46,428 nucleotides of DNA from a virus: IMG/VR virus record IMGVR_UViG_3300024265_000091, positions 1 through 46,428 of that record. One strand, written 5' to 3'. The translations under genes were made by a program, and so were the position numbers. This document shows, piece after piece, positions 1-46,428 of the stretch. The notes under the pieces are model-generated. The model ran no database searches. It worked only from the letters and a program-made list of their open reading frames with translations, and was not told where the DNA came from. Every line of letters begins with the position of its first letter. Within the stretch, counting starts at the first letter, position 1.

Positions 1-38
1 CTGTAAAGATGCACTCTCAGCCGAATGCATCTTTACAG
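1..38. repeat. Perfect 13-bp inverted repeat at the window edge
   Basis: Bases 1-13 (CTGTAAAGATGCA) are the exact reverse complement of bases 26-38, with a 12-base loop. The repeat lies inside the TerL reading frame. The frame reads a nuclease-type VDPAKT motif and then SAESA, and its last three residues (SLQ) are encoded entirely by the folded-back copy. This is what a snap-back chimera primed at a TGCA micro-homology would look like, so bases 1 to about 10 should not be trusted. Confidence 0.8.
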
Positions 39-963
39 TTTTCGCAGGGTCCACAATTACTACCGATTCAATATTCTTTTCGTTAACCAGATCTGGCTCT
101 TCATAATACTGGAAATATTCAGGTCTAAACGTAGCATCTTCAGTCGACACCGGTATGTTTCTATACTCTCTATAAAACATATCTAACTGGCCACGATTAG
201 CATGTTCATCTCTAAGCTTCATAACATCTTCGTCACTCATAAAATCAGGCCAGGTCGAGTGATAGTTATCATCACAAATACTTAATTGAACACTATGCCA
301 TGAGGGATCTTCGAGTAAGTTAATCAATAACGAATCCTCGTGTAGAACTGTGCCAATTACTATGATTTTCCAGTTGTCCTTAGCCCGATCAATGGAGTTA
401 CAAACATCCGAAAACCACCAGTCCTTTAACTTCTTCCTTTGATCCTCACTCATTACACTTTCAGAATTCTCTAAGTCATCTGCTATAATCAAGTCAGGTC
501 GATATCTGTTGAACAGATTACCACGCACTTGCTGGCCAGCACCCCTAGGCATGACCATAGTTCCACTTGCAGTAATCCATTGATCTCTGGAGAATGACTC
601 ACTCTTCATTGAGCCGAAAAGTTCCCTAATCACAGGATTGTACATCAACTCCCGTTTTAAGTTCTCACCTTGAGTCACGGCGTTAGTCGCAGTTGCACTA
701 ATCGGTACAATGAATTTCTTTTCTTTAAACAGGATCCGTTTAGCAGGATGGGCAATAGTGCAAAGTGAAGTTTTACCAAAGCCTCGTGGCGCAGCTATTA
801 CCGCCTGCTTAATTGTGTTATCATCTAGGATTCTGAATATCTCATCATGGAGTGTTGAAAATGGTAGATCGAAACGCTCAGGGAATAGTACCTTGGCAGA
901 AACCTTAGTACTCCCGTAACAACGTCCCATTATTTCTTCTATACCTTCTTGCGTCTTAAGCAT
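1..963 (-). CDS. terL: Terminase large subunit (TerL), C-terminus missing
   Basis: This is the DNA-packaging motor ATPase/nuclease that docks on the portal and cuts concatemeric DNA. I read the frame from the ATG at 963 (start MLKTQEGIEE) for 321 codons to the window edge without a stop. Residues about 58-66 form a Walker A loop (APRGFGKTS). Residues about 157-165 form the Walker B/acid pair (PDLIIADDL). Near residue 305 VDPAKT begins the RNase H-like nuclease domain with its first catalytic Asp. TerL proteins are normally 450-600 residues, so most of the nuclease domain is outside the window. The last residues come from a fold-back repeat and are suspect. It is the last late gene before the left edge. 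An operator-like palindrome lies just upstream, between it and the preceding stop. Confidence 0.93.
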   Translation of the reverse strand, partial: MLKTQEGIEEIMGRCYGSTKVSAKVLFPERFDLPFSTLHDEIFRILDDNTIKQAVIAAPRGFGKTSLCTIAHPAKRILFKEKKFIVPISATATNAVTQGENLKRELMYNPVIRELFGSMKSESFSRDQWITASGTMVMPRGAGQQVRGNLFNRYRPDLIIADDLENSESVMSEDQRKKLKDWWFSDVCNSIDRAKDNWKIIVIGTVLHEDSLLINLLEDPSWHSVQLSICDDNYHSTWPDFMSDEDVMKLRDEHANRGQLDMFYREYRNIPVSTEDATFRPEYFQYYEEPDLVNEKNIESVVIVDPAKTVKMHSAESASLQ

Positions 964-970
964 TATAATC

Positions 971-994
971 CTATGTTCATTTTTTTGAACAAAG
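971..994 (+). promoter_or_regulatory. Dispersed palindromic operator-like site, copy 1
   Basis: The sequence is CTATGTTCAT-N4-TTGAACAAAG (24 bases). It lies in the 31-base gap between the TerL start codon and the stop of the upstream virion gene. It is the one asymmetric copy oriented against the local direction of transcription. One extra T makes it one base longer than the other copies. Confidence 0.7.
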
Positions 995-2344
995 TTATTG
1001 ACCCATCAAATATCCACCAAGGCCACCTAGAAGTGCCCCACCTACAGCTCCGGCAGGTGTAGGACTCAATCTTGTTCCTACTGCCGCTCCAGCAAACGCT
1101 CCACCAAGTACTGATTGCGCAACAGTTGGAGCTCCTGAGTAACCTGTACCGCCACTTACTGCAGCAAGTAAGTTAGCCCCATATTGAAATACCTCCAACT
1201 GCCACTTCTCGTCATTTATATCATAGGTAGTTTGCATCTGCTCAGCTTCTTTGTTTATAACATATGTAATCCTAGCTGAATCAACCATGAACTGAGTAAC
1301 GAGCTTCTTATATTCATTCTTTATTTGGTTCAACCTAAGAATAGCATCTGCACCTCGAAGCGATGTATCTAATGCACTTTTGAATAAATCAATTTTTATT
1401 AGATTTCGAACCTCGCTATTCCTAGCATCAATTCTATCAGCCTCGATATGAGCTCCAGAAAGAGCCTTGTTTTTAGAATCTATACTTGCCGCCCAGGATT
1501 TGTTCTCTGCATCAAAACCAGCTCCCAGAATCTTATCTCTGTCATTCATAAGTACTCCAACTGTTCTACTTTCTTCCAACTGAGAAGCAGCTATAATTTT
1601 GTCATCTTGCATATAGGCCTGACCTAACAAGTTGTCACGTTGCAAGAATGCTTTAGTCCTCACTTCACCTTGGTACTTGGCCACATCCCTAGAATTCATT
1701 CCTTCCATAATAGCATGGCCTACTGTAAAGGTAGAAGACATAACAGCACCTATGTCCCTTGCTCCAGCATTGAATCTTGCTAAGACATCCGTGTTATACC
1801 TATCATCCTGCACATCTCCAAACGCAGCTACATCGGCGGATATCTCGGTATCACCAGCTAAGTTATCAGTTATATCTTCTGAAGCATCTGGACTTGGATC
1901 TATCCAGTCATCTACGGCTTTTTCATAACCAATAGGATTAAAACGGGTCCATTTAGGCCTCTCCCAACTACCGATAATACGAATAGCAGCCGAAGGATCT
2001 GGATCAAAATAACCACTATCTACTCCAAGGCCATTATAAATATCAGCCCAGACTCCGGCACCCTCAGTTGCATCTTCCTTCCAGGTAACGGCCTGAAATG
2101 ATTCTACAAGATTCCAGAATTCCAGTAAATATGTTGCTATAACATTAATTTCACCAATACCTTGATAAGCAACTGCATTGGCCCAAACTACATTACCTTG
2201 AGCTACATTTATAACCGTAGTCATATCTTTAACTATATCAACATCCCCTGAATCATCCAACCAGTCTGTATGAGTATCCTCTAAATACTGCGGCCATTCA
2301 ACTGCCCCACTACCTCCGCCACCACCACCACTTGATCCACTCAC
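995..2344 (-). CDS. Putative internal virion / DNA-ejection protein with glycine-zipper tail
   Basis: The 449-residue protein starts with a Ser/Gly-rich linker (residues 2-13). It has a long helical middle part rich in Asp, Ala and Lys (about 200-385). It ends in a Gly/Ala membrane-active segment (about 410-449) with regularly spaced glycines, a glycine zipper. Its place after the nozzle and just before TerL, and the zipper, fit the pilot or ejection proteins of podoviruses that form a channel through the envelope. I do not recognise a specific family. The stop is followed by an operator-like site, and a GG-rich ribosome site lies at the end of the upstream gene. A tail-fibre anchoring role is an alternative. 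Confidence 0.6.
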   Translation of the reverse strand: MSGSSGGGGGGSGAVEWPQYLEDTHTDWLDDSGDVDIVKDMTTVINVAQGNVVWANAVAYQGIGEINVIATYLLEFWNLVESFQAVTWKEDATEGAGVWADIYNGLGVDSGYFDPDPSAAIRIIGSWERPKWTRFNPIGYEKAVDDWIDPSPDASEDITDNLAGDTEISADVAAFGDVQDDRYNTDVLARFNAGARDIGAVMSSTFTVGHAIMEGMNSRDVAKYQGEVRTKAFLQRDNLLGQAYMQDDKIIAASQLEESRTVGVLMNDRDKILGAGFDAENKSWAASIDSKNKALSGAHIEADRIDARNSEVRNLIKIDLFKSALDTSLRGADAILRLNQIKNEYKKLVTQFMVDSARITYVINKEAEQMQTTYDINDEKWQLEVFQYGANLLAAVSGGTGYSGAPTVAQSVLGGAFAGAAVGTRLSPTPAGAVGGALLGGLGGYLMGQ

Positions 2345-2345
2345 C

Positions 2346-2798
2346 TTAACCCCCTAACGGAATATCAATAAGATATTTTACCTTGGTATCGACCCCAAGG
2401 TTTCTAGCCTTATCCGCAAGATAGTCCAATTCAGTTATTGCCACAAGGCCAACACAACCTCGAGCTATTGCGTATTTCGAAGTTGCTATAAAAGCTTCCA
2501 TCCACATTCGATCAGTAACTTCCTTACTAATACTCTGAATTCTCGTAACAGAATAAAGCAACAAAGTTTTTCGACCAGTAAATTCACAAATCTGAACTCT
2601 AGTCAATGCTATAGCATTTGGAATTCTCTGTTCATCTTGTTCATCATAGCTAATCCAAACCTGGATATGTCCAGCTAAAACATTAGTTAGAACTGTAGTC
2701 ATTGTATCTTCATCTGGATTATCTAATGCTTTTATAACATGGGGTTTCACTTCATGCCAGCCCCTGGAAACTGCCTCTGGCATTAACTGTAATAGCAT
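2346..2798 (-). CDS. Conserved virion-region protein, possibly GNAT-like
   Basis: This is a 150-residue protein with an AAGGAGG ribosome site that overlaps the stop of the upstream nozzle gene. The pattern is alternating strand and helix: a central strand with RKTLLLYSV, a Trp-containing helix and a second strand GCVGLVAITE. It resembles the small GNAT-like proteins found beside podovirus internal virion genes. I see no clear acetyl-CoA loop, so an enzymatic role is not claimed. Neighbours suggest it acts in tail or ejectosome assembly. Confidence 0.5.
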   Translation of the reverse strand: MLLQLMPEAVSRGWHEVKPHVIKALDNPDEDTMTTVLTNVLAGHIQVWISYDEQDEQRIPNAIALTRVQICEFTGRKTLLLYSVTRIQSISKEVTDRMWMEAFIATSKYAIARGCVGLVAITELDYLADKARNLGVDTKVKYLIDIPLGG

Positions 2799-2799
2799 A

Positions 2800-4137
2800 T
2801 TACCTCCTTAAACCAGCACCTCTAACTGGAACTCCTCTCATCGCCCTTCTGTCAACATTCTTAACTCTTGCAACAATATGTCTTAGTTGCATGTCACTGT
2901 ATGAGGATGATCTAACACACAATCTGAAATCGTTTGCTGTGACAATAGGCGTGACAAATCCTGTAGGGTTAGATTCAAGCCATGTTGAGCGCTGGAATGT
3001 CCCGTTGATATCACTTCTCCAATCAACACAGGCTTGGACGCTACTAGAGGATTGAATACCGAGTTCGAGTGCCGAAATAGTTTTAAACGACCTAATTCCA
3101 AAGTCGAGAATATCTGTCACCGCCCTTCCTGTCAGATCACTACCTGCAGTGAAGACACCAGTCAACTGTCCATCAATAAAGGCCACTGATGTTGGCAGTT
3201 GATGGACCTGGCATAATCCCTGCCTTGTTAGTAAAAAACAGTAAGTCCCGTCACTAATATAATACTCATTTTCTCCGTCGTTGCAAGATATCATAATATC
3301 GCCGGCACTTAAGGTCGAAATATATTCTTGGTAACCAAGCTTCTTTGGTTTCAAATCAGAACCTAGAAACCACAGTTCGCCATTATAATCTACAAAAGTA
3401 TGTCCCTTATCGCTGCTACCTACTGCTCCCTTCCAAGGAATTCCTACAGGGAGCAACTCGGCAATTCCAAAGTATTGTTTGGCAGGCTTCATCACAGCTA
3501 CGCCATTTTCGCAGTAAATTATCACTACATCGCCAAGCGGTAATACTCTCAAAACCTCGCCATTAAAAGGCATGATGGCATAACCTGCTTCGTTCTTTAA
3601 ACTCTCCGGCTCAAATGTAGCACTGCCAATGTCACTCCAAGCGACATAGTTTGAATCACAGTCGTGCCATGAAGATATATTTCCCGCTATTACTTGGCCC
3701 TTGAAATTACAAATTGTCTTCATAGCAGGAATAGCAGCGGTACTGGCAAAACTACTCCATACACCTGTAAATCCATAACGCTGAACAATTTGGCTGCCAT
3801 TGGTCATTAAGATGAAGTCACCGAAGTCTGCCCAATCCCAGCAATCACCAGTTGTTAAAGTATCAATCACACTAGTCGTAGCCCAAGAACCATCACAGGT
3901 ATAGATCTCTGTCTCGTCAGCAAGTAATCGAAAATTCATACCTGCCATAACCTGAGGCCACGGCCATGAGATTGTTTCATCAAAGGGATTTGTAATACTA
4001 ACTATCGGCTGTAATCCAGTAGGTTGTGGACGTAAGTTCCAGCACTCCACCAACTGTTGTTCTTTTGCTGGCGAAAATTCTTCTCGTCTCAATCCCTTTT
4101 TCAATCCCTCTTCAAAAGTAGATTCAAATTCTCTCAT
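2800..4137 (-). CDS. Tail nozzle / DNA-stabilisation protein, P22 gp10-like
   Basis: The 445-residue protein begins with an Arg/Glu-rich segment and then consists of short beta-rich blades (repeated W/G/D motifs such as YVAWSDIGSATF and EYYISDGTYCFLL). This is the beta-propeller pattern of podovirus tail-nozzle proteins that plug the portal channel after packaging; P22 gp10 has a similar length. It ends with a basic tail (RRAMRGVPVRGAGLRR). It follows the adaptor and two small genes. Its ATG overlaps the stop of the tiny upstream Lys-rich gene in an ATGA junction. Confidence 0.65.
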   Translation of the reverse strand: MREFESTFEEGLKKGLRREEFSPAKEQQLVECWNLRPQPTGLQPIVSITNPFDETISWPWPQVMAGMNFRLLADETEIYTCDGSWATTSVIDTLTTGDCWDWADFGDFILMTNGSQIVQRYGFTGVWSSFASTAAIPAMKTICNFKGQVIAGNISSWHDCDSNYVAWSDIGSATFEPESLKNEAGYAIMPFNGEVLRVLPLGDVVIIYCENGVAVMKPAKQYFGIAELLPVGIPWKGAVGSSDKGHTFVDYNGELWFLGSDLKPKKLGYQEYISTLSAGDIMISCNDGENEYYISDGTYCFLLTRQGLCQVHQLPTSVAFIDGQLTGVFTAGSDLTGRAVTDILDFGIRSFKTISALELGIQSSSSVQACVDWRSDINGTFQRSTWLESNPTGFVTPIVTANDFRLCVRSSSYSDMQLRHIVARVKNVDRRAMRGVPVRGAGLRR

Positions 4138-4235
4138 TTCTTTTTCGCCTTGTTCAACGTACCGTAAACATAAGCATCAGCTCGCTTACCCTTTAAGCCT
4201 TTCTTCTTAGCCTGTTTCTTCAGTGCTCTCTTCAT
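4134..4235 (-). CDS. Small Lys-rich basic protein, 33 residues
   Basis: A short frame starts at the ATG at 4235 and ends with a TGA overlapping the nozzle start codon (ATGA). The product is very basic, with KKKGLKGKRADAYVYGTL near the middle. The RADAYVYGT stretch is of a kind often seen in tiny phage head-region proteins, which supports real coding. It overlaps the 3' end of the 177-residue gene by 29 bases in another frame. Without it there would be a 69-base hole in an otherwise gapless operon. Function is unknown; binding to nucleic acid is an inference from charge only. Confidence 0.6.
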   Translation of the reverse strand: MKRALKKQAKKKGLKGKRADAYVYGTLNKAKKK

Positions 4236-4740
4236 CTTCTTCGGCATCACTCTTCTCCATCAACAATAGAAGCTCATCAAGCAGGAATTTCTCCTTCACC
4301 ATTTCTTTAAACCCAACCTCATACAAAAACGAGATCCAAATATTCTTAATTGAATCAGTCGGATCGACTGAGATAGTTATACGATAACCTACATCAACTA
4401 CCAAATTAGGATTAATTGTAACCATCTGCTGATGAGTTGTAAACTTAACATCTTGTCCACCGAGAGGCCCATCAGCTCTTACATTAATCTTGATATCTTT
4501 TCCAGGATCAGTATATTCCTCTATATACATAGCTCCCTTGGAAATCACTCCTTTTCCAGGAAACATTCTTCTAAGAATAACACCATTCTCGTCAGGCCTG
4601 CTAATAAAGTCAAATACCGGTATTGGCGGCAAGGCACCGATAACATACCTATTAAGATGCCGTCTATAGGCATTAAGTATACCCTCAATCGAGGTAAACT
4701 TCTCAGCTGTCGTACTACCTTTAATTACATTTTTTCTCAT
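4207..4740 (-). CDS. Virion-region protein of unknown function
   Basis: A 177-residue protein with an N-terminal basic helix, a Pro-rich stretch (GALPPIPVFDF) and a beta-rich core. It has a strongly acidic C-terminus (EKSDAEEDEESTEETG). It lies between the head-tail adaptor group and the nozzle, so a neck or tail-completion role is likely. No family is recognised. Confidence 0.7.
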   Translation of the reverse strand: MRKNVIKGSTTAEKFTSIEGILNAYRRHLNRYVIGALPPIPVFDFISRPDENGVILRRMFPGKGVISKGAMYIEEYTDPGKDIKINVRADGPLGGQDVKFTTHQQMVTINPNLVVDVGYRITISVDPTDSIKNIWISFLYEVGFKEMVKEKFLLDELLLLMEKSDAEEDEESTEETG

Positions 4741-4748
4741 AACAACCT

Positions 4749-5099
4749 CTAATTAGTCATTACAGTATTCATACCTACAGAAACTTCTGTCACAGTAGTA
4801 AAACTTGACTCGGTTTCTATGGCAGTGGCAAACACCGAAAGTGCAGCAGTCAACGCTGCAGGAGTTAGTGCTGCCAGATTAGGACAATTCAATGTTATAG
4901 TAATCTTATGATCATAAGATACATTAGCTCCATCTTCTGCCGTAACTGTAAGTGTAAGCGACCCTGTAATGCTAGTTGCAGCTCCACCTAATGCTACCAT
5001 TCTAGCATTCTCGGCCGTCAAGTGAGCATCAATCAAAACGATCATCGCCGCTATATTTGCTATATGAGTTTCACGATAAGTTCCGCTTATTCTAGCCAT
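4749..5099 (-). CDS. Small Ala/Thr-rich virion-region protein
   Basis: The 116-residue protein has an N-terminal helix (IANIAAMIVLIDAHL) followed by a beta-rich domain (SITGSLTLTVTAEDGANVSYDH). It starts one base after the adaptor gene's stop and is probably translated with it. I recognise no family. Head-tail joining or tail completion is inferred from position. Confidence 0.7.
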   Translation of the reverse strand: MARISGTYRETHIANIAAMIVLIDAHLTAENARMVALGGAATSITGSLTLTVTAEDGANVSYDHKITITLNCPNLAALTPAALTAALSVFATAIETESSFTTVTEVSVGMNTVMTN

Positions 5100-5100
5100 T

Positions 5101-5829
5101 TTATCCCTCCATTTGTGATACTTCGGCTATATGTTCTTCCACAAAATCTCTCCCAATTCCACCTACTTCCAAGTTAATTGCTGCTAGCCAATCTTTAGCT
5201 CCTTCAGTATTACGATAAGCAATTTCCAACTGGTGCATTGCAGCCATTAAGAGAACTTCTGGGTGCGTTATGCTCCAATAAGATTCATCATCATTGTCGT
5301 CAAGTGATGGAGAATAGAACAATCCCCATACCTCGATCGTATAAGTTCCATCTGCAGGAGGATAAAATATCACTCCGTTATATTCATAGTGAGTCGAAGT
5401 TAACAATATGTCGTCAAATCCACTTATTGCTTCTGATGCTGCAGCTGTCAATGAGTCTGGTATAGGACGTAGCACGGCAGGAGCATAATAAACTGGAGTT
5501 CCAGAAGTAAGCTCTCCAACTGGCGAAGCATAGAATTCTCGAAGATCACTTATGTCTTGTTTGTCCAGTTTCGACCGTGCCTCTGTGTTCATCACCCATG
5601 CTTCCTTAATAGCACGACAGAACTGAAATGTGACATAATACTCTCCAGATGTTACTTCTATAAATCTCCTGCCCCATGACTTAGGAACAGTGTCCAAACG
5701 ATCTAGAAAGCGCTGACCTGAATTGATATAAAGATTCGCTCCATTATCAACCCAATCAGTTGTGTCGACTACTAGATCATAACGTCCACTACGCTTGACA
5801 AACTCGGCTCTAACTTCCAGAAGATCCAT
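5101..5829 (-). CDS. Head-to-tail adaptor protein
   Basis: The 242-residue protein begins with LLEVRAEFVKRSGR and contains an NSGQRFLDRLD helix and a conserved C-terminal helix (EVLLMAAMHQLEIAYRNTEGA). This pattern is common to podovirus adaptor rings (T7 gp11 and P22 gp4 types) that bind under the portal. It comes directly after the major capsid gene in transcription order. Its ribosome site AAAGGAA is part of operator-like copy 2, so capsid and tail genes are separated by a hairpin and an operator. Confidence 0.65.
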   Translation of the reverse strand: MDLLEVRAEFVKRSGRYDLVVDTTDWVDNGANLYINSGQRFLDRLDTVPKSWGRRFIEVTSGEYYVTFQFCRAIKEAWVMNTEARSKLDKQDISDLREFYASPVGELTSGTPVYYAPAVLRPIPDSLTAAASEAISGFDDILLTSTHYEYNGVIFYPPADGTYTIEVWGLFYSPSLDDNDDESYWSITHPEVLLMAAMHQLEIAYRNTEGAKDWLAAINLEVGGIGRDFVEEHIAEVSQMEG

Positions 5830-5838
5830 TTTAATTTC

Positions 5839-5861
5839 CTTTGTTCATTTTTTGATCATAG
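5839..5861 (-). promoter_or_regulatory. Dispersed palindromic operator-like site, copy 2
   Basis: On the minus strand it reads CTATGATCAA-N3-ATGAACAAAG and then GAAA before the adaptor start. It is oriented with transcription, and the AAAGG end doubles as ribosome site. Confidence 0.75.
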
Positions 5862-5867
5862 TTGTTC

Positions 5868-5905
5868 GGCATGGGAAGGACAAGGAGGTAAAACCCTCCC
5901 ATGCC
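5868..5905 (-). terminator. Hairpin after the major capsid gene, possible attenuator
   Basis: GGCATGGGA (5868-5876) pairs perfectly with TCCCATGCC (5897-5905), and an inner GGAGG/CCTCC hairpin lies in the loop. It starts 18 bases after the capsid stop. No U-tract follows on the minus strand, so it is more likely a partial terminator or a 3'-stabilising hairpin that raises capsid mRNA over downstream genes. Confidence 0.5.
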
Positions 5906-5922
5906 AGGCCAATAACTTCCGC

Positions 5923-7260
5923 CTATAGCGTGTTGTCGATACCTACCCCATTGAGATATCCCCAACCCGCAGGATGATGATACTCAAGTCCACACTCAGT
6001 TAAAAACTCCTCCTTTGTCCCATCAGTTCTTGACCACCCAGTGTTCTGTTTTTCCTTCTCACTGTAAAAAGTGGTATCCGTTATAAAGCGATACTTCAGA
6101 TTCGCGGGCTCGAAAATAACCATCGAGTTACGAGTCGTAGCATCATAGCTAAATAGCGGATGGGTTATAAGATTAATCATTCCGAACGGAGTAACCCACT
6201 CAACTACCTTGATTCCATAAGCTTTAGTTGCCGGGGTAAACGTGAACTGGCCGACATTCTTGACCAGCCTGTTAATTCCCAGAAGTGCTCCACTTCCACA
6301 GAATGCCAGCTTTTCCCTCTGCCCATATCGGAACATAAGTTCAAGCTCTGCATCCAACCAGTCCTCGCCACTTGCCAGCCAGGTATGGCCAGGATAAGTG
6401 GCATTTATGGAAAAGTCATCTACGGTTCCACTTGCTTCGCCAGCTGGTGTTCCAGCTCCCCTAATCGCAGGTACAAGGCCCATAGTGGTCCTCATTGGCT
6501 TACCATTTGCTCCAGTTCCCTTTGTAGCAATACTCCACAGGAAGGCCTTCTCCATTTCGATGGAGTGAATCTCCAAGGCCTCACGCTTTAGTTCCTTATA
6601 AGCATCACCAGTCCGAAGCGTGGTCGCACGTGCAGTTCGAGTGATTTCCAGGGGAGTCCGAAAGATCTGGGTGTAATTCTCCCACTCAAATGGATCATAA
6701 CTAATTGCATCAGGCATACTAGCACCCTCAGAGTTCATGTTACCGACGATTAGAACTGTATTAACAGTACCAAGATTACCATCTACATACACAGTACCAT
6801 TGTCGTCAGCTTCCAGCAGCCTTACCGCCAGATAACTATTTGCACCATTCTTTACCACGGCCGTAACTAATCCATTGACATCTACTGTGTAGTAATCAGA
6901 ATCCCTCAACAGAATCTGATGCCCCACACGAAACTGATCAGAGTTAGCCTCAGTCATCTGAATATAAACAGTAACCCCGACAACTGCCCCAGCAGCGGGA
7001 TAAGTAGTCAAATAAGCAGTAGTAAGTGTTATCTCGGTAAAGATCTCATTAGCGACAATCGTTGCACTTTGCTGCTGCAGTATTTTAGTCCACCAATGAT
7101 AGCGCGGATCATCAACTTTTTCATTTCTTAGTTTACTCAAAATAGCAGTCAGTGGTGCACTGCCATTCGGATAGCGATACAGAATTCCTTGTCTCCAATT
7201 TTCAGGCCTTTGATCAGTTACCCAATCATCAGTGCCTCTCATTCCTAAAAATCCAGGCAT
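5923..7260 (-). CDS. Major capsid protein, SU10-like
   Basis: The 445-residue protein builds the icosahedral shell. The N-arm (ENWRQGILYRYPNGSAPL) is followed by a conserved block YTQIFRTPLEITRTA near residue 200. It has a spine helix region (KELKREALEIHSIEMEKAFLW), and ends with LTECGLEYHHPAGWGYLNGV. These match the HK97-fold SU10 major capsid family (formerly DUF5309) in order and length. A beta-rich insertion (about residues 75-180) probably forms a surface domain. It is flanked by tiny basic genes upstream and a strong hairpin downstream. Confidence 0.85.
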   Translation of the reverse strand: MPGFLGMRGTDDWVTDQRPENWRQGILYRYPNGSAPLTAILSKLRNEKVDDPRYHWWTKILQQQSATIVANEIFTEITLTTAYLTTYPAAGAVVGVTVYIQMTEANSDQFRVGHQILLRDSDYYTVDVNGLVTAVVKNGANSYLAVRLLEADDNGTVYVDGNLGTVNTVLIVGNMNSEGASMPDAISYDPFEWENYTQIFRTPLEITRTARATTLRTGDAYKELKREALEIHSIEMEKAFLWSIATKGTGANGKPMRTTMGLVPAIRGAGTPAGEASGTVDDFSINATYPGHTWLASGEDWLDAELELMFRYGQREKLAFCGSGALLGINRLVKNVGQFTFTPATKAYGIKVVEWVTPFGMINLITHPLFSYDATTRNSMVIFEPANLKYRFITDTTFYSEKEKQNTGWSRTDGTKEEFLTECGLEYHHPAGWGYLNGVGIDNTL

Positions 7261-7288
7261 TTTAATATCCTCCAGTTAAAAGTGTTTA

Positions 7289-7384
7289 TCAGCCTTCTCG
7301 GCCTTTTCTCATTTTCTCATCATGACGTTTCTTTCTTTGAGCGACTCTTGCTTTCTGTCGATCAGTTAATTTTTCCTCAGGCAT
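7289..7384 (-). CDS. Tiny basic protein upstream of the capsid gene
   Basis: The 31-residue frame starts with a perfect ribosome site (GGAGG, 6 bases before ATG). The product, MPEEKLTDRQKARVAQRKKR and onward, is a single highly charged basic helix. It lies between a 69-residue gene and the major capsid gene in a gap that would otherwise be empty. Function is unknown. Confidence 0.65.
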   Translation of the reverse strand: MPEEKLTDRQKARVAQRKKRHDEKMRKGREG

Positions 7385-7401
7385 ATTTTTACCTCCAAAG
7401 T

Positions 7402-7611
7402 TTAATTGTCAGTTTCGACAATGCTAAGGGATATAGAAACTTCCCACATCTTTCCTTCAGGAGTTTCTTCTCTGAACTGCTCCATCCCTCCACATATTAT
7501 TTCAACTTCTCCACCAGCCATGCAATTGAAAGTCCCTCGGCCCTCATAAGTAGTAGACCCAGGAACTGCAGGGACTGGAGGAGTCACACGAGATTTCAAT
7601 TCAATAGGCAT
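7402..7611 (-). CDS. Small capsid-region protein
   Basis: The 69-residue, mostly beta protein has two cysteines (NCMAGGEVEIICGG) and an MEQFREETPEGKMWEVSI strand pair. The ribosome site is ACGAGGTAAATT. It precedes the major capsid gene, and a UUCG hairpin separates it from the fibre gene. A decoration or auxiliary head role is possible; no family is recognised. Confidence 0.65.
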   Translation of the reverse strand: MPIELKSRVTPPVPAVPGSTTYEGRGTFNCMAGGEVEIICGGMEQFREETPEGKMWEVSISLSIVETDN

Positions 7612-7627
7612 AATTTACCTCGTTTAT

Positions 7628-7645
7628 GGGAGCCCGAAGGCTCCC
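7628..7645 (-). terminator. UUCG-tetraloop hairpin between fibre and capsid genes
   Basis: On the minus strand the hairpin is GGGAGCC-TTCG-GGCTCCC: a 7-bp GC-rich stem with an ultra-stable cUUCGg loop. It lies 8 bases after the beta-helix stop. No U-tract follows, so it is probably an mRNA 3'-end protector or a weak attenuator rather than a full terminator. Confidence 0.55.
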
Positions 7646-7652
7646 GGTTAGT

Positions 7653-10187
7653 TTAAGTATGAGGTGTCTCAACAGGAATTGGCCCGTCAGTAGCTGCGGC
7701 AGTCAGATAACAACCAGCAGACTGTCGAGGATCCCAATCCAGATTACCAGGTGCAGCTGCACCACCTGCAGCAGCATCTGAAATAAACCTCATATTAATG
7801 TTAGCAACATGATTCGGACTATCGTCAAGACACAACGCTGTAGCCACAAGCACAGAATCCTTAAACACTGTGTTCACTGAACCAGTTGCAACATCAACGG
7901 CTTCAACACCCTCAATGTAGCAGTTTTTCATAAGTCCATCACCAGTGTCAGCACCGGCAAGTGAAAGGCCTAATGTATTTCTAGCCCCTCCAGCATCAGA
8001 CTTGATACGGACATTATCCATAACCCACTGACGACAATTAGTAATCAAAACGCCAGCAGTGTTAACATACGACTCAGATTTATAAACAGTAACATCATGA
8101 AGCTCAAATCCCTGCATACCACTTGGAACTGAAATAAGTGGTGTAGTTCCAGTTGGGATAAATCCATAATTAAAGACTCTAAATCCGTTGACCGCTACCC
8201 CGATAGTAAAGTGATTCATTGTCGGGAAACCACTAAGATCACTACCAAGACCAACAAGGTCAGTTTTCTCGGCAGCTAATGTGAGGTCAAAAGACTCAGC
8301 ATCATGCATGGCATAGACAGTATTTCTATGTGCCCAGTTACGATTGGCTGCTATATCATTATCAGCAGCAAGAAGGCCAGCAGCTACAGTGTCAAACGCT
8401 GACGCCCAACACCTTCCGTCAAGCCCTGTAACTGCCATGTTAAGATCCACATAGAAAATGTTCCCATAAGCCCCACGGGCAATAGCAGCCTCACGACCAT
8501 CATCTGGATGGTATCGCCAGTCTTCCTTGCCCCAATAGTTATCATCATACCAGTTGGTATGCTTGGACAATGTTACAGGTGTGACACAACCTATAACATG
8601 ATTACCACTCATATGAAAGAGCGCTTCCGTCGGGGTTCCGACAATCTGGACACCAGTATCGCCACTCATAACACCAAAGATATTGTTATTAAGCAGTGTA
8701 GTATCAGGTCTGTTACCACCAGTAGGTACATGCATAACTCCAACAGTTGCACCTTCCAGTATGATCACATTCCCCTCAATCAGCGCACGGGTAACATTAA
8801 CCCTAATCGCAGCAGTATCCCAACTCCTAAAAGTGTTATTTCTGATCACAAGATCTGGAGAGTCATGCACACTGTCAGCATAAATCGCGTGCTCACCACT
8901 CCAACCATCGAAACGACAGTTCTCAATCGTAACCTTATACGCAGGGGTTGTGGTTGCCACCCTAATCGCGTCGTAGCCATTGTCCACTGAAGAGAACGCC
9001 AGATTGTCAATCAAGATCTCATGATTGTTAATAGTCATCAGATGGGCTGCATTACCACCTGCATCCCAGACCATCGCCTTATTCTGCCAGTCATTCTTAT
9101 TCCCCATTCCAATTATCTGGAGACCTTGTGTGGTAAGGTTTATTACCCCACCTTCATCATAATCTCCAGGTTTCACATAGATCGTGTCATTCCTGGTCGT
9201 TGCATCTGCAATTGCCTCAAGAATTGTTTGATAAGCTGATATCCAGCATCGACCATCACCTGTTGCTCCAACCCCTGAGTCCACAAAATAACTACCGGCA
9301 ACTGAATGATAATCTGCATCATTCTTACCCCAGAAGTTACCATCATAAAGAGGCGTTGGTAGATTAATTGTTACTGGCGTGGCAAAGTTCTCCACGTTGT
9401 TCGAGGATATAGTTAATTCATCAGCTGTAGTACCGGCAGCTAGCACAATGCCAGTATCAGTGCTATTAACTCCACGAAGTATGTTACCGATAATTCTGGT
9501 AAAATCACCAGTACCACTGTTATAGTTAATTGCATTAGCACCTGCAATACTTTCAATAATATTGCCACTGATAGTGCAATAATCATCATCTAAAAGTACT
9601 GCATTAGTGACCCAATTGTAAATAGTACAATGCTCAACTAGGTTCCAAGGAGCCTCAATTACAATCCCATTAGTACCGGTTCCAGTTCCATCAACATTAC
9701 AGTTAGTCATTCTAAAGCCCACACCTGAAACAGTAATACCTACATTGGCCTCAGTTTGATAAAGTTCAAGATTTGCAAATACTACATTATCTGCAGTAAC
9801 ATTTACAAGTGGATGATCAGTTGAATTGGTAATCCATGATGTATAAATAGTCCAATCACCAGCTCCAACCATCCTAATTCCATCAGTATCAACAGTTAAT
9901 ACCGCACCTTCATCATATGACGAAGGAGCAATATAAATCACATCATTAATGCCCACAGCCGCAAGTGCTTCGGTAATGGTCTTGAATGATTCACTCCAAG
10001 TTTCCCCATTACCACTAGCAGTCACACTCCCATCAACATACCAGTTCTGGGCAGTCTCACCAAAGACCATCCCAACAGATCCGCCGGTACTCCCAGGAAA
10101 ATTACGAGCATAGATATTTCCTCTATAGACATTAATATCGAAGCCGTTAGCTTCAACACCAGCCTTTAAAAAGTCTCCTTTCCACAT
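7653..10187 (-). CDS. Triple beta-helix fibre/spike protein (head-associated?)
   Basis: This 844-residue protein holds three tandem right-handed beta-helix modules of the pectate-lyase-like type. They begin near residues 49, 299 and 577. Each opens with a W/F-Y-V-D motif, then a G-(R/E)-C/T-W segment and an IY(I/V)xP-type strand. Modules 1 and 2 end in a repeated linker (YDGNFWGKNDADYH at 281-294, YDDNYWGKEDWRYH at 547-560). The N-terminal 30 residues (GVEANGFDINVYRGNIYARN) look like an anchor. Such helices form trimeric fibres that bind or degrade sugars. It is encoded among capsid genes rather than with the nozzle, which suggests a head fibre. No catalytic triad was identified. Confidence 0.75.
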   Translation of the reverse strand: MWKGDFLKAGVEANGFDINVYRGNIYARNFPGSTGGSVGMVFGETAQNWYVDGSVTASGNGETWSESFKTITEALAAVGINDVIYIAPSSYDEGAVLTVDTDGIRMVGAGDWTIYTSWITNSTDHPLVNVTADNVVFANLELYQTEANVGITVSGVGFRMTNCNVDGTGTGTNGIVIEAPWNLVEHCTIYNWVTNAVLLDDDYCTISGNIIESIAGANAINYNSGTGDFTRIIGNILRGVNSTDTGIVLAAGTTADELTISSNNVENFATPVTINLPTPLYDGNFWGKNDADYHSVAGSYFVDSGVGATGDGRCWISAYQTILEAIADATTRNDTIYVKPGDYDEGGVINLTTQGLQIIGMGNKNDWQNKAMVWDAGGNAAHLMTINNHEILIDNLAFSSVDNGYDAIRVATTTPAYKVTIENCRFDGWSGEHAIYADSVHDSPDLVIRNNTFRSWDTAAIRVNVTRALIEGNVIILEGATVGVMHVPTGGNRPDTTLLNNNIFGVMSGDTGVQIVGTPTEALFHMSGNHVIGCVTPVTLSKHTNWYDDNYWGKEDWRYHPDDGREAAIARGAYGNIFYVDLNMAVTGLDGRCWASAFDTVAAGLLAADNDIAANRNWAHRNTVYAMHDAESFDLTLAAEKTDLVGLGSDLSGFPTMNHFTIGVAVNGFRVFNYGFIPTGTTPLISVPSGMQGFELHDVTVYKSESYVNTAGVLITNCRQWVMDNVRIKSDAGGARNTLGLSLAGADTGDGLMKNCYIEGVEAVDVATGSVNTVFKDSVLVATALCLDDSPNHVANINMRFISDAAAGGAAAPGNLDWDPRQSAGCYLTAAATDGPIPVETPHT

Positions 10188-10216
10188 AATTTTTACCTCC
10201 GGTTAAATAGTTTATT

Positions 10217-10582
10217 TTATGGTACTATTTCACTATCAAGTATAAACCACTTTCGTCCATCTGAATACAACAGAACGTAATCATCAACCGTATCCATGAC
10301 TATATCTGTCCAATCACGAGATTCATCCTGGTCCTGAACGGTCAAGTCCTCAACATCGGTTGTAAGCGAAATTGAGTAGAACTTCCCTGCTGCTTCCTCC
10401 ACATTTGGAAGCGTAACGGCTATAGTATTGTCTGTAGTATCACACTCACAAACTGACTGATTTATATTAAGTGTGATATCCGCAGCTGTAAAAACATACT
10501 TTGCACTCTGATAAGTCCCTCCAGCAGATCCATCTGGATATTGATCGCCAGCAATTCTTTCCTGTACACTTTCTAAAGCCAT
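10217..10582 (-). CDS. Small head-associated protein, decoration-like
   Basis: The 121-residue beta-rich protein has the repeated short-strand pattern AVTLPNVEEAAGKFYSISL and a C-terminal LLYSDGRKWFILD strand pair. Proteins ending this way commonly sit on fibres or capsids as small beta-prisms. The 122-residue protein at 18850-19218 has a similar build and may be a distant paralogue. It lies between the scaffold and fibre genes. Confidence 0.65.
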   Translation of the reverse strand: MALESVQERIAGDQYPDGSAGGTYQSAKYVFTAADITLNINQSVCECDTTDNTIAVTLPNVEEAAGKFYSISLTTDVEDLTVQDQDESRDWTDIVMDTVDDYVLLYSDGRKWFILDSEIVP

Positions 10583-10596
10583 CTTAAAATCCTCCG

Positions 10597-11469
10597 TTAA
10601 AAGTTATCTGATAAAAGATCGTTAATTTCCTTTTGAAGCCCATCAATCTTTGGCTCCCCTCCACGTGCTCCACGCTGCTTTGCAAAGGCAGGTTTCTTCT
10701 TAGTTGTAGATGTAACAATTTCTTGGGCCTTTTCCTTCAAGCCCAAAAGCTTCCTAGTCGATTTGGCACTTTCGCCGAAAACTTTTTCCACAGTCCAATC
10801 AGTATTCTTAGAATGAAGATCATTTGCCACAGCTGCCACTGTCTTCTTTACATTACTAAGATCAGGATTTTCCTTATAAAAGTCATCTACCATTCGATTC
10901 ATAGCTGAATGACGAGTAATATATCCGACCACTAATTCAGGGATTGACCTTAATGTTCGCTCCACTGCAGCATTCTCAGCTCGTTGTGCGGAAGTAGTTG
11001 CCACCTGGTTCAATACAGTGTTGAACTTTTCAGGGCTTTCCAGCAATTCCTCTATCGAAACACCCTCAAGATAATTGGCTACTTCGTCTGTAGCGACCTT
11101 TGCAGGTGTTTCAACTACAGCTGGCTGAGCAGGTTCTGAAGGCTCCATAACAGGAGGAGGAACTCCCATAATTACTTGACCACTTAGTTCCTCTATTCTA
11201 GCAAGTAATGCCTCATTCTGAGTTGCCAGATCAGGAGTTTCTTCCTCAACATCTGGTTCAGGTTCTCCCTTCTCTTCTAAAGACTCTTCAACAACTTCAG
11301 TCTTCACAACTTCAGGTTTAGATTTGGGTTCTTCTTTTACCACTGGTTCAGGCTCTTCAACAACTTCCTCAACTACTGGTTCCTCTGGGGTATCTACTTC
11401 CGGCTCAGGTTCACTTACTTCTAAATCATCAAATAAATCATCAAGTTCTGTTACTTCCTGCTCTGGCAT
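10597..11469 (-). CDS. Capsid scaffolding protein
   Basis: The 290-residue protein has an extremely acidic, Pro/Glu/Val-rich N-terminal third (residues 3-82). A predicted coiled coil begins near LATQNEALLARIEEL. The C-terminus is basic (KKKPAFAKQRGARGG) and ends in DGLQKEINDLLSDNF. This is the classic shape of podovirus scaffolds, whose basic C-terminal helix binds the capsid protein. It lies between portal and major capsid genes as expected. The ribosome site GGAGGAG follows directly on operator-like copy 3. Confidence 0.8.
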   Translation of the reverse strand: MPEQEVTELDDLFDDLEVSEPEPEVDTPEEPVVEEVVEEPEPVVKEEPKSKPEVVKTEVVEESLEEKGEPEPDVEEETPDLATQNEALLARIEELSGQVIMGVPPPVMEPSEPAQPAVVETPAKVATDEVANYLEGVSIEELLESPEKFNTVLNQVATTSAQRAENAAVERTLRSIPELVVGYITRHSAMNRMVDDFYKENPDLSNVKKTVAAVANDLHSKNTDWTVEKVFGESAKSTRKLLGLKEKAQEIVTSTTKKKPAFAKQRGARGGEPKIDGLQKEINDLLSDNF

Positions 11470-11481
11470 CTTTTTCTCCTC

Positions 11482-11504
11482 CTTTGATCAATTATTGAAC
11501 ATAG
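11482..11504 (-). promoter_or_regulatory. Dispersed palindromic operator-like site, copy 3
   Basis: On the minus strand it reads CTATGTTCAA-N3-TTGATCAAAG and then GAGGAG before the scaffold start. It is oriented with transcription and overlaps the last codons of the upstream 81-residue gene. Confidence 0.78.
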
Positions 11505-11737
11505 TCATCGTTGTCTAATTCCTCTTCCAAGACATCCCTCAAATTCTCAGCCCAATTAAGGACATCACGTAGAACGTCGATTCTCCCTTGTCTACGATAA
11601 ACTTGCTTTATGTCCTCAGCTTTCTCCAGTTGTTCTTTTGCACCTTCCAACCAATCTTCGAAATCACCTCTCATATCCTCATAAACTGTCGAGTCAATAA
11701 AGAAGTCAACCTCACTTAACGAGCTTTTATATTCCAC
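11492..11737 (-). CDS. Small helical protein between portal and scaffold
   Basis: The 81-residue acidic, mostly helical protein (FEDWLEGAKEQLEKAEDI) overlaps the portal stop by 11 bases, so translation is probably coupled. Small helical proteins of this size often lie between portal and scaffold genes in podoviruses. Function is unknown. Confidence 0.7.
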   Translation of the reverse strand: MEYKSSLSEVDFFIDSTVYEDMRGDFEDWLEGAKEQLEKAEDIKQVYRRQGRIDVLRDVLNWAENLRDVLEEELDNDDYVQ

Positions 11738-13688
11738 CCATAGCCTCCTCTAATGGAACAGCATTTCCTGCCTGAGCCATATCCCGAACTTGCTCATCAG
11801 GCATAATTTGTGGCTTTACACGAACAAACTCGTCTACGTTCTTAGCACCCATATTAGTAGCGACGTACTTGAAGATTCGAGTCAAATCAAAAGTTTGTGA
11901 CAATTCTGGATGACTCGCCAGAACACTAAACATCTGGACCCAGACATCGCTAAAGTTACCACCAGGTACACTACCGTCCCTCACAAGAACATCATAATCT
12001 ACCAGAACATCAAATGGTGTTACCTTCATTCTTTGAGCTTCTGGACCATACTGTGAGGTAATTACTTCCTGCCAGCGCCCTGTAGTGGTTGTGTAAAGTT
12101 CCTGAGTCATTAATTGCTGGATATGACTAGCAAACATATAGCCAAGGTCTTGCATAGCTTGTAACCCAATGACCCTTGCAATACGCCCAAGTCTTGAAGC
12201 TGCACCAGCTTGAGTCCCTTGAAACTCACCTTTTGTCAACCTTTCCGGACCGCCTTGACGAAGTGATCCCATCGCTGGGTCGTCTGCAGCTCCCATTTTC
12301 TGCATAGCTTGAATTATCCACGCACTGTCACTTATGTTTCCTCTCGTTATATCATTTACATTAAGTTGTTTAACAGCATCGCCAATCCCTCTACCCCACG
12401 CCGGACGCCGCATACGAATGAGCTTGCCAGGCTTTGGATCCTTGAGATCATTAATATTAACAAGGTAGGGATCAACAACAAGCATGTCATTAATAGCTTT
12501 ACGCACATTACTGATATGACTATTAAATAGCCAATCCAACGTACCTTGTAGTCCATAGAGTACCTCCACCCGCGAAAGCGGTAATGCACTATAACCATCA
12601 AAGTCTGGTGAACAACTAACAATCGGAAACAAGTCATGATCGAGGCCAAGAGGTTTGGCCTTAATAACTACACAGTCATTGGCTAAGGCAATAAGCCACT
12701 TTTCAGGATACTCTGAGTTACCAATTTTCCAATCCTTCGGGATAACCTTGATATACATATAGACTACGTCAACTGGATTCGTAGTATTATTGTCTGAACC
12801 AGTACGAATGCCACTACTGGACATCCCAGTACGCTCATAACGCCTGGAGTTGTCGCCAGCAAATATCGAACTTTGTTTATTCTTGACCTGACGTAAGTAC
12901 CTGACATTGAAGACATCCTCATCTACTTGTTCATCCCGAAGCAAGTTCATCAAGTTATCCCTTGAGACCCAACCACTATACTCACCCTTCTGGACTTCAT
13001 GTGAAGCTACATTGGGATCAGGAAGATAAAGATAAGGATCAATGTTCTCCATTGAGTTACCTTCATAAAGCAAAGCTTCTTCACTTACCTTATTATAGCC
13101 CTGTTCTACAAATCGCCCAAAAATGTTAGTAAATCCACTTTCTTGCTTAACGGTCTTAAACCCCCGTCTTTCCTCCCATCCAGGAGCTCCCACACCTATT
13201 CCATATGCCAAAGCATCACGAAACATAGTATGTAATGCCAGAGCAATCTTGGACTTATTACAATGAACCTCGACCACTTTCTCCAGCATCACCGCACCAA
13301 TAGTGTCTTCCGGCGAAACACCTTCATAACGAAAGATTGGCTCCGTCAGAAATGCATTCACGAGATATGTAAGCACTGTTTCATGAATTGCATAAGTATA
13401 AGGAAAAATAATAGAAACTGGCTTTCGCTTGTCAGCATACTTAATATCTTCTTCTTCTTCATCCAGAGGAATATAAGTAGTAAGCACTTCGTCGATCTTA
13501 TTCCATGAACTATAACGATTACTGACTGCGGCATTAGCTTCATTTGCCCGCTGAATTACCTCATCTCGTAGCTTGTCATGTAGTTTACTGCCAGGTTTCA
13601 AGTCAAGCCCATCAGGATATTCATAATCATAACTCACATCTGAAAAGTCAATAGCTTGTGCCGTATTACCTTGTATTATTCTAGGCAT
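11727..13688 (-). CDS. Portal protein
   Basis: This 653-residue protein forms the dodecameric ring at the packaging vertex that TerL binds and DNA passes through. Typical portal features are the N-terminal wing (EVIQRANEANAAVSNRYSSW), the motif FPYTYAIHETVLTYLVNAF, and a stem/clip region DWLFNSHISNVRKAINDML. It also has the conserved VVDPYLVNINDL and PKPGKLIRMRRPAWG (residues 402-431) and a channel helix with ERLTKGEFQGTQAGAASRLG. The length fits podovirus portals. Residues about 402-438 have a recognisable copy in the early protein at 43518-43910. Confidence 0.88.
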   Translation of the reverse strand: MPRIIQGNTAQAIDFSDVSYDYEYPDGLDLKPGSKLHDKLRDEVIQRANEANAAVSNRYSSWNKIDEVLTTYIPLDEEEEDIKYADKRKPVSIIFPYTYAIHETVLTYLVNAFLTEPIFRYEGVSPEDTIGAVMLEKVVEVHCNKSKIALALHTMFRDALAYGIGVGAPGWEERRGFKTVKQESGFTNIFGRFVEQGYNKVSEEALLYEGNSMENIDPYLYLPDPNVASHEVQKGEYSGWVSRDNLMNLLRDEQVDEDVFNVRYLRQVKNKQSSIFAGDNSRRYERTGMSSSGIRTGSDNNTTNPVDVVYMYIKVIPKDWKIGNSEYPEKWLIALANDCVVIKAKPLGLDHDLFPIVSCSPDFDGYSALPLSRVEVLYGLQGTLDWLFNSHISNVRKAINDMLVVDPYLVNINDLKDPKPGKLIRMRRPAWGRGIGDAVKQLNVNDITRGNISDSAWIIQAMQKMGAADDPAMGSLRQGGPERLTKGEFQGTQAGAASRLGRIARVIGLQAMQDLGYMFASHIQQLMTQELYTTTTGRWQEVITSQYGPEAQRMKVTPFDVLVDYDVLVRDGSVPGGNFSDVWVQMFSVLASHPELSQTFDLTRIFKYVATNMGAKNVDEFVRVKPQIMPDEQVRDMAQAGNAVPLEEAMGGI

Positions 13689-14071
13689 TAAATTCCCCTA
13701 ACCATCTCATCTGTAGGTTTAAGACTTCCTAAATATCTGGTATTCTCATGAACTTGCAAATGAATATGATACCCTCGACCAGAATCTTTCCAGTCAGCGC
13801 ATTTCTTTCGAGGTCGCATACGATCGTATTCCCAGTGAGCATTGATATCATCTTCAACGGCCTGAGAGTCGTCATATCCCCTGGAACGAATATCAGCAGC
13901 ACGAAACGGGATGGTTGAATGAACAGATGGATAACTTCGGTCCTCGAATCCAAGCGTGAACACCGTTTCCGAATAACGGACTACTATCCACTTCAGCAGA
14001 GCAATCAATATCGGGTGGGCTGCATGAATAAGTAGCGATTCCAGTACTTCATGATCCTTTATTCTTATCAT
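13688..14071 (-). CDS. M15-like zinc peptidase, probable cell-wall lysis enzyme
   Basis: From the ATG at 14071 (site GGAAAGGATACTGG) the protein has 127 residues. It carries the M15/hedgehog-type zinc signature: H51-x8-D60 (SVHSTIPFRAADIR) and H102-x-H104 (GYHIHLQ). Family members cut peptide cross-links of peptidoglycan, and in phages of this kind serve as endolysins. The frame extends upstream to 14113, but the shorter start has the better ribosome site and the upstream bases belong to another gene. It lies next to small membrane-type genes, consistent with a lysis cassette. A virion-borne muralytic role is an alternative. Confidence 0.65.
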   Translation of the reverse strand: MIRIKDHEVLESLLIHAAHPILIALLKWIVVRYSETVFTLGFEDRSYPSVHSTIPFRAADIRSRGYDDSQAVEDDINAHWEYDRMRPRKKCADWKDSGRGYHIHLQVHENTRYLGSLKPTDEMVRGI

Positions 14072-14195
14072 CCAGTATCCTTTCCATCCGGCCCACAATC
14101 CGGGCATGCTCAAGGGTCAAGTCCAGAAGCCTGTCCGCTAACCTCTTGCGCTCAATTGCCAAAGCATCATATAAGGTTAGGTGTTTAGTGCACAC
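14049..14195 (-). CDS. Small coiled-coil protein in the lysis cassette
   Basis: The 48-codon frame begins at a GTG (14195) and ends in a TGA at 14049. The product contains ALAIERKRLADRLLDLTL and EHARIVGRMERILDDK, a clean helical heptad pattern. It overlaps the end of the upstream gene and the start of the peptidase gene. Without it 115 bases of a tightly packed operon would be empty. The start codon is uncertain because the best ribosome-like sequence (GTGGGA) is close. Function is unknown. Confidence 0.5.
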   Translation of the reverse strand: MCTKHLTLYDALAIERKRLADRLLDLTLEHARIVGRMERILDDKNKGS

Positions 14196-14433
14196 TCCCA
14201 CTACCCAGACCTGCCCTTAGAATTTGAGTGGCGGCGGCCTTATCCAAGGCTAAAGCAGCTCCTATCTCTTTGCCGCAATCTCTCATGGCCTTGGTCATTT
14301 CCTCCTCGCTCACAAGATTTGTAAGCAACTTCAAGGCAACTGCCCCAGCAATAGCCGCCCCAGCAGTATTGACTCCATTCTCATTCAGCCTCTCCTTAAT
14401 TTTTGCGAATTCCTCTTTAATATCGTCGTCCAT
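14185..14433 (-). CDS. Small protein with Ala-rich hydrophobic segment, holin candidate
   Basis: In this 82-residue protein an N-terminal amphipathic helix (EEFAKIKERLNENG) is followed by an Ala/Leu hydrophobic run (TAGAAIAGAVALKLLTNLV). An acidic middle and a second Ala-rich stretch (KEIGAALALDKAAATQIL) come next. Small size, the hydrophobic segment and position beside a peptidoglycan peptidase suggest a lysis accessory role. The hydrophobic segment is too weak to be sure it spans the membrane. Confidence 0.55.
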   Translation of the reverse strand: MDDDIKEEFAKIKERLNENGVNTAGAAIAGAVALKLLTNLVSEEEMTKAMRDCGKEIGAALALDKAAATQILRAGLGSGSVH

Positions 14434-14442
14434 GATTTCCCC

Positions 14443-14649
14443 CTATTTCCACAATATCATCTTGCCTGCCAGAGCTGCAAACCCGCCGAAGAAACCGCCC
14501 ATGACGGAATAAGCCCTATCGACCCGCTTGCGATTCCCCAGGGCAGCAACTCGTTTATGAGTATCTTGGGAAAGATCAAACAAAACAGAAAGTCTTGAAT
14601 CAATATCCATCCCATCAAAGGTTTCTTTTTCGATTGCTAATCCATTCAT
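14443..14649 (-). CDS. XhlA-like membrane protein of the lysis cassette
   Basis: The 68-residue protein has an N-terminal charged helix (DIDSRLSVLFDLSQDTHKRV) and one C-terminal transmembrane helix rich in Gly (SVMGGFFGGFAALAGKMILW). This is the organisation of haemolysin XhlA-type phage proteins, which pair with a holin and an amidase or peptidase. It lies directly beside the probable M15 lysin. XhlA similarity is a judgement from topology and the VDRAYSVMGGFFGG stretch only. Confidence 0.55.
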   Translation of the reverse strand: MNGLAIEKETFDGMDIDSRLSVLFDLSQDTHKRVAALGNRKRVDRAYSVMGGFFGGFAALAGKMILWK

Positions 14650-14752
14650 AATTACTCCATTAAAATTGGCCCGTCGCCGGAGCTACATGATACCCCTCAG
14701 TGGTCATAATTTGACACTCTCCGGTCCCAGGGGCATGGGGCCAACGATTAGA

Positions 14753-14986
14753 TCAGCGGCGTGTCCCACACTTTTGACAGTGATGGCGGGTACGATGTTC
14801 TATCCATTCATGTTCACAGTCCGCTGAATCGGGTTGTTGGGAGGCGTAGCGTTTCGTGGCTTCAGCTTCCGCAAGGACACGGTCACTATTCCACATTGTC
14901 CCTCCAGTACTATGGAACTCCCACCATTTTGCACCAGCAACGAATGCCCGACGAATGTCATTCTTCGGCCAACTTCCTTCCATCAC
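14753..14986 (-). CDS. Small zinc-ribbon-like protein
   Basis: The 77-residue protein contains AFVAGAKWWEFHSTGGTMW, a segment common in small phage proteins, and a C-terminal C-x-H-x13-C-x2-C array (CEHEWIEHRTRHHCQKCG). This is suited to binding one zinc ion. Its start abuts the stop of the next upstream gene. In the 103 bases after it (14650-14752) I see only very short frames (15-21 codons) with no convincing support. Confidence 0.6.
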   Translation of the reverse strand: MMEGSWPKNDIRRAFVAGAKWWEFHSTGGTMWNSDRVLAEAEATKRYASQQPDSADCEHEWIEHRTRHHCQKCGTRR

Positions 14987-15981
14987 TACTTTGCCCTCAC
15001 GGTTATTTCGTTTTCCGTGACCTCATACTCCCAAAAAAGGGTTACAAGCACTTGAGGATCTTTAGTATCTGGATATGTAATTTTCACGGTATCTGCGTCA
15101 AGAAAGTGAAATCGCATTGACGTAGTGCCCATTTCCACAACAAAGTCTTTGAGCGTTATGACAGGGATTTCCGGGTCAGGCTCTACAGGTTCAATACATT
15201 CACCATCTATCCATCGTCCACCTAAAAGAAATAGACACTCAAATTCTCCCCCGACGTCGGGTGGCTCAGTCGGTTTCGTGGGATCTGGTTCAGGTCCGGA
15301 CCCTGCCTTTGACCATAAAGGATCGCAAGTCCCCCCAGATTGCCCAGGATTGCCCACAGGGGACTGCCCAGACCATTGAGCCCCTTCTTCTTCATACCAT
15401 GCCTTATAAGCCTCTACGTCTACGGTCACATAGAACGCCATGGCCTGGAGGCTTCCGTCTTCATAGGGGACGGCTTTGACGTAGACCCAGCCGGCCTTAC
15501 TCGAAGAGATCGGAGCCATCGAGAAGTCCAAGATCCGCAAGATCCCGCCCCAGTTCCGGGCTTGGTAGTCTTTTCCGTTAATCCCGTTGATACTGGTCCC
15601 CTGATTATCATTCCAAGGTAGTGCATAATATTCCTCCTCATTCTTCTTGGTGGTATATGAACATTGCGGAGCCATCCCAAACCGGGCGACAACTCCGAGA
15701 CGGACATCCCTTTCTGTGTAGGTGATAAGGGATACTTTCGTGGTCCCGCCGGGAATGAACACCCTGAACGTGCTCCCTGGGCTGCTGATATCCAGGCCAA
15801 ATTGTTTCTCTTTATCCCAATCGTCTGCTGGGGCCTGAACGGATTTATAATTGTTTGGCAGGGGGCTGTAGGCAGCATTCGAAGGCTCGGGCCACCACAA
15901 TATTGCAAGCAACCCGACCACAATGGCAAGGATTATCCATCCTGCCCTATCAGCTAAAATTTCTCTGTATTCCGGTTTCAT
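14986..15981 (-). CDS. Membrane-anchored protein with proline-rich linker
   Basis: I chose the ATG at 15981 because GGAGGGG lies 6 bases upstream; the frame itself opens at 16023. In the 331-residue product, residues about 11-30 form a membrane anchor (AGWIILAIVVGLLAILWW). A beta-rich domain with VFIPGGTTKVSLITYTERDV follows, then a Pro/Glu linker with two Cys. The C-terminal beta-domain starts near ITLKDFVVEMGTTSMRF. The GC content and codon use are visibly higher than in the capsid genes, as in the neighbouring lysis genes. An envelope-facing role is inferred; no family is recognised. Confidence 0.65.
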   Translation of the reverse strand: MKPEYREILADRAGWIILAIVVGLLAILWWPEPSNAAYSPLPNNYKSVQAPADDWDKEKQFGLDISSPGSTFRVFIPGGTTKVSLITYTERDVRLGVVARFGMAPQCSYTTKKNEEEYYALPWNDNQGTSINGINGKDYQARNWGGILRILDFSMAPISSSKAGWVYVKAVPYEDGSLQAMAFYVTVDVEAYKAWYEEEGAQWSGQSPVGNPGQSGGTCDPLWSKAGSGPEPDPTKPTEPPDVGGEFECLFLLGGRWIDGECIEPVEPDPEIPVITLKDFVVEMGTTSMRFHFLDADTVKITYPDTKDPQVLVTLFWEYEVTENEITVRAK

Positions 15982-15995
15982 TTCTTTCCCCTCCT

Positions 15996-16361
15996 TTAAG
16001 GTAACGACTCGGTTTTCACCCACGGATTATGTTTCAAATAATGCTCCATAGCTTCCCGCAGGTTCCATAATTGCACCATAGGCTTAGTTCCTTCTTTCTC
16101 CCCAGGCCATACCTGCCAATGTTCTCCACGAAGGTAATGAAGCTTCCCTTCATGCTCACCTACGCCCTGCCAATGTCCTGCAAAATCAGCGATATACACA
16201 GGTACACGGTTGGCAATTCCCCAAGCTGTGGCATTGAAGAAAGCGCGCGGCACGCAATCACCCTGGATTGTCCGGGGAACACATCCACCGAAGATGAGCA
16301 CAAAGCCCCACACTGTGAGAACCAGGCAGACTAGAGATATTATAAGACAGTGTTTTCTCAA
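15996..16361 (-). CDS. Exported cysteine-peptidase-like protein
   Basis: I chose the TTG at 16361 (after AAGGGTGAC) so that the protein starts with a clean signal: MRKHC and then a hydrophobic run ending FGGC, which could be a weak lipobox. After it comes GDCVPRAFFNATAWG and later GEHEGKLHYLRGE. The pattern Gly-Asp-Cys, a following helix and a downstream His resembles transglutaminase-like/BTLC-type cysteine peptidases. About 121 residues. Being exported and next to the lysis group, it may act on the envelope. The catalytic assignment is tentative. Confidence 0.5.
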   Translation of the reverse strand: MRKHCLIISLVCLVLTVWGFVLIFGGCVPRTIQGDCVPRAFFNATAWGIANRVPVYIADFAGHWQGVGEHEGKLHYLRGEHWQVWPGEKEGTKPMVQLWNLREAMEHYLKHNPWVKTESLP

Positions 16362-16374
16362 TTCAGTGTCACCC

Positions 16375-16833
16375 TTAATTAAAATGCACCATACACAAGG
16401 CCAGTCCTGCACCACCTATCGTTTCAAGCACATGACCAACCTCAGCAAAATGTTTGTCAGTGGCAAAGGGACTTGTCGGCAGAGCCTCAGACATTGCCAG
16501 TCCAGCAGCGTCATTAGCATCTGCTGCTACGCCCATTCGAGCAAAATGGCCTCTCGTTGTGGCACTTTCAAACATTATGTAGGCAAGTCCAGCTACCACA
16601 ATCCAACAAGCTACACCATCGGCAACCTGACTTCCGGCATTGTCTCCATAGATAATCCCGATTGGGTCAACACTGTCAACGGCACAAAGACTAAAAGCGG
16701 CATCGTTCCCATCGGCTGGTTCTGCTACTTTACCCTTTACTGACGTGGCTCCGGTTTTGTTGAGTAGAGAGATTGCTATCCCACCATCATCAGTTATCAT
16801 CACCTTGTCATTTAAGAATAATCTATCGGTCAT
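16375..16833 (-). CDS. Small virion protein, decoration-like
   Basis: In this 152-residue protein LNKTGATSVKGKVAEPADG near the N-terminus and repeated short hydrophobic strands (GVACWIVVAGLAYIMFE) resemble head-decoration or fibre-base proteins. The start is 4 bases after the fibre gene's stop. The C-terminus overlaps the leader of the exported cysteine-peptidase-like gene. Function is inferred from neighbours only. Confidence 0.6.
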   Translation of the reverse strand: MTDRLFLNDKVMITDDGGIAISLLNKTGATSVKGKVAEPADGNDAAFSLCAVDSVDPIGIIYGDNAGSQVADGVACWIVVAGLAYIMFESATTRGHFARMGVAADANDAAGLAMSEALPTSPFATDKHFAEVGHVLETIGGAGLALCMVHFN

Positions 16834-16836
16834 AAT

Positions 16837-18816
16837 TTACTCCACATCCCAGGCATCAAAACCCCTGGCAATACAATGAGCTTCAATCTCGCCCGCTGAG
16901 AAGTTTCCACCTTGAGGTGTCAGAACAATGTCAGTTTCAGCGTCGGTTAGCGTTCCACCATACCCCGCATCTGAATGGGCGAAGTGGTTGACATTAGTGT
17001 TTTGTGCAGCGGCAGAACCAGCAGATATCACCTCTTCTTGAGCGCCATCGTTTAGTTCTGAAGACCAAGTATCATCTCCGCCATCGTCCACCACAGTGGT
17101 TTTGACATGAAGTTGACATTGTACTATTACCCAACCAGCGGGGATGTCAAGCTCAATTTTGTCCGTGGCTCCGGTCAAAGTCCCGCTTGTGGCTGCGTAT
17201 ATTCTCCTTTCATAGCCACCATGACCTTCCTCAGTTGACATTTTAAGTGGTATGATAGATTCAATGCTCACCGCCGGAGCCGCTAAATTCTCACTGTCTA
17301 CATGGATACCGTATCCAGTTGCCCCGCCTGTTCCGTTGTGATCGACGGAGACGGTGGACATAGTGTTTGCGGCGTTGTCATTTAGGAAGGTAGCGAGAGC
17401 AGATGCATCATCACTACTGCCTAAATCTCTCTGTACGTAAAGGCCGTATCCATCGACAATATCTTGTGTAAAAGATGCAGCTCTTTTTGCTGTTATGTTT
17501 ATACCTAGACCAGTTGCACCTTCATGATCAACCGTAATACCGTTAACAGCATAATCCTGATCAATATACAACCCAGCAATCGCACTTCCCGGCGTGATAT
17601 TGACCTGGCCTGCTCCGGCGGCTGTGCCGAATTGAGTAAGACCAGCGGCGGTTATGGTTTGTGCAGTTGTCCAATTTATAAGAGTATCAGCCGTACCAGA
17701 AGAAGCTACGCGAAATATGTGCGTTCCACCTGTCATATGATAACGAGAAGCCTCATCCGTACTTATGTACTCCCATCTTGAGTCATTACTATCAAAATAA
17801 GCATTGCTCAGGATAGATATGGTTGAAGCCGCTCCTTGAGAAGTATCACACGTAAAAGCGGAGTTTCCACCAACTTGTAATACAGATAAAGATGTCGCCC
17901 AACTCTCCAACGCCGAGTTGCCTATGCCCATATCTCCAGCAAGATAACTATCTTCCGTCGAAGCTGAGTAAATAGCATAATTAGTATCCGCACCTCCAAG
18001 TGACTCAATAAACAATCCATATGCAGTAGAAGTACCTTCAGTATCAGCATCAACGTTGATTTTTACTCCACTTGTAACTTGACTTACTGTCCCACCAGTT
18101 ACTACAGGCTGACTAATAATAGTAGCATCAAAACCAGTAGTTTCTATGTTCCAAGTACCTGATAGTATATCTGGATCATGAAACATCCTGGCCTTGAATC
18201 CTCTAACATCTAGTGTGTTGGTAGGATTACTTCCACCAGAATCACTCAGTCTGAAATTTCCATCTTCGGAACCTAAATTAGTACTGTTAGTTTCCAGAAA
18301 GGACTGGATGCCAGTAAGTACAACATCTATGTTGCCAGTAGATTGAGTATCATAAAGAGTACCCTTAGAATCAATCCAAGAATAAGTTCCATACTCATGA
18401 TACTCATCATTATCAGCAGTGTTATTTATAATATCAGCGTCGTTATCTACCCGCTCTATGTTGGCATAAGCGTAGTTTATCAACCCAGTTTGGGCGCTAG
18501 TATGCTTTATGTTAAGATAGTTCTGAAAACCTGCATAGTCGGCCAGAGTACTGACATTAATGTCTCTGTTTGCCCTGATAGTCATTGCAATACCGGCGCC
18601 AGTATAGTCATGAGTAGCACCATCTATTCTGATTCCATACAAGTCGGTAGCTATCATATGAACATCTACTCGATATGAAGGAGCAGCACCAGCTCCAAGT
18701 TGGCCAATAGTAGCAATATTACCAGTAGCTAGTTTGCCCTCAAGAACTGGATCGCCATCTGCGGCATAGGCAACTGTGGCAGCAAGAAGCAAAAGTAAAA
18801 GAATCAATTTCTTCAT
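16837..18816 (-). CDS. Long fibre-like protein with an N-terminal signal peptide
   Basis: The 659-residue protein opens with MKK and a 10-residue Leu-rich run, with a likely signal-peptidase site after AYA (residue 18). The rest is a repetitive beta-structure with many G-x-G/T/S motifs typical of trimeric fibres. The C-terminal domain (from about residue 525, with LDIPAGWVIVQCQLHV) looks like a compact receptor-binding head. A Sec signal is unexpected in a virion fibre assembled in the cytoplasm. It may be an exported protein or one displayed on the infected cell. The ribosome site AAGGGG is joined to operator-like copy 4. Confidence 0.7.
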   Translation of the reverse strand: MKKLILLLLLLAATVAYAADGDPVLEGKLATGNIATIGQLGAGAAPSYRVDVHMIATDLYGIRIDGATHDYTGAGIAMTIRANRDINVSTLADYAGFQNYLNIKHTSAQTGLINYAYANIERVDNDADIINNTADNDEYHEYGTYSWIDSKGTLYDTQSTGNIDVVLTGIQSFLETNSTNLGSEDGNFRLSDSGGSNPTNTLDVRGFKARMFHDPDILSGTWNIETTGFDATIISQPVVTGGTVSQVTSGVKINVDADTEGTSTAYGLFIESLGGADTNYAIYSASTEDSYLAGDMGIGNSALESWATSLSVLQVGGNSAFTCDTSQGAASTISILSNAYFDSNDSRWEYISTDEASRYHMTGGTHIFRVASSGTADTLINWTTAQTITAAGLTQFGTAAGAGQVNITPGSAIAGLYIDQDYAVNGITVDHEGATGLGINITAKRAASFTQDIVDGYGLYVQRDLGSSDDASALATFLNDNAANTMSTVSVDHNGTGGATGYGIHVDSENLAAPAVSIESIIPLKMSTEEGHGGYERRIYAATSGTLTGATDKIELDIPAGWVIVQCQLHVKTTVVDDGGDDTWSSELNDGAQEEVISAGSAAAQNTNVNHFAHSDAGYGGTLTDAETDIVLTPQGGNFSAGEIEAHCIARGFDAWDVE

Positions 18817-18825
18817 AATAATCCC

Positions 18826-18848
18826 CTTTGTTCAATTATCGAACATAG
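18826..18848 (-). promoter_or_regulatory. Dispersed palindromic operator-like site, copy 4
   Basis: On the minus strand it reads CTATGTTCGA-N3-TTGAACAAAG and then GGGATT before the fibre start codon. It is oriented with transcription and fills the gap between two genes. Confidence 0.78.
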
Positions 18849-18849
18849 T

Positions 18850-19218
18850 TTAATTCGCGGCCCTTGAGAGTTCCTTCCAGGTATTGGTCCCTTGATTCAT
18901 TAGAATAATAGAATCATTAATATCATCCATTATAAAGTCAATACCTTGAAGATTCATTCCCACAGAATCTGTTATTGTAATAGTAACTGTACCACTGGAA
19001 GGGCCAATAACTACCATGTCACCTTCAGCATAACCAGTGAGTGCGTCAAGACTATCGGCCAGACCACCTTGACCAGCAAGCAGGATGTTTCTTCCTGCAG
19101 TTCCTTTCACAGCAATTCCTCCAGCAATCGTTAATGTGGTCGGAGGACCGAAACTTCCCCCAGCACCAGTAAGCGCCGTGCCAGGAAGTGCCCCAAACCA
19201 ACTACCTGGATAAGTCAT
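18850..19218 (-). CDS. Small beta-rich protein, fibre-associated
   Basis: The 122-residue Gly/Thr-rich protein (TLTIAGGIAVKGTAGRNILLAG) ends in a strand pair DSIILMNQGTNTWKELS. This resembles the end of the 121-residue head protein at 10217-10582. It precedes the signal-bearing fibre gene, separated by operator-like copy 4. It may cap or decorate a fibre. No family is recognised. Confidence 0.65.
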   Translation of the reverse strand: MTYPGSWFGALPGTALTGAGGSFGPPTTLTIAGGIAVKGTAGRNILLAGQGGLADSLDALTGYAEGDMVVIGPSSGTVTITITDSVGMNLQGIDFIMDDINDSIILMNQGTNTWKELSRAAN

Positions 19219-19246
19219 TTTTTAGTCTCCTATTAATCAAAGTTCA

Positions 19247-19597
19247 TTATCCCTTCTCAAACAACGACGTTACTTGGATTGTAGCTGCCACGGCATTAGT
19301 ATGGGCAATGAACTGAAATGTTCGCATAGTTGGACCGCTACCCAAATGAAGCGACTGGCCTTCATAGAGAATGTGGCCAAGTCCGGCAGCACCCTGAGTT
19401 GGAGAATATGTGGGAGTAGTAATATTTCCGCCCATAGTAAAACGAATATCTCCAACCTCGCAGGTCACAACAGCACCAATAGCAGGTTCGCCACTAGCAT
19501 TATTATAAATAGCGGAAAGCTCTTGAACTACATCTGCAACCGCGTATCTAGTTGTCGGCCCAGGCACTCCGCCGAAAGTCATTACAACCTGTCCCAT
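19247..19597 (-). CDS. Small beta-rich virion protein
   Basis: The 116-residue protein contains VTCEVGDIRFTMGG and EGQSLHLGSGPTMRTFQFI. This pairing of a measured-value-like strand set is often seen in small fibre or decoration proteins. The ribosome site AAAGGAGAAC follows operator-like copy 5. Function is inferred from position in the fibre cluster. Confidence 0.65.
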   Translation of the reverse strand: MGQVVMTFGGVPGPTTRYAVADVVQELSAIYNNASGEPAIGAVVTCEVGDIRFTMGGNITTPTYSPTQGAAGLGHILYEGQSLHLGSGPTMRTFQFIAHTNAVAATIQVTSLFEKG

Positions 19598-19606
19598 TTT
19601 GTTCTC

Positions 19607-19629
19607 CTTTGTTCAAATTTTGAACATAG
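19607..19629 (-). promoter_or_regulatory. Dispersed palindromic operator-like site, copy 5
   Basis: On the minus strand it reads CTATGTTCAA-N3-TTGAACAAAG and then GAGAAC before the start at 19597. It matches the consensus closely and is oriented with transcription. Confidence 0.8.
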
Positions 19630-19630
19630 T

Positions 19631-20197
19631 TTATGCAGTTCTCTTCCAAACATAAACTACAAAAAACGGTGTTATAACATTATTGACTCCTGACGCTTCA
19701 AGTACTGGATCTACGTCATGAGTATGATCTGCAGCTCCCACATTGATAGTTATACCATCCAAATTCCTGTCCACATCTATAATAGCACTTGGGCCATCAG
19801 ATGTAGTATTATCAATATCAACATTGTGATAATGAAGTTTAGCCCCGCCAGTATTTTCTACTGGATCAAAATCAGGATCACCATTAGAATAGCCAACAAG
19901 ATATTTACCTACAGATACAGCAACCCAAGTACCAGCACCGAGTGTAGTATTGGGATTAGTAGCCACAACTGACAAATAAATAGACCCAATAGGATAGATT
20001 ATGTCTATTACATCCGCTAATCGAACTACATGCTCACCATCTGTTGGAGCAGTTTCTACATGAATCTGGCCGTCAGTTACAATTCCAGCTTGTTTGGTTC
20101 CAGCAGCAAAAGGCTTTCCTGGCCCAGCACCTGGAACATCATCACCATCCTGGAAGATGTAAGGGCCTGCAGAGCCTACATAATAATACTTTTTAGC
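19631..20197 (-). CDS. Tail-collar / gp10-like fibre protein
   Basis: I chose the GTG at 20197 (AGGGAG upstream, overlapping the end of the small membrane gene); the longer frame to 20260 overlaps that gene. The roughly 188-residue protein contains YPIGSIYLSVVATNPNTTLG, then GTWVAVSVGKYLVGY and GGAKLHYHN. This is the conserved signature of phage collar/short-fibre proteins (T4 gp10/gp12-like C-terminal domain). Several Gly-His-rich turns near HYHN and DHTHD could bind metal, as in T4 gp12. It belongs to the fibre cluster. Confidence 0.7.
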   Translation of the reverse strand, partial: AKKYYYVGSAGPYIFQDGDDVPGAGPGKPFAAGTKQAGIVTDGQIHVETAPTDGEHVVRLADVIDIIYPIGSIYLSVVATNPNTTLGAGTWVAVSVGKYLVGYSNGDPDFDPVENTGGAKLHYHNVDIDNTTSDGPSAIIDVDRNLDGITINVGAADHTHDVDPVLEASGVNNVITPFFVVYVWKRTA

Positions 20198-20363
20198 CAC
20201 CAGATTTATTAACTCCCTGTCGTAAAAAGATTGTGCTAACAGCAGCAAATCCAGCAGCAATCAAGGCCGACAAACTTAGATCTCCTGTAGCATAAGCTCC
20301 CAACGCAGTACATAAACCGGTTATAGCAGTCCATGTTGTTTTCTGTTTATACCAAGGTAACAT
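20193..20363 (-). CDS. Small membrane protein, holin candidate
   Basis: The 56-residue frame starts at the ATG at 20363 with a GGAGG site 8 bases upstream. It begins MLPWYKQKTTW. It has two hydrophobic segments (TAITGLCTALGAYATG and LSALIAAGFAAVSTIF) and a polar tail RQGVNKSGG. Small two-helix proteins starting this way are frequent in phages and are candidate holins. It lies 5 kb from the M15 lysin, so the assignment is open. The stop overlaps the next gene's GTG start. Confidence 0.65.
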   Translation of the reverse strand: MLPWYKQKTTWTAITGLCTALGAYATGDLSLSALIAAGFAAVSTIFLRQGVNKSGG

Positions 20364-20389
20364 AATTAGTCCTCCTCATAAAATTAGAT

Positions 20390-21004
20390 TTATTCGTTCT
20401 CAGGAGTCACATCAATAACTGTAGGATCCGGCCGTGCAAAGCCATTTTCAATTGCCTTTTGTTTTATGTTTTCAATCTCATCTGCCGTAAAATGAGCTAC
20501 TACATGACTGGCATTGATAGTACGAACAGCACTATAACCTGCCCGATCAAGCCAGTTATTTGCTTCCTTGGCACGAAGTCCCACTGGAGCATCTATATCT
20601 CCATTCATTATTTTCTCGAGAATAACAAGAGCTTTTGGAGCCTCTTCCCTGATCTTAACCGCCAGATCAACCGTCTTTGCATCGCGCGCACCTTCCATCA
20701 ATTGAAGTTTATCCTGTACAACTCGGGAATTCCTGACATACGAAACCATAGCTTTCGACACATCAAGATCTTCCGCAATGTGACTGGCCTTTTGGCCCAA
20801 GAAGAGTCGCCGGGTAATCTCGTTGTGAATTTCCCACATCTTTGAAACTTCAAATGTCCTTCTAGTTTCTGGCTTTCTCCGCCTGTCAATTTCCCTAAGT
20901 GGATCACTTCCATTGAAATAGTCAGGACGAATTGACTGGCGAATTGACTGGCTCCCTTCGGTCGCTAGCATTTCATCTAGTAATTGTGTACTTGATTGCA
21001 TCAA
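20390..21004 (-). CDS. HTH DNA-binding protein, putative terminase small subunit
   Basis: The 204-residue protein carries a helix-turn-helix at about residues 63-93 (ITRRLFLGQKASHIAEDLDV). A long helical segment with KIREEAPKALVILEKIMNG follows, then a segment resembling LRAKEANNWLDRAGY. The combination of an N-terminal HTH and an oligomerising helical part is typical of TerS, which recognises the packaging site. It is the second late gene, overlaps the upstream stop by 4 bases, and is far from TerL. A late transcription regulator is the alternative. Confidence 0.55.
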   Translation of the reverse strand: MMQSSTQLLDEMLATEGSQSIRQSIRPDYFNGSDPLREIDRRRKPETRRTFEVSKMWEIHNEITRRLFLGQKASHIAEDLDVSKAMVSYVRNSRVVQDKLQLMEGARDAKTVDLAVKIREEAPKALVILEKIMNGDIDAPVGLRAKEANNWLDRAGYSAVRTINASHVVAHFTADEIENIKQKAIENGFARPDPTVIDVTPENE

Positions 21005-22128
21005 TATCTAACCTCTCCACCAGGTTTCATTCCCTCATATGGCGGTATCCCCTCGCGCATATGTGATGGCATACCTCTACGACTTGCAGCTAAACGTGCT
21101 TCTCGTTCACCGGCCAGATTGAGATAACGTCTTTCAGCTGCTATTACATCATCAACTGAGATGCTATCTAAAAACTCAGCAACATTTCCACCTCTAGGAA
21201 ATCCCTCATAGTCTTGCACTGCGTGCTGAACTTCATGTATAATAGATTCGCGGATATTGCCTCCAGTGCCCATTTTAATACTAAGATCATCAGCCGACCA
21301 TGAGGCGCCAGCTCCCTTCTTCGGCCGAACTTTGATTTCCTTAGCCCATGGATAAGCTTTGAAAAGTTCTGGGTGGTGAATTAGATCTGCCAGAGGAACT
21401 ATAGCAGGCTTTAAGCCTCTCTCTATATGTTTGGCCGTCGTCATAACACTCATAGCTTCTTCAAAAGGCATATCAGTATCAAACAAATTCCTACTCAATC
21501 CATCAGCACCATAGATATACACTTCTCCATCAGGCTGAAGTGAGACATAAGTATCATAAGGTTTTAGTTTCTTCTCCATCAATTTAATACTATTTTTTGC
21601 ATCAGATCTAGCCTTACTTTTACCACGAAGTTTCCGAAGAGTACTTTCCTTTATTTTCATCTTCGAATCATCAATCTCATACCGCCACTTAGGATCATCA
21701 AGACCTTGGAACCACCCAGTTTTCTGGCGAATATTCTCAGCACGTGCTTCTTTAAAAGATAGCGGTTGGTTTGTGGGTATCCTACTTGCTGTTAGACGTT
21801 TGTCTTCCATACTAGGAACACGTCGCATCATCTTCTTGGCTTCCTTCAGCCCAGCCATCGGAAAGTTCATACTTCCTCTTCCTGCAAATATCCCTGCCAA
21901 TGGAGCTGACGCAGTAACTATATCCAGCATCTGTTGATCAAACGGTAAAGGTTCACTCTGTGGCATCCCCACTCCAAGACCTTGTAACAGACTCTCGGCC
22001 GGACTTCCAGTTCCACTAATTGATTGCTTAAGTACATCCCAAGGCATACTGGCGGCTCTGAGCCAATTAGCTGCCACATCACCTTCCTGTACCTTCCCTT
22101 CACCAAGTAAGTCTATTACGCTTGCCAT
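21001..22128 (-). CDS. LPD23-like protein with HEVQH metallopeptidase motif
   Basis: The 375-residue first gene of the late arm has a C-terminal half with IIHEVQHAVQDYEGF (HEVQH at 298-302) and then RYLNLAGEREARLAASR. This is the pattern of the large polyvalent protein-associated domain 23, a probable zincin found in giant phage and conjugative proteins. The N-terminal part is helical and not recognised. Its ATG starts 6 bases after the -10 box of the late promoter, so the mRNA may be leaderless. The protein may be packaged and injected. Confidence 0.65.
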   Translation of the reverse strand: MASVIDLLGEGKVQEGDVAANWLRAASMPWDVLKQSISGTGSPAESLLQGLGVGMPQSEPLPFDQQMLDIVTASAPLAGIFAGRGSMNFPMAGLKEAKKMMRRVPSMEDKRLTASRIPTNQPLSFKEARAENIRQKTGWFQGLDDPKWRYEIDDSKMKIKESTLRKLRGKSKARSDAKNSIKLMEKKLKPYDTYVSLQPDGEVYIYGADGLSRNLFDTDMPFEEAMSVMTTAKHIERGLKPAIVPLADLIHHPELFKAYPWAKEIKVRPKKGAGASWSADDLSIKMGTGGNIRESIIHEVQHAVQDYEGFPRGGNVAEFLDSISVDDVIAAERRYLNLAGEREARLAASRRGMPSHMREGIPPYEGMKPGGEVRY

Positions 22129-22134
22129 GTCACC

Positions 22135-22163
22135 ACTATAACATATTCCTCACCAGATGTCAA
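22135..22163 (-). promoter_or_regulatory. Late-arm sigma70-type promoter
   Basis: On the minus strand TTGACA (22163-22158), a 17-base spacer and TATAGT (22140-22135) lie 6 bases before the ATG of the first late gene. The surrounding bases (TTAATACCTTGACATCT before, AATATGTTATRGTG around the -10) match the promoter at 30228, so both belong to one phage promoter family. Confidence 0.8.
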
Positions 22164-22257
22164 GGTATTAATGGGTGGATTCACTGCGACTGGAGCATTA
22201 ACATTTTCCTGTGGGATTACCCACACATAAGATTATTATTCCAGTTATCCACCAGAA

Positions 22258-22280
22258 CTTTGTTCAATAATTGATCATAG
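22258..22280 (-). promoter_or_regulatory. Dispersed palindromic operator-like site, copy 6
   Basis: On the minus strand it reads CTATGATCAA-N3-TTGAACAAAG, the consensus exactly. No ribosome site or gene follows, so this copy cannot act through translation. It lies about 95 bases upstream of the late promoter's -35 box and next to the 13-bp repeats. Confidence 0.8.
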
Positions 22281-22293
22281 CATTCACGCCAGC

Positions 22294-22332
22294 CCTTGAC
22301 ATATTGCCTTGACATATTGCCTTGACATAATT
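22294..22332 (+). repeat. 13-bp tandem repeat, 2.7 copies, each with TTGACA
   Basis: CCTTGACATATTG occurs at 22294-22306 and 22307-22319, followed by CCTTGACATAATT at 22320-22332. Each unit carries a -35-like TTGACA spaced 13 bases apart. No good -10 box is placed for all of them, so a protein-binding array or decoy -35 cluster is possible. Confidence 0.75.
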
Positions 22333-22466
22333 CCATTAAGTGGTGGGAATAGAAAGTTTACAAATCATCTACTAATACCAGTCCTTGTGTGTGTGTGGAC
22401 TATTACCCCCTACTACCCCTCAAACTATGTCAACATATGGATGTGAAATGGTACATGAAATAAACC

Positions 22467-22494
22467 TTGACAAACGACTAAAATATGGTATGAT
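22467..22494 (+). promoter_or_regulatory. Early-arm promoter 1
   Basis: TTGACA (22467-22472), a 16-base spacer and TATGAT (22489-22494) preceded by ATGG. Transcription would begin near 22501 and run into the 569-nt stem-closed module and the early genes. Confidence 0.75.
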
Positions 22495-22557
22495 GGAATC
22501 AACATTGACAATGAGGGCGTAGGGCATCTGATCGATGACTACGTGTAATGAGGTTCT

Positions 22558-22585
22558 TTGACAACTGAATAGATATGAGTGTAAT
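22558..22585 (+). promoter_or_regulatory. Possible early-arm promoter 1b
   Basis: TTGACA (22558-22563), 16 bases and TGTAAT (22580-22585). The -10 box overlaps the left arm of the long inverted repeat. It is weaker than the 22467 promoter. Confidence 0.4.
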
Positions 22586-23147
22586 CCATATCAAGGCATG
22601 GTGCACTGTGACGCAATATGTCACGAAATGAGGTGCAATATGTCAGGTATAATTGAACGATGTGGATTGTGGCTCCGTGGTAATGAGTCGTACTCGAGTG
22701 GTGTGGTAATTGACGCTGACAACATGACGGCAGTGGTCAATAAGACCTACTCCACAACCGGGCAAAATAAGGATAATGGTAATAAGACCATGATGGGAAT
22801 GATCGTGGATTTCTCCAACATCCCGATATTGACCATCTACCTCGGATTTATCGAGTATTTCATTATCAACTGGTTTCGCAAAACTGCCAAGGTTAGCAAA
22901 ATGACGGTGGACGGGCTAACTAAAAAGTACCAAGGCAAGACCATCATGGCCGAGGATTTCCAGCCCGCTGAGGGTGGTGGACGGAAAACCAATGAGGAAA
23001 GGATTGACGACCTCATGAACTCCGACGATGAATTGGATAGGGAATTGGCCGGGCTGTTAATAAAAGACCCTATCGCGGGTTACAAGTTAATGAAAGAAAG
23101 AATGGTAGAATAACCCTAACCGCATCATGCCTTGATATGGGTTGCAC
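22579..23147 (+). ncRNA. Candidate large structured RNA module closed by a 26-bp stem
   Basis: Arms 22579-22604 and 23122-23147 pair over 26 positions. Fifteen in the core (22586-22600 with 23126-23140) are perfect, and the three mismatches in the full arms are all G-U pairs in RNA. Inside are many local hairpins: GTGAC/GTCAC near 22608, GAGT-CGT-ACTC near 22687, GGTC-AATAA-GACC near 22736, ATGGT/ACCAT near 22777, GTTAGC/GCTAAC (22892/22914), ACCC/GGGT. Size and layout recall the large ornate phage RNAs (GOLLD, ROOL), but a protein frame also runs through it. RNA identity is a hypothesis. Confidence 0.4.
22640..23113 (+). CDS. First early-arm protein, unknown, inside the inverted-repeat module
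   Basis: I chose the ATG at 22640 because AGGTG lies 4 bases upstream; an earlier ATG at 22598 has no usable ribosome site. The 157-residue product has a hydrophobic stretch IPILTIYLGFIEYFIINWF in the middle. A charged C-terminal half follows (GGGRKTNEERIDDLMNSDDE). Codon third positions are GC-rich, unlike the AT-rich neighbours. It is enclosed by a 26-bp inverted repeat and carries many RNA hairpins. The dense structure leaves open that part or all of it is RNA rather than protein. Confidence 0.5.
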   Translation: MSGIIERCGLWLRGNESYSSGVVIDADNMTAVVNKTYSTTGQNKDNGNKTMMGMIVDFSNIPILTIYLGFIEYFIINWFRKTAKVSKMTVDGLTKKYQGKTIMAEDFQPAEGGGRKTNEERIDDLMNSDDELDRELAGLLIKDPIAGYKLMKERMVE

Positions 23148-23179
23148 TTAAAATAAATGATGAAAGGAGGTGAAATAGA

Positions 23180-23461
23180 ATGAATGAATACTTTGAATTG
23201 ATCGAAGATTCTGATATGGAGTCTAGTAGGTCTTGGATATGGTACTGCTCAGATTGCGGAGCATTATTTGGGTCTAAAGCAATACCTAATCGGACTATCT
23301 TCCCTTGGTTTGGATATCATCCAAGTGATGGAAATTGCCAAGTACTCAGTGACGAACTCAGAATTAATGTTCGACACAAAGCGGAAATATGTGAATGCTC
23401 CGTTAGAATTAAAAGGGTACTTACAGTAAAATTGTTAAAGAACTTATTATCCACAACCTAA
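23180..23461 (+). CDS. Small Cys-rich protein
   Basis: The 93-residue protein has a strong GGAGGTG site. It carries W-Y-C-SDC-GALFGSK and later CECS, which could hold one zinc. It ends 10 bases before a strong intrinsic terminator, so it closes the first early transcription unit. Function is unknown. Confidence 0.65.
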   Translation: MNEYFELIEDSDMESSRSWIWYCSDCGALFGSKAIPNRTIFPWFGYHPSDGNCQVLSDELRINVRHKAEICECSVRIKRVLTVKLLKNLLSTT

Positions 23462-23471
23462 ACTATCAAAG

Positions 23472-23509
23472 TCCACTATGTTCAATTATCGAGCATAGTG
23501 GATTTTTTT
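23472..23509 (+). terminator. Intrinsic terminator built around an operator-like site
   Basis: TCCACTATG (23472-23480) pairs with CATAGTGGA (23494-23502), extended inward by TTC/GAG with one wobble pair. The loop has 7 bases and T7 follows at 23503-23509. The stem core (23476-23498) is a fully symmetric copy of the dispersed palindrome: CTATGTTCAA-N3-TCGAGCATAG. Confidence 0.85.
23476..23498. promoter_or_regulatory. Dispersed palindromic operator-like site, copy 7
   Basis: This symmetric version (both ends CTATG/CATAG) is embedded in the terminator stem. It has no ribosome site after it. Confidence 0.65.
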
Positions 23510-23576
23510 GTCCTGAAATCCGCTATACTATAATAGTGCCAAGGTGATCCTTGACATATTTCCATCATTTAATACC

Positions 23577-23606
23577 TTGACAAGTGGAAATATGTTATGT
23601 TATTAT
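23577..23606 (+). promoter_or_regulatory. Early promoter 2
   Basis: TTGACA (23577-23582), an 18-base spacer and TATTAT (23601-23606). The upstream TATTTCCATCATTTAATACC is repeated almost exactly before the 30228 promoter, giving a shared extended promoter module. It would drive the genes from 23913 onward. Confidence 0.65.
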
Positions 23607-23638
23607 GTAATTGTAATGTGTAATTGTTACTGTAATTT

Positions 23639-23858
23639 GTTATGTTACTCTTTTTGTAATCGACCCCCACCCCTCCTCGATAAATTGTGAGCAAAGTGAG
23701 AAAAGAGTGACCCTGGAAAAAAAAAAAAGAGAAAACAATAAATAAGATATATTATTATAATTACATATACTCTTCTACTCTCTCTCTATCTTCTCTACTC
23801 TACTTTGTTCAATAAATCGAAATGGGGTGGGGGTGAATTACGTTTAGAGTAACATAAC
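23639..23858. repeat. 35-bp imperfect inverted repeat
   Basis: The left arm (23639-23673) begins GTTATGTTACTCT and ends ACCCCCACCCC. The right arm (23824-23858) is its complement except for about six positions in two clusters. The arms are 150 bases apart. Confidence 0.8.
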
Positions 23859-23889
23859 AACATAACATAACAACATAACATAACAACAT
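23851..23889 (+). repeat. Three perfect 13-bp direct repeats (iterons)
   Basis: AACATAACAACAT is repeated without error at 23851-23863, 23864-23876 and 23877-23889. Inverted relatives (ATGTTATGTT) lie before the left arm of the inverted repeat. Confidence 0.85.
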
Positions 23890-23912
23890 TACATTTAAAA
23901 GGAGAAATAGAG

Positions 23913-24326
23913 ATGATTAAAACGCTGGTGATTATACTGGCAATCGTGATCACTTTTATTAGCACTAACCTACGGGCAGAAGATACTCAGGGATATGACT
24001 TCATTGTGTGTGTTCTCAGTGGTAAAGGAGAAGAGTGTACTTATGACTTGTATCAATCAGATTGTAATCACATGGGAAGTATTCCGAACTCAACCTTCAT
24101 TGTTCAGACTGATTCAGGAGAGGTCAGGTTAGTGTTTGGTGAGGGATTTGGTTACTGTCCGTCAGGAGATGTTGAGATGAACTCAGGAGTGATGTGGAAA
24201 TATGCTACAACAGAAGAGTTCTTGATATTGAGAAGTTCTGAAGGAATTGAGTTTATGTTTGTGAGGATGTATGACGGGAGTTTTATCTTAGTTGATTCAT
24301 CAATGATAATATTAGAGGAGGAATAG
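23913..24326 (+). CDS. Small exported protein
   Basis: The 137-residue protein has a clear Sec signal: MIK, a hydrophobic run LVIILAIVITFIS and a likely cleavage near LRA-ED (residue 22). The mature part has four Cys (VCVLSGKGEECTYDLYQSDC) and a later YCPSGD, suited to disulphides in the periplasm or outside. It is the first gene after the candidate origin and early promoter 2. Exclusion of superinfecting phage is a possible role but is not shown. Confidence 0.7.
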   Translation: MIKTLVIILAIVITFISTNLRAEDTQGYDFIVCVLSGKGEECTYDLYQSDCNHMGSIPNSTFIVQTDSGEVRLVFGEGFGYCPSGDVEMNSGVMWKYATTEEFLILRSSEGIEFMFVRMYDGSFILVDSSMIILEEE

Positions 24327-24330
24327 AATC

Positions 24331-24621
24331 ATGAAAACAGGTGTGACTGATCTTGATCTTCCGCCTGCATATAGGACACAGGCAAATCTATGGAAGGCTA
24401 AGTTTTTTGAGATGCACGAAGCTGTAGTTCAGGCCAATAAAGGGATTAGAAGACTTCGAAGAAAGATAGACATTATCCAATCGGGCAATAAAATAACTGA
24501 ATCAGAGAGTGTTGCTTGCATCATATCTGGCAAGAAATCTATTATATTCAATAATAGATATGTTGTGATGGACTGGAAGATATACAATGATCTTGTAGCA
24601 AAAAAGGGAGAAGTAGAATGA
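24331..24621 (+). CDS. Small helical protein
   Basis: The 96-residue protein has a basic helical stretch (NKGIRRLRRKIDIIQSGN) and a GAGGAGG ribosome site. Its TGA overlaps the next ATG (ATGA), so the two are translationally coupled. Function is unknown. Confidence 0.65.
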   Translation: MKTGVTDLDLPPAYRTQANLWKAKFFEMHEAVVQANKGIRRLRRKIDIIQSGNKITESESVACIISGKKSIIFNNRYVVMDWKIYNDLVAKKGEVE

Positions 24622-25316
24622 GAGAAAAAACTGCAGTTATTAATGTAAGAGCAGATAATCGTGATCTGGCGACTATACTTCGTGGGTGGATTAGAGAGAC
24701 AGGAAGTACTCCACAGTCGATGAGCTGGTTGGTCAGGGAGTCGTTGGGGTTAGTAGCTATCTGGATGGGGAGGAAGTTTCCTGGCATCGAATGTACCTCG
24801 ACAGAACAGGCGCATATTGAGCTGGAGCAATCAGGGTTAAGGATAAAGAATCTGGCGAATAAGCGGGCGTTGGCAAGAGGAATGCAATTAGAAGCATTAG
24901 CTACTAATGATAGTTTGGAAGATATGAACTATATAAGGAGGCAAATGCATCAAGCTGGATTTCATAGAAATGAGATTGACAGGCGATTCAACTCCGGCAT
25001 ACAAAGTGTGAAGAATAATAAGTTCGATGGACTAACAGATCAGCAACATGAATTATTAGCAATTCAGGCGAATACACTCAGACAACAAGGGATGAATGAA
25101 GAAGAAGTATTGGAAAAGACTGATGGATTAGTTGAGACGTTTAAAGAAATGAATGAGAAAGGAAAGGAAGAAGAGAAACAAAAGTTTGACGAAACTGTCA
25201 AGGAACAGCTCGAGCGTGGAAAGGAGTTTTTGCAAACTGACAAAGACAAGAAGATAGCGAAAGAAGAACGTGAAACTCTGTTGAATCCAGAGCTGGCGCC
25301 AATAGCAACAGAGTGA
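24618..25316 (+). CDS. Early protein with long charged helix
   Basis: In this 232-residue protein the N-terminus (TAVINVRADNRDLATILRGWIRE) looks like a strand followed by helices, as in ribbon-helix-helix DNA-binding proteins. The C-terminal half is Lys/Glu-rich coiled coil (TFKEMNEKGKEEEKQKFDE). A DNA-binding regulator is possible, but no family is recognised with confidence. Confidence 0.6.
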   Translation: MREKTAVINVRADNRDLATILRGWIRETGSTPQSMSWLVRESLGLVAIWMGRKFPGIECTSTEQAHIELEQSGLRIKNLANKRALARGMQLEALATNDSLEDMNYIRRQMHQAGFHRNEIDRRFNSGIQSVKNNKFDGLTDQQHELLAIQANTLRQQGMNEEEVLEKTDGLVETFKEMNEKGKEEEKQKFDETVKEQLERGKEFLQTDKDKKIAKEERETLLNPELAPIATE

Positions 25317-25342
25317 CACCCATCATAAAAGGAGGTAGTAAG

Positions 25343-25495
25343 ATGAAAATATTTAGATGTGATATGTGTGGTTGTATAGATAAGCATAGGCCAGAAGAAG
25401 AAAGTGAGAAGGAGTTGATAGATGAATTTGGACCTAAATATTGTGATGTTGTATGTGATAAGTGCTGGGAAAAGCTGAGACTGAGAACAGATTAA
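25343..25495 (+). CDS. Zinc-ribbon microprotein
   Basis: I chose the ATG at 25343 (AAAGGAGGTAGTAAG before it). The 50-residue protein has two CxxC pairs (CDMCGC near the N-terminus and CDKC near the C-terminus) and an acidic middle. It is one of many such proteins in the early arm. Confidence 0.65.
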   Translation: MKIFRCDMCGCIDKHRPEEESEKELIDEFGPKYCDVVCDKCWEKLRLRTD

Positions 25496-25527
25496 ACAAA
25501 CTATGCTCAATAAAAGGAGGTAGTAAG

Positions 25528-25587
25528 ATGAAGATGATTGAATCGTCAGTGTTTGGAAGGGTTGTACTATTAGAAGAAGGAGATTAA
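25528..25587 (+). CDS. Micro-ORF, 19 residues, with perfect ribosome site
   Basis: ATAAAAGGAGGTAGTAAG precedes the ATG and is identical to the leader of the preceding zinc-ribbon gene, so the leader was duplicated. The product MKMIESSVFGRVVLLEEGD is too short for a fold. Its stop is 2 bases before the next ATG. An operator half-site (CTATGCTCAATAA, 25501-25513) precedes it. It may be a leader peptide or a remnant. Confidence 0.45.
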   Translation: MKMIESSVFGRVVLLEEGD

Positions 25588-25589
25588 TT

Positions 25590-25805
25590 ATGGAATGGAG
25601 AGTTATTAATGCGAGTTGTACCAATTGCGGACAACCGCTGGAAGCCCGTCCGATTCACAATACGAGTATTATCATCATAGGCAATGAGCCGATGATATAT
25701 AGGCATAAAGGTGGACGAGAAGAATGCCCACCGTCTATAACTAAAGCAAGGCCCTACTCCAATTGGGGCAAATTTGATGGGTGGAAAGCTAACCAGGGAG
25801 ACTAA
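25590..25805 (+). CDS. Zinc-ribbon-like microprotein
   Basis: The 71-residue protein has a CTNCG pair near residue 10 and a single later Cys (EECPP), with His22 and His39 available to complete a site. GAAGGAG precedes the start. Unknown function. Confidence 0.6.
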   Translation: MEWRVINASCTNCGQPLEARPIHNTSIIIIGNEPMIYRHKGGREECPPSITKARPYSNWGKFDGWKANQGD

Positions 25806-25817
25806 TCATGGATAATA

Positions 25818-25840
25818 CTATGCTCAATAAATGAACATAG
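25818..25840. promoter_or_regulatory. Dispersed palindromic operator-like site, copy 10
   Basis: CTATGCTCAA-N3-TGAACATAG in symmetric form lies between two transcription units and 50 bases upstream of a consensus promoter. No ribosome site follows, so a DNA-level role is likely. Confidence 0.75.
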
Positions 25841-25889
25841 AGAGAGTCAGTGCTAGATGAAATTATTTCATAATACTTGAAAATAATGA

Positions 25890-25918
25890 TTGACATCTTC
25901 ACAATGGTATGGTATAAT
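25890..25918 (+). promoter_or_regulatory. Perfect consensus sigma70 promoter
   Basis: TTGACA (25890-25895), exactly 17 bases, TATAAT (25913-25918). The ATG of the next gene begins 6 bases after the -10 box, so transcription should start at or next to the start codon. Confidence 0.9.
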
Positions 25919-25924
25919 GCTATT

Positions 25925-26122
25925 ATGAAAATAAAGAATTTAGACAATATGATCGACCCTGGAATAAAACTGATGTTGCAACATAAACTATGGCAACTAC
26001 GCTATCTCGCAAAAGAACGTGGTATAAATCCTAATGGAACCAAACTGGAATTAGCAACTAAACTAAGTAAGGACAATGAGGAACACTCCGCACGAATGTG
26101 GAGAGCAATAGTAGATGGATAA
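25925..26122 (+). CDS. SAP-domain-like small protein, probably leaderless
   Basis: The frame extends upstream, but the promoter's -10 box lies inside that extension. The real start is the ATG at 25925 (65 residues), possibly the ATG at 25949. The segment LRYLAKERGINPNGTKLELATKL matches the two-helix SAP fold (DNA/RNA binding) in spacing of hydrophobic and Gly residues. With the start codon at +1 the message would be leaderless. It may be an early regulator. Confidence 0.6.
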   Translation: MKIKNLDNMIDPGIKLMLQHKLWQLRYLAKERGINPNGTKLELATKLSKDNEEHSARMWRAIVDG

Positions 26123-26157
26123 ATAATGGTACTATGATGGAAGGTGGTGAATAAACT

Positions 26158-26589
26158 ATGTATACAAACACTGAGTTATGCTCTAAATGTGGAGGTAGGT
26201 GTTGTATGTCCTTATCAGGAACTTGTTTCCCTTCAGATTTTGGCCTCCCAGGTAGCTTCAGTAGGCTTGATAGTGCACTCAGATCAGGCAGATATACTAT
26301 TGATTGGTGGGAGGGTGATCCACGGACAGGTAAAGATGATCTTAATCGGGCCTTTTTTGTCCGTCCTGCTACAAAAGGTCATGAAGGAAAGCGTTATGAT
26401 CCTTCCTGGGGAGGAACCTGCACATTTCTAACATCTACAGGATGTAAACTTCATGCAAATAGTCGGCCACTGAGTTGTCAGTATCTTGAGCCTCAGCAAG
26501 ATACACAATGTCTAACTCGTGAGAATATGGGGAAACAAACTGCCGCCATTAAGTGGCTACCATTTCATGAAAGATTGAGATATCAATAA
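26158..26589 (+). CDS. YkgJ-like cysteine-cluster protein
   Basis: The 143-residue protein has CSKCGGRCC near the N-terminus (residues 8-16). The downstream block GCKLHANSRPLSCQYLEP is the hallmark of the YkgJ family (zinc or iron-sulphur cluster). Usual family length is 100-200. Neither the cofactor nor the function is certain. GGAAGGTGGTG precedes the start. The frame is intact. Confidence 0.75.
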   Translation: MYTNTELCSKCGGRCCMSLSGTCFPSDFGLPGSFSRLDSALRSGRYTIDWWEGDPRTGKDDLNRAFFVRPATKGHEGKRYDPSWGGTCTFLTSTGCKLHANSRPLSCQYLEPQQDTQCLTRENMGKQTAAIKWLPFHERLRYQ

Positions 26590-26607
26590 GAAGGGAGGTG
26601 AAATAAA

Positions 26608-26808
26608 GTGGTCAATGAATTTACAGTGCACAACGTGACTAAAATATTCGACAATGATGAATTTGTTTCTATAAAAACAGTGTCGAATACATGGATTCAT
26701 CTACCCAGACAATGTAAGCACGCAGTATTTGTGATGAATGAGAATGATCCGAGTGATCATGATACTAACTGTGTTAATATTAGAGTCTGTCTAAATGAAG
26801 GTGAATAA
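26608..26808 (+). CDS. Small unknown protein, GTG start
   Basis: The GTG at 26608 has GGGAGGTG upstream. The 66-residue mostly-beta product (TKIFDNDEFVSIKTVSNTW) has two Cys. No family is recognised. Confidence 0.6.
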   Translation: MVNEFTVHNVTKIFDNDEFVSIKTVSNTWIHLPRQCKHAVFVMNENDPSDHDTNCVNIRVCLNEGE

Positions 26809-26907
26809 GCTGATAGTCCAGTGGCTATTATGACCCACTTCTGGTTTAATAATGAATAAAAAAAGGTGATAATTGAACTAATTTAAACTGAAGGGGAGGT
26901 AAATAGA

Positions 26908-27078
26908 ATGTCAAGAAAAAAGGGTACATTCGATGAGGATACAATGCAGAAGATATGTCTGGCACTGACTGAGGAAGAAAGAATTAAGTTGATCAAGGAA
27001 CTGGCATTCGACCTACCAACTACCGAGTTATCAAGATTACTTTGGAAGCGGGAGATTGAAAGATCTGTAATGACATAG
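26908..27078 (+). CDS. Small helical protein, 56 residues
   Basis: GGGGAGGT precedes the ATG. The product is helical and charged (LALTEEERIKLIKELAFDL). It occupies a stretch that would otherwise be empty between two well-formed genes. Unknown function. Confidence 0.6.
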   Translation: MSRKKGTFDEDTMQKICLALTEEERIKLIKELAFDLPTTELSRLLWKREIERSVMT

Positions 27079-27117
27079 ACAACAAATGATACTACGACGA
27101 AAAGGAGGTGAATTAGA

Positions 27118-27351
27118 ATGACAGCAATTGACATACACGCTAAAGAACTAATTAGATTACTGGAATCAGATGATACTTGTAATAGATGTCCTACAAACCT
27201 AACCCCAGGAGTGGATCAATGCAGGATCTGTTGGGAATTTATCATCGAATATCCCCTTCAGACAATATTTTCTTGTCCTTGTAGAATCCTTGGGCCTAAA
27301 GAAGCCGCCAAACTTTCGTGGATAGCTCTTGAAGAAAAGGGATATATTTAA
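27118..27351 (+). CDS. Cys-rich microprotein
   Basis: The 77-residue protein has CNRC near residue 21, CRIC (35-38) and CPC (53-55), giving enough ligands for one or two zincs. AAGGAGGTG precedes it. One of the zinc-ribbon series. Confidence 0.62.
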   Translation: MTAIDIHAKELIRLLESDDTCNRCPTNLTPGVDQCRICWEFIIEYPLQTIFSCPCRILGPKEAAKLSWIALEEKGYI

Positions 27352-27364
27352 AGAGGTTAAAATT

Positions 27365-27664
27365 ATGACCGACGAACAATCACTACAGGAATTGAAGTGT
27401 CGTCAACGTGAGTTACAAAGGCCTATTCAATACTACAAATCCCAACTAAAACCATTAGAAGATGAGTTCTGCGAGGTCACAATGCAGAAACTCGTGTTGG
27501 AAGAGAAACTTGCCAAAGTAACATTCCTGCCTTATCGTTCTAAGTCCATGTCAAAAGCTAAACCACAGACTAAATTAATCTCACAATTTAAGGTCTTAAG
27601 TCCGCGAAGGAAGCGAGAACTTCTTGATGCGCTGGAAGGTGAACTTAAGCAAATGGAGAGATAA
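27365..27664 (+). CDS. Coiled-coil protein
   Basis: I chose the ATG at 27365 (AGAGGTTAAAATT upstream). The 99-residue protein has LQELKCRQRELQRPIQYY and a second helix with EKLAKVTFLP, followed by a basic helix (SPRRKRELLDALEGEL). Unknown function. Confidence 0.6.
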   Translation: MTDEQSLQELKCRQRELQRPIQYYKSQLKPLEDEFCEVTMQKLVLEEKLAKVTFLPYRSKSMSKAKPQTKLISQFKVLSPRRKRELLDALEGELKQMER

Positions 27665-27668
27665 AAAA

Positions 27669-27878
27669 TTGGGAAAAAAGATTACAATTCAGTTGATAGA
27701 TTGGCGGAATTACAAGGATATAAATTCCAAGGATGATTTCAGAATAGAGAAAATAACCAATACTACTCTGTACGTTGCCGGGGAATTTATGTCAGAATCT
27801 GTAGCTACAGACTTGTGTAGCAGCTCTGAATACGAAATCAAAATAAGGGAGGCAAAAAACAGCGATTTCCACAACTAA
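27669..27878 (+). CDS. Small unknown protein, TTG start
   Basis: The TTG at 27669, 8 bases after GGAGAG, gives a 69-residue product starting with KKITIQLIDWRNYKD. The longer frame overlaps the upstream gene. Mostly strands; no family. Confidence 0.5.
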   Translation: MGKKITIQLIDWRNYKDINSKDDFRIEKITNTTLYVAGEFMSESVATDLCSSSEYEIKIREAKNSDFHN

Positions 27879-27891
27879 AGGAGACGATACA

Positions 27892-28080
27892 ATGAACAAA
27901 CTAACTAAAGCACTTCTTCATTGGATACCGACGGGAAGATCTGGCGGATTTAGATTTGTTTTATTCCCTGATGCAGATGAACTGGGATATGAGAAGCATA
28001 ATATGCCAAGAACAAAGTATCGGAAACTTAAGTCTCGACAGAATATGGCCAAGATGAGTAGAAAGAAGAATAGAAAGTAA
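27892..28080 (+). CDS. Small basic protein
   Basis: The 62-residue protein has a strongly basic C-terminus (KYRKLKSRQNMAKMSRKKNR) and may bind nucleic acid. AAAGGAGACG precedes the start. No family recognised. Confidence 0.6.
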   Translation: MNKLTKALLHWIPTGRSGGFRFVLFPDADELGYEKHNMPRTKYRKLKSRQNMAKMSRKKNRK

Positions 28081-28129
28081 ACAGCCACGCTCGAAGAGCG
28101 GAACCTGAATCAAACGGAGGAATAATGAA

Positions 28130-28354
28130 ATGAAAAAAGTAACAGTGATAAAAGTCATAGATAGTGATGGAAATCTATTTACCAAAGAATTAATTCCAAG
28201 TCCAATTGCCAACTGGTTTTGTGAGGATGGACCAATAAACACTGAGATGACCCATAAGATACGTCAGGCCCTACTAATGGTGAACAACGGTGGAATGATG
28301 ATAGTGACACAAATGTGGGAGGATCAAGACGAACCTAAACAAAAGGAGAAATAA
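28130..28354 (+). CDS. Small unknown early protein
   Basis: The 74-residue protein opens with a strand pair (KKVTVIKVIDSDGNLFTKE). GGAGGAATAATGAA precedes it. It ends one base before the next start. Unknown. Confidence 0.6.
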   Translation: MKKVTVIKVIDSDGNLFTKELIPSPIANWFCEDGPINTEMTHKIRQALLMVNNGGMMIVTQMWEDQDEPKQKEK

Positions 28355-28355
28355 A

Positions 28356-28544
28356 ATGGGAAGCAATTATAAACACGTAGACCCGAAAGGTGAACTTGAT
28401 GAGATGCGCCAGCGACTGATGCATCTACATCAGAAAAAGATCGAACCGGAGCTAATAGGTGATGACCCAATGATATCACTAACACTCAACTATCAGGAAT
28501 TGAGGGATTTGTCCGAGTTCATGTCGATATTCCTCTATGATTAA
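28356..28544 (+). CDS. Small unknown early protein
   Basis: The 62-residue helical protein (LDEMRQRLMHLHQKKIEPEL) has an AAAGGAG ribosome site inside the preceding gene's end. Operator-like copy 11 starts 2 bases after its stop. Confidence 0.6.
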   Translation: MGSNYKHVDPKGELDEMRQRLMHLHQKKIEPELIGDDPMISLTLNYQELRDLSEFMSIFLYD

Positions 28545-28545
28545 A

Positions 28546-28568
28546 CTATGTTCATTTATTGAACGAAG
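28546..28568 (+). promoter_or_regulatory. Dispersed palindromic operator-like site, copy 11
   Basis: CTATGTTCAT-N3-TTGAACGAAG, followed directly by GGAGG of the next gene. Oriented with transcription. Confidence 0.75.
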
Positions 28569-28582
28569 GGAGGTAAGCATTA

Positions 28583-28798
28583 ATGGACATTCGAATAGAA
28601 TTAATAAAGCAAGTGGACCGTCTGGCAGACAGTATAGACTGTAGAGAATGGGTAGACTCATTACTCACAGTTGAGACTATAACAGTGATCTTAAATCTGG
28701 TCATGGACGTAGATCTCATGACTGCCAAACTCAATGAAGGGAGAAAAGATGTCAATAACAATTCTGGGTCAACACATCTCAATAATTCGTCGAAGTAA
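28583..28798 (+). CDS. Small unknown early protein
   Basis: The 71-residue product has LIKQVDRLADSIDCREW and an acidic helix. Its GGGAGG site is part of operator-like copy 11. In the 134 bases after it (28799-28932) I see only a small hairpin (AGCCCA-GGAGA-TGGGCT, 28901-28917) and a 17-codon frame with no ribosome site. Confidence 0.6.
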   Translation: MDIRIELIKQVDRLADSIDCREWVDSLLTVETITVILNLVMDVDLMTAKLNEGRKDVNNNSGSTHLNNSSK

Positions 28799-28932
28799 AA
28801 CATTTATACCTTTCGTGCCCAGAAACTGCTGGCATGAACCAAGACCGTCGAAGCCTACCTTGGCAGAGCTTACTTTGGAATGAATGAGGAGAATAGCCCA
28901 GGAGATGGGCTGTAAGTTTACAGGGGGAAGAC

Positions 28933-29142
28933 ATGACAAACAACGAGATGGAAATCTTAACACTCCACACAGAGATTTCTCACGGGCTAAGTACTGAAGT
29001 TGCATCTGCTCTAGATAATGCAACAAAACTTTATCAAGAAACCATTATCGAAAAATTTAGAATGATAAAAGCTGGTCTTGATGGTGAGATTACTTTAGGA
29101 GATTGTACAAGTTGCACACTCGTAGGAGAGTCAGATTGGTAA
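28933..29142 (+). CDS. Small helical protein with two Cys
   Basis: The 69-residue protein has a long helix (SHGLSTEVASALDNATKLY) and CTSC near the C-terminus. GGGGGA precedes the start. Confidence 0.6.
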   Translation: MTNNEMEILTLHTEISHGLSTEVASALDNATKLYQETIIEKFRMIKAGLDGEITLGDCTSCTLVGESDW

Positions 29143-29155
29143 AGGAGGAAGTGAA

Positions 29156-29356
29156 ATGGAAAGAACACAAGAAGTACAGGAGTTCGTAGATGGCATTACA
29201 AAACAGTTATTTGGTAGATCTCAAATTGAGTCTGCCGCACAGCAAGCTTGTGTAATCTGCGGTGGCCCGGCAGACGCATTCAAAGATGAGATCTCACGAA
29301 GAGAGTATAGTATTTCAAGAATGTGTCAGAAATGTCAGGATGAAACCTTTGGATGA
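29156..29356 (+). CDS. Zinc-ribbon microprotein
   Basis: The 66-residue protein carries CVICGG and CQKCQD, a two-knuckle zinc ribbon at the C-terminal half. AGGAGGAAG precedes the ATG. Confidence 0.65.
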   Translation: MERTQEVQEFVDGITKQLFGRSQIESAAQQACVICGGPADAFKDEISRREYSISRMCQKCQDETFG

Positions 29357-29369
29357 AGGAGAAAGTAAA

Positions 29370-29687
29370 ATGGACATAAGAGTGTTTACTGAGGCCCAAA
29401 TAAAGGCGGCATTCTGGGCGGAATTTCATGAGGCTGGCGAACGCTGGTTTGGTTATCTTGGATCAGAGAAAGAAAATGAAGGACATACTCAAGCCGCTTG
29501 GGAAATCTTTAAAGGAGAGTTAGATAAGAGAGGAGGAATAGATATGATGTACATAGAGGTAGCGAAGGATATAGCTGATAGAATTGTAAAGGAGGATCTC
29601 TGTCGTCTCGACAAACATATTGCCGGGTTAAGGATGTCCATAATGGCTATCATTGTCAACCGATTGTTGAAAGAATATGAAGATTAG
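29370..29687 (+). CDS. Small unknown protein with possible internal start
   Basis: I chose the ATG at 29370 (GAAGGAGAAAG before it), giving 105 residues. It contains AAFWAEFHEAGERWFGYLG and a helical C-terminus. A second strong ribosome site (GAGGAGGAA) precedes an in-frame ATG at 29544, so a shorter nested product is possible. Confidence 0.6.
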   Translation: MDIRVFTEAQIKAAFWAEFHEAGERWFGYLGSEKENEGHTQAAWEIFKGELDKRGGIDMMYIEVAKDIADRIVKEDLCRLDKHIAGLRMSIMAIIVNRLLKEYED

Positions 29688-29865
29688 AATCTGCATCCAT
29701 TGTAAAAGGCCCATCAAGGGTCCTAACCGCTTCTATTGCAAGAAGTGCCATACTAGGGTGAGTAATTCCACTAGAACGGACTTTGAGTGGAATTACTCAT
29801 CTCATGGATGGGAGAGGAAAGGAGACATAAGTGAAACTATGTACTTGAAAGGAGGTAAGAAATGA
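29677..29865 (+). CDS. Zinc-ribbon microprotein
   Basis: The 62-residue protein has CIHCKR at residues 6-11 and CKKCH at 21-25, a compact zinc ribbon. It overlaps the upstream gene by 11 bases and the next by 4 (ATGA). Confidence 0.65.
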   Translation: MKIRICIHCKRPIKGPNRFYCKKCHTRVSNSTRTDFEWNYSSHGWERKGDISETMYLKGGKK

Positions 29866-30194
29866 TTATAGTATTAGGTCGTCGATGGTCATTTGTGTCT
29901 AAGGATGAACCAAGGGCACGAACGGAAGAAGAAGTAAGGGAAGAAATTCTTTCACTCATTCGGTCAAACATAAAATTTTGGGCAGAATCATCCCGCAAAA
30001 CGGATTTTGAAAAGTGTGAGGGTGTTGCTTTTTCAATCTTAGATATCTTTGATGGTGCAACTTTTGTATTACCAGCGATGGACATTAGTCTGTCCCCACA
30101 TCCGGATGATAAGCAATTTAACATTGAGCATGGTAACAACTGGTACGAGCCAGGAATGATTATTAGCAATACTATACTACGTGAATTGTTATGA
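29862..30194 (+). CDS. Conserved phage protein of unknown function
   Basis: The 110-residue protein has a helix rich in Glu/Arg (TEEEVREEILSLIRSNIKFW) followed by EKCEGVAFSILDIFDGATFV. That G-x-A-F-S-I-L-x-x-x-D-G core recurs in many phage and prophage small proteins of unknown role. AAAGGAGGTAAGAA precedes it. It closes this early unit; a new promoter begins 34 bases later. Confidence 0.65.
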   Translation: MIIVLGRRWSFVSKDEPRARTEEEVREEILSLIRSNIKFWAESSRKTDFEKCEGVAFSILDIFDGATFVLPAMDISLSPHPDDKQFNIEHGNNWYEPGMIISNTILRELL

Positions 30195-30227
30195 CAGCAA
30201 CTATATGTATTTCCACCATTTAATACC

Positions 30228-30256
30228 TTGACATCTATCAATCAATATGTTATGGT
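30228..30256 (+). promoter_or_regulatory. Promoter of the monocistronic gene
   Basis: TTGACA (30228-30233), 17 bases, TATGGT (30251-30256). The upstream module TATTTCCACCATTTAATACC is shared with early promoter 2, and TTGACATCT plus AATATGTTATRGTG with the late promoter. Confidence 0.75.
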
Positions 30257-30280
30257 GAATTACAATTTTTATCAAGAAAT

Positions 30281-30303
30281 GGCCTTGAATGAACAAGGCT
30301 TTA
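30281..30303 (+). other. Hairpin in the 5' leader
   Basis: GCCTTG-AATGAA-CAAGGC with TTTATTG after it. It is weak as a terminator because the T-run is broken. It lies in the untranslated leader of the 30382 gene and may stabilise its mRNA or act as an attenuator. Confidence 0.4.
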
Positions 30304-30381
30304 TTGTGAAAGGAGGTGAATAAGATGATCCGTATATAACCACAACTATCAACCGTAAACACTTTAAGGAGGTAGTAAAAA

Positions 30382-30729
30382 ATGCCAAAGAAAGTAGAAG
30401 TTGCTGCAAAGGGCAGCACGAAAGAGGTGGTAGCCACAGCTTATGTCATGGCCGGTGAAACCGCTATGGAAAGCATTGAGCTATTCGGCGACGAAGCCGT
30501 TAACTCCAACGCCATCGCTAATTGGAAGATCACAGTCCGCGGCGCGTTGAACAGGTATCTCAAGGCCGGAAAGACTCCGGAAGAGGCAGTCAAAATGGTC
30601 GAGAACGCTAAGATGGGTATCTCGCTTGAAAGAGTGAGTGATCCAAAGGCCGCACTTATGGCCTCATGGAGTTCCATGAGTGACGAGGCCCGAAAAGAGC
30701 TCCTGGCCGAGCTCAAAGCCGCCAGTTAA
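30382..30729 (+). CDS. Probable highly expressed protein of unknown function
   Basis: The 115-residue protein is alone between its own promoter (30228) and a strong terminator (30736), with a perfect AAGGAGG site. The product is helical and Ala/Lys/Glu-rich (TAYVMAGETAMESIELFG, YLKAGKTPEEAVKMVENAK). It carries no Cys. Its third codon positions are clearly more GC-rich than in the flanking genes. All this fits an abundant early protein such as a nucleic-acid-binding or host take-over factor. No family is recognised. Confidence 0.75.
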   Translation: MPKKVEVAAKGSTKEVVATAYVMAGETAMESIELFGDEAVNSNAIANWKITVRGALNRYLKAGKTPEEAVKMVENAKMGISLERVSDPKAALMASWSSMSDEARKELLAELKAAS

Positions 30730-30735
30730 CCTTAG

Positions 30736-30773
30736 AGTGAGCAAGGAAGTTGCTGTATCCTTGCTCACTTTTT
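30736..30773 (+). terminator. Strong intrinsic terminator
   Basis: AGTGAGCAAGGA pairs perfectly with TCCTTGCTCACT (12 bp), with a 10-base loop and T5 at the end of the stem. It closes the monocistronic unit. Confidence 0.9.
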
Positions 30774-30817
30774 CTGGTTATTAATTCCACAATTTCACAC
30801 CCAATGGAGGAACTAAA

Positions 30818-31042
30818 ATGGTAACACTCACTATTCATGGAGATGATGATACAAAGAATGTTGCTGTGCTTGGACAAATAAAAGATGGAGGATTTTCAAG
30901 TAACTATATTGGTCTCCACCTCGGTAGGGATGACATTACAATCTTTCTACATACCAGGGAAGAAGTTATCCAGGTTTTACATGACCTCGAACATGAGTGT
31001 GGACTTTTAGGTACACGATTGGAGAAGAGAGGTAATGATTAA
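30818..31042 (+). CDS. Small unknown early protein
   Basis: The 74-residue alpha/beta protein (VTLTIHGDDDTKNVAVLGQI, then EEVIQVLHDLEHECG) has a GGAGG site. It follows the terminator, and I see no promoter of its own. Confidence 0.6.
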   Translation: MVTLTIHGDDDTKNVAVLGQIKDGGFSSNYIGLHLGRDDITIFLHTREEVIQVLHDLEHECGLLGTRLEKRGND

Positions 31043-31272
31043 AATAAGAATAACTATCAAAGAAATTGCCGAAAAGATAGATTGGCCAGAGAGTATAAAA
31101 AGATTTCAGACACTGGTAACGAAGTGGATGATGGTCCAATCTATGACTATGTACAAAAAGGAATGGTAAAAGAAGAAAAACCATAACAATTTATGAACAA
31201 GAACTCGAAGTAGAATCTATAAGACATATAGTAGCAGTTGCAAACGAATTGGAGGAGAAGGGAAATGGCTAG
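31035..31272 (+). pseudogene. Small gene with two single-base frame breaks
   Basis: The ATG at 31035 opens MIKIRITIKEIAEKIDWPES. The frame must then move by -1 at the A5 run 31097-31101 to continue as KISDTGNEVDDGPIYDYVQK. It must move again at the A5 run 31176-31180 to continue as ITIYEQELEVESIRHIVAVA up to a TAG at 31270. All three parts read as natural protein and together give about 80 residues ending over the next start codon. Each break is mended by one extra A. Homopolymer sequencing errors or real decay are both possible. Confidence 0.6.
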
Positions 31273-31468
31273 CTCTTTAAATGAAATATGTGGAAGGTGT
31301 GGCTTGACCTTTGGCTCTCATCATGCAGGCAGAGCCCCAAATTATACTTATAATCAATGTCCAGGCCATGAGGGTCAAATGGACTGGAACGAAAGTCCAG
31401 GAACTGTATTTAAACACACTGGAAAATACAAACTTGTGCAGAAAGGACAGGAGGCCAAGAATGCCTAA
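31265..31468 (+). CDS. Small zinc-binding protein
   Basis: I chose the ATG at 31265 (GGAGGAGAAGGGAA upstream). The 67-residue protein has CGRCGLTFGSHHAG and a later CPGHEG, i.e. C-x2-C...C-x2-H, a typical zinc site in small phage proteins. It overlaps the ligase start by 8 bases. Confidence 0.65.
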   Translation: MASSLNEICGRCGLTFGSHHAGRAPNYTYNQCPGHEGQMDWNESPGTVFKHTGKYKLVQKGQEAKNA

Positions 31469-32390
31469 CTGGGAAACCCAAAAGCGTGAAGGAATAATGC
31501 TGGCATATCCTTTTGAAGAAAAACGCCTCGAAAAGTGGAATCCTCCTTACATTATCCAACCTAAACTCGATGGCGAGCGTTGTAGGGCAGAGTTCTGTGG
31601 GCCCTTAGGATACAATCTCGCGTCCAGTCAGATGAACTACTTTCAATCAGTTCCTCATATTATAAGAGCATTGAACAAGACTGAGTTGCGATTGGAACTT
31701 GATGGTGAGCTCTACTGTCATGGGATGATATTCGAAGATATCCATTCAATAGTGTCCAGAACTGTCAACCTCCATTCTAATCATGAGCAGATGGAATTTC
31801 ATATCTTTGATATTATCATCAACGAAAGTCAACTGCAACGATCAACCAGATTGTATCAGAGAATAGTCGAGCACCTCCATCCACCACTCAAATTAGTACC
31901 AATGTTTCTGGCAGAGAACTTTGAAGATATAATGCGATGCTATGATCAATTATTGAACAAAGGATATGAAGGGATCATAGTCAGGAATGTAGATGCTCCT
32001 TATGTAAGGAAGCGATCTACGTTTATGATGAAATTCAAGCCTAAGAAGAAAGATGTTTACCCAATAAAGGGTTACTCCGTTGAGATGTCTATAGAAGGAA
32101 TTATTAAACCAGATCTGTTAGGAAGACTTATCTGTGATAATGGTGAACTAAATATGCCAATACTAGGTGAGTACCCACCTCACACAAAACTTCCTGAAGG
32201 CTACTTTGGTGTTGGAAGTGGACCGACAGAAGATAAGCGTCGTGAACTATGGAAACAGCGGGAAACACTTCCTGGAAATTATGTTAGCGTGAAATATCAG
32301 CATATAACTCCAGGCAAGGGCGTTCCAAGATTTCCAATTTATCTAGACATTGTGAAAGGAGGACTAGAAAATGGCCCTTTTACCTTGTGA
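31461..32390 (+). CDS. ATP-dependent DNA ligase
   Basis: The enzyme seals nicks during replication and repair. From the ATG at 31461 (AGGAGG upstream) it has 309 residues. Motif I is KLDGER with the adenylated Lys at residue 35. LDGELY follows near 80, motif III HIFDII near 114, motif IV GYEGIIVRN near 168 and motif V MKFKPKK near 190. A C-terminal OB-like part (GNYVSVKYQHITPGKG) is present. Length is close to the smaller phage ligases such as T7's. A full copy of the dispersed palindrome (31940-31962) lies inside and encodes YDQLLNKG just before motif IV. Confidence 0.9.
   Translation: MPNWETQKREGIMLAYPFEEKRLEKWNPPYIIQPKLDGERCRAEFCGPLGYNLASSQMNYFQSVPHIIRALNKTELRLELDGELYCHGMIFEDIHSIVSRTVNLHSNHEQMEFHIFDIIINESQLQRSTRLYQRIVEHLHPPLKLVPMFLAENFEDIMRCYDQLLNKGYEGIIVRNVDAPYVRKRSTFMMKFKPKKKDVYPIKGYSVEMSIEGIIKPDLLGRLICDNGELNMPILGEYPPHTKLPEGYFGVGSGPTEDKRRELWKQRETLPGNYVSVKYQHITPGKGVPRFPIYLDIVKGGLENGPFTL
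31940..31962 (+). promoter_or_regulatory. Dispersed palindromic operator-like site, copy 12, inside ligase
   Basis: CTATGATCAA-N3-TTGAACAAAG is an exact consensus copy within the coding sequence. It is oriented with transcription, with no start codon nearby. The copy inside the polymerase gene encodes the same YDQLLNKG peptide. Confidence 0.8.
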
Positions 32391-32493
32391 CTTCCCTTAT
32401 GATGATTACTTCTGGAATGACCATGAATCATTCTGGGATGAGTTAGAAGAAACTGACTTAGATGCTATGGAGGAAGAAGAAAAAGGAGGCTAG
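32371..32493 (+). CDS. Acidic microprotein, 40 residues
   Basis: AAAGGAGGACTAGAAA precedes the ATG. The product (DDYFWNDHESFWDELEE in the middle) is about one third Asp/Glu with aromatic residues. That composition is seen in DNA-mimic or anti-restriction proteins, though this one is very short. It overlaps the ligase stop. Confidence 0.6.
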   Translation: MALLPCDFPYDDYFWNDHESFWDELEETDLDAMEEEEKGG

Positions 32494-32494
32494 A

Positions 32495-32644
32495 ATGAAA
32501 GTATTTCTGGCAGTAATTATAATTGTATTATCTGGATTAACTTGTAAGTATTTAGATGAAAATGAGATTATGATGGAAAGATCATTTTATTGGGGAGTTG
32601 GTGTACTTACTGGTATAGTTGCTGGTATACTTGCTTGGATGTGA
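32495..32644 (+). CDS. Small two-helix membrane protein
   Basis: The 49-residue protein from the ATG at 32495 has hydrophobic segments VFLAVIIIVLSGLTC and WGVGVLTGIVAGILAWM. A short charged loop (LDENEIMMER) joins them. Membrane topology is clear. Role unknown. Confidence 0.65.
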   Translation: MKVFLAVIIIVLSGLTCKYLDENEIMMERSFYWGVGVLTGIVAGILAWM

Positions 32645-32656
32645 GGGAGGTAGAAA

Positions 32657-32989
32657 ATGGACTACTTAGTAACCGGTACCAGGGCATATGGCCCAGCACG
32701 AGAAGATAGTGATCTGGACATAGTAATGTATGTTGAAGATGCTATGAACCTCCATAAATTTCTAATATCACATCATATAAGTCCTTATAGGAAAGAAAAT
32801 ATGCAAGAAGGCTATGATGGATATTACTTTGAATTACTGAACATAAAAGTAAATATAATAATAGCTATGGATGATGCTATGTTTCGTGGATGGAAAGTAA
32901 AGACAGAGACTATGAAAAGATTGCCAGGTATAGAAGACAGACAAAAACGGATTCATTTATTCAACTTGTTTGGGGAAATCTTCATATGA
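32657..32989 (+). CDS. Minimal nucleotidyltransferase
   Basis: The 110-residue protein has the pol-beta/MNT-type motif G-T-R-A-Y-G-x5-SDLDIVM (residues 7-24), with two Asp for metal binding, and a later INVNIII-like strand carrying the possible third acid. GGGAGG precedes it. Small NTases of this kind modify proteins, RNA or antibiotics and also occur in toxin-antitoxin pairs. No partner antitoxin is evident. The substrate is unknown. Confidence 0.7.
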   Translation: MDYLVTGTRAYGPAREDSDLDIVMYVEDAMNLHKFLISHHISPYRKENMQEGYDGYYFELLNIKVNIIIAMDDAMFRGWKVKTETMKRLPGIEDRQKRIHLFNLFGEIFI

Positions 32990-33252
32990 GAAAACTATCC
33001 AAGAACACCACAAAGAAAATCATCAAGTTATACCAAGACGGTCTAGGCCAGCTGGAGATTTGTGAACGCCTGGGAGTCAGCCAGTGGTCGGTTTCAACTA
33101 ATATCACCAGGTGGAAGCACTCAAAGTGTCCCTTCGATATTAGTGATTTTAAACCTGGCAATGTTAAGTTTTGCCCTTATTGTGGAATAAGATTAGAGGA
33201 AGAAAATATACCACTAAGTTATGAGAAGGAGGTAGAAAATGCCAAACCCTAA
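32986..33252 (+). CDS. HTH plus zinc-ribbon protein, possible regulator
   Basis: I chose the ATG at 32986 (the longer frame runs over the NTase gene). The 88-residue protein has a helix-turn-helix (IKLYQDGLGQLEICERLGVS) at about residues 12-45. A short zinc ribbon follows (KFCPYCGIRLEEE). Resolvase-like HTH domains of this sort bind short DNA sites. It is a candidate binder of the dispersed palindrome. Confidence 0.6.
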   Translation: MRKLSKNTTKKIIKLYQDGLGQLEICERLGVSQWSVSTNITRWKHSKCPFDISDFKPGNVKFCPYCGIRLEEENIPLSYEKEVENAKP

Positions 33253-34168
33253 CCATCACCCTACATGGGACATCTTAGATTCCAGCAAACTGTCCACCTT
33301 CATAAGCTGTTCTCGCCAGTATTTTTACGAGTATGTTCTCGCCTGGCGATCTGACAGGCCAAACAACCACTTAATTTTCGGCACCGCTTGGCATGAAGCT
33401 ATGGAACACCTGCTTCTGAAAGGTTATAGCGATGACAGTGTAATCGAAGCATATGATATGTTTCTGAGTTGTTATAGAAAGGATTTCCCAGAAGATTCCG
33501 ATGAACTCTATCATCCAAAGTCTCCTATGAATGCTCTAAAGGCACTTGGACTATATATAGAACATCATCCACGAGATCTGAATGAATTCAAGGTATTATA
33601 CACCGAAATTGCCGGCACTGTACCTATTACAGATTCCCAAGTTCTGCATTTTCGTCTCGATACAATCTGTAGAGATATGAATGGAAATTACTTCTGTTTG
33701 GAGCATAAAACTACTGGTAAAATGGGTCGTTTCTGGGTAGATCAATGGCCATTAGCTGTCGCGACTGGAACTTACACCCATGTCTTACATTGCTTATTTC
33801 CTTCGGAAGAAGTCTACGGTGTTAAGATTAACGGAACATCCTTCCAAAAGGCCGGGATAGACTTCAAACGAATCCCTATTAAGAAAACTCTCGACCATAT
33901 GCAACAGTGGTTGTGGAATGTAGTTTGGTGGGCAGATCAAATTGCCTGGCAGTTCGAGAACTTAATGTCATGTACTGAAAGTGACGAAGTCTTAATGGCT
34001 TTTCCACAAAATCCATCTAGTTGCACCAAGTACTTTGGCTGCCCTTATCATGACTTCTGTCTTGCGTGGCCGAATCCTTTGCAACACTGTGACGAGCCAC
34101 CTATGGGAATGAAGATAGAATATTGGGACCCGAGTGAGAAAGAGTCTACACACAAAATGGAGTTATAG
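33239..34168 (+). CDS. Cas4/RecB-type PD-(D/E)XK nuclease with cysteine cluster
   Basis: The 309-residue protein contains FISCSRQYFYEY, a conserved helix with GTAWHEAMEHLL (His52), RLDTICRD (Asp141) and FCLEHKTTG (Glu155, Lys157). These form the PD-(D/E)XK catalytic core. Cys24 and Cys262, Cys268, Cys274 are spaced like the iron-sulphur cluster of AddB and Cas4. Such phage nucleases process DNA ends for recombination-linked replication. It lies upstream of the Sak4-like ATPase. Confidence 0.82.
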   Translation: MPNPNHHPTWDILDSSKLSTFISCSRQYFYEYVLAWRSDRPNNHLIFGTAWHEAMEHLLLKGYSDDSVIEAYDMFLSCYRKDFPEDSDELYHPKSPMNALKALGLYIEHHPRDLNEFKVLYTEIAGTVPITDSQVLHFRLDTICRDMNGNYFCLEHKTTGKMGRFWVDQWPLAVATGTYTHVLHCLFPSEEVYGVKINGTSFQKAGIDFKRIPIKKTLDHMQQWLWNVVWWADQIAWQFENLMSCTESDEVLMAFPQNPSSCTKYFGCPYHDFCLAWPNPLQHCDEPPMGMKIEYWDPSEKESTHKMEL

Positions 34169-34178
34169 GGAGAATAAA

Positions 34179-34415
34179 ATGAAAAGAAGAACAGCCCTTA
34201 AAACAATGGGAGCATTGGTTGTGTGCCTGGGGGGACATAGGGTCCATGCAGACGAGTCAACCGATGAATTATTCATTTCTGCGTCTCAGTCAAGTCCTGT
34301 AGATTGTTTTTTTAGCGCTGATGAAATCAAAAATCTTATCATCGAGCGAAAGGGAAAACCAGACCTTGTAATTCCCTTTAGCGAGATAGTATCTGCATTG
34401 GAGGAAGGGAGGTGA
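34179..34415 (+). CDS. Small exported protein with Tat-like signal
   Basis: I chose the ATG at 34179 (GGGAGAATAAA before it). The 78-residue protein starts MKRRTALKTMGALVVCLGG, a twin-Arg followed by a hydrophobic run, with a likely cleavage after HA (residue 24). The mature part is small and acidic with one Cys. A Tat-type signal is unusual in a phage protein. A plain Sec signal is the alternative. Confidence 0.6.
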   Translation: MKRRTALKTMGALVVCLGGHRVHADESTDELFISASQSSPVDCFFSADEIKNLIIERKGKPDLVIPFSEIVSALEEGR

Positions 34416-34492
34416 TTCTTGATGAAGGGCTTTCAGTTGTGCCTATGCCTGATGGCGGTGCTCTACCAGTCCTCGATATGGGCCTAGAATAG
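34412..34492 (+). CDS. Overlapping micro-ORFs, at least one probably translated
   Basis: A GTG at 34412 (GGAGG 7 bases upstream) opens 26 codons including SVVPMPDGGALPVLDMGLE. In another frame the ATG at 34422 (GGGAGGTGATTCTTG upstream) opens 21 codons that read like a bare signal peptide (MKGFQLCLCLMAVLYQSS). The layout recalls nested lysis genes or leader peptides. A hairpin TAGTGG/CCACTA (34490-34510) and operator copy 13 follow. Which frame is used is not clear. Confidence 0.35.
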   Translation: MILDEGLSVVPMPDGGALPVLDMGLE

Positions 34493-34507
34493 TGGACTCT
34501 ACATCCA

Positions 34508-34530
34508 CTATGATCATTAATTGAACAAAG
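34508..34530 (+). promoter_or_regulatory. Dispersed palindromic operator-like site, copy 13
   Basis: CTATGATCAT-N3-TTGAACAAAG, then GAGG of the next ribosome site. Oriented with transcription. Confidence 0.78.
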
Positions 34531-34539
34531 GAGGATAAA

Positions 34540-34746
34540 ATGCTAAACAAGCGATCACTGAACAAAATGGCGAATGATCACTGGGAGTATATCAGGGCAC
34601 TAATTGAGAATGAGCATAGTGTTGGAGATGATCCCCTATATAGTGTAAAACTTTATACTAACCTGGTGGAATTTCACTACAAATCCGCTCTAATCCACGG
34701 CTTCAAGCATGGAGTACAATGGAGGGAGGAACAGAAAGATGACTAA
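34540..34746 (+). CDS. Small helical protein
   Basis: The 68-residue protein has repeated helices (NDHWEYIRALIENEHS and KSALIHGFKHGVQWREE), a form common in small phage proteins next to recombination genes. The GGAGG site is part of operator-like copy 13. Confidence 0.62.
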   Translation: MLNKRSLNKMANDHWEYIRALIENEHSVGDDPLYSVKLYTNLVEFHYKSALIHGFKHGVQWREEQKDD

Positions 34747-34921
34747 GTTTACTATATCATTTGAGAAGAACGACAATGGAAGTATAGACATAAAAGCAAA
34801 CAATGAAGGTTTTGCCCCATGTGAGGTTGTAGGATGTCTCGAGATAGAGAAGATTAGATTGATCACTGAAAGATTGGAAATAGCACATAAATCATGTGAG
34901 GAGGAACAAAATGAAACCTAG
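34739..34921 (+). CDS. Tandem paralogue A of a small protein pair
   Basis: From the ATG at 34739 (60 residues) the protein reads KFTISFEKNDNGSIDIKANN and then EGFAPCEVVGCLEIEKI. The next gene has the same plan (KFTVVFTEMEDGVVVHTHNQ, GFNPMEVVGTLFLEMVR), so the two are diverged tandem duplicates. GAGGGAGG precedes it. Function unknown; a dimeric or heterodimeric DNA-metabolism accessory is possible. Confidence 0.65.
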   Translation: MTKFTISFEKNDNGSIDIKANNEGFAPCEVVGCLEIEKIRLITERLEIAHKSCEEEQNET

Positions 34922-35111
34922 TAATGGAAATGGAGAAGGAAAAAAGTTTACTGTAGTATTCACCGAAATGGAAGATGGCGTAGTAGTGCATACTCACAAT
35001 CAGGGATTTAATCCTATGGAAGTAGTGGGAACGTTATTTCTGGAGATGGTAAGAACAGTCCAAATGGGCATTAGGGAGGAGAGTGAAAATGACCCTGGAC
35101 CTCAAGGTTGA
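34911..35111 (+). CDS. Tandem paralogue B of a small protein pair
   Basis: From the ATG at 34911 (66 residues) it is homologous with the preceding gene across its conserved strand-turn-strand-helix part. It has a longer charged N-terminus and a Pro-rich tail (NDPGPQG). It overlaps the Sak4-like gene by 23 bases. Confidence 0.65.
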   Translation: MKPSNGNGEGKKFTVVFTEMEDGVVVHTHNQGFNPMEVVGTLFLEMVRTVQMGIREESENDPGPQG

Positions 35112-35931
35112 AGCACAAAAGCTTCGCACGATGTATAACGAAGATCCTCGTCGTGATACTTTTAATGCCGTCATCTATGGCGGGCTGGGAACTGGCAAGA
35201 CAAGTTTGCTTCGCACCTGTCGCAAACCTGTCCTAGTCCACTCATTTGATCCCGGTGGGACAACTGTATTACAAGAGGAAATTGATAATGGCTCCATTCT
35301 GGCCGATATTAGATTTGAAATTGAAGATCCAACTAGGCCTACAGCTGCGAAACTCTGGGATGGAGAATATGATAGACTAAAACGCCTTGGATTCTTCAAT
35401 CATCTTGGTACCTATGCTCTTGATAGTGTCACCACATGGGCTCAGTGCGTCATGTATGATATCTTGAAACAACAAGGCCGTAGTGGACGTGTAAAACTAA
35501 ATGCAAAGATAGTCAAAGACGGCAAGACCAGAACTACTTATGTAGGTGTACCTCAGGAAAACGACTGGATGCCACAGATGATCGTGATGGAGAATGCTAT
35601 TCGAGATATGCTTTCGCTACCTTGTGATGTTATTCTTATCGGACATGATGATGTAGTGAAGGATAATGTGACAGGGAAAATGGAATCATCTTTAATGATA
35701 ACTGGAAAGCTCAAGAAGCGAGTTCCTCTATTGTTTCAAGAAATTTACTATGCTACAACCAAAGAAACTTCTGCAGGAACTATTTATCAACTTCTAACTC
35801 AACGAACTGGCTCATACCAGGCTCGTACACGATTAGGGAAAGGAGGTGAGCTCGACAAGTATGAAGCACCCGACATAAAAGGAATTTTGCGAAAGGTGGG
35901 AATGTCAACAGATGATAAACCAGCACTATAA
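35089..35931 (+). CDS. Sak4-like RecA-type ATPase
   Basis: The 280-residue protein, start at 35089 after AGGGAGGAG, has Walker A GGLGTGKTS (31-39). Walker B follows in GTYALDSVTTW near 112. A further ILIGHDDV strand has the sensor position, and ARTRLGKGGELDKYEAPD lies near the C-terminus. This is the plan of phage Sak4 single-strand annealing ATPases (AAA_24/RecA-like). It is followed directly by an SSB-like gene, the usual partner. Acts in recombination-dependent replication. Confidence 0.82.
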   Translation: MTLDLKVEAQKLRTMYNEDPRRDTFNAVIYGGLGTGKTSLLRTCRKPVLVHSFDPGGTTVLQEEIDNGSILADIRFEIEDPTRPTAAKLWDGEYDRLKRLGFFNHLGTYALDSVTTWAQCVMYDILKQQGRSGRVKLNAKIVKDGKTRTTYVGVPQENDWMPQMIVMENAIRDMLSLPCDVILIGHDDVVKDNVTGKMESSLMITGKLKKRVPLLFQEIYYATTKETSAGTIYQLLTQRTGSYQARTRLGKGGELDKYEAPDIKGILRKVGMSTDDKPAL

Positions 35932-36013
35932 ATCTTTTGCACAAGAAGTATTAGAACACAACCTAGGAATATGCACTAAGTCATGTTTCTGCAAAACAAA
36001 GGAGAATAAAAAA

Positions 36014-36403
36014 ATGGGATTTTTAGACATTAACCTGGATGATGCAGTTGAACCGACTGCAGTACCTGGCGATCAGGAGTACAAACTTCGAATCACGGAT
36101 ATGAGGGAGGCTAATGACAAGAACGGTCAGCCATACATTCTTCCCCGATTCGAGATCATTGGTGAACCTACTACCAAGGAGTTCACAAAGTTCCTTCGCC
36201 TGCCAAATGATGAACAGAACGAAAAGCAGAAGAACTCCACCAAGTGGGGATTGAAAGTATTCTTCGATACCTTCGATATTAACTCTTCAACCGCCAACAC
36301 CAATGAGATGATCGGCCAGGAAGGCTGGGCCATTCTAGGCCAGGAAGAAACTGAGGAGTGGGGAGAACAAAACTTCGTGAAGAAGTTCGTTGTGGGAAAG
36401 TAA
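36014..36403 (+). CDS. SSB-like protein, DUF669-type
   Basis: I chose the ATG at 36014 (AAAGGAGAATAAAAAA upstream). The 129-residue protein is beta-rich (YKLRITDMREANDKNGQPYI, then KFLRLPNDEQNEKQ) and ends with a strand block EEWGEQNFVKKFVVGK. This is the arrangement of small phage proteins of the DUF669/ssDNA-binding group that accompany Sak4-like ATPases. The acidic Asp-rich N-terminus (DINLDDAVE) is typical. It ends 6 bases before structured element A. Confidence 0.65.
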   Translation: MGFLDINLDDAVEPTAVPGDQEYKLRITDMREANDKNGQPYILPRFEIIGEPTTKEFTKFLRLPNDEQNEKQKNSTKWGLKVFFDTFDINSSTANTNEMIGQEGWAILGQEETEEWGEQNFVKKFVVGK

Positions 36404-36409
36404 ACTAAT

Positions 36410-36490
36410 TGTGCCAGGCAGGAAGCCGTACTCTATTGAGTCCTCGAGAGTGTGCAGGGCAGCGGCACATGCGTAACACTCTTTGGCACA
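36410..36490 (+). ncRNA. Structured intergenic element A
   Basis: TGTGCCA (36410-36416) pairs with TGGCACA (36484-36490) as a closing stem. Inside are GGC-AGGAA-GCC, ACTC-TATT-GAGT, and AGAGTGT pairing with ACACTCT. It lies in a non-coding gap and shares its closing-stem type with elements B and C. Confidence 0.55.
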
Positions 36491-36498
36491 TTCTAAAT

Positions 36499-36613
36499 TG
36501 TGGCAGTAGCGGAAATGGCAAGTCGCATTGGGCAATGGAGGAAGTTGGTTAACGACACCATCCAGGTTCGATCCCTGGTCCCGCAAGGGATGGCGGAATC
36601 TGCTGCTGCCACA
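36499..36613 (+). ncRNA. Structured intergenic element B with tRNA-like T-arm
   Basis: TGTGGCAGTAGC (36499-36510) pairs with GCTGCTGCCACA (36602-36613); one of 12 pairs is G-U. Inside is a perfect CCAGG-TTCGATC-CCTGG T-arm-like hairpin (36562-36578). A GNRA hairpin TCCC-GCAA-GGGA (36579-36590) follows, and a CCATC/GATGG stem encloses both. AGTTGGTTAAC upstream resembles a D-loop. No anticodon arm or matching acceptor stem is present, so it is not a normal tRNA. Confidence 0.55.
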
Positions 36614-36639
36614 GTCAAATTTGACGAAAGGAGAAAATC

Positions 36640-36816
36640 ATGGAATTTAGATTAAAGATTATTCCAAAGGTAGACATTGAAACGAGGCATCATATCCAAG
36701 GTACCTTGGAAAAAGATGGATACCATGTAACAGGTGGGGGGCAAACAGTAGGCGTTCCTGATAAAGAAAGTTTTTCGGATATTTCATTTGATAATATGGC
36801 AGACGAAGAAGGATAG
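36640..36816 (+). CDS. Small unknown protein, 58 residues
   Basis: GAAAGGAG precedes the ATG. The product has a strand FRLKIIPKVDIET and a Gly-rich turn (VTGGGQTVGVPDKESFSD), with an acidic end. It lies between elements B and C. Confidence 0.6.
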   Translation: MEFRLKIIPKVDIETRHHIQGTLEKDGYHVTGGGQTVGVPDKESFSDISFDNMADEEG

Positions 36817-36820
36817 GAAA

Positions 36821-37048
36821 ATGGAAATAGAGTTTACTGATAGATACAAGGCAACTGGAATCCCATATCCTGACCCGGAAACAATGTGTGAAGGTCAGTG
36901 TGAAGGGATGGGTATTGTGCCTATTCATCAAGATGACATGGAAGAACCATTCCATGCACTATGGCTGGAAGCTGAGGCCAAGAAACCAACAGATGATGGC
37001 TATCATTTTGTAGTATGCCCTGATTGTAAAGGAACAAGACTGAAATAG
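36821..37048 (+). CDS. Small zinc-binding-like protein
   Basis: I chose the ATG at 36821 (GAAGGATAGG upstream). The 76-residue protein has CEGQCEGMG near the middle and CPDCKGT at the end, i.e. two C-x-C-type pairs that recall DnaJ-like zinc motifs. Part of the zinc-ribbon series. Confidence 0.65.
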   Translation: MEIEFTDRYKATGIPYPDPETMCEGQCEGMGIVPIHQDDMEEPFHALWLEAEAKKPTDDGYHFVVCPDCKGTRLK

Positions 37049-37057
37049 CAATATTAT

Positions 37058-37164
37058 TGTGGCAGTGGCAGCATATGGCGGTTTATGGATAGACTTACTC
37101 CTGGAACCGTGTCACGGTGAGATGGCTTCCATCGTCCCGCGAAGTCTATTACGTCATTGCCACA
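37058..37164 (+). ncRNA. Structured intergenic element C
   Basis: TGTGGCAGTG (37058-37067) pairs with CATTGCCACA (37155-37164) with one G-U. A perfect inner stem ATAGACTT (37089-37096) with AAGTCTAT (37142-37149) encloses ACCG-N5-CGGT and GATGG-CTT-CCATC hairpins. The 162-base gap holding it has no gene. Confidence 0.6.
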
Positions 37165-37210
37165 TAAAACAACGCTGCTTAACTAATCGTTATGCCGTGG
37201 AGAAACAATT

Positions 37211-37540
37211 ATGGAAATAGAAATCATTACAACTAAAAAGAAGTTGTCAAAATCCATCGTCAATCAGATGCGTGAAGCTACAATGGTTTCTTTAAAGTCT
37301 GGTACAGCAATCGGGTATTTAATCAATGTCAGGAAGGAATTACATAAAGCCATCTTGATTAAATATGACAATGAATTTTTTATAATCCCTACGAATTATG
37401 TCAAGGGAAAAGCGTCTGTTTATCGAAAGATGGGCAAATGGTCACAGTCAAGAAAGTTTGAAACGCCTGAGGCCTGCAATTCTTGGTGGTCGTTTTATCA
37501 GGCACGAATGAGAGAGGCAATTAATCAAATATACGTCTAA
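37211..37540 (+). CDS. Small unknown protein between structured elements
   Basis: The 109-residue alpha/beta protein (TTKKKLSKSIVNQMREATMV and KAILIKYDNEFFIIPTNYV) has a TGGAGA ribosome site. It is flanked by element C and the hairpin at 37551. No family is recognised. It may use or bind the neighbouring RNAs, but this is a guess from position. Confidence 0.62.
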   Translation: MEIEIITTKKKLSKSIVNQMREATMVSLKSGTAIGYLINVRKELHKAILIKYDNEFFIIPTNYVKGKASVYRKMGKWSQSRKFETPEACNSWWSFYQARMREAINQIYV

Positions 37541-37550
37541 CTAATAAATA

Positions 37551-37578
37551 CAGTGGGCACGATACCGCTGTGCCACTG
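37551..37578 (+). other. Hairpin D, related to elements A-C
   Basis: CAGTGGGCAC pairs with GTGCCACTG with one bulged G and a 9-base loop. The stem bases recall the GTGGCA/TGCCAC closing stems of the neighbouring elements. There is no T-run, so it is not a standard terminator. Confidence 0.5.
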
Positions 37579-37617
37579 ATCTAAACGTTAACCTCTAAAT
37601 CGAAAGGAGAAACTAAA

Positions 37618-37893
37618 ATGAAAAAAGTAATAACAATAATAGTAATGGCAATGGTACTGCTCATTAGTCCTGTGTGGGCAGAAGAAGAAAAGAAACCTGC
37701 AACTTATGAAGTTAGAATCGTTCTGGTTTATAATGCTGCATCCCAGGCAGGGGCCTCTCAACTCGTTTTTGAGACTTTGGCAAAACATGGAGAAGATTCA
37801 TGCAAGACATATATCACAATCAGGAAGAATAGTCTTTTACTGACATTTAGTGACAGTAGCGACAGTCTTTATACCATTGATTCTAATAGATAA
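37618..37893 (+). CDS. Small exported protein
   Basis: The 91-residue protein has a Sec signal (MKKVITIIVMAMVLLIS, cleavage likely after VWA at residue 21). The mature part is a short alpha/beta stretch with one Cys (DSCKTYITIRKNSLLLTF). Periplasmic or surface location is inferred. GAAAGGAG precedes it. Confidence 0.65.
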   Translation: MKKVITIIVMAMVLLISPVWAEEEKKPATYEVRIVLVYNAASQAGASQLVFETLAKHGEDSCKTYITIRKNSLLLTFSDSSDSLYTIDSNR

Positions 37894-37907
37894 GGAGGAA
37901 CTTAAAA

Positions 37908-38144
37908 ATGACTACTGACGAACCTTATCGTCCACGCCTGTCAATTGAGATCTCCAATCAACAGGCGAAGGACTTACGCTCGTTGATCCCTTGGGGATTA
38001 AAGAACCAAATGTTCTGTGTTATAATAGACGATGTCATTCGTCTTGCTCGTGAGCATGGACCAAACTTCCTGGCAGGAGTTCTGTCCAGGTCTATTAAGT
38101 TAGAAGAATATTCTAACGTGATGGGAGGAGGTCAATCAAAATGA
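37908..38144 (+). CDS. Ribbon-helix-helix-like protein
   Basis: The 78-residue protein has a strand RPRLSIEISNQQAKDLRSLI, then a helix and a second helix (FCVIIDDVIRLAREHG). This is the order of RHH/Arc-type DNA-binding dimers and of small phage proteins next to ParB-like genes. AAGGAGGAAC precedes it. It could be a regulator of the early arm. Confidence 0.6.
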   Translation: MTTDEPYRPRLSIEISNQQAKDLRSLIPWGLKNQMFCVIIDDVIRLAREHGPNFLAGVLSRSIKLEEYSNVMGGGQSK

Positions 38145-38365
38145 GTACGATTCAAGATCTTAAAGAATCCATCTCCACCATGTCAGACAATGCCCTATTC
38201 TCCTGCCTCAAAGACCTACGAAAAGCCCGTCGTACACCTGTCACAAATCCCACTAAAACACGAAAAGCCAAGAAGAAAACTAACATTAATCCAGTACTTC
38301 TGGTTGGCAAGATGACGTCTGAGCAGAAGGTACAGTTATTAAAGGAATTGGAGGAATTGATATGA
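38141..38365 (+). CDS. Small basic helical protein
   Basis: The 74-residue protein has a basic linker (RRTPVTNPTKTRKAKKKTN) between two helical parts, ending LKELEELI. It overlaps both neighbours by 4 bases (ATGA). The junction with the next gene is repeated 209 bases later. Confidence 0.62.
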   Translation: MSTIQDLKESISTMSDNALFSCLKDLRKARRTPVTNPTKTRKAKKKTNINPVLLVGKMTSEQKVQLLKELEELI

Positions 38366-38574
38366 GAAATTATAAATGTGATAATTGTAAGGATAATACT
38401 GACAAAGACTTAGGGCTAATAGGTGGGGCAGCCAGTCGCGAAGTATCTACTGGAATGATTGTGGGTTATTCTACACCTATTACCTTGGAGATATGCTTAG
38501 AAGTTTTTGGCACCCCTGCTAATGTAGATCTCTGCCCGAAATGTTTGAAGACTATTCTGGAGGAATTGATATGA
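38362..38574 (+). CDS. Zinc-ribbon microprotein
   Basis: The 70-residue protein has CDNC near the N-terminus and CPKC near the C-terminus, with Gly-rich middle (GLIGGAASREVSTGM). This resembles small zinc-binding proteins of other phages. It also ends in LEELI and overlaps the next ATG. Confidence 0.65.
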   Translation: MRNYKCDNCKDNTDKDLGLIGGAASREVSTGMIVGYSTPITLEICLEVFGTPANVDLCPKCLKTILEELI

Positions 38575-39923
38575 AACTAACCACAATACCTATTACTTCC
38601 ATCTTGATAGGTAAACGCTTTCGTGAGGAACTTGGTGATATCAAAGGACTTGCAGAATCCATGAAAAGCAAAGGAATTATTACTCCAATCGCGGTGTCCT
38701 CAGGGCCGGAAAATGTCTACCATCTCCTCGCTGGCGGACGAAGAATCGTCGCAGCTGAATTGGCAGGTATCACAGAGATTCCAGTTCGAATCTATGAGCG
38801 AGAACTAACCGAGCTAGAACTTCGTTCAATCGAACTTGAAGAAAACATCCAACGAAAAGATCTTGAGTGGTGGGAAAAAGTAAATCTCCAGAAAGAAATA
38901 AACGATCTTCAGCAACAGATTCATGGCCAGAAGTTTTCTACGGCAGAAGATGCTACAGGTTGGAGTATGAGAGACACTGCAAGTCTGATGGGCAAAAGTA
39001 TTGGTGGCATCTCGATGGATATTAAGCTTGCAGAAACTATGAAGGAGATGCCAGAATTGGAGTGGGACAAATGCAAGAACAAAAGTGATGCTGTCAAGTT
39101 GATGAGCAAGGTCGAGGAGGCCTTCATTCGCCAGGAACTTTCGAAGCGTGCGGAAGATGTCATTTCCACTGGTGGGCAAAACGCTGCAAGAAAGCGGTTA
39201 ATGGATTCCTACATTGTCCGTGATTATCTGGAGGCTGTGAAAGATCTCGAGGCTGGAATGTTCAATCTTGTAGAAATTGATCCTCCCTACTCGATTGATC
39301 TTGGTAAAATGAAGAAAGAGGATGGAATCTCGAAGTATGACTATGGTAAGGAAGGTTATAATGAAATTAGGGAATCTGACTATATAAACTTCATTCACGA
39401 AGTGTTATGCGAAACATATCACGTTATGGCAGAAAACTCATGGCTCTTACTTTGGTTTGCTCCTGAACCTTGGTTCACAGTTATGTTTGAATTACTAATC
39501 GATGTAGGCTTCAATCTAAATCGTATGCCAGCTATCTGGGTCAAAGGTGAAGAGGATGATAAATTAGTAGTTGACCACATAACTGGTCAGACTATGCATC
39601 CCCAGACTCACCTTGCCAACTCGTATGAAATGTTCTTCTGGGCTCGTAAAGGAAACCCACCGTTAGCTAAGCCTGGATCAACTAATTCATTCCCCTACCG
39701 TCCAGTCCCGCCACAAAAGAAAATCCACCCTACTGAGCGTCCACTTGATTTGATGCTCGACATTTTATCGACTTTTGCGTTTGAGAATTCCACAGTCCTT
39801 GTGCCATTCGCTGGAAGTGGCAATACTCTCGTTGCTGCTCACCAGTTGAAAATGCATCCAGTCGGATTCGATCTGAGTCAACAATTCAAAGATGCATTTA
39901 ACATTAGGTGTATGTCTATGTAA
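38571..39923 (+). CDS. ParB-like domain fused to DNA methyltransferase
   Basis: The 450-residue protein starts at the ATGA at 38571. Residues 1-100 are ParB-like: ILIGKRFREELGDIKGLAES, then LLAGGRRIVAAELAG (52-66), then ELEENIQRKDL (88-98). Residues 230-425 are an N6A/N4C methyltransferase with catalytic DPPY (237-240) placed before the SAM motif FAGSG (413-417), the beta-class order. Such fusions occur in many phages and plasmids and are thought to protect DNA from host restriction, or to guide methylation by the ParB domain. An HTH-like part (SMRDTASLMGKSIGGISMDI) lies between the two. Confidence 0.85.
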   Translation: MKLTTIPITSILIGKRFREELGDIKGLAESMKSKGIITPIAVSSGPENVYHLLAGGRRIVAAELAGITEIPVRIYERELTELELRSIELEENIQRKDLEWWEKVNLQKEINDLQQQIHGQKFSTAEDATGWSMRDTASLMGKSIGGISMDIKLAETMKEMPELEWDKCKNKSDAVKLMSKVEEAFIRQELSKRAEDVISTGGQNAARKRLMDSYIVRDYLEAVKDLEAGMFNLVEIDPPYSIDLGKMKKEDGISKYDYGKEGYNEIRESDYINFIHEVLCETYHVMAENSWLLLWFAPEPWFTVMFELLIDVGFNLNRMPAIWVKGEEDDKLVVDHITGQTMHPQTHLANSYEMFFWARKGNPPLAKPGSTNSFPYRPVPPQKKIHPTERPLDLMLDILSTFAFENSTVLVPFAGSGNTLVAAHQLKMHPVGFDLSQQFKDAFNIRCMSM

Positions 39924-39946
39924 CTATGATCATTTTTTGAACAAAG
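39924..39946 (+). promoter_or_regulatory. Dispersed palindromic operator-like site, copy 14
   Basis: CTATGATCAT-N3-TTGAACAAAG, directly continued by GAGG of the thyX ribosome site. Oriented with transcription. Confidence 0.78.
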
Positions 39947-39960
39947 GAGGAATTAAGAAC

Positions 39961-40620
39961 ATGATATTAGTAAAACCTAGTTTCGAAATTAGGAGAATAA
40001 TGGCATTTGAGGGAAACTCATCACCACTGCATGACATTGAGGTGGCTGGTAGAATCTGTTATAAATCTGAAGATGTCATGACTGAGGATACAGTGGGAAG
40101 ATTTGTAAAGTCTATTCTCAAACGAGGACACGAATCTGTTATTGAACACTCTGCCATGACAGTGAAATTCATCTGTGATCGTGGAGTATCACATGAACTT
40201 GTGCGTCATCGACTGGCTGCATACTCTCAAGAATCTACAAGATACTGTAACTATAAAGGAGGAGTTACTTTTATTATTCCTCCTTGGGTAGATTATTACA
40301 AGCCAGGGGAATATGATACCAGAGACTACCCTACAGATGCCTCGGATCCTACTTGGGATTGGTTCAATGCTATAGTATGGTCCGAAGTACATTATATAGA
40401 GCTACTTGACAAAGGCTGGTCTCCTCAGCAAGCCCGATCAGTTCTTCCAAACTCTACAAAAACTGAGATTATTGTAACTGCAAATTTTCGTGAGTGGCGT
40501 CATATCTTTCGTCTTCGCTGCTCAAAGGCTGCCCATCCACAGATGAGAGAGGTTATGATTCCACTCCATGAGAAATGTAAAGAGTTAATCCCTATCATTT
40601 TTGATGACATTGACTACTAA
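39961..40620 (+). CDS. thyX: Flavin-dependent thymidylate synthase
   Basis: ThyX makes dTMP from dUMP with FAD and NADPH, feeding phage DNA synthesis. The ATG at 39961 follows GGAGGAATTAAGAAC. The 219-residue protein has the ThyX signature RHR (82-84) followed 8 residues on by S92 and then RY (RHRLAAYSQESTRY). ESVIEHSAMTVKF lies near 58, and the conserved C-terminal REWRHIFRLRCSKAAHPQMR is present. Length is as expected. Its expression is placed under operator-like copy 14. Confidence 0.93.
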   Translation: MILVKPSFEIRRIMAFEGNSSPLHDIEVAGRICYKSEDVMTEDTVGRFVKSILKRGHESVIEHSAMTVKFICDRGVSHELVRHRLAAYSQESTRYCNYKGGVTFIIPPWVDYYKPGEYDTRDYPTDASDPTWDWFNAIVWSEVHYIELLDKGWSPQQARSVLPNSTKTEIIVTANFREWRHIFRLRCSKAAHPQMREVMIPLHEKCKELIPIIFDDIDY

Positions 40621-40634
40621 TCAAAGGAATTATT

Positions 40635-40775
40635 ATGCACTGTCCTAACTGTAACTTTTGGAACTTATGTCCGAGATGTAATAACTACATCTGTGAGGCG
40701 TGTGGAGAAGAACTTGACCCAAGTGAAGAGGAGGAAAAAAATGAAGAAACTAAAAAGAAACCAGAAGTGTCCTAA
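40635..40775 (+). CDS. Double zinc-knuckle microprotein
   Basis: The 46-residue frame has CPNCNFWNLCPRC and then CEACGEE within the first 25 residues, six Cys in C-x2-C pairs. An acidic-then-basic tail follows (DPSEEEEKNEETKKKPE). AAAGGAAT precedes it. It overlaps the next gene by 35 bases. Confidence 0.6.
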   Translation: MHCPNCNFWNLCPRCNNYICEACGEELDPSEEEEKNEETKKKPEVS

Positions 40776-40899
40776 GTGTGGTGAACGATCTTTTGCTATG
40801 AAATATCTACCAATAGTGGATAGTGTAGAGCTTACGTGCTATAACTGTAAATATATATGGGATGTATTGCCTTTAGATTGCAAGAAGGAGAGAAAATGA
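40741..40899 (+). CDS. Zinc-ribbon microprotein
   Basis: I chose the ATG at 40741 (GAGGAGGAAAAAA upstream). The 52-residue protein has CPKCG and CYNCK separated by 23 residues, a standard zinc ribbon. It overlaps the end of the previous microprotein in a different frame. Confidence 0.62.
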   Translation: MKKLKRNQKCPKCGERSFAMKYLPIVDSVELTCYNCKYIWDVLPLDCKKERK

Positions 40900-41069
40900 C
40901 TAAATTATTCGGTTATATTGCAGTATGTGTAATTACAGTATTTATGCTATATGGATGCTATTGGGTGATCAAGACAGTAAGTTATAAAGTCTTCTATAGT
41001 GAAATGGTAAGATCAACCATTACCGAGATGGTAAAACCTGAATCATTAAGGGAGAAATTAGATGACTGA
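40896..41069 (+). CDS. Small single-span membrane protein
   Basis: The ATG at 40896 overlaps the previous stop (AATGA). The 57-residue protein has one hydrophobic helix (GYIAVCVITVFMLYGCYW) and a charged tail. Unknown role. Confidence 0.6.
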   Translation: MTKLFGYIAVCVITVFMLYGCYWVIKTVSYKVFYSEMVRSTITEMVKPESLREKLDD

Positions 41070-43515
41070 AAAACCCCATTCTTATGTCCCACCTTCTGGT
41101 CCCAAAGACGCTCTAATTGCTCTCGTTGGTGAACAGCCTGGCAGGCAAGAGGTATTAAGTCGCAAGCCTTTTGTTGGTCCTTCTGGGCACGTTCTAATCG
41201 AATGTCTCAACGCTGTCGGAATTGCCAGAACTGAATGTTATTTCACTAATGTCATTAAGGACCTTGACAAGCATATCAGCAGTTATATAAACCTGGCAAG
41301 TAAAGGTCAATCCATTCTACCCTTCGGCCAGCACTATATTGACGAGCTGAAGACTGAATTGGAAGGTGTAAAATCTAATGTAATCGTAGCTGTCGGAAAC
41401 ATCGCTCTATTCGCTCTTACTTCACGGACTGGCATAACCAAGTGGCGAGGTTCTGTCCTTGAATCCACACTTCTGCCAGGTCGCAAGATTATTCCAGTTA
41501 TTCACCCTGCAACTGTGCTCCCGCCAAAGAATGTCTACCTAAACAAATACCTAATAGTTCATGATCTTAATCGTGCAAAGCAACATTCATCATATCCTGA
41601 AAGTGGTCTAATTGATCGTGACTATATAACTGGTCCATCATTCTATGATATTCTGAGCTTCCTTCATTCATGTAAAGAATGGGGACTAAAGAATATAACG
41701 ATTGACTTCGACATTGAACTTTATAATGAACAAATCTCTTGCATTTCATTTACTTACAGTCCTTCCTTCGCCATGTCTATTCCTTTCGTTCACTCAAAGG
41801 GTGACTACTTAACCGTCGATCAGGAGGCCGAAGTCTGGCTGGAAATTGCCAGTATATTGGAGAATCCTAAAATCAAGAAGCGCGGCCAGAACATCTTATT
41901 CGATACTCATTTATTACTGCGCTATTATGGAATCAAAACAGTTAACCTTGATGATACTATGATTGCCCAGCAGATTATATCGCCAGATTATCCCAAAGGT
42001 CTTGATTTTATCACCTCAATTTACACTGATCTTCCATACTACAAAGCCGAAGGTAAAAAGTGGTTCAAGGTTGGTGGTGCATGGGAAACTTTATGGCAGT
42101 ACAACGCCCGCGATTCTATTGCCTGCGCTATTGCCTTTCCAAAGCAACTCGAGGAGCTAACTGCTCAAGGCAATCTCAAAACCTATGAACGCCAGAAAGG
42201 ACTAATTGAGCCTCTTGCTTATATGCAGGAGAGAGGAATAAAGTGCGATATTGTGGGAATGAAAAACGGGTACGCCCATGCTGACGAAAAACTTAAAGAA
42301 TTACAGGAGGAACTAAATCATGTGGCTGGTAAAGTACTTAATCCAAACTCACCGAAACAACTCAAGGAATATTTTTACCTTGACAAAGGTATTAAACCTT
42401 ATCGAAAGAGTGGTAAGCCTACGACGAACGACGACGCACTTAAGCGACTTGCTCGAAGAGGCTTTCGAGAGGCTTCAATCATCCAGAAGATGCGGCGGAC
42501 AAATAAAGAACGATCAAACTATCTTGACCCTTCTCACGTCGATCCAGACGGACGTATTAGATGTTCATACAACCCTGTCGGTACTCACTACTCACGCATC
42601 TCGTCTTCGAAGAATATCTTTGGAACTGGAACCAATCTCCAGAACTGGCCACACTCCATGCTCAAGTACCTTATCGCCGATGATGGGTATCTCTACTATT
42701 CCTTCGACCTTAGCCAATTCGAGAATCGAATCGTTGCCTACGTAGGTCCAGTCCCACAAATGATAGAAGCATTCGAGTCTGGTACTGATGTCCACTCACT
42801 AACTGCCAGTTTAATTTTCGAGAAACCCATAACCGATGTTTCCCGTGAAGATGGTTCCTCAACTTTAGGTGATGGTATGCACTCAGAACGCTTCTGGGGT
42901 AAGGGAGCAAATCATAAACTTAACTATGATATAGGCTATAAATCATTTGCACTTGAATATGAACTTCCTGAGCCACAGTCCAAGTATATAATCGAGAAAT
43001 ATCACAATGCATATCCAGGTGTTCGTCAAGGCTTTCATAACATGGTTAGAAAGCAGCTGGCCAAGAATAGAATTCTTACCAACTTGATGGGCAGGCGAAC
43101 GAAGTTCATGGGACGCTGGGAAGATAAGCTATTCAAGGAAGCTTATTCCTGTATCCCTCAAGGAACTTGTGGAGATATTATCAATGAGAGAGGAGTTAAT
43201 TATATCTATTATAATCAAGACCTGTTCGGTCCTATTGAACTTCTAACTCAGGTTCATGACAGTGTGGGATTCCAGATTCCATTAACAACTACTTGGTACT
43301 CTGTCGCCATGATGCTTAACTCAATCAAGGCTATGCTGGAAACTCCTCTTGAGTGGCATGGTCGTGAGTTCGTCGTCCCTGTGGATCTATCTGTTGGTCT
43401 AAACATGGGAGAGGTCAACGAGCTTAGTCATAAGTATTGGCCTTCAAACGACCGAATGCTTGCTGAGTGGTTGGAACAAAACTATGATCAATTATTGAAC
43501 AAAGGGAGGGAGTAA
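41062..43515 (+). CDS. UDG - 3'-5' exonuclease - family A DNA polymerase fusion
   Basis: This 817-residue protein is the replicative polymerase. Residues 1-175 are a uracil-DNA-glycosylase domain with GEQPGRQE (23-30), FVGPSGH and the IHPAT motif near 148. Residues 210-360 are a DEDDy exonuclease with FDIE (Asp217, Glu219) and YNARD (347-351), so proofreading should be active. Residues 370-817 are PolA: motif A SFDLSQFENR (Asp549), motif B RFWGKGANHKLNYDIGYK (610-627), motif C VHDS (731-734). UDG-PolA fusions are known in large phages such as SPO1. A copy of the dispersed palindrome lies at its 3' end. Confidence 0.92.
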   Translation: MTEKPHSYVPPSGPKDALIALVGEQPGRQEVLSRKPFVGPSGHVLIECLNAVGIARTECYFTNVIKDLDKHISSYINLASKGQSILPFGQHYIDELKTELEGVKSNVIVAVGNIALFALTSRTGITKWRGSVLESTLLPGRKIIPVIHPATVLPPKNVYLNKYLIVHDLNRAKQHSSYPESGLIDRDYITGPSFYDILSFLHSCKEWGLKNITIDFDIELYNEQISCISFTYSPSFAMSIPFVHSKGDYLTVDQEAEVWLEIASILENPKIKKRGQNILFDTHLLLRYYGIKTVNLDDTMIAQQIISPDYPKGLDFITSIYTDLPYYKAEGKKWFKVGGAWETLWQYNARDSIACAIAFPKQLEELTAQGNLKTYERQKGLIEPLAYMQERGIKCDIVGMKNGYAHADEKLKELQEELNHVAGKVLNPNSPKQLKEYFYLDKGIKPYRKSGKPTTNDDALKRLARRGFREASIIQKMRRTNKERSNYLDPSHVDPDGRIRCSYNPVGTHYSRISSSKNIFGTGTNLQNWPHSMLKYLIADDGYLYYSFDLSQFENRIVAYVGPVPQMIEAFESGTDVHSLTASLIFEKPITDVSREDGSSTLGDGMHSERFWGKGANHKLNYDIGYKSFALEYELPEPQSKYIIEKYHNAYPGVRQGFHNMVRKQLAKNRILTNLMGRRTKFMGRWEDKLFKEAYSCIPQGTCGDIINERGVNYIYYNQDLFGPIELLTQVHDSVGFQIPLTTTWYSVAMMLNSIKAMLETPLEWHGREFVVPVDLSVGLNMGEVNELSHKYWPSNDRMLAEWLEQNYDQLLNKGRE
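43482..43504 (+). promoter_or_regulatory. Dispersed palindromic operator-like site, copy 15, inside polymerase
   Basis: CTATGATCAA-N3-TTGAACAAAG is an exact consensus copy at the end of the polymerase reading frame. There it encodes YDQLLNKG as in the ligase. GGGAGGGAG of the next gene follows. Oriented with transcription. Confidence 0.8.
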
Positions 43516-43517
43516 CA

Positions 43518-43910
43518 ATGACAACAAGATCAATCAATGAGTGCTTTGACTTTGAGGAACTAGAAGAAAAAACATATACTAGGTATATAGCAATAGATCT
43601 TAGCAAAACATCTATTCTAGTAGTTGATCCATATATGATAAATATAAGAGACCTAATTGATGCAAAGTTTGACCTTGATCATGAAAGAACGCTACTTGTC
43701 AGAGCCAGAAGATCGGCTTGGGGAGTTGGTGATTTACATAGATATATCTTTGCAATAAAAAGGGAGGGCTCATGTAATGTATCCAAACCACTACCTTTTA
43801 TACCTTACAAACATGAGTGTGGTTGGGTTTCTAGTCCGGGACAGTGGATAAAATGTAGTTCACTTAACAAACCGTTATGCCCCAAATGTGGAAAGACGTT
43901 TGATGGCTAG
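43518..43910 (+). CDS. Early protein with portal-derived segment and zinc ribbon
   Basis: In this 130-residue protein residues 33-72 (ILVVDPYMINIRDLIDAK, then LLVRARRSAWGVGD) align with the portal's residues 403-436 (MLVVDPYLVNINDLKD, then KLIRMRRPAWGRGIGD). About two thirds are identical apart from a six-residue insertion. The DNA sequences differ, so the split is old. The C-terminal part has Cys101, Cys113 and CPKC (121-124), a zinc ribbon. It lies between polymerase and the DUF3987 ATPase, not with structural genes. It could be a portal decoy or packaging regulator, or a domain shared by descent. Confidence 0.72.
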   Translation: MTTRSINECFDFEELEEKTYTRYIAIDLSKTSILVVDPYMINIRDLIDAKFDLDHERTLLVRARRSAWGVGDLHRYIFAIKREGSCNVSKPLPFIPYKHECGWVSSPGQWIKCSSLNKPLCPKCGKTFDG

Positions 43911-45087
43911 AATCCTCCCCGACTGGATCGACTCCTACTTGGAATACACCGACAATTCCGAACCTCCCTACACTTACCGCTTATGGACAGCTATAAGTTG
44001 TATTGCCGCCTGTCTTCAACGTAAATGCAGACTCCCGTGGGGACATCTGACCTTTTATCCTAACTTCTACATCGTCCTGGTAGGCCCCACTGGTAAGGCT
44101 CGCAAAGGTACTGCTATGGGACCTGGCCAGAAACTACTCCGTAATCTAGGCATTCACATGACTGCTGAGGCTATCACTCGTGAAGCCCTAATCCGCGAAC
44201 TAGCTGGCGCTAAGGGCTCCACTATTGATCCTTCAACTGGTGCTACTAAAATATATTGTTCTCTGACAATTTTCTCTAAGGAACTTACAGTATTCCTCGG
44301 CTACCAAAATCAGCAACTAATGTCTGACCTAACCGACTGGTACGACTGTGATGACTATTGGACCTATCGCACAAAAACTCAGGGAACTGACAGGATTGAA
44401 GGTGTCTGGGTTAATATGTTCGGTGCTACAACTCCTTCTCTCATTGCTACTGCGATGCCTATGGATGCAATCGGTGGCGGCCTGACCTCACGAATCATCT
44501 TCATTTATGAACCTAAGAAAGGTAAAGTCGTGGCAGTGCCTATAAAAACATCTCGTGAGCGTGAACTGGAAAAACAACTAGAACGTGATCTAGAACAAAT
44601 CTTCATGCTTCAAGGCGAGTTCGTTGCCAGTGCAGATCTCCTAGATGTATGGGTACCTTGGTATACTGCAGCTGACGATAACCATCCTTTTGAAGACGAC
44701 CGCTTTGCGGGTTACTTTGAACGTCGAGGTAATCATGCACTTAAATTATCTATGATAATCAATGCTTCACGAACAGATGATATGATAGTTACTAAGGAAG
44801 ATCTTACAAAGGCGTTGGACATTCTTGCTTTGACAGAGAAGAAAATGCCTGCTACTTTCAGCGGTGTTGGCAAGTCACAACAGGCAGATACATTGTCGAA
44901 GGTCTGGAATGAAATCGCGGCCAATGATCAGATGACCATGACCCAGTTGATGCGTCGCTTCCATCGTGACGCTGGTAAGATAGAAATGGAAGCAATTATT
45001 GGAACCTTGATCTCAATGGGAAGTGTAAGACAGACCCGTAAGGATGGAGATTGGTTATTGACTTACATCGACAAGGACAAGGACTAA
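43903..45087 (+). CDS. DUF3987-type ATPase, probable replicative helicase/primase-associated
   Basis: I chose the ATG at 43903 (GGAAAGACGTTTG upstream, overlapping the previous stop). The 394-residue protein has Walker A GPTGKARKGT near 61-70. It also has the family-typical SLTIFSKELTVFLGYQNQQ, a helical part with RIEGVWVNMFGATTPS and GGGLTSRIIFIYEP, and a winged-helix-like C-terminus (DQMTMTQLMRRFHRD). This matches the DUF3987/YfjI group of phage and plasmid helicase-like ATPases. It is the last early gene; its stop is 8 bases from the convergent stop of the right-edge gene. Confidence 0.75.
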   Translation: MARILPDWIDSYLEYTDNSEPPYTYRLWTAISCIAACLQRKCRLPWGHLTFYPNFYIVLVGPTGKARKGTAMGPGQKLLRNLGIHMTAEAITREALIRELAGAKGSTIDPSTGATKIYCSLTIFSKELTVFLGYQNQQLMSDLTDWYDCDDYWTYRTKTQGTDRIEGVWVNMFGATTPSLIATAMPMDAIGGGLTSRIIFIYEPKKGKVVAVPIKTSRERELEKQLERDLEQIFMLQGEFVASADLLDVWVPWYTAADDNHPFEDDRFAGYFERRGNHALKLSMIINASRTDDMIVTKEDLTKALDILALTEKKMPATFSGVGKSQQADTLSKVWNEIAANDQMTMTQLMRRFHRDAGKIEMEAIIGTLISMGSVRQTRKDGDWLLTYIDKDKD

Positions 45088-45095
45088 CTAGTAAA

Positions 45096-46428
45096 TTATG
45101 GAAGCTTTGGTAGACCTGGTAAACTTGGCAGTGTAGGTATACCAGAGCTTTTCTTCCTAGTATACGATCCAACTATCTGACCATATAGACTTTCACCACG
45201 CTTCTCTGCTCGCTTCATTTTCATAATCTGAGCAGTGGCAGGAACTCCAAACAATCTTCCAACTAGCTCCTCATAAGGTTTACTTCCAGGCTTTCCATGA
45301 AGTGCTTGGAAAATATCATTTGCTAAACCAAGTGCAGGCCCACCAGGCTCAACACCATATCTTAAACTTCCACCTAGCAGTGGTATCGGCTCAGCCAATT
45401 CTGCTGCTATTGCCATAATAGTTTCAGGTATAGTCTTTCCTTCTTCTTGTGCTCTCATGTAAGCTCGAATAGGAGTAGGAAATGGGGAGTTCATCTGCAG
45501 TATATCTTCATAAAACATATTAAATAGTGTAGTAGCTGTTATATATCTTAGCACTTTCTTAACTGTCTTATGACTTACATCCAATTCTTTAGGTCTATAC
45601 TTCGCTCCTCTCCCTAAAACATCCTTAGTCAAAAATCCCCAGTCGTTAATGACAAAGGTCTGAAACATAGAGACCATTCTACCAATAGCTGATCGTTGAA
45701 TTGGAGACAGATCACCTCTCATCGCTGATCCTTGGGTTCTTACAACTACATCGTCAGCATAGTTGATTGCTTTCTTCTCTGCCAGTCCAGCTTTCTTTGC
45801 CTGTCGATAAGCTGCATTCCAAGAAGCTTCGGCGGTTCTAAGATCTAACAACTTTAATGGCCACAAGCTTGCTTGACCTACCGCTCTCTGCAGACTTCCA
45901 ATTTTGCCACTCTTTATAGTTCTCATGGCATCTTCTACTATGGCATCAAACTTACGAGTGACCAGCACATTGGACTTCCTCCATGCCTGATGATGCTTAG
46001 CAGGATTGAACAAATCTATTACTCCTAATCCCGCATTGCCAAAGCCTACTTCGGGAATGGTATTTCTTAATGCACTTACCTGAATGCCAGCAGTTCTTAC
46101 ATTTCCTCCAATAATTGCGAACACAGAATTTCTGTTCAATGTCCTAACAGCCCAGTCAGCTAATGGTGGAAGCTCCCACATAGGCTGGCCTGCTACATAG
46201 TTAATCCATTTGTCCAGGAAAACTGCAGTATTTGGATTCTGCTTGGCCATGTTAAATATCTTACCAGTCTTGGGATTCTTTATACTCCCCATTAGCTCCC
46301 TAGCATATGCTAACACTGGAGTTATCTCAATATGTCTGTTAGCATTAGCCATATAGTCATCGTACAGTTTGAATGGATCTAATTCAGCCTTGTACTTTCC
46401 ACCCTTCCTGGTTTTGGTAGCTGCCAAC
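45096..46428 (-). CDS. Large polyvalent-type protein, C-terminal part (N-terminus outside window)
   Basis: The minus-strand frame is open at the right edge; its first window codon is a TTG without a ribosome site, so the real start is beyond it. The 444-codon part contains ELPPLADWAVRTLNRNSVFA, NYADDVVVRTQGSAMRGDLS and FQTFVINDWGFLTKDVLG. This is the style of the C-terminal LPD38-like domain of giant phage and conjugative polyvalent proteins. The tail is Pro/Leu-rich (GIPTLPSLPGLPKLP). It may be injected with DNA and is on the same strand as the late genes, after TerL if the map is circular. Confidence 0.68.
   Translation of the reverse strand, partial: LAATKTRKGGKYKAELDPFKLYDDYMANANRHIEITPVLAYARELMGSIKNPKTGKIFNMAKQNPNTAVFLDKWINYVAGQPMWELPPLADWAVRTLNRNSVFAIIGGNVRTAGIQVSALRNTIPEVGFGNAGLGVIDLFNPAKHHQAWRKSNVLVTRKFDAIVEDAMRTIKSGKIGSLQRAVGQASLWPLKLLDLRTAEASWNAAYRQAKKAGLAEKKAINYADDVVVRTQGSAMRGDLSPIQRSAIGRMVSMFQTFVINDWGFLTKDVLGRGAKYRPKELDVSHKTVKKVLRYITATTLFNMFYEDILQMNSPFPTPIRAYMRAQEEGKTIPETIMAIAAELAEPIPLLGGSLRYGVEPGGPALGLANDIFQALHGKPGSKPYEELVGRLFGVPATAQIMKMKRAEKRGESLYGQIVGSYTRKKSSGIPTLPSLPGLPKLP

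Follow-up and report, generated by a model that had tools for sequence, protein, structure and literature searches.

The first early gene of the phage analysed here probably lies in a transcription unit built like a ribosomal RNA operon, a mimic placed around a messenger RNA, for which we infer tethering by Nus factors and cleavage by RNase III. As read from the sequence, its parts would follow one another as promoter, boxA, leader arm, ribosome-binding site with the gene, and trailer arm, matching an rRNA operon in both its parts and their order. This suggests that phages borrow the folding and processing route of rRNA for messenger RNA. The window, that is, the whole stretch of DNA analysed (46,428 bases, IMG/VR record IMGVR_UViG_3300024265_000091), encodes a portal-type head-tail adaptor, a major head protein, a DNA polymerase, a primase, and a ligase; from about 22.1-22.6 kb, its late genes run to the left and its early genes to the right. 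Among named phages, Desulfofustis phage LS06-2018-MD01 (OP947158) has the closest DNA polymerase (46.6%), and its layout is similar. On the minus strand, a homologue of the large terminase (45% over 339 aa; window positions 1-969) runs off the contig start, and the terminase small subunit lies far from it at 20390-21004; the two adjoin in L060. Positions 1-38 form a short inverted repeat, perhaps an artefact of end assembly.

All parts of the unit are on the plus strand. A promoter-like site, TTGACA-16-TATGAT (22467-22494), was placed by consensus match only, and the boxA of rRNA-operon type, GGTTCTTTGACAACTGAATAG (22552-22572), was recognised from relatives and from a search of a genome collection. 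The boxA ends 3 nt before the 5' arm, or leader strand, of the closing stem (22576-22604), and the 3' arm, or trailer strand, follows at 23122-23150; both arms were defined by repeat search, RNA pairing, and relatives. Between the 5' arm and the ribosome-binding site GAGGTG (22630-22635, from sequence), a small local hairpin, GTGAC/GTCAC (22608-22624), was seen in the sequence and in the fold. The enclosed first early gene (22640-23113, from the ORF list, sequence, and relatives) encodes a protein of 157 aa, P0001. The start given in the ORF list, 22598, falls within the 5' arm and is an unlikely one. Behind the 3' arm and outside the stem, the next gene of the early unit (23180-23461, 93 aa) has its own ribosome-binding site, and an intrinsic-terminator-like hairpin (23468-23506) ends the unit. 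The 93-aa protein, translated from just past the 3' arm, has a weak similarity to a SprT-type zinc ribbon (E 0.0036, below the Pfam cut-off).

Read as RNA, the two arms pair over 29 positions, with 25 Watson-Crick pairs, 4 G-U pairs, and 0 other mismatches. The first-pass annotation had described arms of 26 positions with only G-U-compatible differences; the stem is real, and longer than was claimed. That annotation had overlooked the boxA next to the 5' arm and had assigned no positions to the enclosed ORF. An inverted-repeat search of the window returned arms at 22578-22604 and 23122-23148 (27 nt, 89% complementary), and this stem was the top inverted repeat of the whole window for spans up to about 1200 nt, with a score of 25 against 16 for the runner-up. 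In 100 dinucleotide shuffles of the window, the maximum stem score was 18, compared with the 25 observed. Moreover, the minimum-free-energy fold of 22500-23210 (plus strand) closes on this stem, with a z-score of -4.85 and 0 of 20 shuffles equally good. The differing base composition that had been claimed for the module was also borne out, since its GC content is 45.5%, compared with 42.1% in the preceding 1 kb and 34.8% in the following 1 kb.

To find the same region in other phages, the terminase small subunit, whose gene is close to the early region, was used as the query, since the P0001 sequence itself found no relatives. An alignment of four such subunits led to 39 viral loci, of which 24 were kept and joined with the window and OP947158 to give 26 loci. 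The others were dropped because of too little upstream DNA (L063, L074, L075, L076, L077, L098, and L100), because they seemed to duplicate another locus (L066, L080, L083, L086, L087, L094, and L095), or for the absence of a recognisable gene (L090). The 26 loci are not fully independent and include the groups L068/L071/L072/L073/L088, L009/L085, and L093/L099. Read along the early strand, nearly all of the viral loci had a first early gene of about 100-160 codons inside an inverted repeat whose letters differ between phages, and every relative that was used had an ORF in this position. A stem score of at least 11 was reached by 24 of the 26 first early genes; among the 277 remaining early ORFs of these loci, 6 reached it (Fisher p 8e-28, calculated over non-independent loci). 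Raising the threshold to at least 13 left 18 of the 26 genes and 2 of the 277 remaining ORFs; both of the latter are small, lie immediately upstream in L062 and L079, and have a stem of their own.

The two loci missed at a score of at least 11 were L072, in which the stem is bulged, and L068, in which the 5' arm and the ribosome-binding site are absent. Set beside L072, L068 still has its boxA and 3' arm, and the missing part may have been lost recently or dropped in assembly. In the 25 loci without L068, the start codon lay 21-48 nt beyond the end of the 5' arm, and the stop lay 5-22 nt ahead of the 3' arm, except in L072, where the value was 32 and the ungapped measure took another pairing. 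Arm length ranged from 11 to 34, with short ungapped stems of 11-15 pairs in L081, L082, L096, L093, and L097; the helices were often lengthened through bulges, though some of the short stems were not. The minimum-free-energy fold lacked the closing stem in L009, L073, L078, L096, and L097, and in L068. RNAduplex energies were also compared with those of swapped 3' flanks, and 11 of 25 loci (L068 not among them) beat all 24 swaps. This energy was dropped as the main statistic, being noisy and giving some duplex in every flank pair, and the case for the stem rests on the ungapped-stem statistic. In the joined early stretch of the named phages Mel-JY34 and MW202489, neither a boxA nor a recognisable gene-closing stem was found.

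When all mismatches were penalised equally, the stems of the 26 loci contained 422 Watson-Crick pairs, 33 G-U pairs, 2 A-C pairs, and 7 others; without four members of one close group, 387, 31, 1, and 7 remained, respectively. Decay of DNA complementarity alone would leave G-U and A-C about equally frequent. The excess of G-U over A-C (33 versus 2, p 4e-8) therefore points to pairing in the early mRNA. Furthermore, in L093 and L099, which are 82% identical in coding DNA, four stem positions differ, with both sides changed and all pairs kept. Homologues without compensatory changes in the closing stem had been named in the first-pass annotation as the outcome that would speak against its reading, and these four double changes are the contrary result. 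Its claim of RNA-level selection was accordingly supported by the compensatory changes and by the G-U excess across loci, whereas the three differences counted in the window alone are weak evidence; the argument that all differences are G-U is strong because of the 26-locus comparison. From these comparisons of sequences, selection appears to act on the stem as mRNA pairing.

Directly upstream of the 5' arm, the relatives share a conserved motif, the best form of which is GTTCTTTGACAAYTGAATA. It was strong, and placed ahead of the first stem, in 20 of the 26 loci, a count that is partly circular in that the weight matrix was built from the same loci. The boxA was diverged in five loci (L009, L067, L070, L084, and L085) and was not seen in L082, which has a 13-bp stem. 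Two genes are enclosed in each of L062 and L079, and there the motif precedes only the first stem. By eye, a small hairpin lies between boxA and the arm in some relatives (L089, L093, and L099, for example), unlike in the window. A disguised -35 box was considered and rejected, for 0 of 20 loci had a -10-like hexamer 16-18 nt downstream; a promoter-like site matching at least 10 of 12 positions was present upstream of the strong boxA in 19 of 20 loci. The exact 21-mer of the window occurred at 26 places in a genome collection of 84,980 species. Eighteen of these places precede rRNA, with a 16S start in 13 (72-187 nt further on) and a 23S start in 5; five were not judgeable (four sequences ending at once and one masked), and three were non-rRNA. 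By eye, L110 among the latter lies before CRISPR-like repeats, and L101 near a cas-like gene. Because it is almost confined to rRNA leaders in this collection, the 21-mer is, by its sequence, the boxA of rRNA operons.

A search of IMG/VR in the reverse direction, with boxA alone (TTCTTTGACAAYTGAATA), gave 110 contigs, of which 8 were too short to score and 102 were used. A stem with a score of at least 13, starting within 70 nt of boxA, was found at 33 of the 102 viral sites, compared with 17 of 1020 random positions on the same contigs (p 7e-25, a value that takes near-identical contigs as separate). Such contigs are among the matches: six carry one 282-nt ORF-less segment, three carry one stem, and two carry another. 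No stem of at least 13 was present at the other 69 of the 102 sites, and therefore boxA and stem are not obligately linked. The loop was often one ORF covering about 90% of it, with examples in L227 (28 perfect pairs, 129 aa), L169, L208, and L205 (209 aa). Many of these ORFs look dissimilar, so the layout is not restricted to one protein family. The enclosed proteins of ten boxA-found contigs gave one PHROG match (E 0.0098), which is without function. At 22 hand-picked boxA sites, the stems contained 363 Watson-Crick, 23 G-U, 3 A-C, and 15 other positions, where in several sites (L223, L131, L233, L130, L222, and L164) the ORF start was taken inside or before the arm and a shorter or another stem was measured. 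L130, L131, L214, and L217 have a stretch of boxA and arm in common (AATATTGATAGTTGGT...), which surrounds an ORF that differs between them (185, 90, 240, and 146 aa, respectively), and their 3' arm overlaps a terminator; this looks like swapped cargo in one slot. In L135, L145, L147, L157, L158, and L166, boxA is followed by the stem-closed 282-nt segment with no ORF of 50 codons. The L135 stretch was matched by 32 Streptococcus phage records.

In the mechanism that we propose, host NusB/S10 would bind boxA on the nascent RNA and tether the leader to RNA polymerase, and the trailer arm would pair with the tethered leader as it emerges, as in the tethering model proposed for the leader-trailer helix of 16S rRNA (PMC4807359, PMC10250234). 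A leader-trailer helix of more than 17 bp is critical in E. coli 16S (PMC10250234); the window has 29 pairs, and several relatives have fewer than 17 ungapped pairs. Once closed, the helix would most likely be an RNase III site, and cutting would free the mRNA of the gene from the boxA leader and from the downstream genes. Stems of 11-15 pairs are short for RNase III, which counts against cleavage of the shorter ones. In addition, the helix would shield both ends of the message, and ribosomes would start and stop inside the loop with the helix unmelted; the end protection and the free cycling of ribosomes are proposed because of the positions of the arms.

Several known systems share some of these traits. 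Like a bacterial rRNA operon (a pre-16S or pre-23S unit), the phage unit has boxA just upstream of the leader arm and long complementary arms around the product, and the boxA of Nitrospira and Acidobacteria rRNA leaders is identical to that of the window. Unlike an rRNA operon, it surrounds a message of about 0.45 kb that codes for a protein and has a ribosome-binding site of its own; no rRNA was found inside the stem (no Rfam match in the window), and the interior is an ORF. By analogy, the phage unit would work like an rRNA-type boxA/leader-trailer unit, yet it is no rRNA operon. The early mRNA of T7 has RNase III sites, which are local and intergenic, so the window, with a putative site in a phage early mRNA, is similar in kind and different in placement. 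In hok mRNA, long-range 5'-3' pairing silences the message; the ends are likewise paired in the window, but its ribosome-binding site is free inside the loop. The boxA is also found outside rRNA, in CRISPR leaders (PMC7862264) and in suhB and toxin mRNAs (PMC5725501), to which the above genome match before CRISPR-like repeats can be added; the available text of these two sources describes no gene-closing helix there.

Other readings of the stem were weighed against the rRNA-like unit. A large RNA in the style of GOLLD or ROOL, as entertained in the first-pass annotation, found no footing, for no Rfam family reached the gathering score anywhere in the window (0 matches in a covariance-model search that included GOLLD and ROOL), and the interior is one ORF, in the relatives as well. 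The exact inverted arrangement around one gene, and the arms that L130, L131, L214, and L217 share around different genes, would fit a feature of the DNA, namely inverted repeats at the ends of a cassette that moves or inverts, or an operator pair. However, the 33 G-U against 2 A-C pairs are strand-specific, the arms differ in sequence between phages and in length from 11 to 34, and the enclosed protein has no Pfam family, and we regard such a DNA-level role as very improbable. The small mobile cassette that had been suggested earlier was likewise set aside, given that the arms vary in sequence, keep their position, and tolerate G-U and not A-C; no transposase or recombinase family was found in the enclosed protein (Pfam, PHROGs), and no target-site duplication was seen by eye. 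A coding mRNA with a processing stem is thus favoured among the three options of that annotation, since the stem encloses one ORF and RNA-level selection is supported; the cutting itself is putative. An abundant early transcript carrying boxA and helix might also act as a decoy that titrates NusB/S10, SuhB, or RNase III, so that the host makes less rRNA. It is the first and probably a strongly transcribed early unit with an rRNA-type boxA, but a decoy helix would not need to enclose the gene so exactly, and this role seems quite improbable.

Two further readings keep the stem in the mRNA and assign it another function. The helix may be a protective clamp and not a cleavage site, a closed loop that pairs the ends, blocks exonucleases, and keeps ribosomes cycling, with boxA guarding only against Rho. 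The arms lie just beyond the ribosome footprint at start and stop, terminator-like sites follow the enclosed gene in 13 of the 26 loci, which often leaves no downstream RNA to be removed, and stems of 11-15 pairs would still hold. Nevertheless, a clamp leaves the boxA adjoining the 5' arm unexplained, and stems of 25-34 pairs are a known kind of RNase III target; we consider a purely protective stem doubtful. The leader of phage lambda offers the other precedent, in which the order of promoter (pL), boxA (in nutL), RNase III target, and first early gene (N) is the same and the RNase III site is a local hairpin. On this pattern, Nus factors bound at boxA would repress translation of the gene, and cutting of the stem would relieve the repression and time the first early protein. 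As in lambda, boxA stands in an early phage transcript ahead of the first early gene, but the helix of the window joins distant segments across the gene instead of forming a local hairpin, no boxB hairpin lies between boxA and the arm (which begins 3 nt after boxA), and the sequence of the unrelated protein P0001 gives no sign of an Arg-rich N. Repression by a boxA-bound Nus complex is on record for suhB of E. coli (PMC5725501), and the roles of lambda boxA/boxB and N are covered in PMC10250234. Such a translational switch is unlikely for the phage unit. In comparison with these readings, the rRNA-like unit is preferred. In a tentative extension of it, rRNA-mimic messages may occur in several unrelated kinds of phage as an RNA module that is portable, given its layout around unrelated proteins; boxA would recruit Nus/SuhB, and the rRNA maturation machinery would fold the mRNA, cut it out, and shield it.

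The enclosed proteins were compared by profile. Two subgroups among the first early proteins of the relatives matched each other (probability 97.3, E 2e-11), and P0001 matched one subgroup with probability 38 (E 3e-4) and the other with probability 2.5. Together with its position, boxA, and stem, the profile similarity gives moderate support for P0001 as a member of this family. Among 21 members scanned against Pfam and PHROGs, no family was matched by more than one member, and the best single match was a PHROG without function (E 0.0004). Homologues of P0001 numbered 0 in viral contigs by peptide patterns, 0 in named phages, and 0 in Pfam; one weak match was obtained in PHROGs (E 0.14) and one in the 51 records behind the retrieved loci (E 0.0014, with internal stops). 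The DNA of the early region had no match in named phages, and the contigs related by portal (85%) were too short to extend into the early region. AlphaFold models of the family were of low confidence (pLDDT 70.8 and 71.8; pTM 0.39 and 0.45), and fold searches with the second model returned nothing at E <= 0.001.

A second large hairpin was observed downstream. Window positions 23591-23882 form a near-continuous hairpin of about 290 nt (z -9.35), a larger structure than the closing stem, with a promoter-like site (23577-23606) on its upstream side and the next gene, at 23913, on its downstream side. A long hairpin was in the same place in 14 of 14 loci chosen, with 903 Watson-Crick, 83 G-U, 45 A-C, and 192 other positions in total, and similar hairpins are found in Mel-JY34 and MW202489. 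Because the G-U excess is mild, an RNA leader and a DNA origin are both possible.

In the open-access literature, at the level of titles and the starts of abstracts, no description of boxA plus a helix around a phage gene was found. The main role of boxA and the Nus factors at rRNA is debated between stopping Rho and tethering the leader for closure of the long 16S helix (PMC4807359). In the phage unit, boxA and a closing helix stand on a 0.45-kb mRNA that is free of ribosome assembly, and antitermination and helix closing would be separable by simple mutations. If the reading is true, the unit would be an independent natural test of the tethering model. The enclosed protein family is a candidate for early host takeover, a role that we can only guess at from its being the first early product. 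For the phage, the arrangement would be a way of securing the expression and the ends of its very first message.

Follow-up and report, generated by a model that had tools for sequence, protein, structure and literature searches.

Organization of the locus

The window analysed here, 46,428 nucleotides from an uncultured virus (IMG/VR record IMGVR_UViG_3300024265_000091), is a tailed-phage contig in which the virion genes lie on the minus strand and the plus-strand genes have mostly replication and recombination functions (Table 1). A small ORF of the plus strand, preceded by a good ribosome site (gggaggg) directly 3' of polA, was the subject of this analysis. The initial annotation had read it as an early protein, expressed with replication genes, in which a block of the phage's own portal is joined to a zinc ribbon. 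The ORF and its portal block are present and lie between polA and the primase gene; early expression is suggested by this gene order. The four cysteines of the ribbon (C101/C113/C121/C124) are also present, but Pfam Zn_ribbon_3 scored 13.8 bits against a cut-off of 27, and the cysteine tail was absent from all standalone relatives described below. Neither Pfam nor PHROG gave a portal match with the whole ORF, the PHROG search being empty.

Two further features of the window were recorded. An inverted repeat (CTGTAAAGATGCA...TGCATCTTTACAG) occupies positions 1-38 at the contig start, within the truncated terminase gene, and is possibly an end artefact of assembly. At 38541-39923 an N6/N4 DNA methylase is fused to a ParB N-terminal domain, an arrangement syntenic in relatives.

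Table 1. Positions of the small ORF and its parts, neighbouring and virion genes of the window, and two standalone relatives.
Feature	Contig	Position	Strand	Remarks
Candidate clip-mimic ORF, 130 aa	Window	43518-43910	+	ATG at 43518, stop at 43910; between polA and DUF3987 primase
N-terminal segment, residues 1-32	Window	43518-43613	+	ECFDIExLEExxYTRYI kept in type 1 relatives
Probable portal-clip block, residues 33-71	Window	43614-43730	+	VVDPYMINIRDL...VRARRSAWGVG
Possible zinc-ribbon tail	Window	43809-43898	+	C101-x11-C-x7-C-x2-C124; private to window phage
UDG-PolA DNA polymerase	Window	41062-43515	+	Upstream neighbour
DUF3987 primase/helicase	Window	43888-45087	+	Downstream neighbour
Portal protein, 653 aa	Window	11727-13688	-	Pfam SU10_portal 7e-15; phrog_332 1.2e-17; solved relative 8zkk portal
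Matching block of portal, residues 402-434	Window	12387-12485	-	Maps to T7 gp8 clip through phrog_332
SU10-type major capsid protein	Window	5923-7260	-	
Large terminase, N-terminal ~320 aa	Window	10-942	-	Cut by contig end; tblastn with L003 TerL, E 3e-86; candidate partner
Predicted standalone clip protein, 78 aa	L045	9534-9770		Tat-like N-terminus DRRNFFK
Predicted standalone clip protein, 80 aa	L087	9538-9780		Tat-like N-terminus DRRSFLK

Homology of the block to the portal

When the whole six-frame window was searched with tblastn, the block matched the portal gene at E = 1.8e-7, the next best match having an E-value of 0.6, and a shuffling test gave p ~3e-8. ORF residues 33-71 align with portal residues 402-434, and 17 of the 33 aligned residues are identical. 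The homology claimed initially was thus upheld, but not its extent (residues 33-72 against portal 402-438) or its continuity, the turn being six residues longer in the ORF. Per-record E-values for matches to the window portal were 2.6e-11 for L147, a standalone relative that lacks these residues, 8.6e-14 for L057 and 1.6e-7 for L001. For the 76-residue type represented by L001 and L002, the sole significant match in 50,697 phage records was the portal of Desulfofustis phage LS06-2018-MD01 (E = 2e-4).

Two sources of doubt had been named at the outset: an insignificant alignment, which the values above dispel, and a general motif found outside portals. The latter can be rejected, as the core motif VDPYx[IV]N[IM]xDL is portal-specific: ~257 Gb of bacterial and archaeal genomes yielded two occurrences, one within a portal and the other within an ORF that we read as a P-type ATPase. 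Weak matches to terminase Walker-B segments were taken as chance.

At the DNA level, the block and the portal are 54% identical and share 8 of 33 third positions, which argues for an old homology rather than a recent duplication. Moreover, the resemblance of the block to the phage's own portal ranked 14 and 11 among ~120 portals, no better than its resemblance to portals of other phages. We therefore reject a recent origin from the portal by duplication or gene conversion.

Position of the block within the portal

Both T7 gp8 and the window portal belong to phrog_332 (E 1.5e-31 and 1.2e-17). In the coordinates of this profile, T7 residues 307-313, which form the adaptor-docking belt of the clip (PMC6702177), correspond to approximately residues 412-420 of the window portal, within the block. 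The two portals also have in common an E-R-x-T-x-x-E motif, which in T7 marks the junction of the tunnel loop and helix alpha10. This mapping, together with the shared motif, places the block between two stem helices, i.e. in the clip, an assignment derived from the coordinates of the profile and from published residue numbers rather than from a superposition. HHalign comparison of the portal family with the T7 and SU10 portals as single sequences was not significant. An earlier placement in the tunnel loop, taken from a loop missing in the 8zkm chain, was dropped after mapping to T7, and equating RxRR with T7 R309/R310 was unsupported, T7 307-313 mapping slightly upstream.

AF2 modelling of the ORF from 54 rows predicted a strand (31-36), a helix (43-47) and a strand (57-62), with a pLDDT of ~70 in the block, a mean of 55 and poor values elsewhere; the whole portal, modelled from four sequences, gave a pLDDT of 30. 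The clips of T4 and T7 consist of three strands and one helix, and that of 80alpha of a hairpin and a small helix (PMC4493910, PMC6702177, PMC10541612). With modest confidence, the predicted strand-helix-strand is in keeping with this make-up (PMC4493910, PMC10541612). A fold search of the small ORF model against the PDB returned no meaningful match. Overall, the portal-clip identity of the block appears well supported, and the original guess of a clip or stem origin can be narrowed to the clip region. SU10/T7-type portals (SU10_portal, phrog_332, 8zkk) are proteins of 500-750 residues with a wing-stem-clip-stem-crown order. The 130-residue ORF, in contrast, matches their clip segment alone, has no wing, stem, tunnel loop or crown and, unlike them, is encoded among replication genes.

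Standalone relatives

Relatives were sought with a block HMM over 80 polymerase-bearing loci and with a motif scan of viral contigs. Counting the window, seven viral contigs, all uncultured, carry the block as a free-standing protein, of which there are six distinct versions. The IMG/VR contigs L001 and L002 encode an identical 76-residue protein with 56-59% identity to the N-terminal 80 residues of the ORF, and L147 encodes a form of 79 residues; in L057 the protein is cut by the contig edge, the block being followed by a stop. A motif scan of viral contigs for the ECFDIExLEExxYTRYI region found nothing beyond the known type 1 relatives. The N-termini of L045 and L087 are unrelated to type 1, so at least two unrelated N-termini occur across the standalone forms. 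These two are twin-arginine-like and, if functional, would take the clip out of the cytoplasm; their Pfam TAT_signal matches (E 0.04 and 0.008, respectively) fell below the cut-off.

The standalone forms are encoded in replication and recombination regions only, with polymerase, primase, nuclease, ATPase and methylase genes as neighbours. Three slots are used: just upstream of an AAA ATPase (L001, L002, L147 and L057), between ParB-methylase and PolA (L045 and L087), and between PolA and primase (the window ORF). No second copy of the block was detected in the complete genomes of the Desulfofustis phage, Kuura, Mel-JY34 and VS-ABTNL-3. As the initial annotation had supposed, a system of this type appears to be undescribed: no standalone clip protein was found in searches of an open-access library.

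Other small or early genes were noted. In the window, an ORF at 34173-34415 with a Tat-like N-terminus (MKRRTALK...) lies between nuclease and ATPase genes, in the slot where relatives encode the clip protein; it had no match in Pfam. Judged by eye, L057 carries next to PolA a small ORF (5023-5418) whose CGPGG and QIHDWYY recall a phospholipase A2 motif, and large early-cluster ORFs of L045 (5811-6986) and L057 (1788-2951) resemble sugar-nucleotide epimerases.

Conservation, distribution and origin

Both standalone types gave dN/dS values of ~0.3-0.5 (dS 0.7-1.0, dN 0.29-0.35), a pattern indicating that these proteins are under purifying selection. VDPY, N, DL, R and W are invariant across standalone forms and aligned portals, and the full RxRR accompanies VDPY, N, DL and W in all six standalone forms. 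The loop from DL to RxRR differs in length: it measures 9 residues in most portal ORFs (115 of 122; the other 7 fall outside the pattern) and 11-16 in five of the six standalone forms, L057 retaining 9.

Within the portal, the block was present in 39 of 50 related records, and the short form in two of the 50, a count that is a lower bound, many of these records being fragments. A clear second, short copy accompanied the portal in one of the 39. By this count, the standalone gene is rare and accessory. In a tree, a split supported at 0.87 set the six standalone forms apart, with L057 nearest the portals. A single capture with later divergence is thereby weakly indicated, as the tree has only 43 columns and the two types have unrelated N-termini.

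The portal genes of four relatives (L183 4234-7272, L165 3137-6163, L205 2-2542 and L206 1-1446) contain an intein-like insertion of ~350 residues (CYDDxTEVLT... to ...CGQ|S), located in the stem helix immediately ahead of the clip block.

Possible functions of a free clip

The portal clip is the docking site of the large terminase and later of the adaptor and tail (PMC4493910, PMC10359639, PMC7617512, PMC6702177). It is also met by host defences: the TIR protein SpbK recognizes the portal dodecamer by binding its clip, clustering being the trigger, and EcAvs4 grips portal monomers with the clip as part of the contact (PMC12847820). Nip, a counter-defence against SpbK, is expressed before the portal (PMC11984713).

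We tentatively propose that the ORF encodes a free clip mimic that acts as a competitive decoy, its likeliest target being a host defence sensor that recognizes incoming portals by their clip. The protein would be a free-standing copy of the portal clip with a short N-terminal segment and, in the window only, a cysteine-rich tail. The clip is the part of the portal ring that projects from the capsid and is gripped by partner proteins; the mimic, judging from gene order, would be made before portals appear. With no wing or stem from which to build a ring, it would present a single clip, presumably as a monomer, in place of a ring of twelve, and could fill the pocket of SpbK- or Avs4-like sensors without clustering or full engagement. 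The sequences support the homology of the block, its location in the clip, its free-standing form, the selection acting on it, its setting among early genes and its patchy distribution; monomeric state, timing, binding and partner are inferred. A clip targeted by SpbK and Avs4 suits an early, accessory decoy at least as well as the packaging and superinfection roles suggested initially. Like Nip, the mimic would be an early phage protein directed against a clip-sensing defence, as shown for Nip and proposed here; Nip, however, combines SH3-like and HU-like parts and binds to the TIR domain, whereas the mimic carries the clip block itself (PMC11984713). Several observations count against a decoy. 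The Tat-like N-termini of L045 and L087, if functional, would put the block outside the cytoplasm; a tuned decoy might be expected to match its own portal, which the block resembles no more closely than others; PADLOC defence and anti-defence profiles did not match the ORF; and the AF2 model is of modest confidence and found no relative in the fold search.

It is also possible, and only slightly less likely, that the mimic docks the large terminase or tail adaptor, delaying packaging during replication or blocking the packaging of superinfecting relatives. The clip is indeed where TerL and then the adaptor and tail dock (PMC4493910, PMC10359639, PMC6702177), one genome holds portal, TerL fragment and mimic, and a patchy accessory gene suits rivalry between relatives. 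Tab, a phage accessory protein that hinders virion assembly of other phages, offers a likeness for this reading; it is expressed from a prophage and acts on the tail tape measure, with no portal link mentioned in the abstract of the source (PMC10884400). However, the phage's own TerL and adaptor would also be hit unless relieved, the block not being self-specific, and in most standalone forms the loop that follows the clip helix is longer and not conserved. A core packaging timer should be common, and is disfavoured by the rare and patchy distribution, with a clear short second copy in just one portal-bearing record.

A less likely course is that phages took over the portal block as a small, ready-made fold that now works in a replication or recombination complex, binding DNA or protein, without any connection to portals. 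Its constant company of polymerase, primase, nuclease, ATPase and methylase genes, the basic RxRR strand and the cysteine-rich tail of the window version would suit such a role; against it, many portal-like residues are kept, and few of the close relatives that share these replication genes carry the gene.

Entry of the fragment into portal rings through strand pairing between clips, which would poison or limit portal assembly, is improbable: in T4 adjacent subunits contribute to a common clip sheet (PMC4493910), but wing and stem contacts also hold portals together. A meaningless leftover of recombination, to which small size and scattered positions might point, is most improbable and already largely refuted by the selection seen in both architectures, the ribosome sites and the conserved N-terminus.

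We therefore rank the decoy first, competition for terminase or adaptor a close second and a replication role third, because an accessory protein of an arms race, more than a core packaging timer, would be expected to be patchily distributed, to vary in its N-terminus and to show no preference for its own portal. A lone clip would be predicted to block a clip sensor or terminase without forming a ring. That phages have an early family of standalone clips that pre-occupy clip-recognizing host sensors, an anti-defence class undescribed before, is a more speculative extension that we consider unlikely on present evidence. The portal is both a conserved immune target in bacteria and the docking hub of the packaging motor; if the proposal is true, nature would have supplied in the free clip a reagent for separating the immune-sensor and packaging-motor contacts of the portal, and phages would be shown to turn parts of their own virion proteins into early inhibitors.
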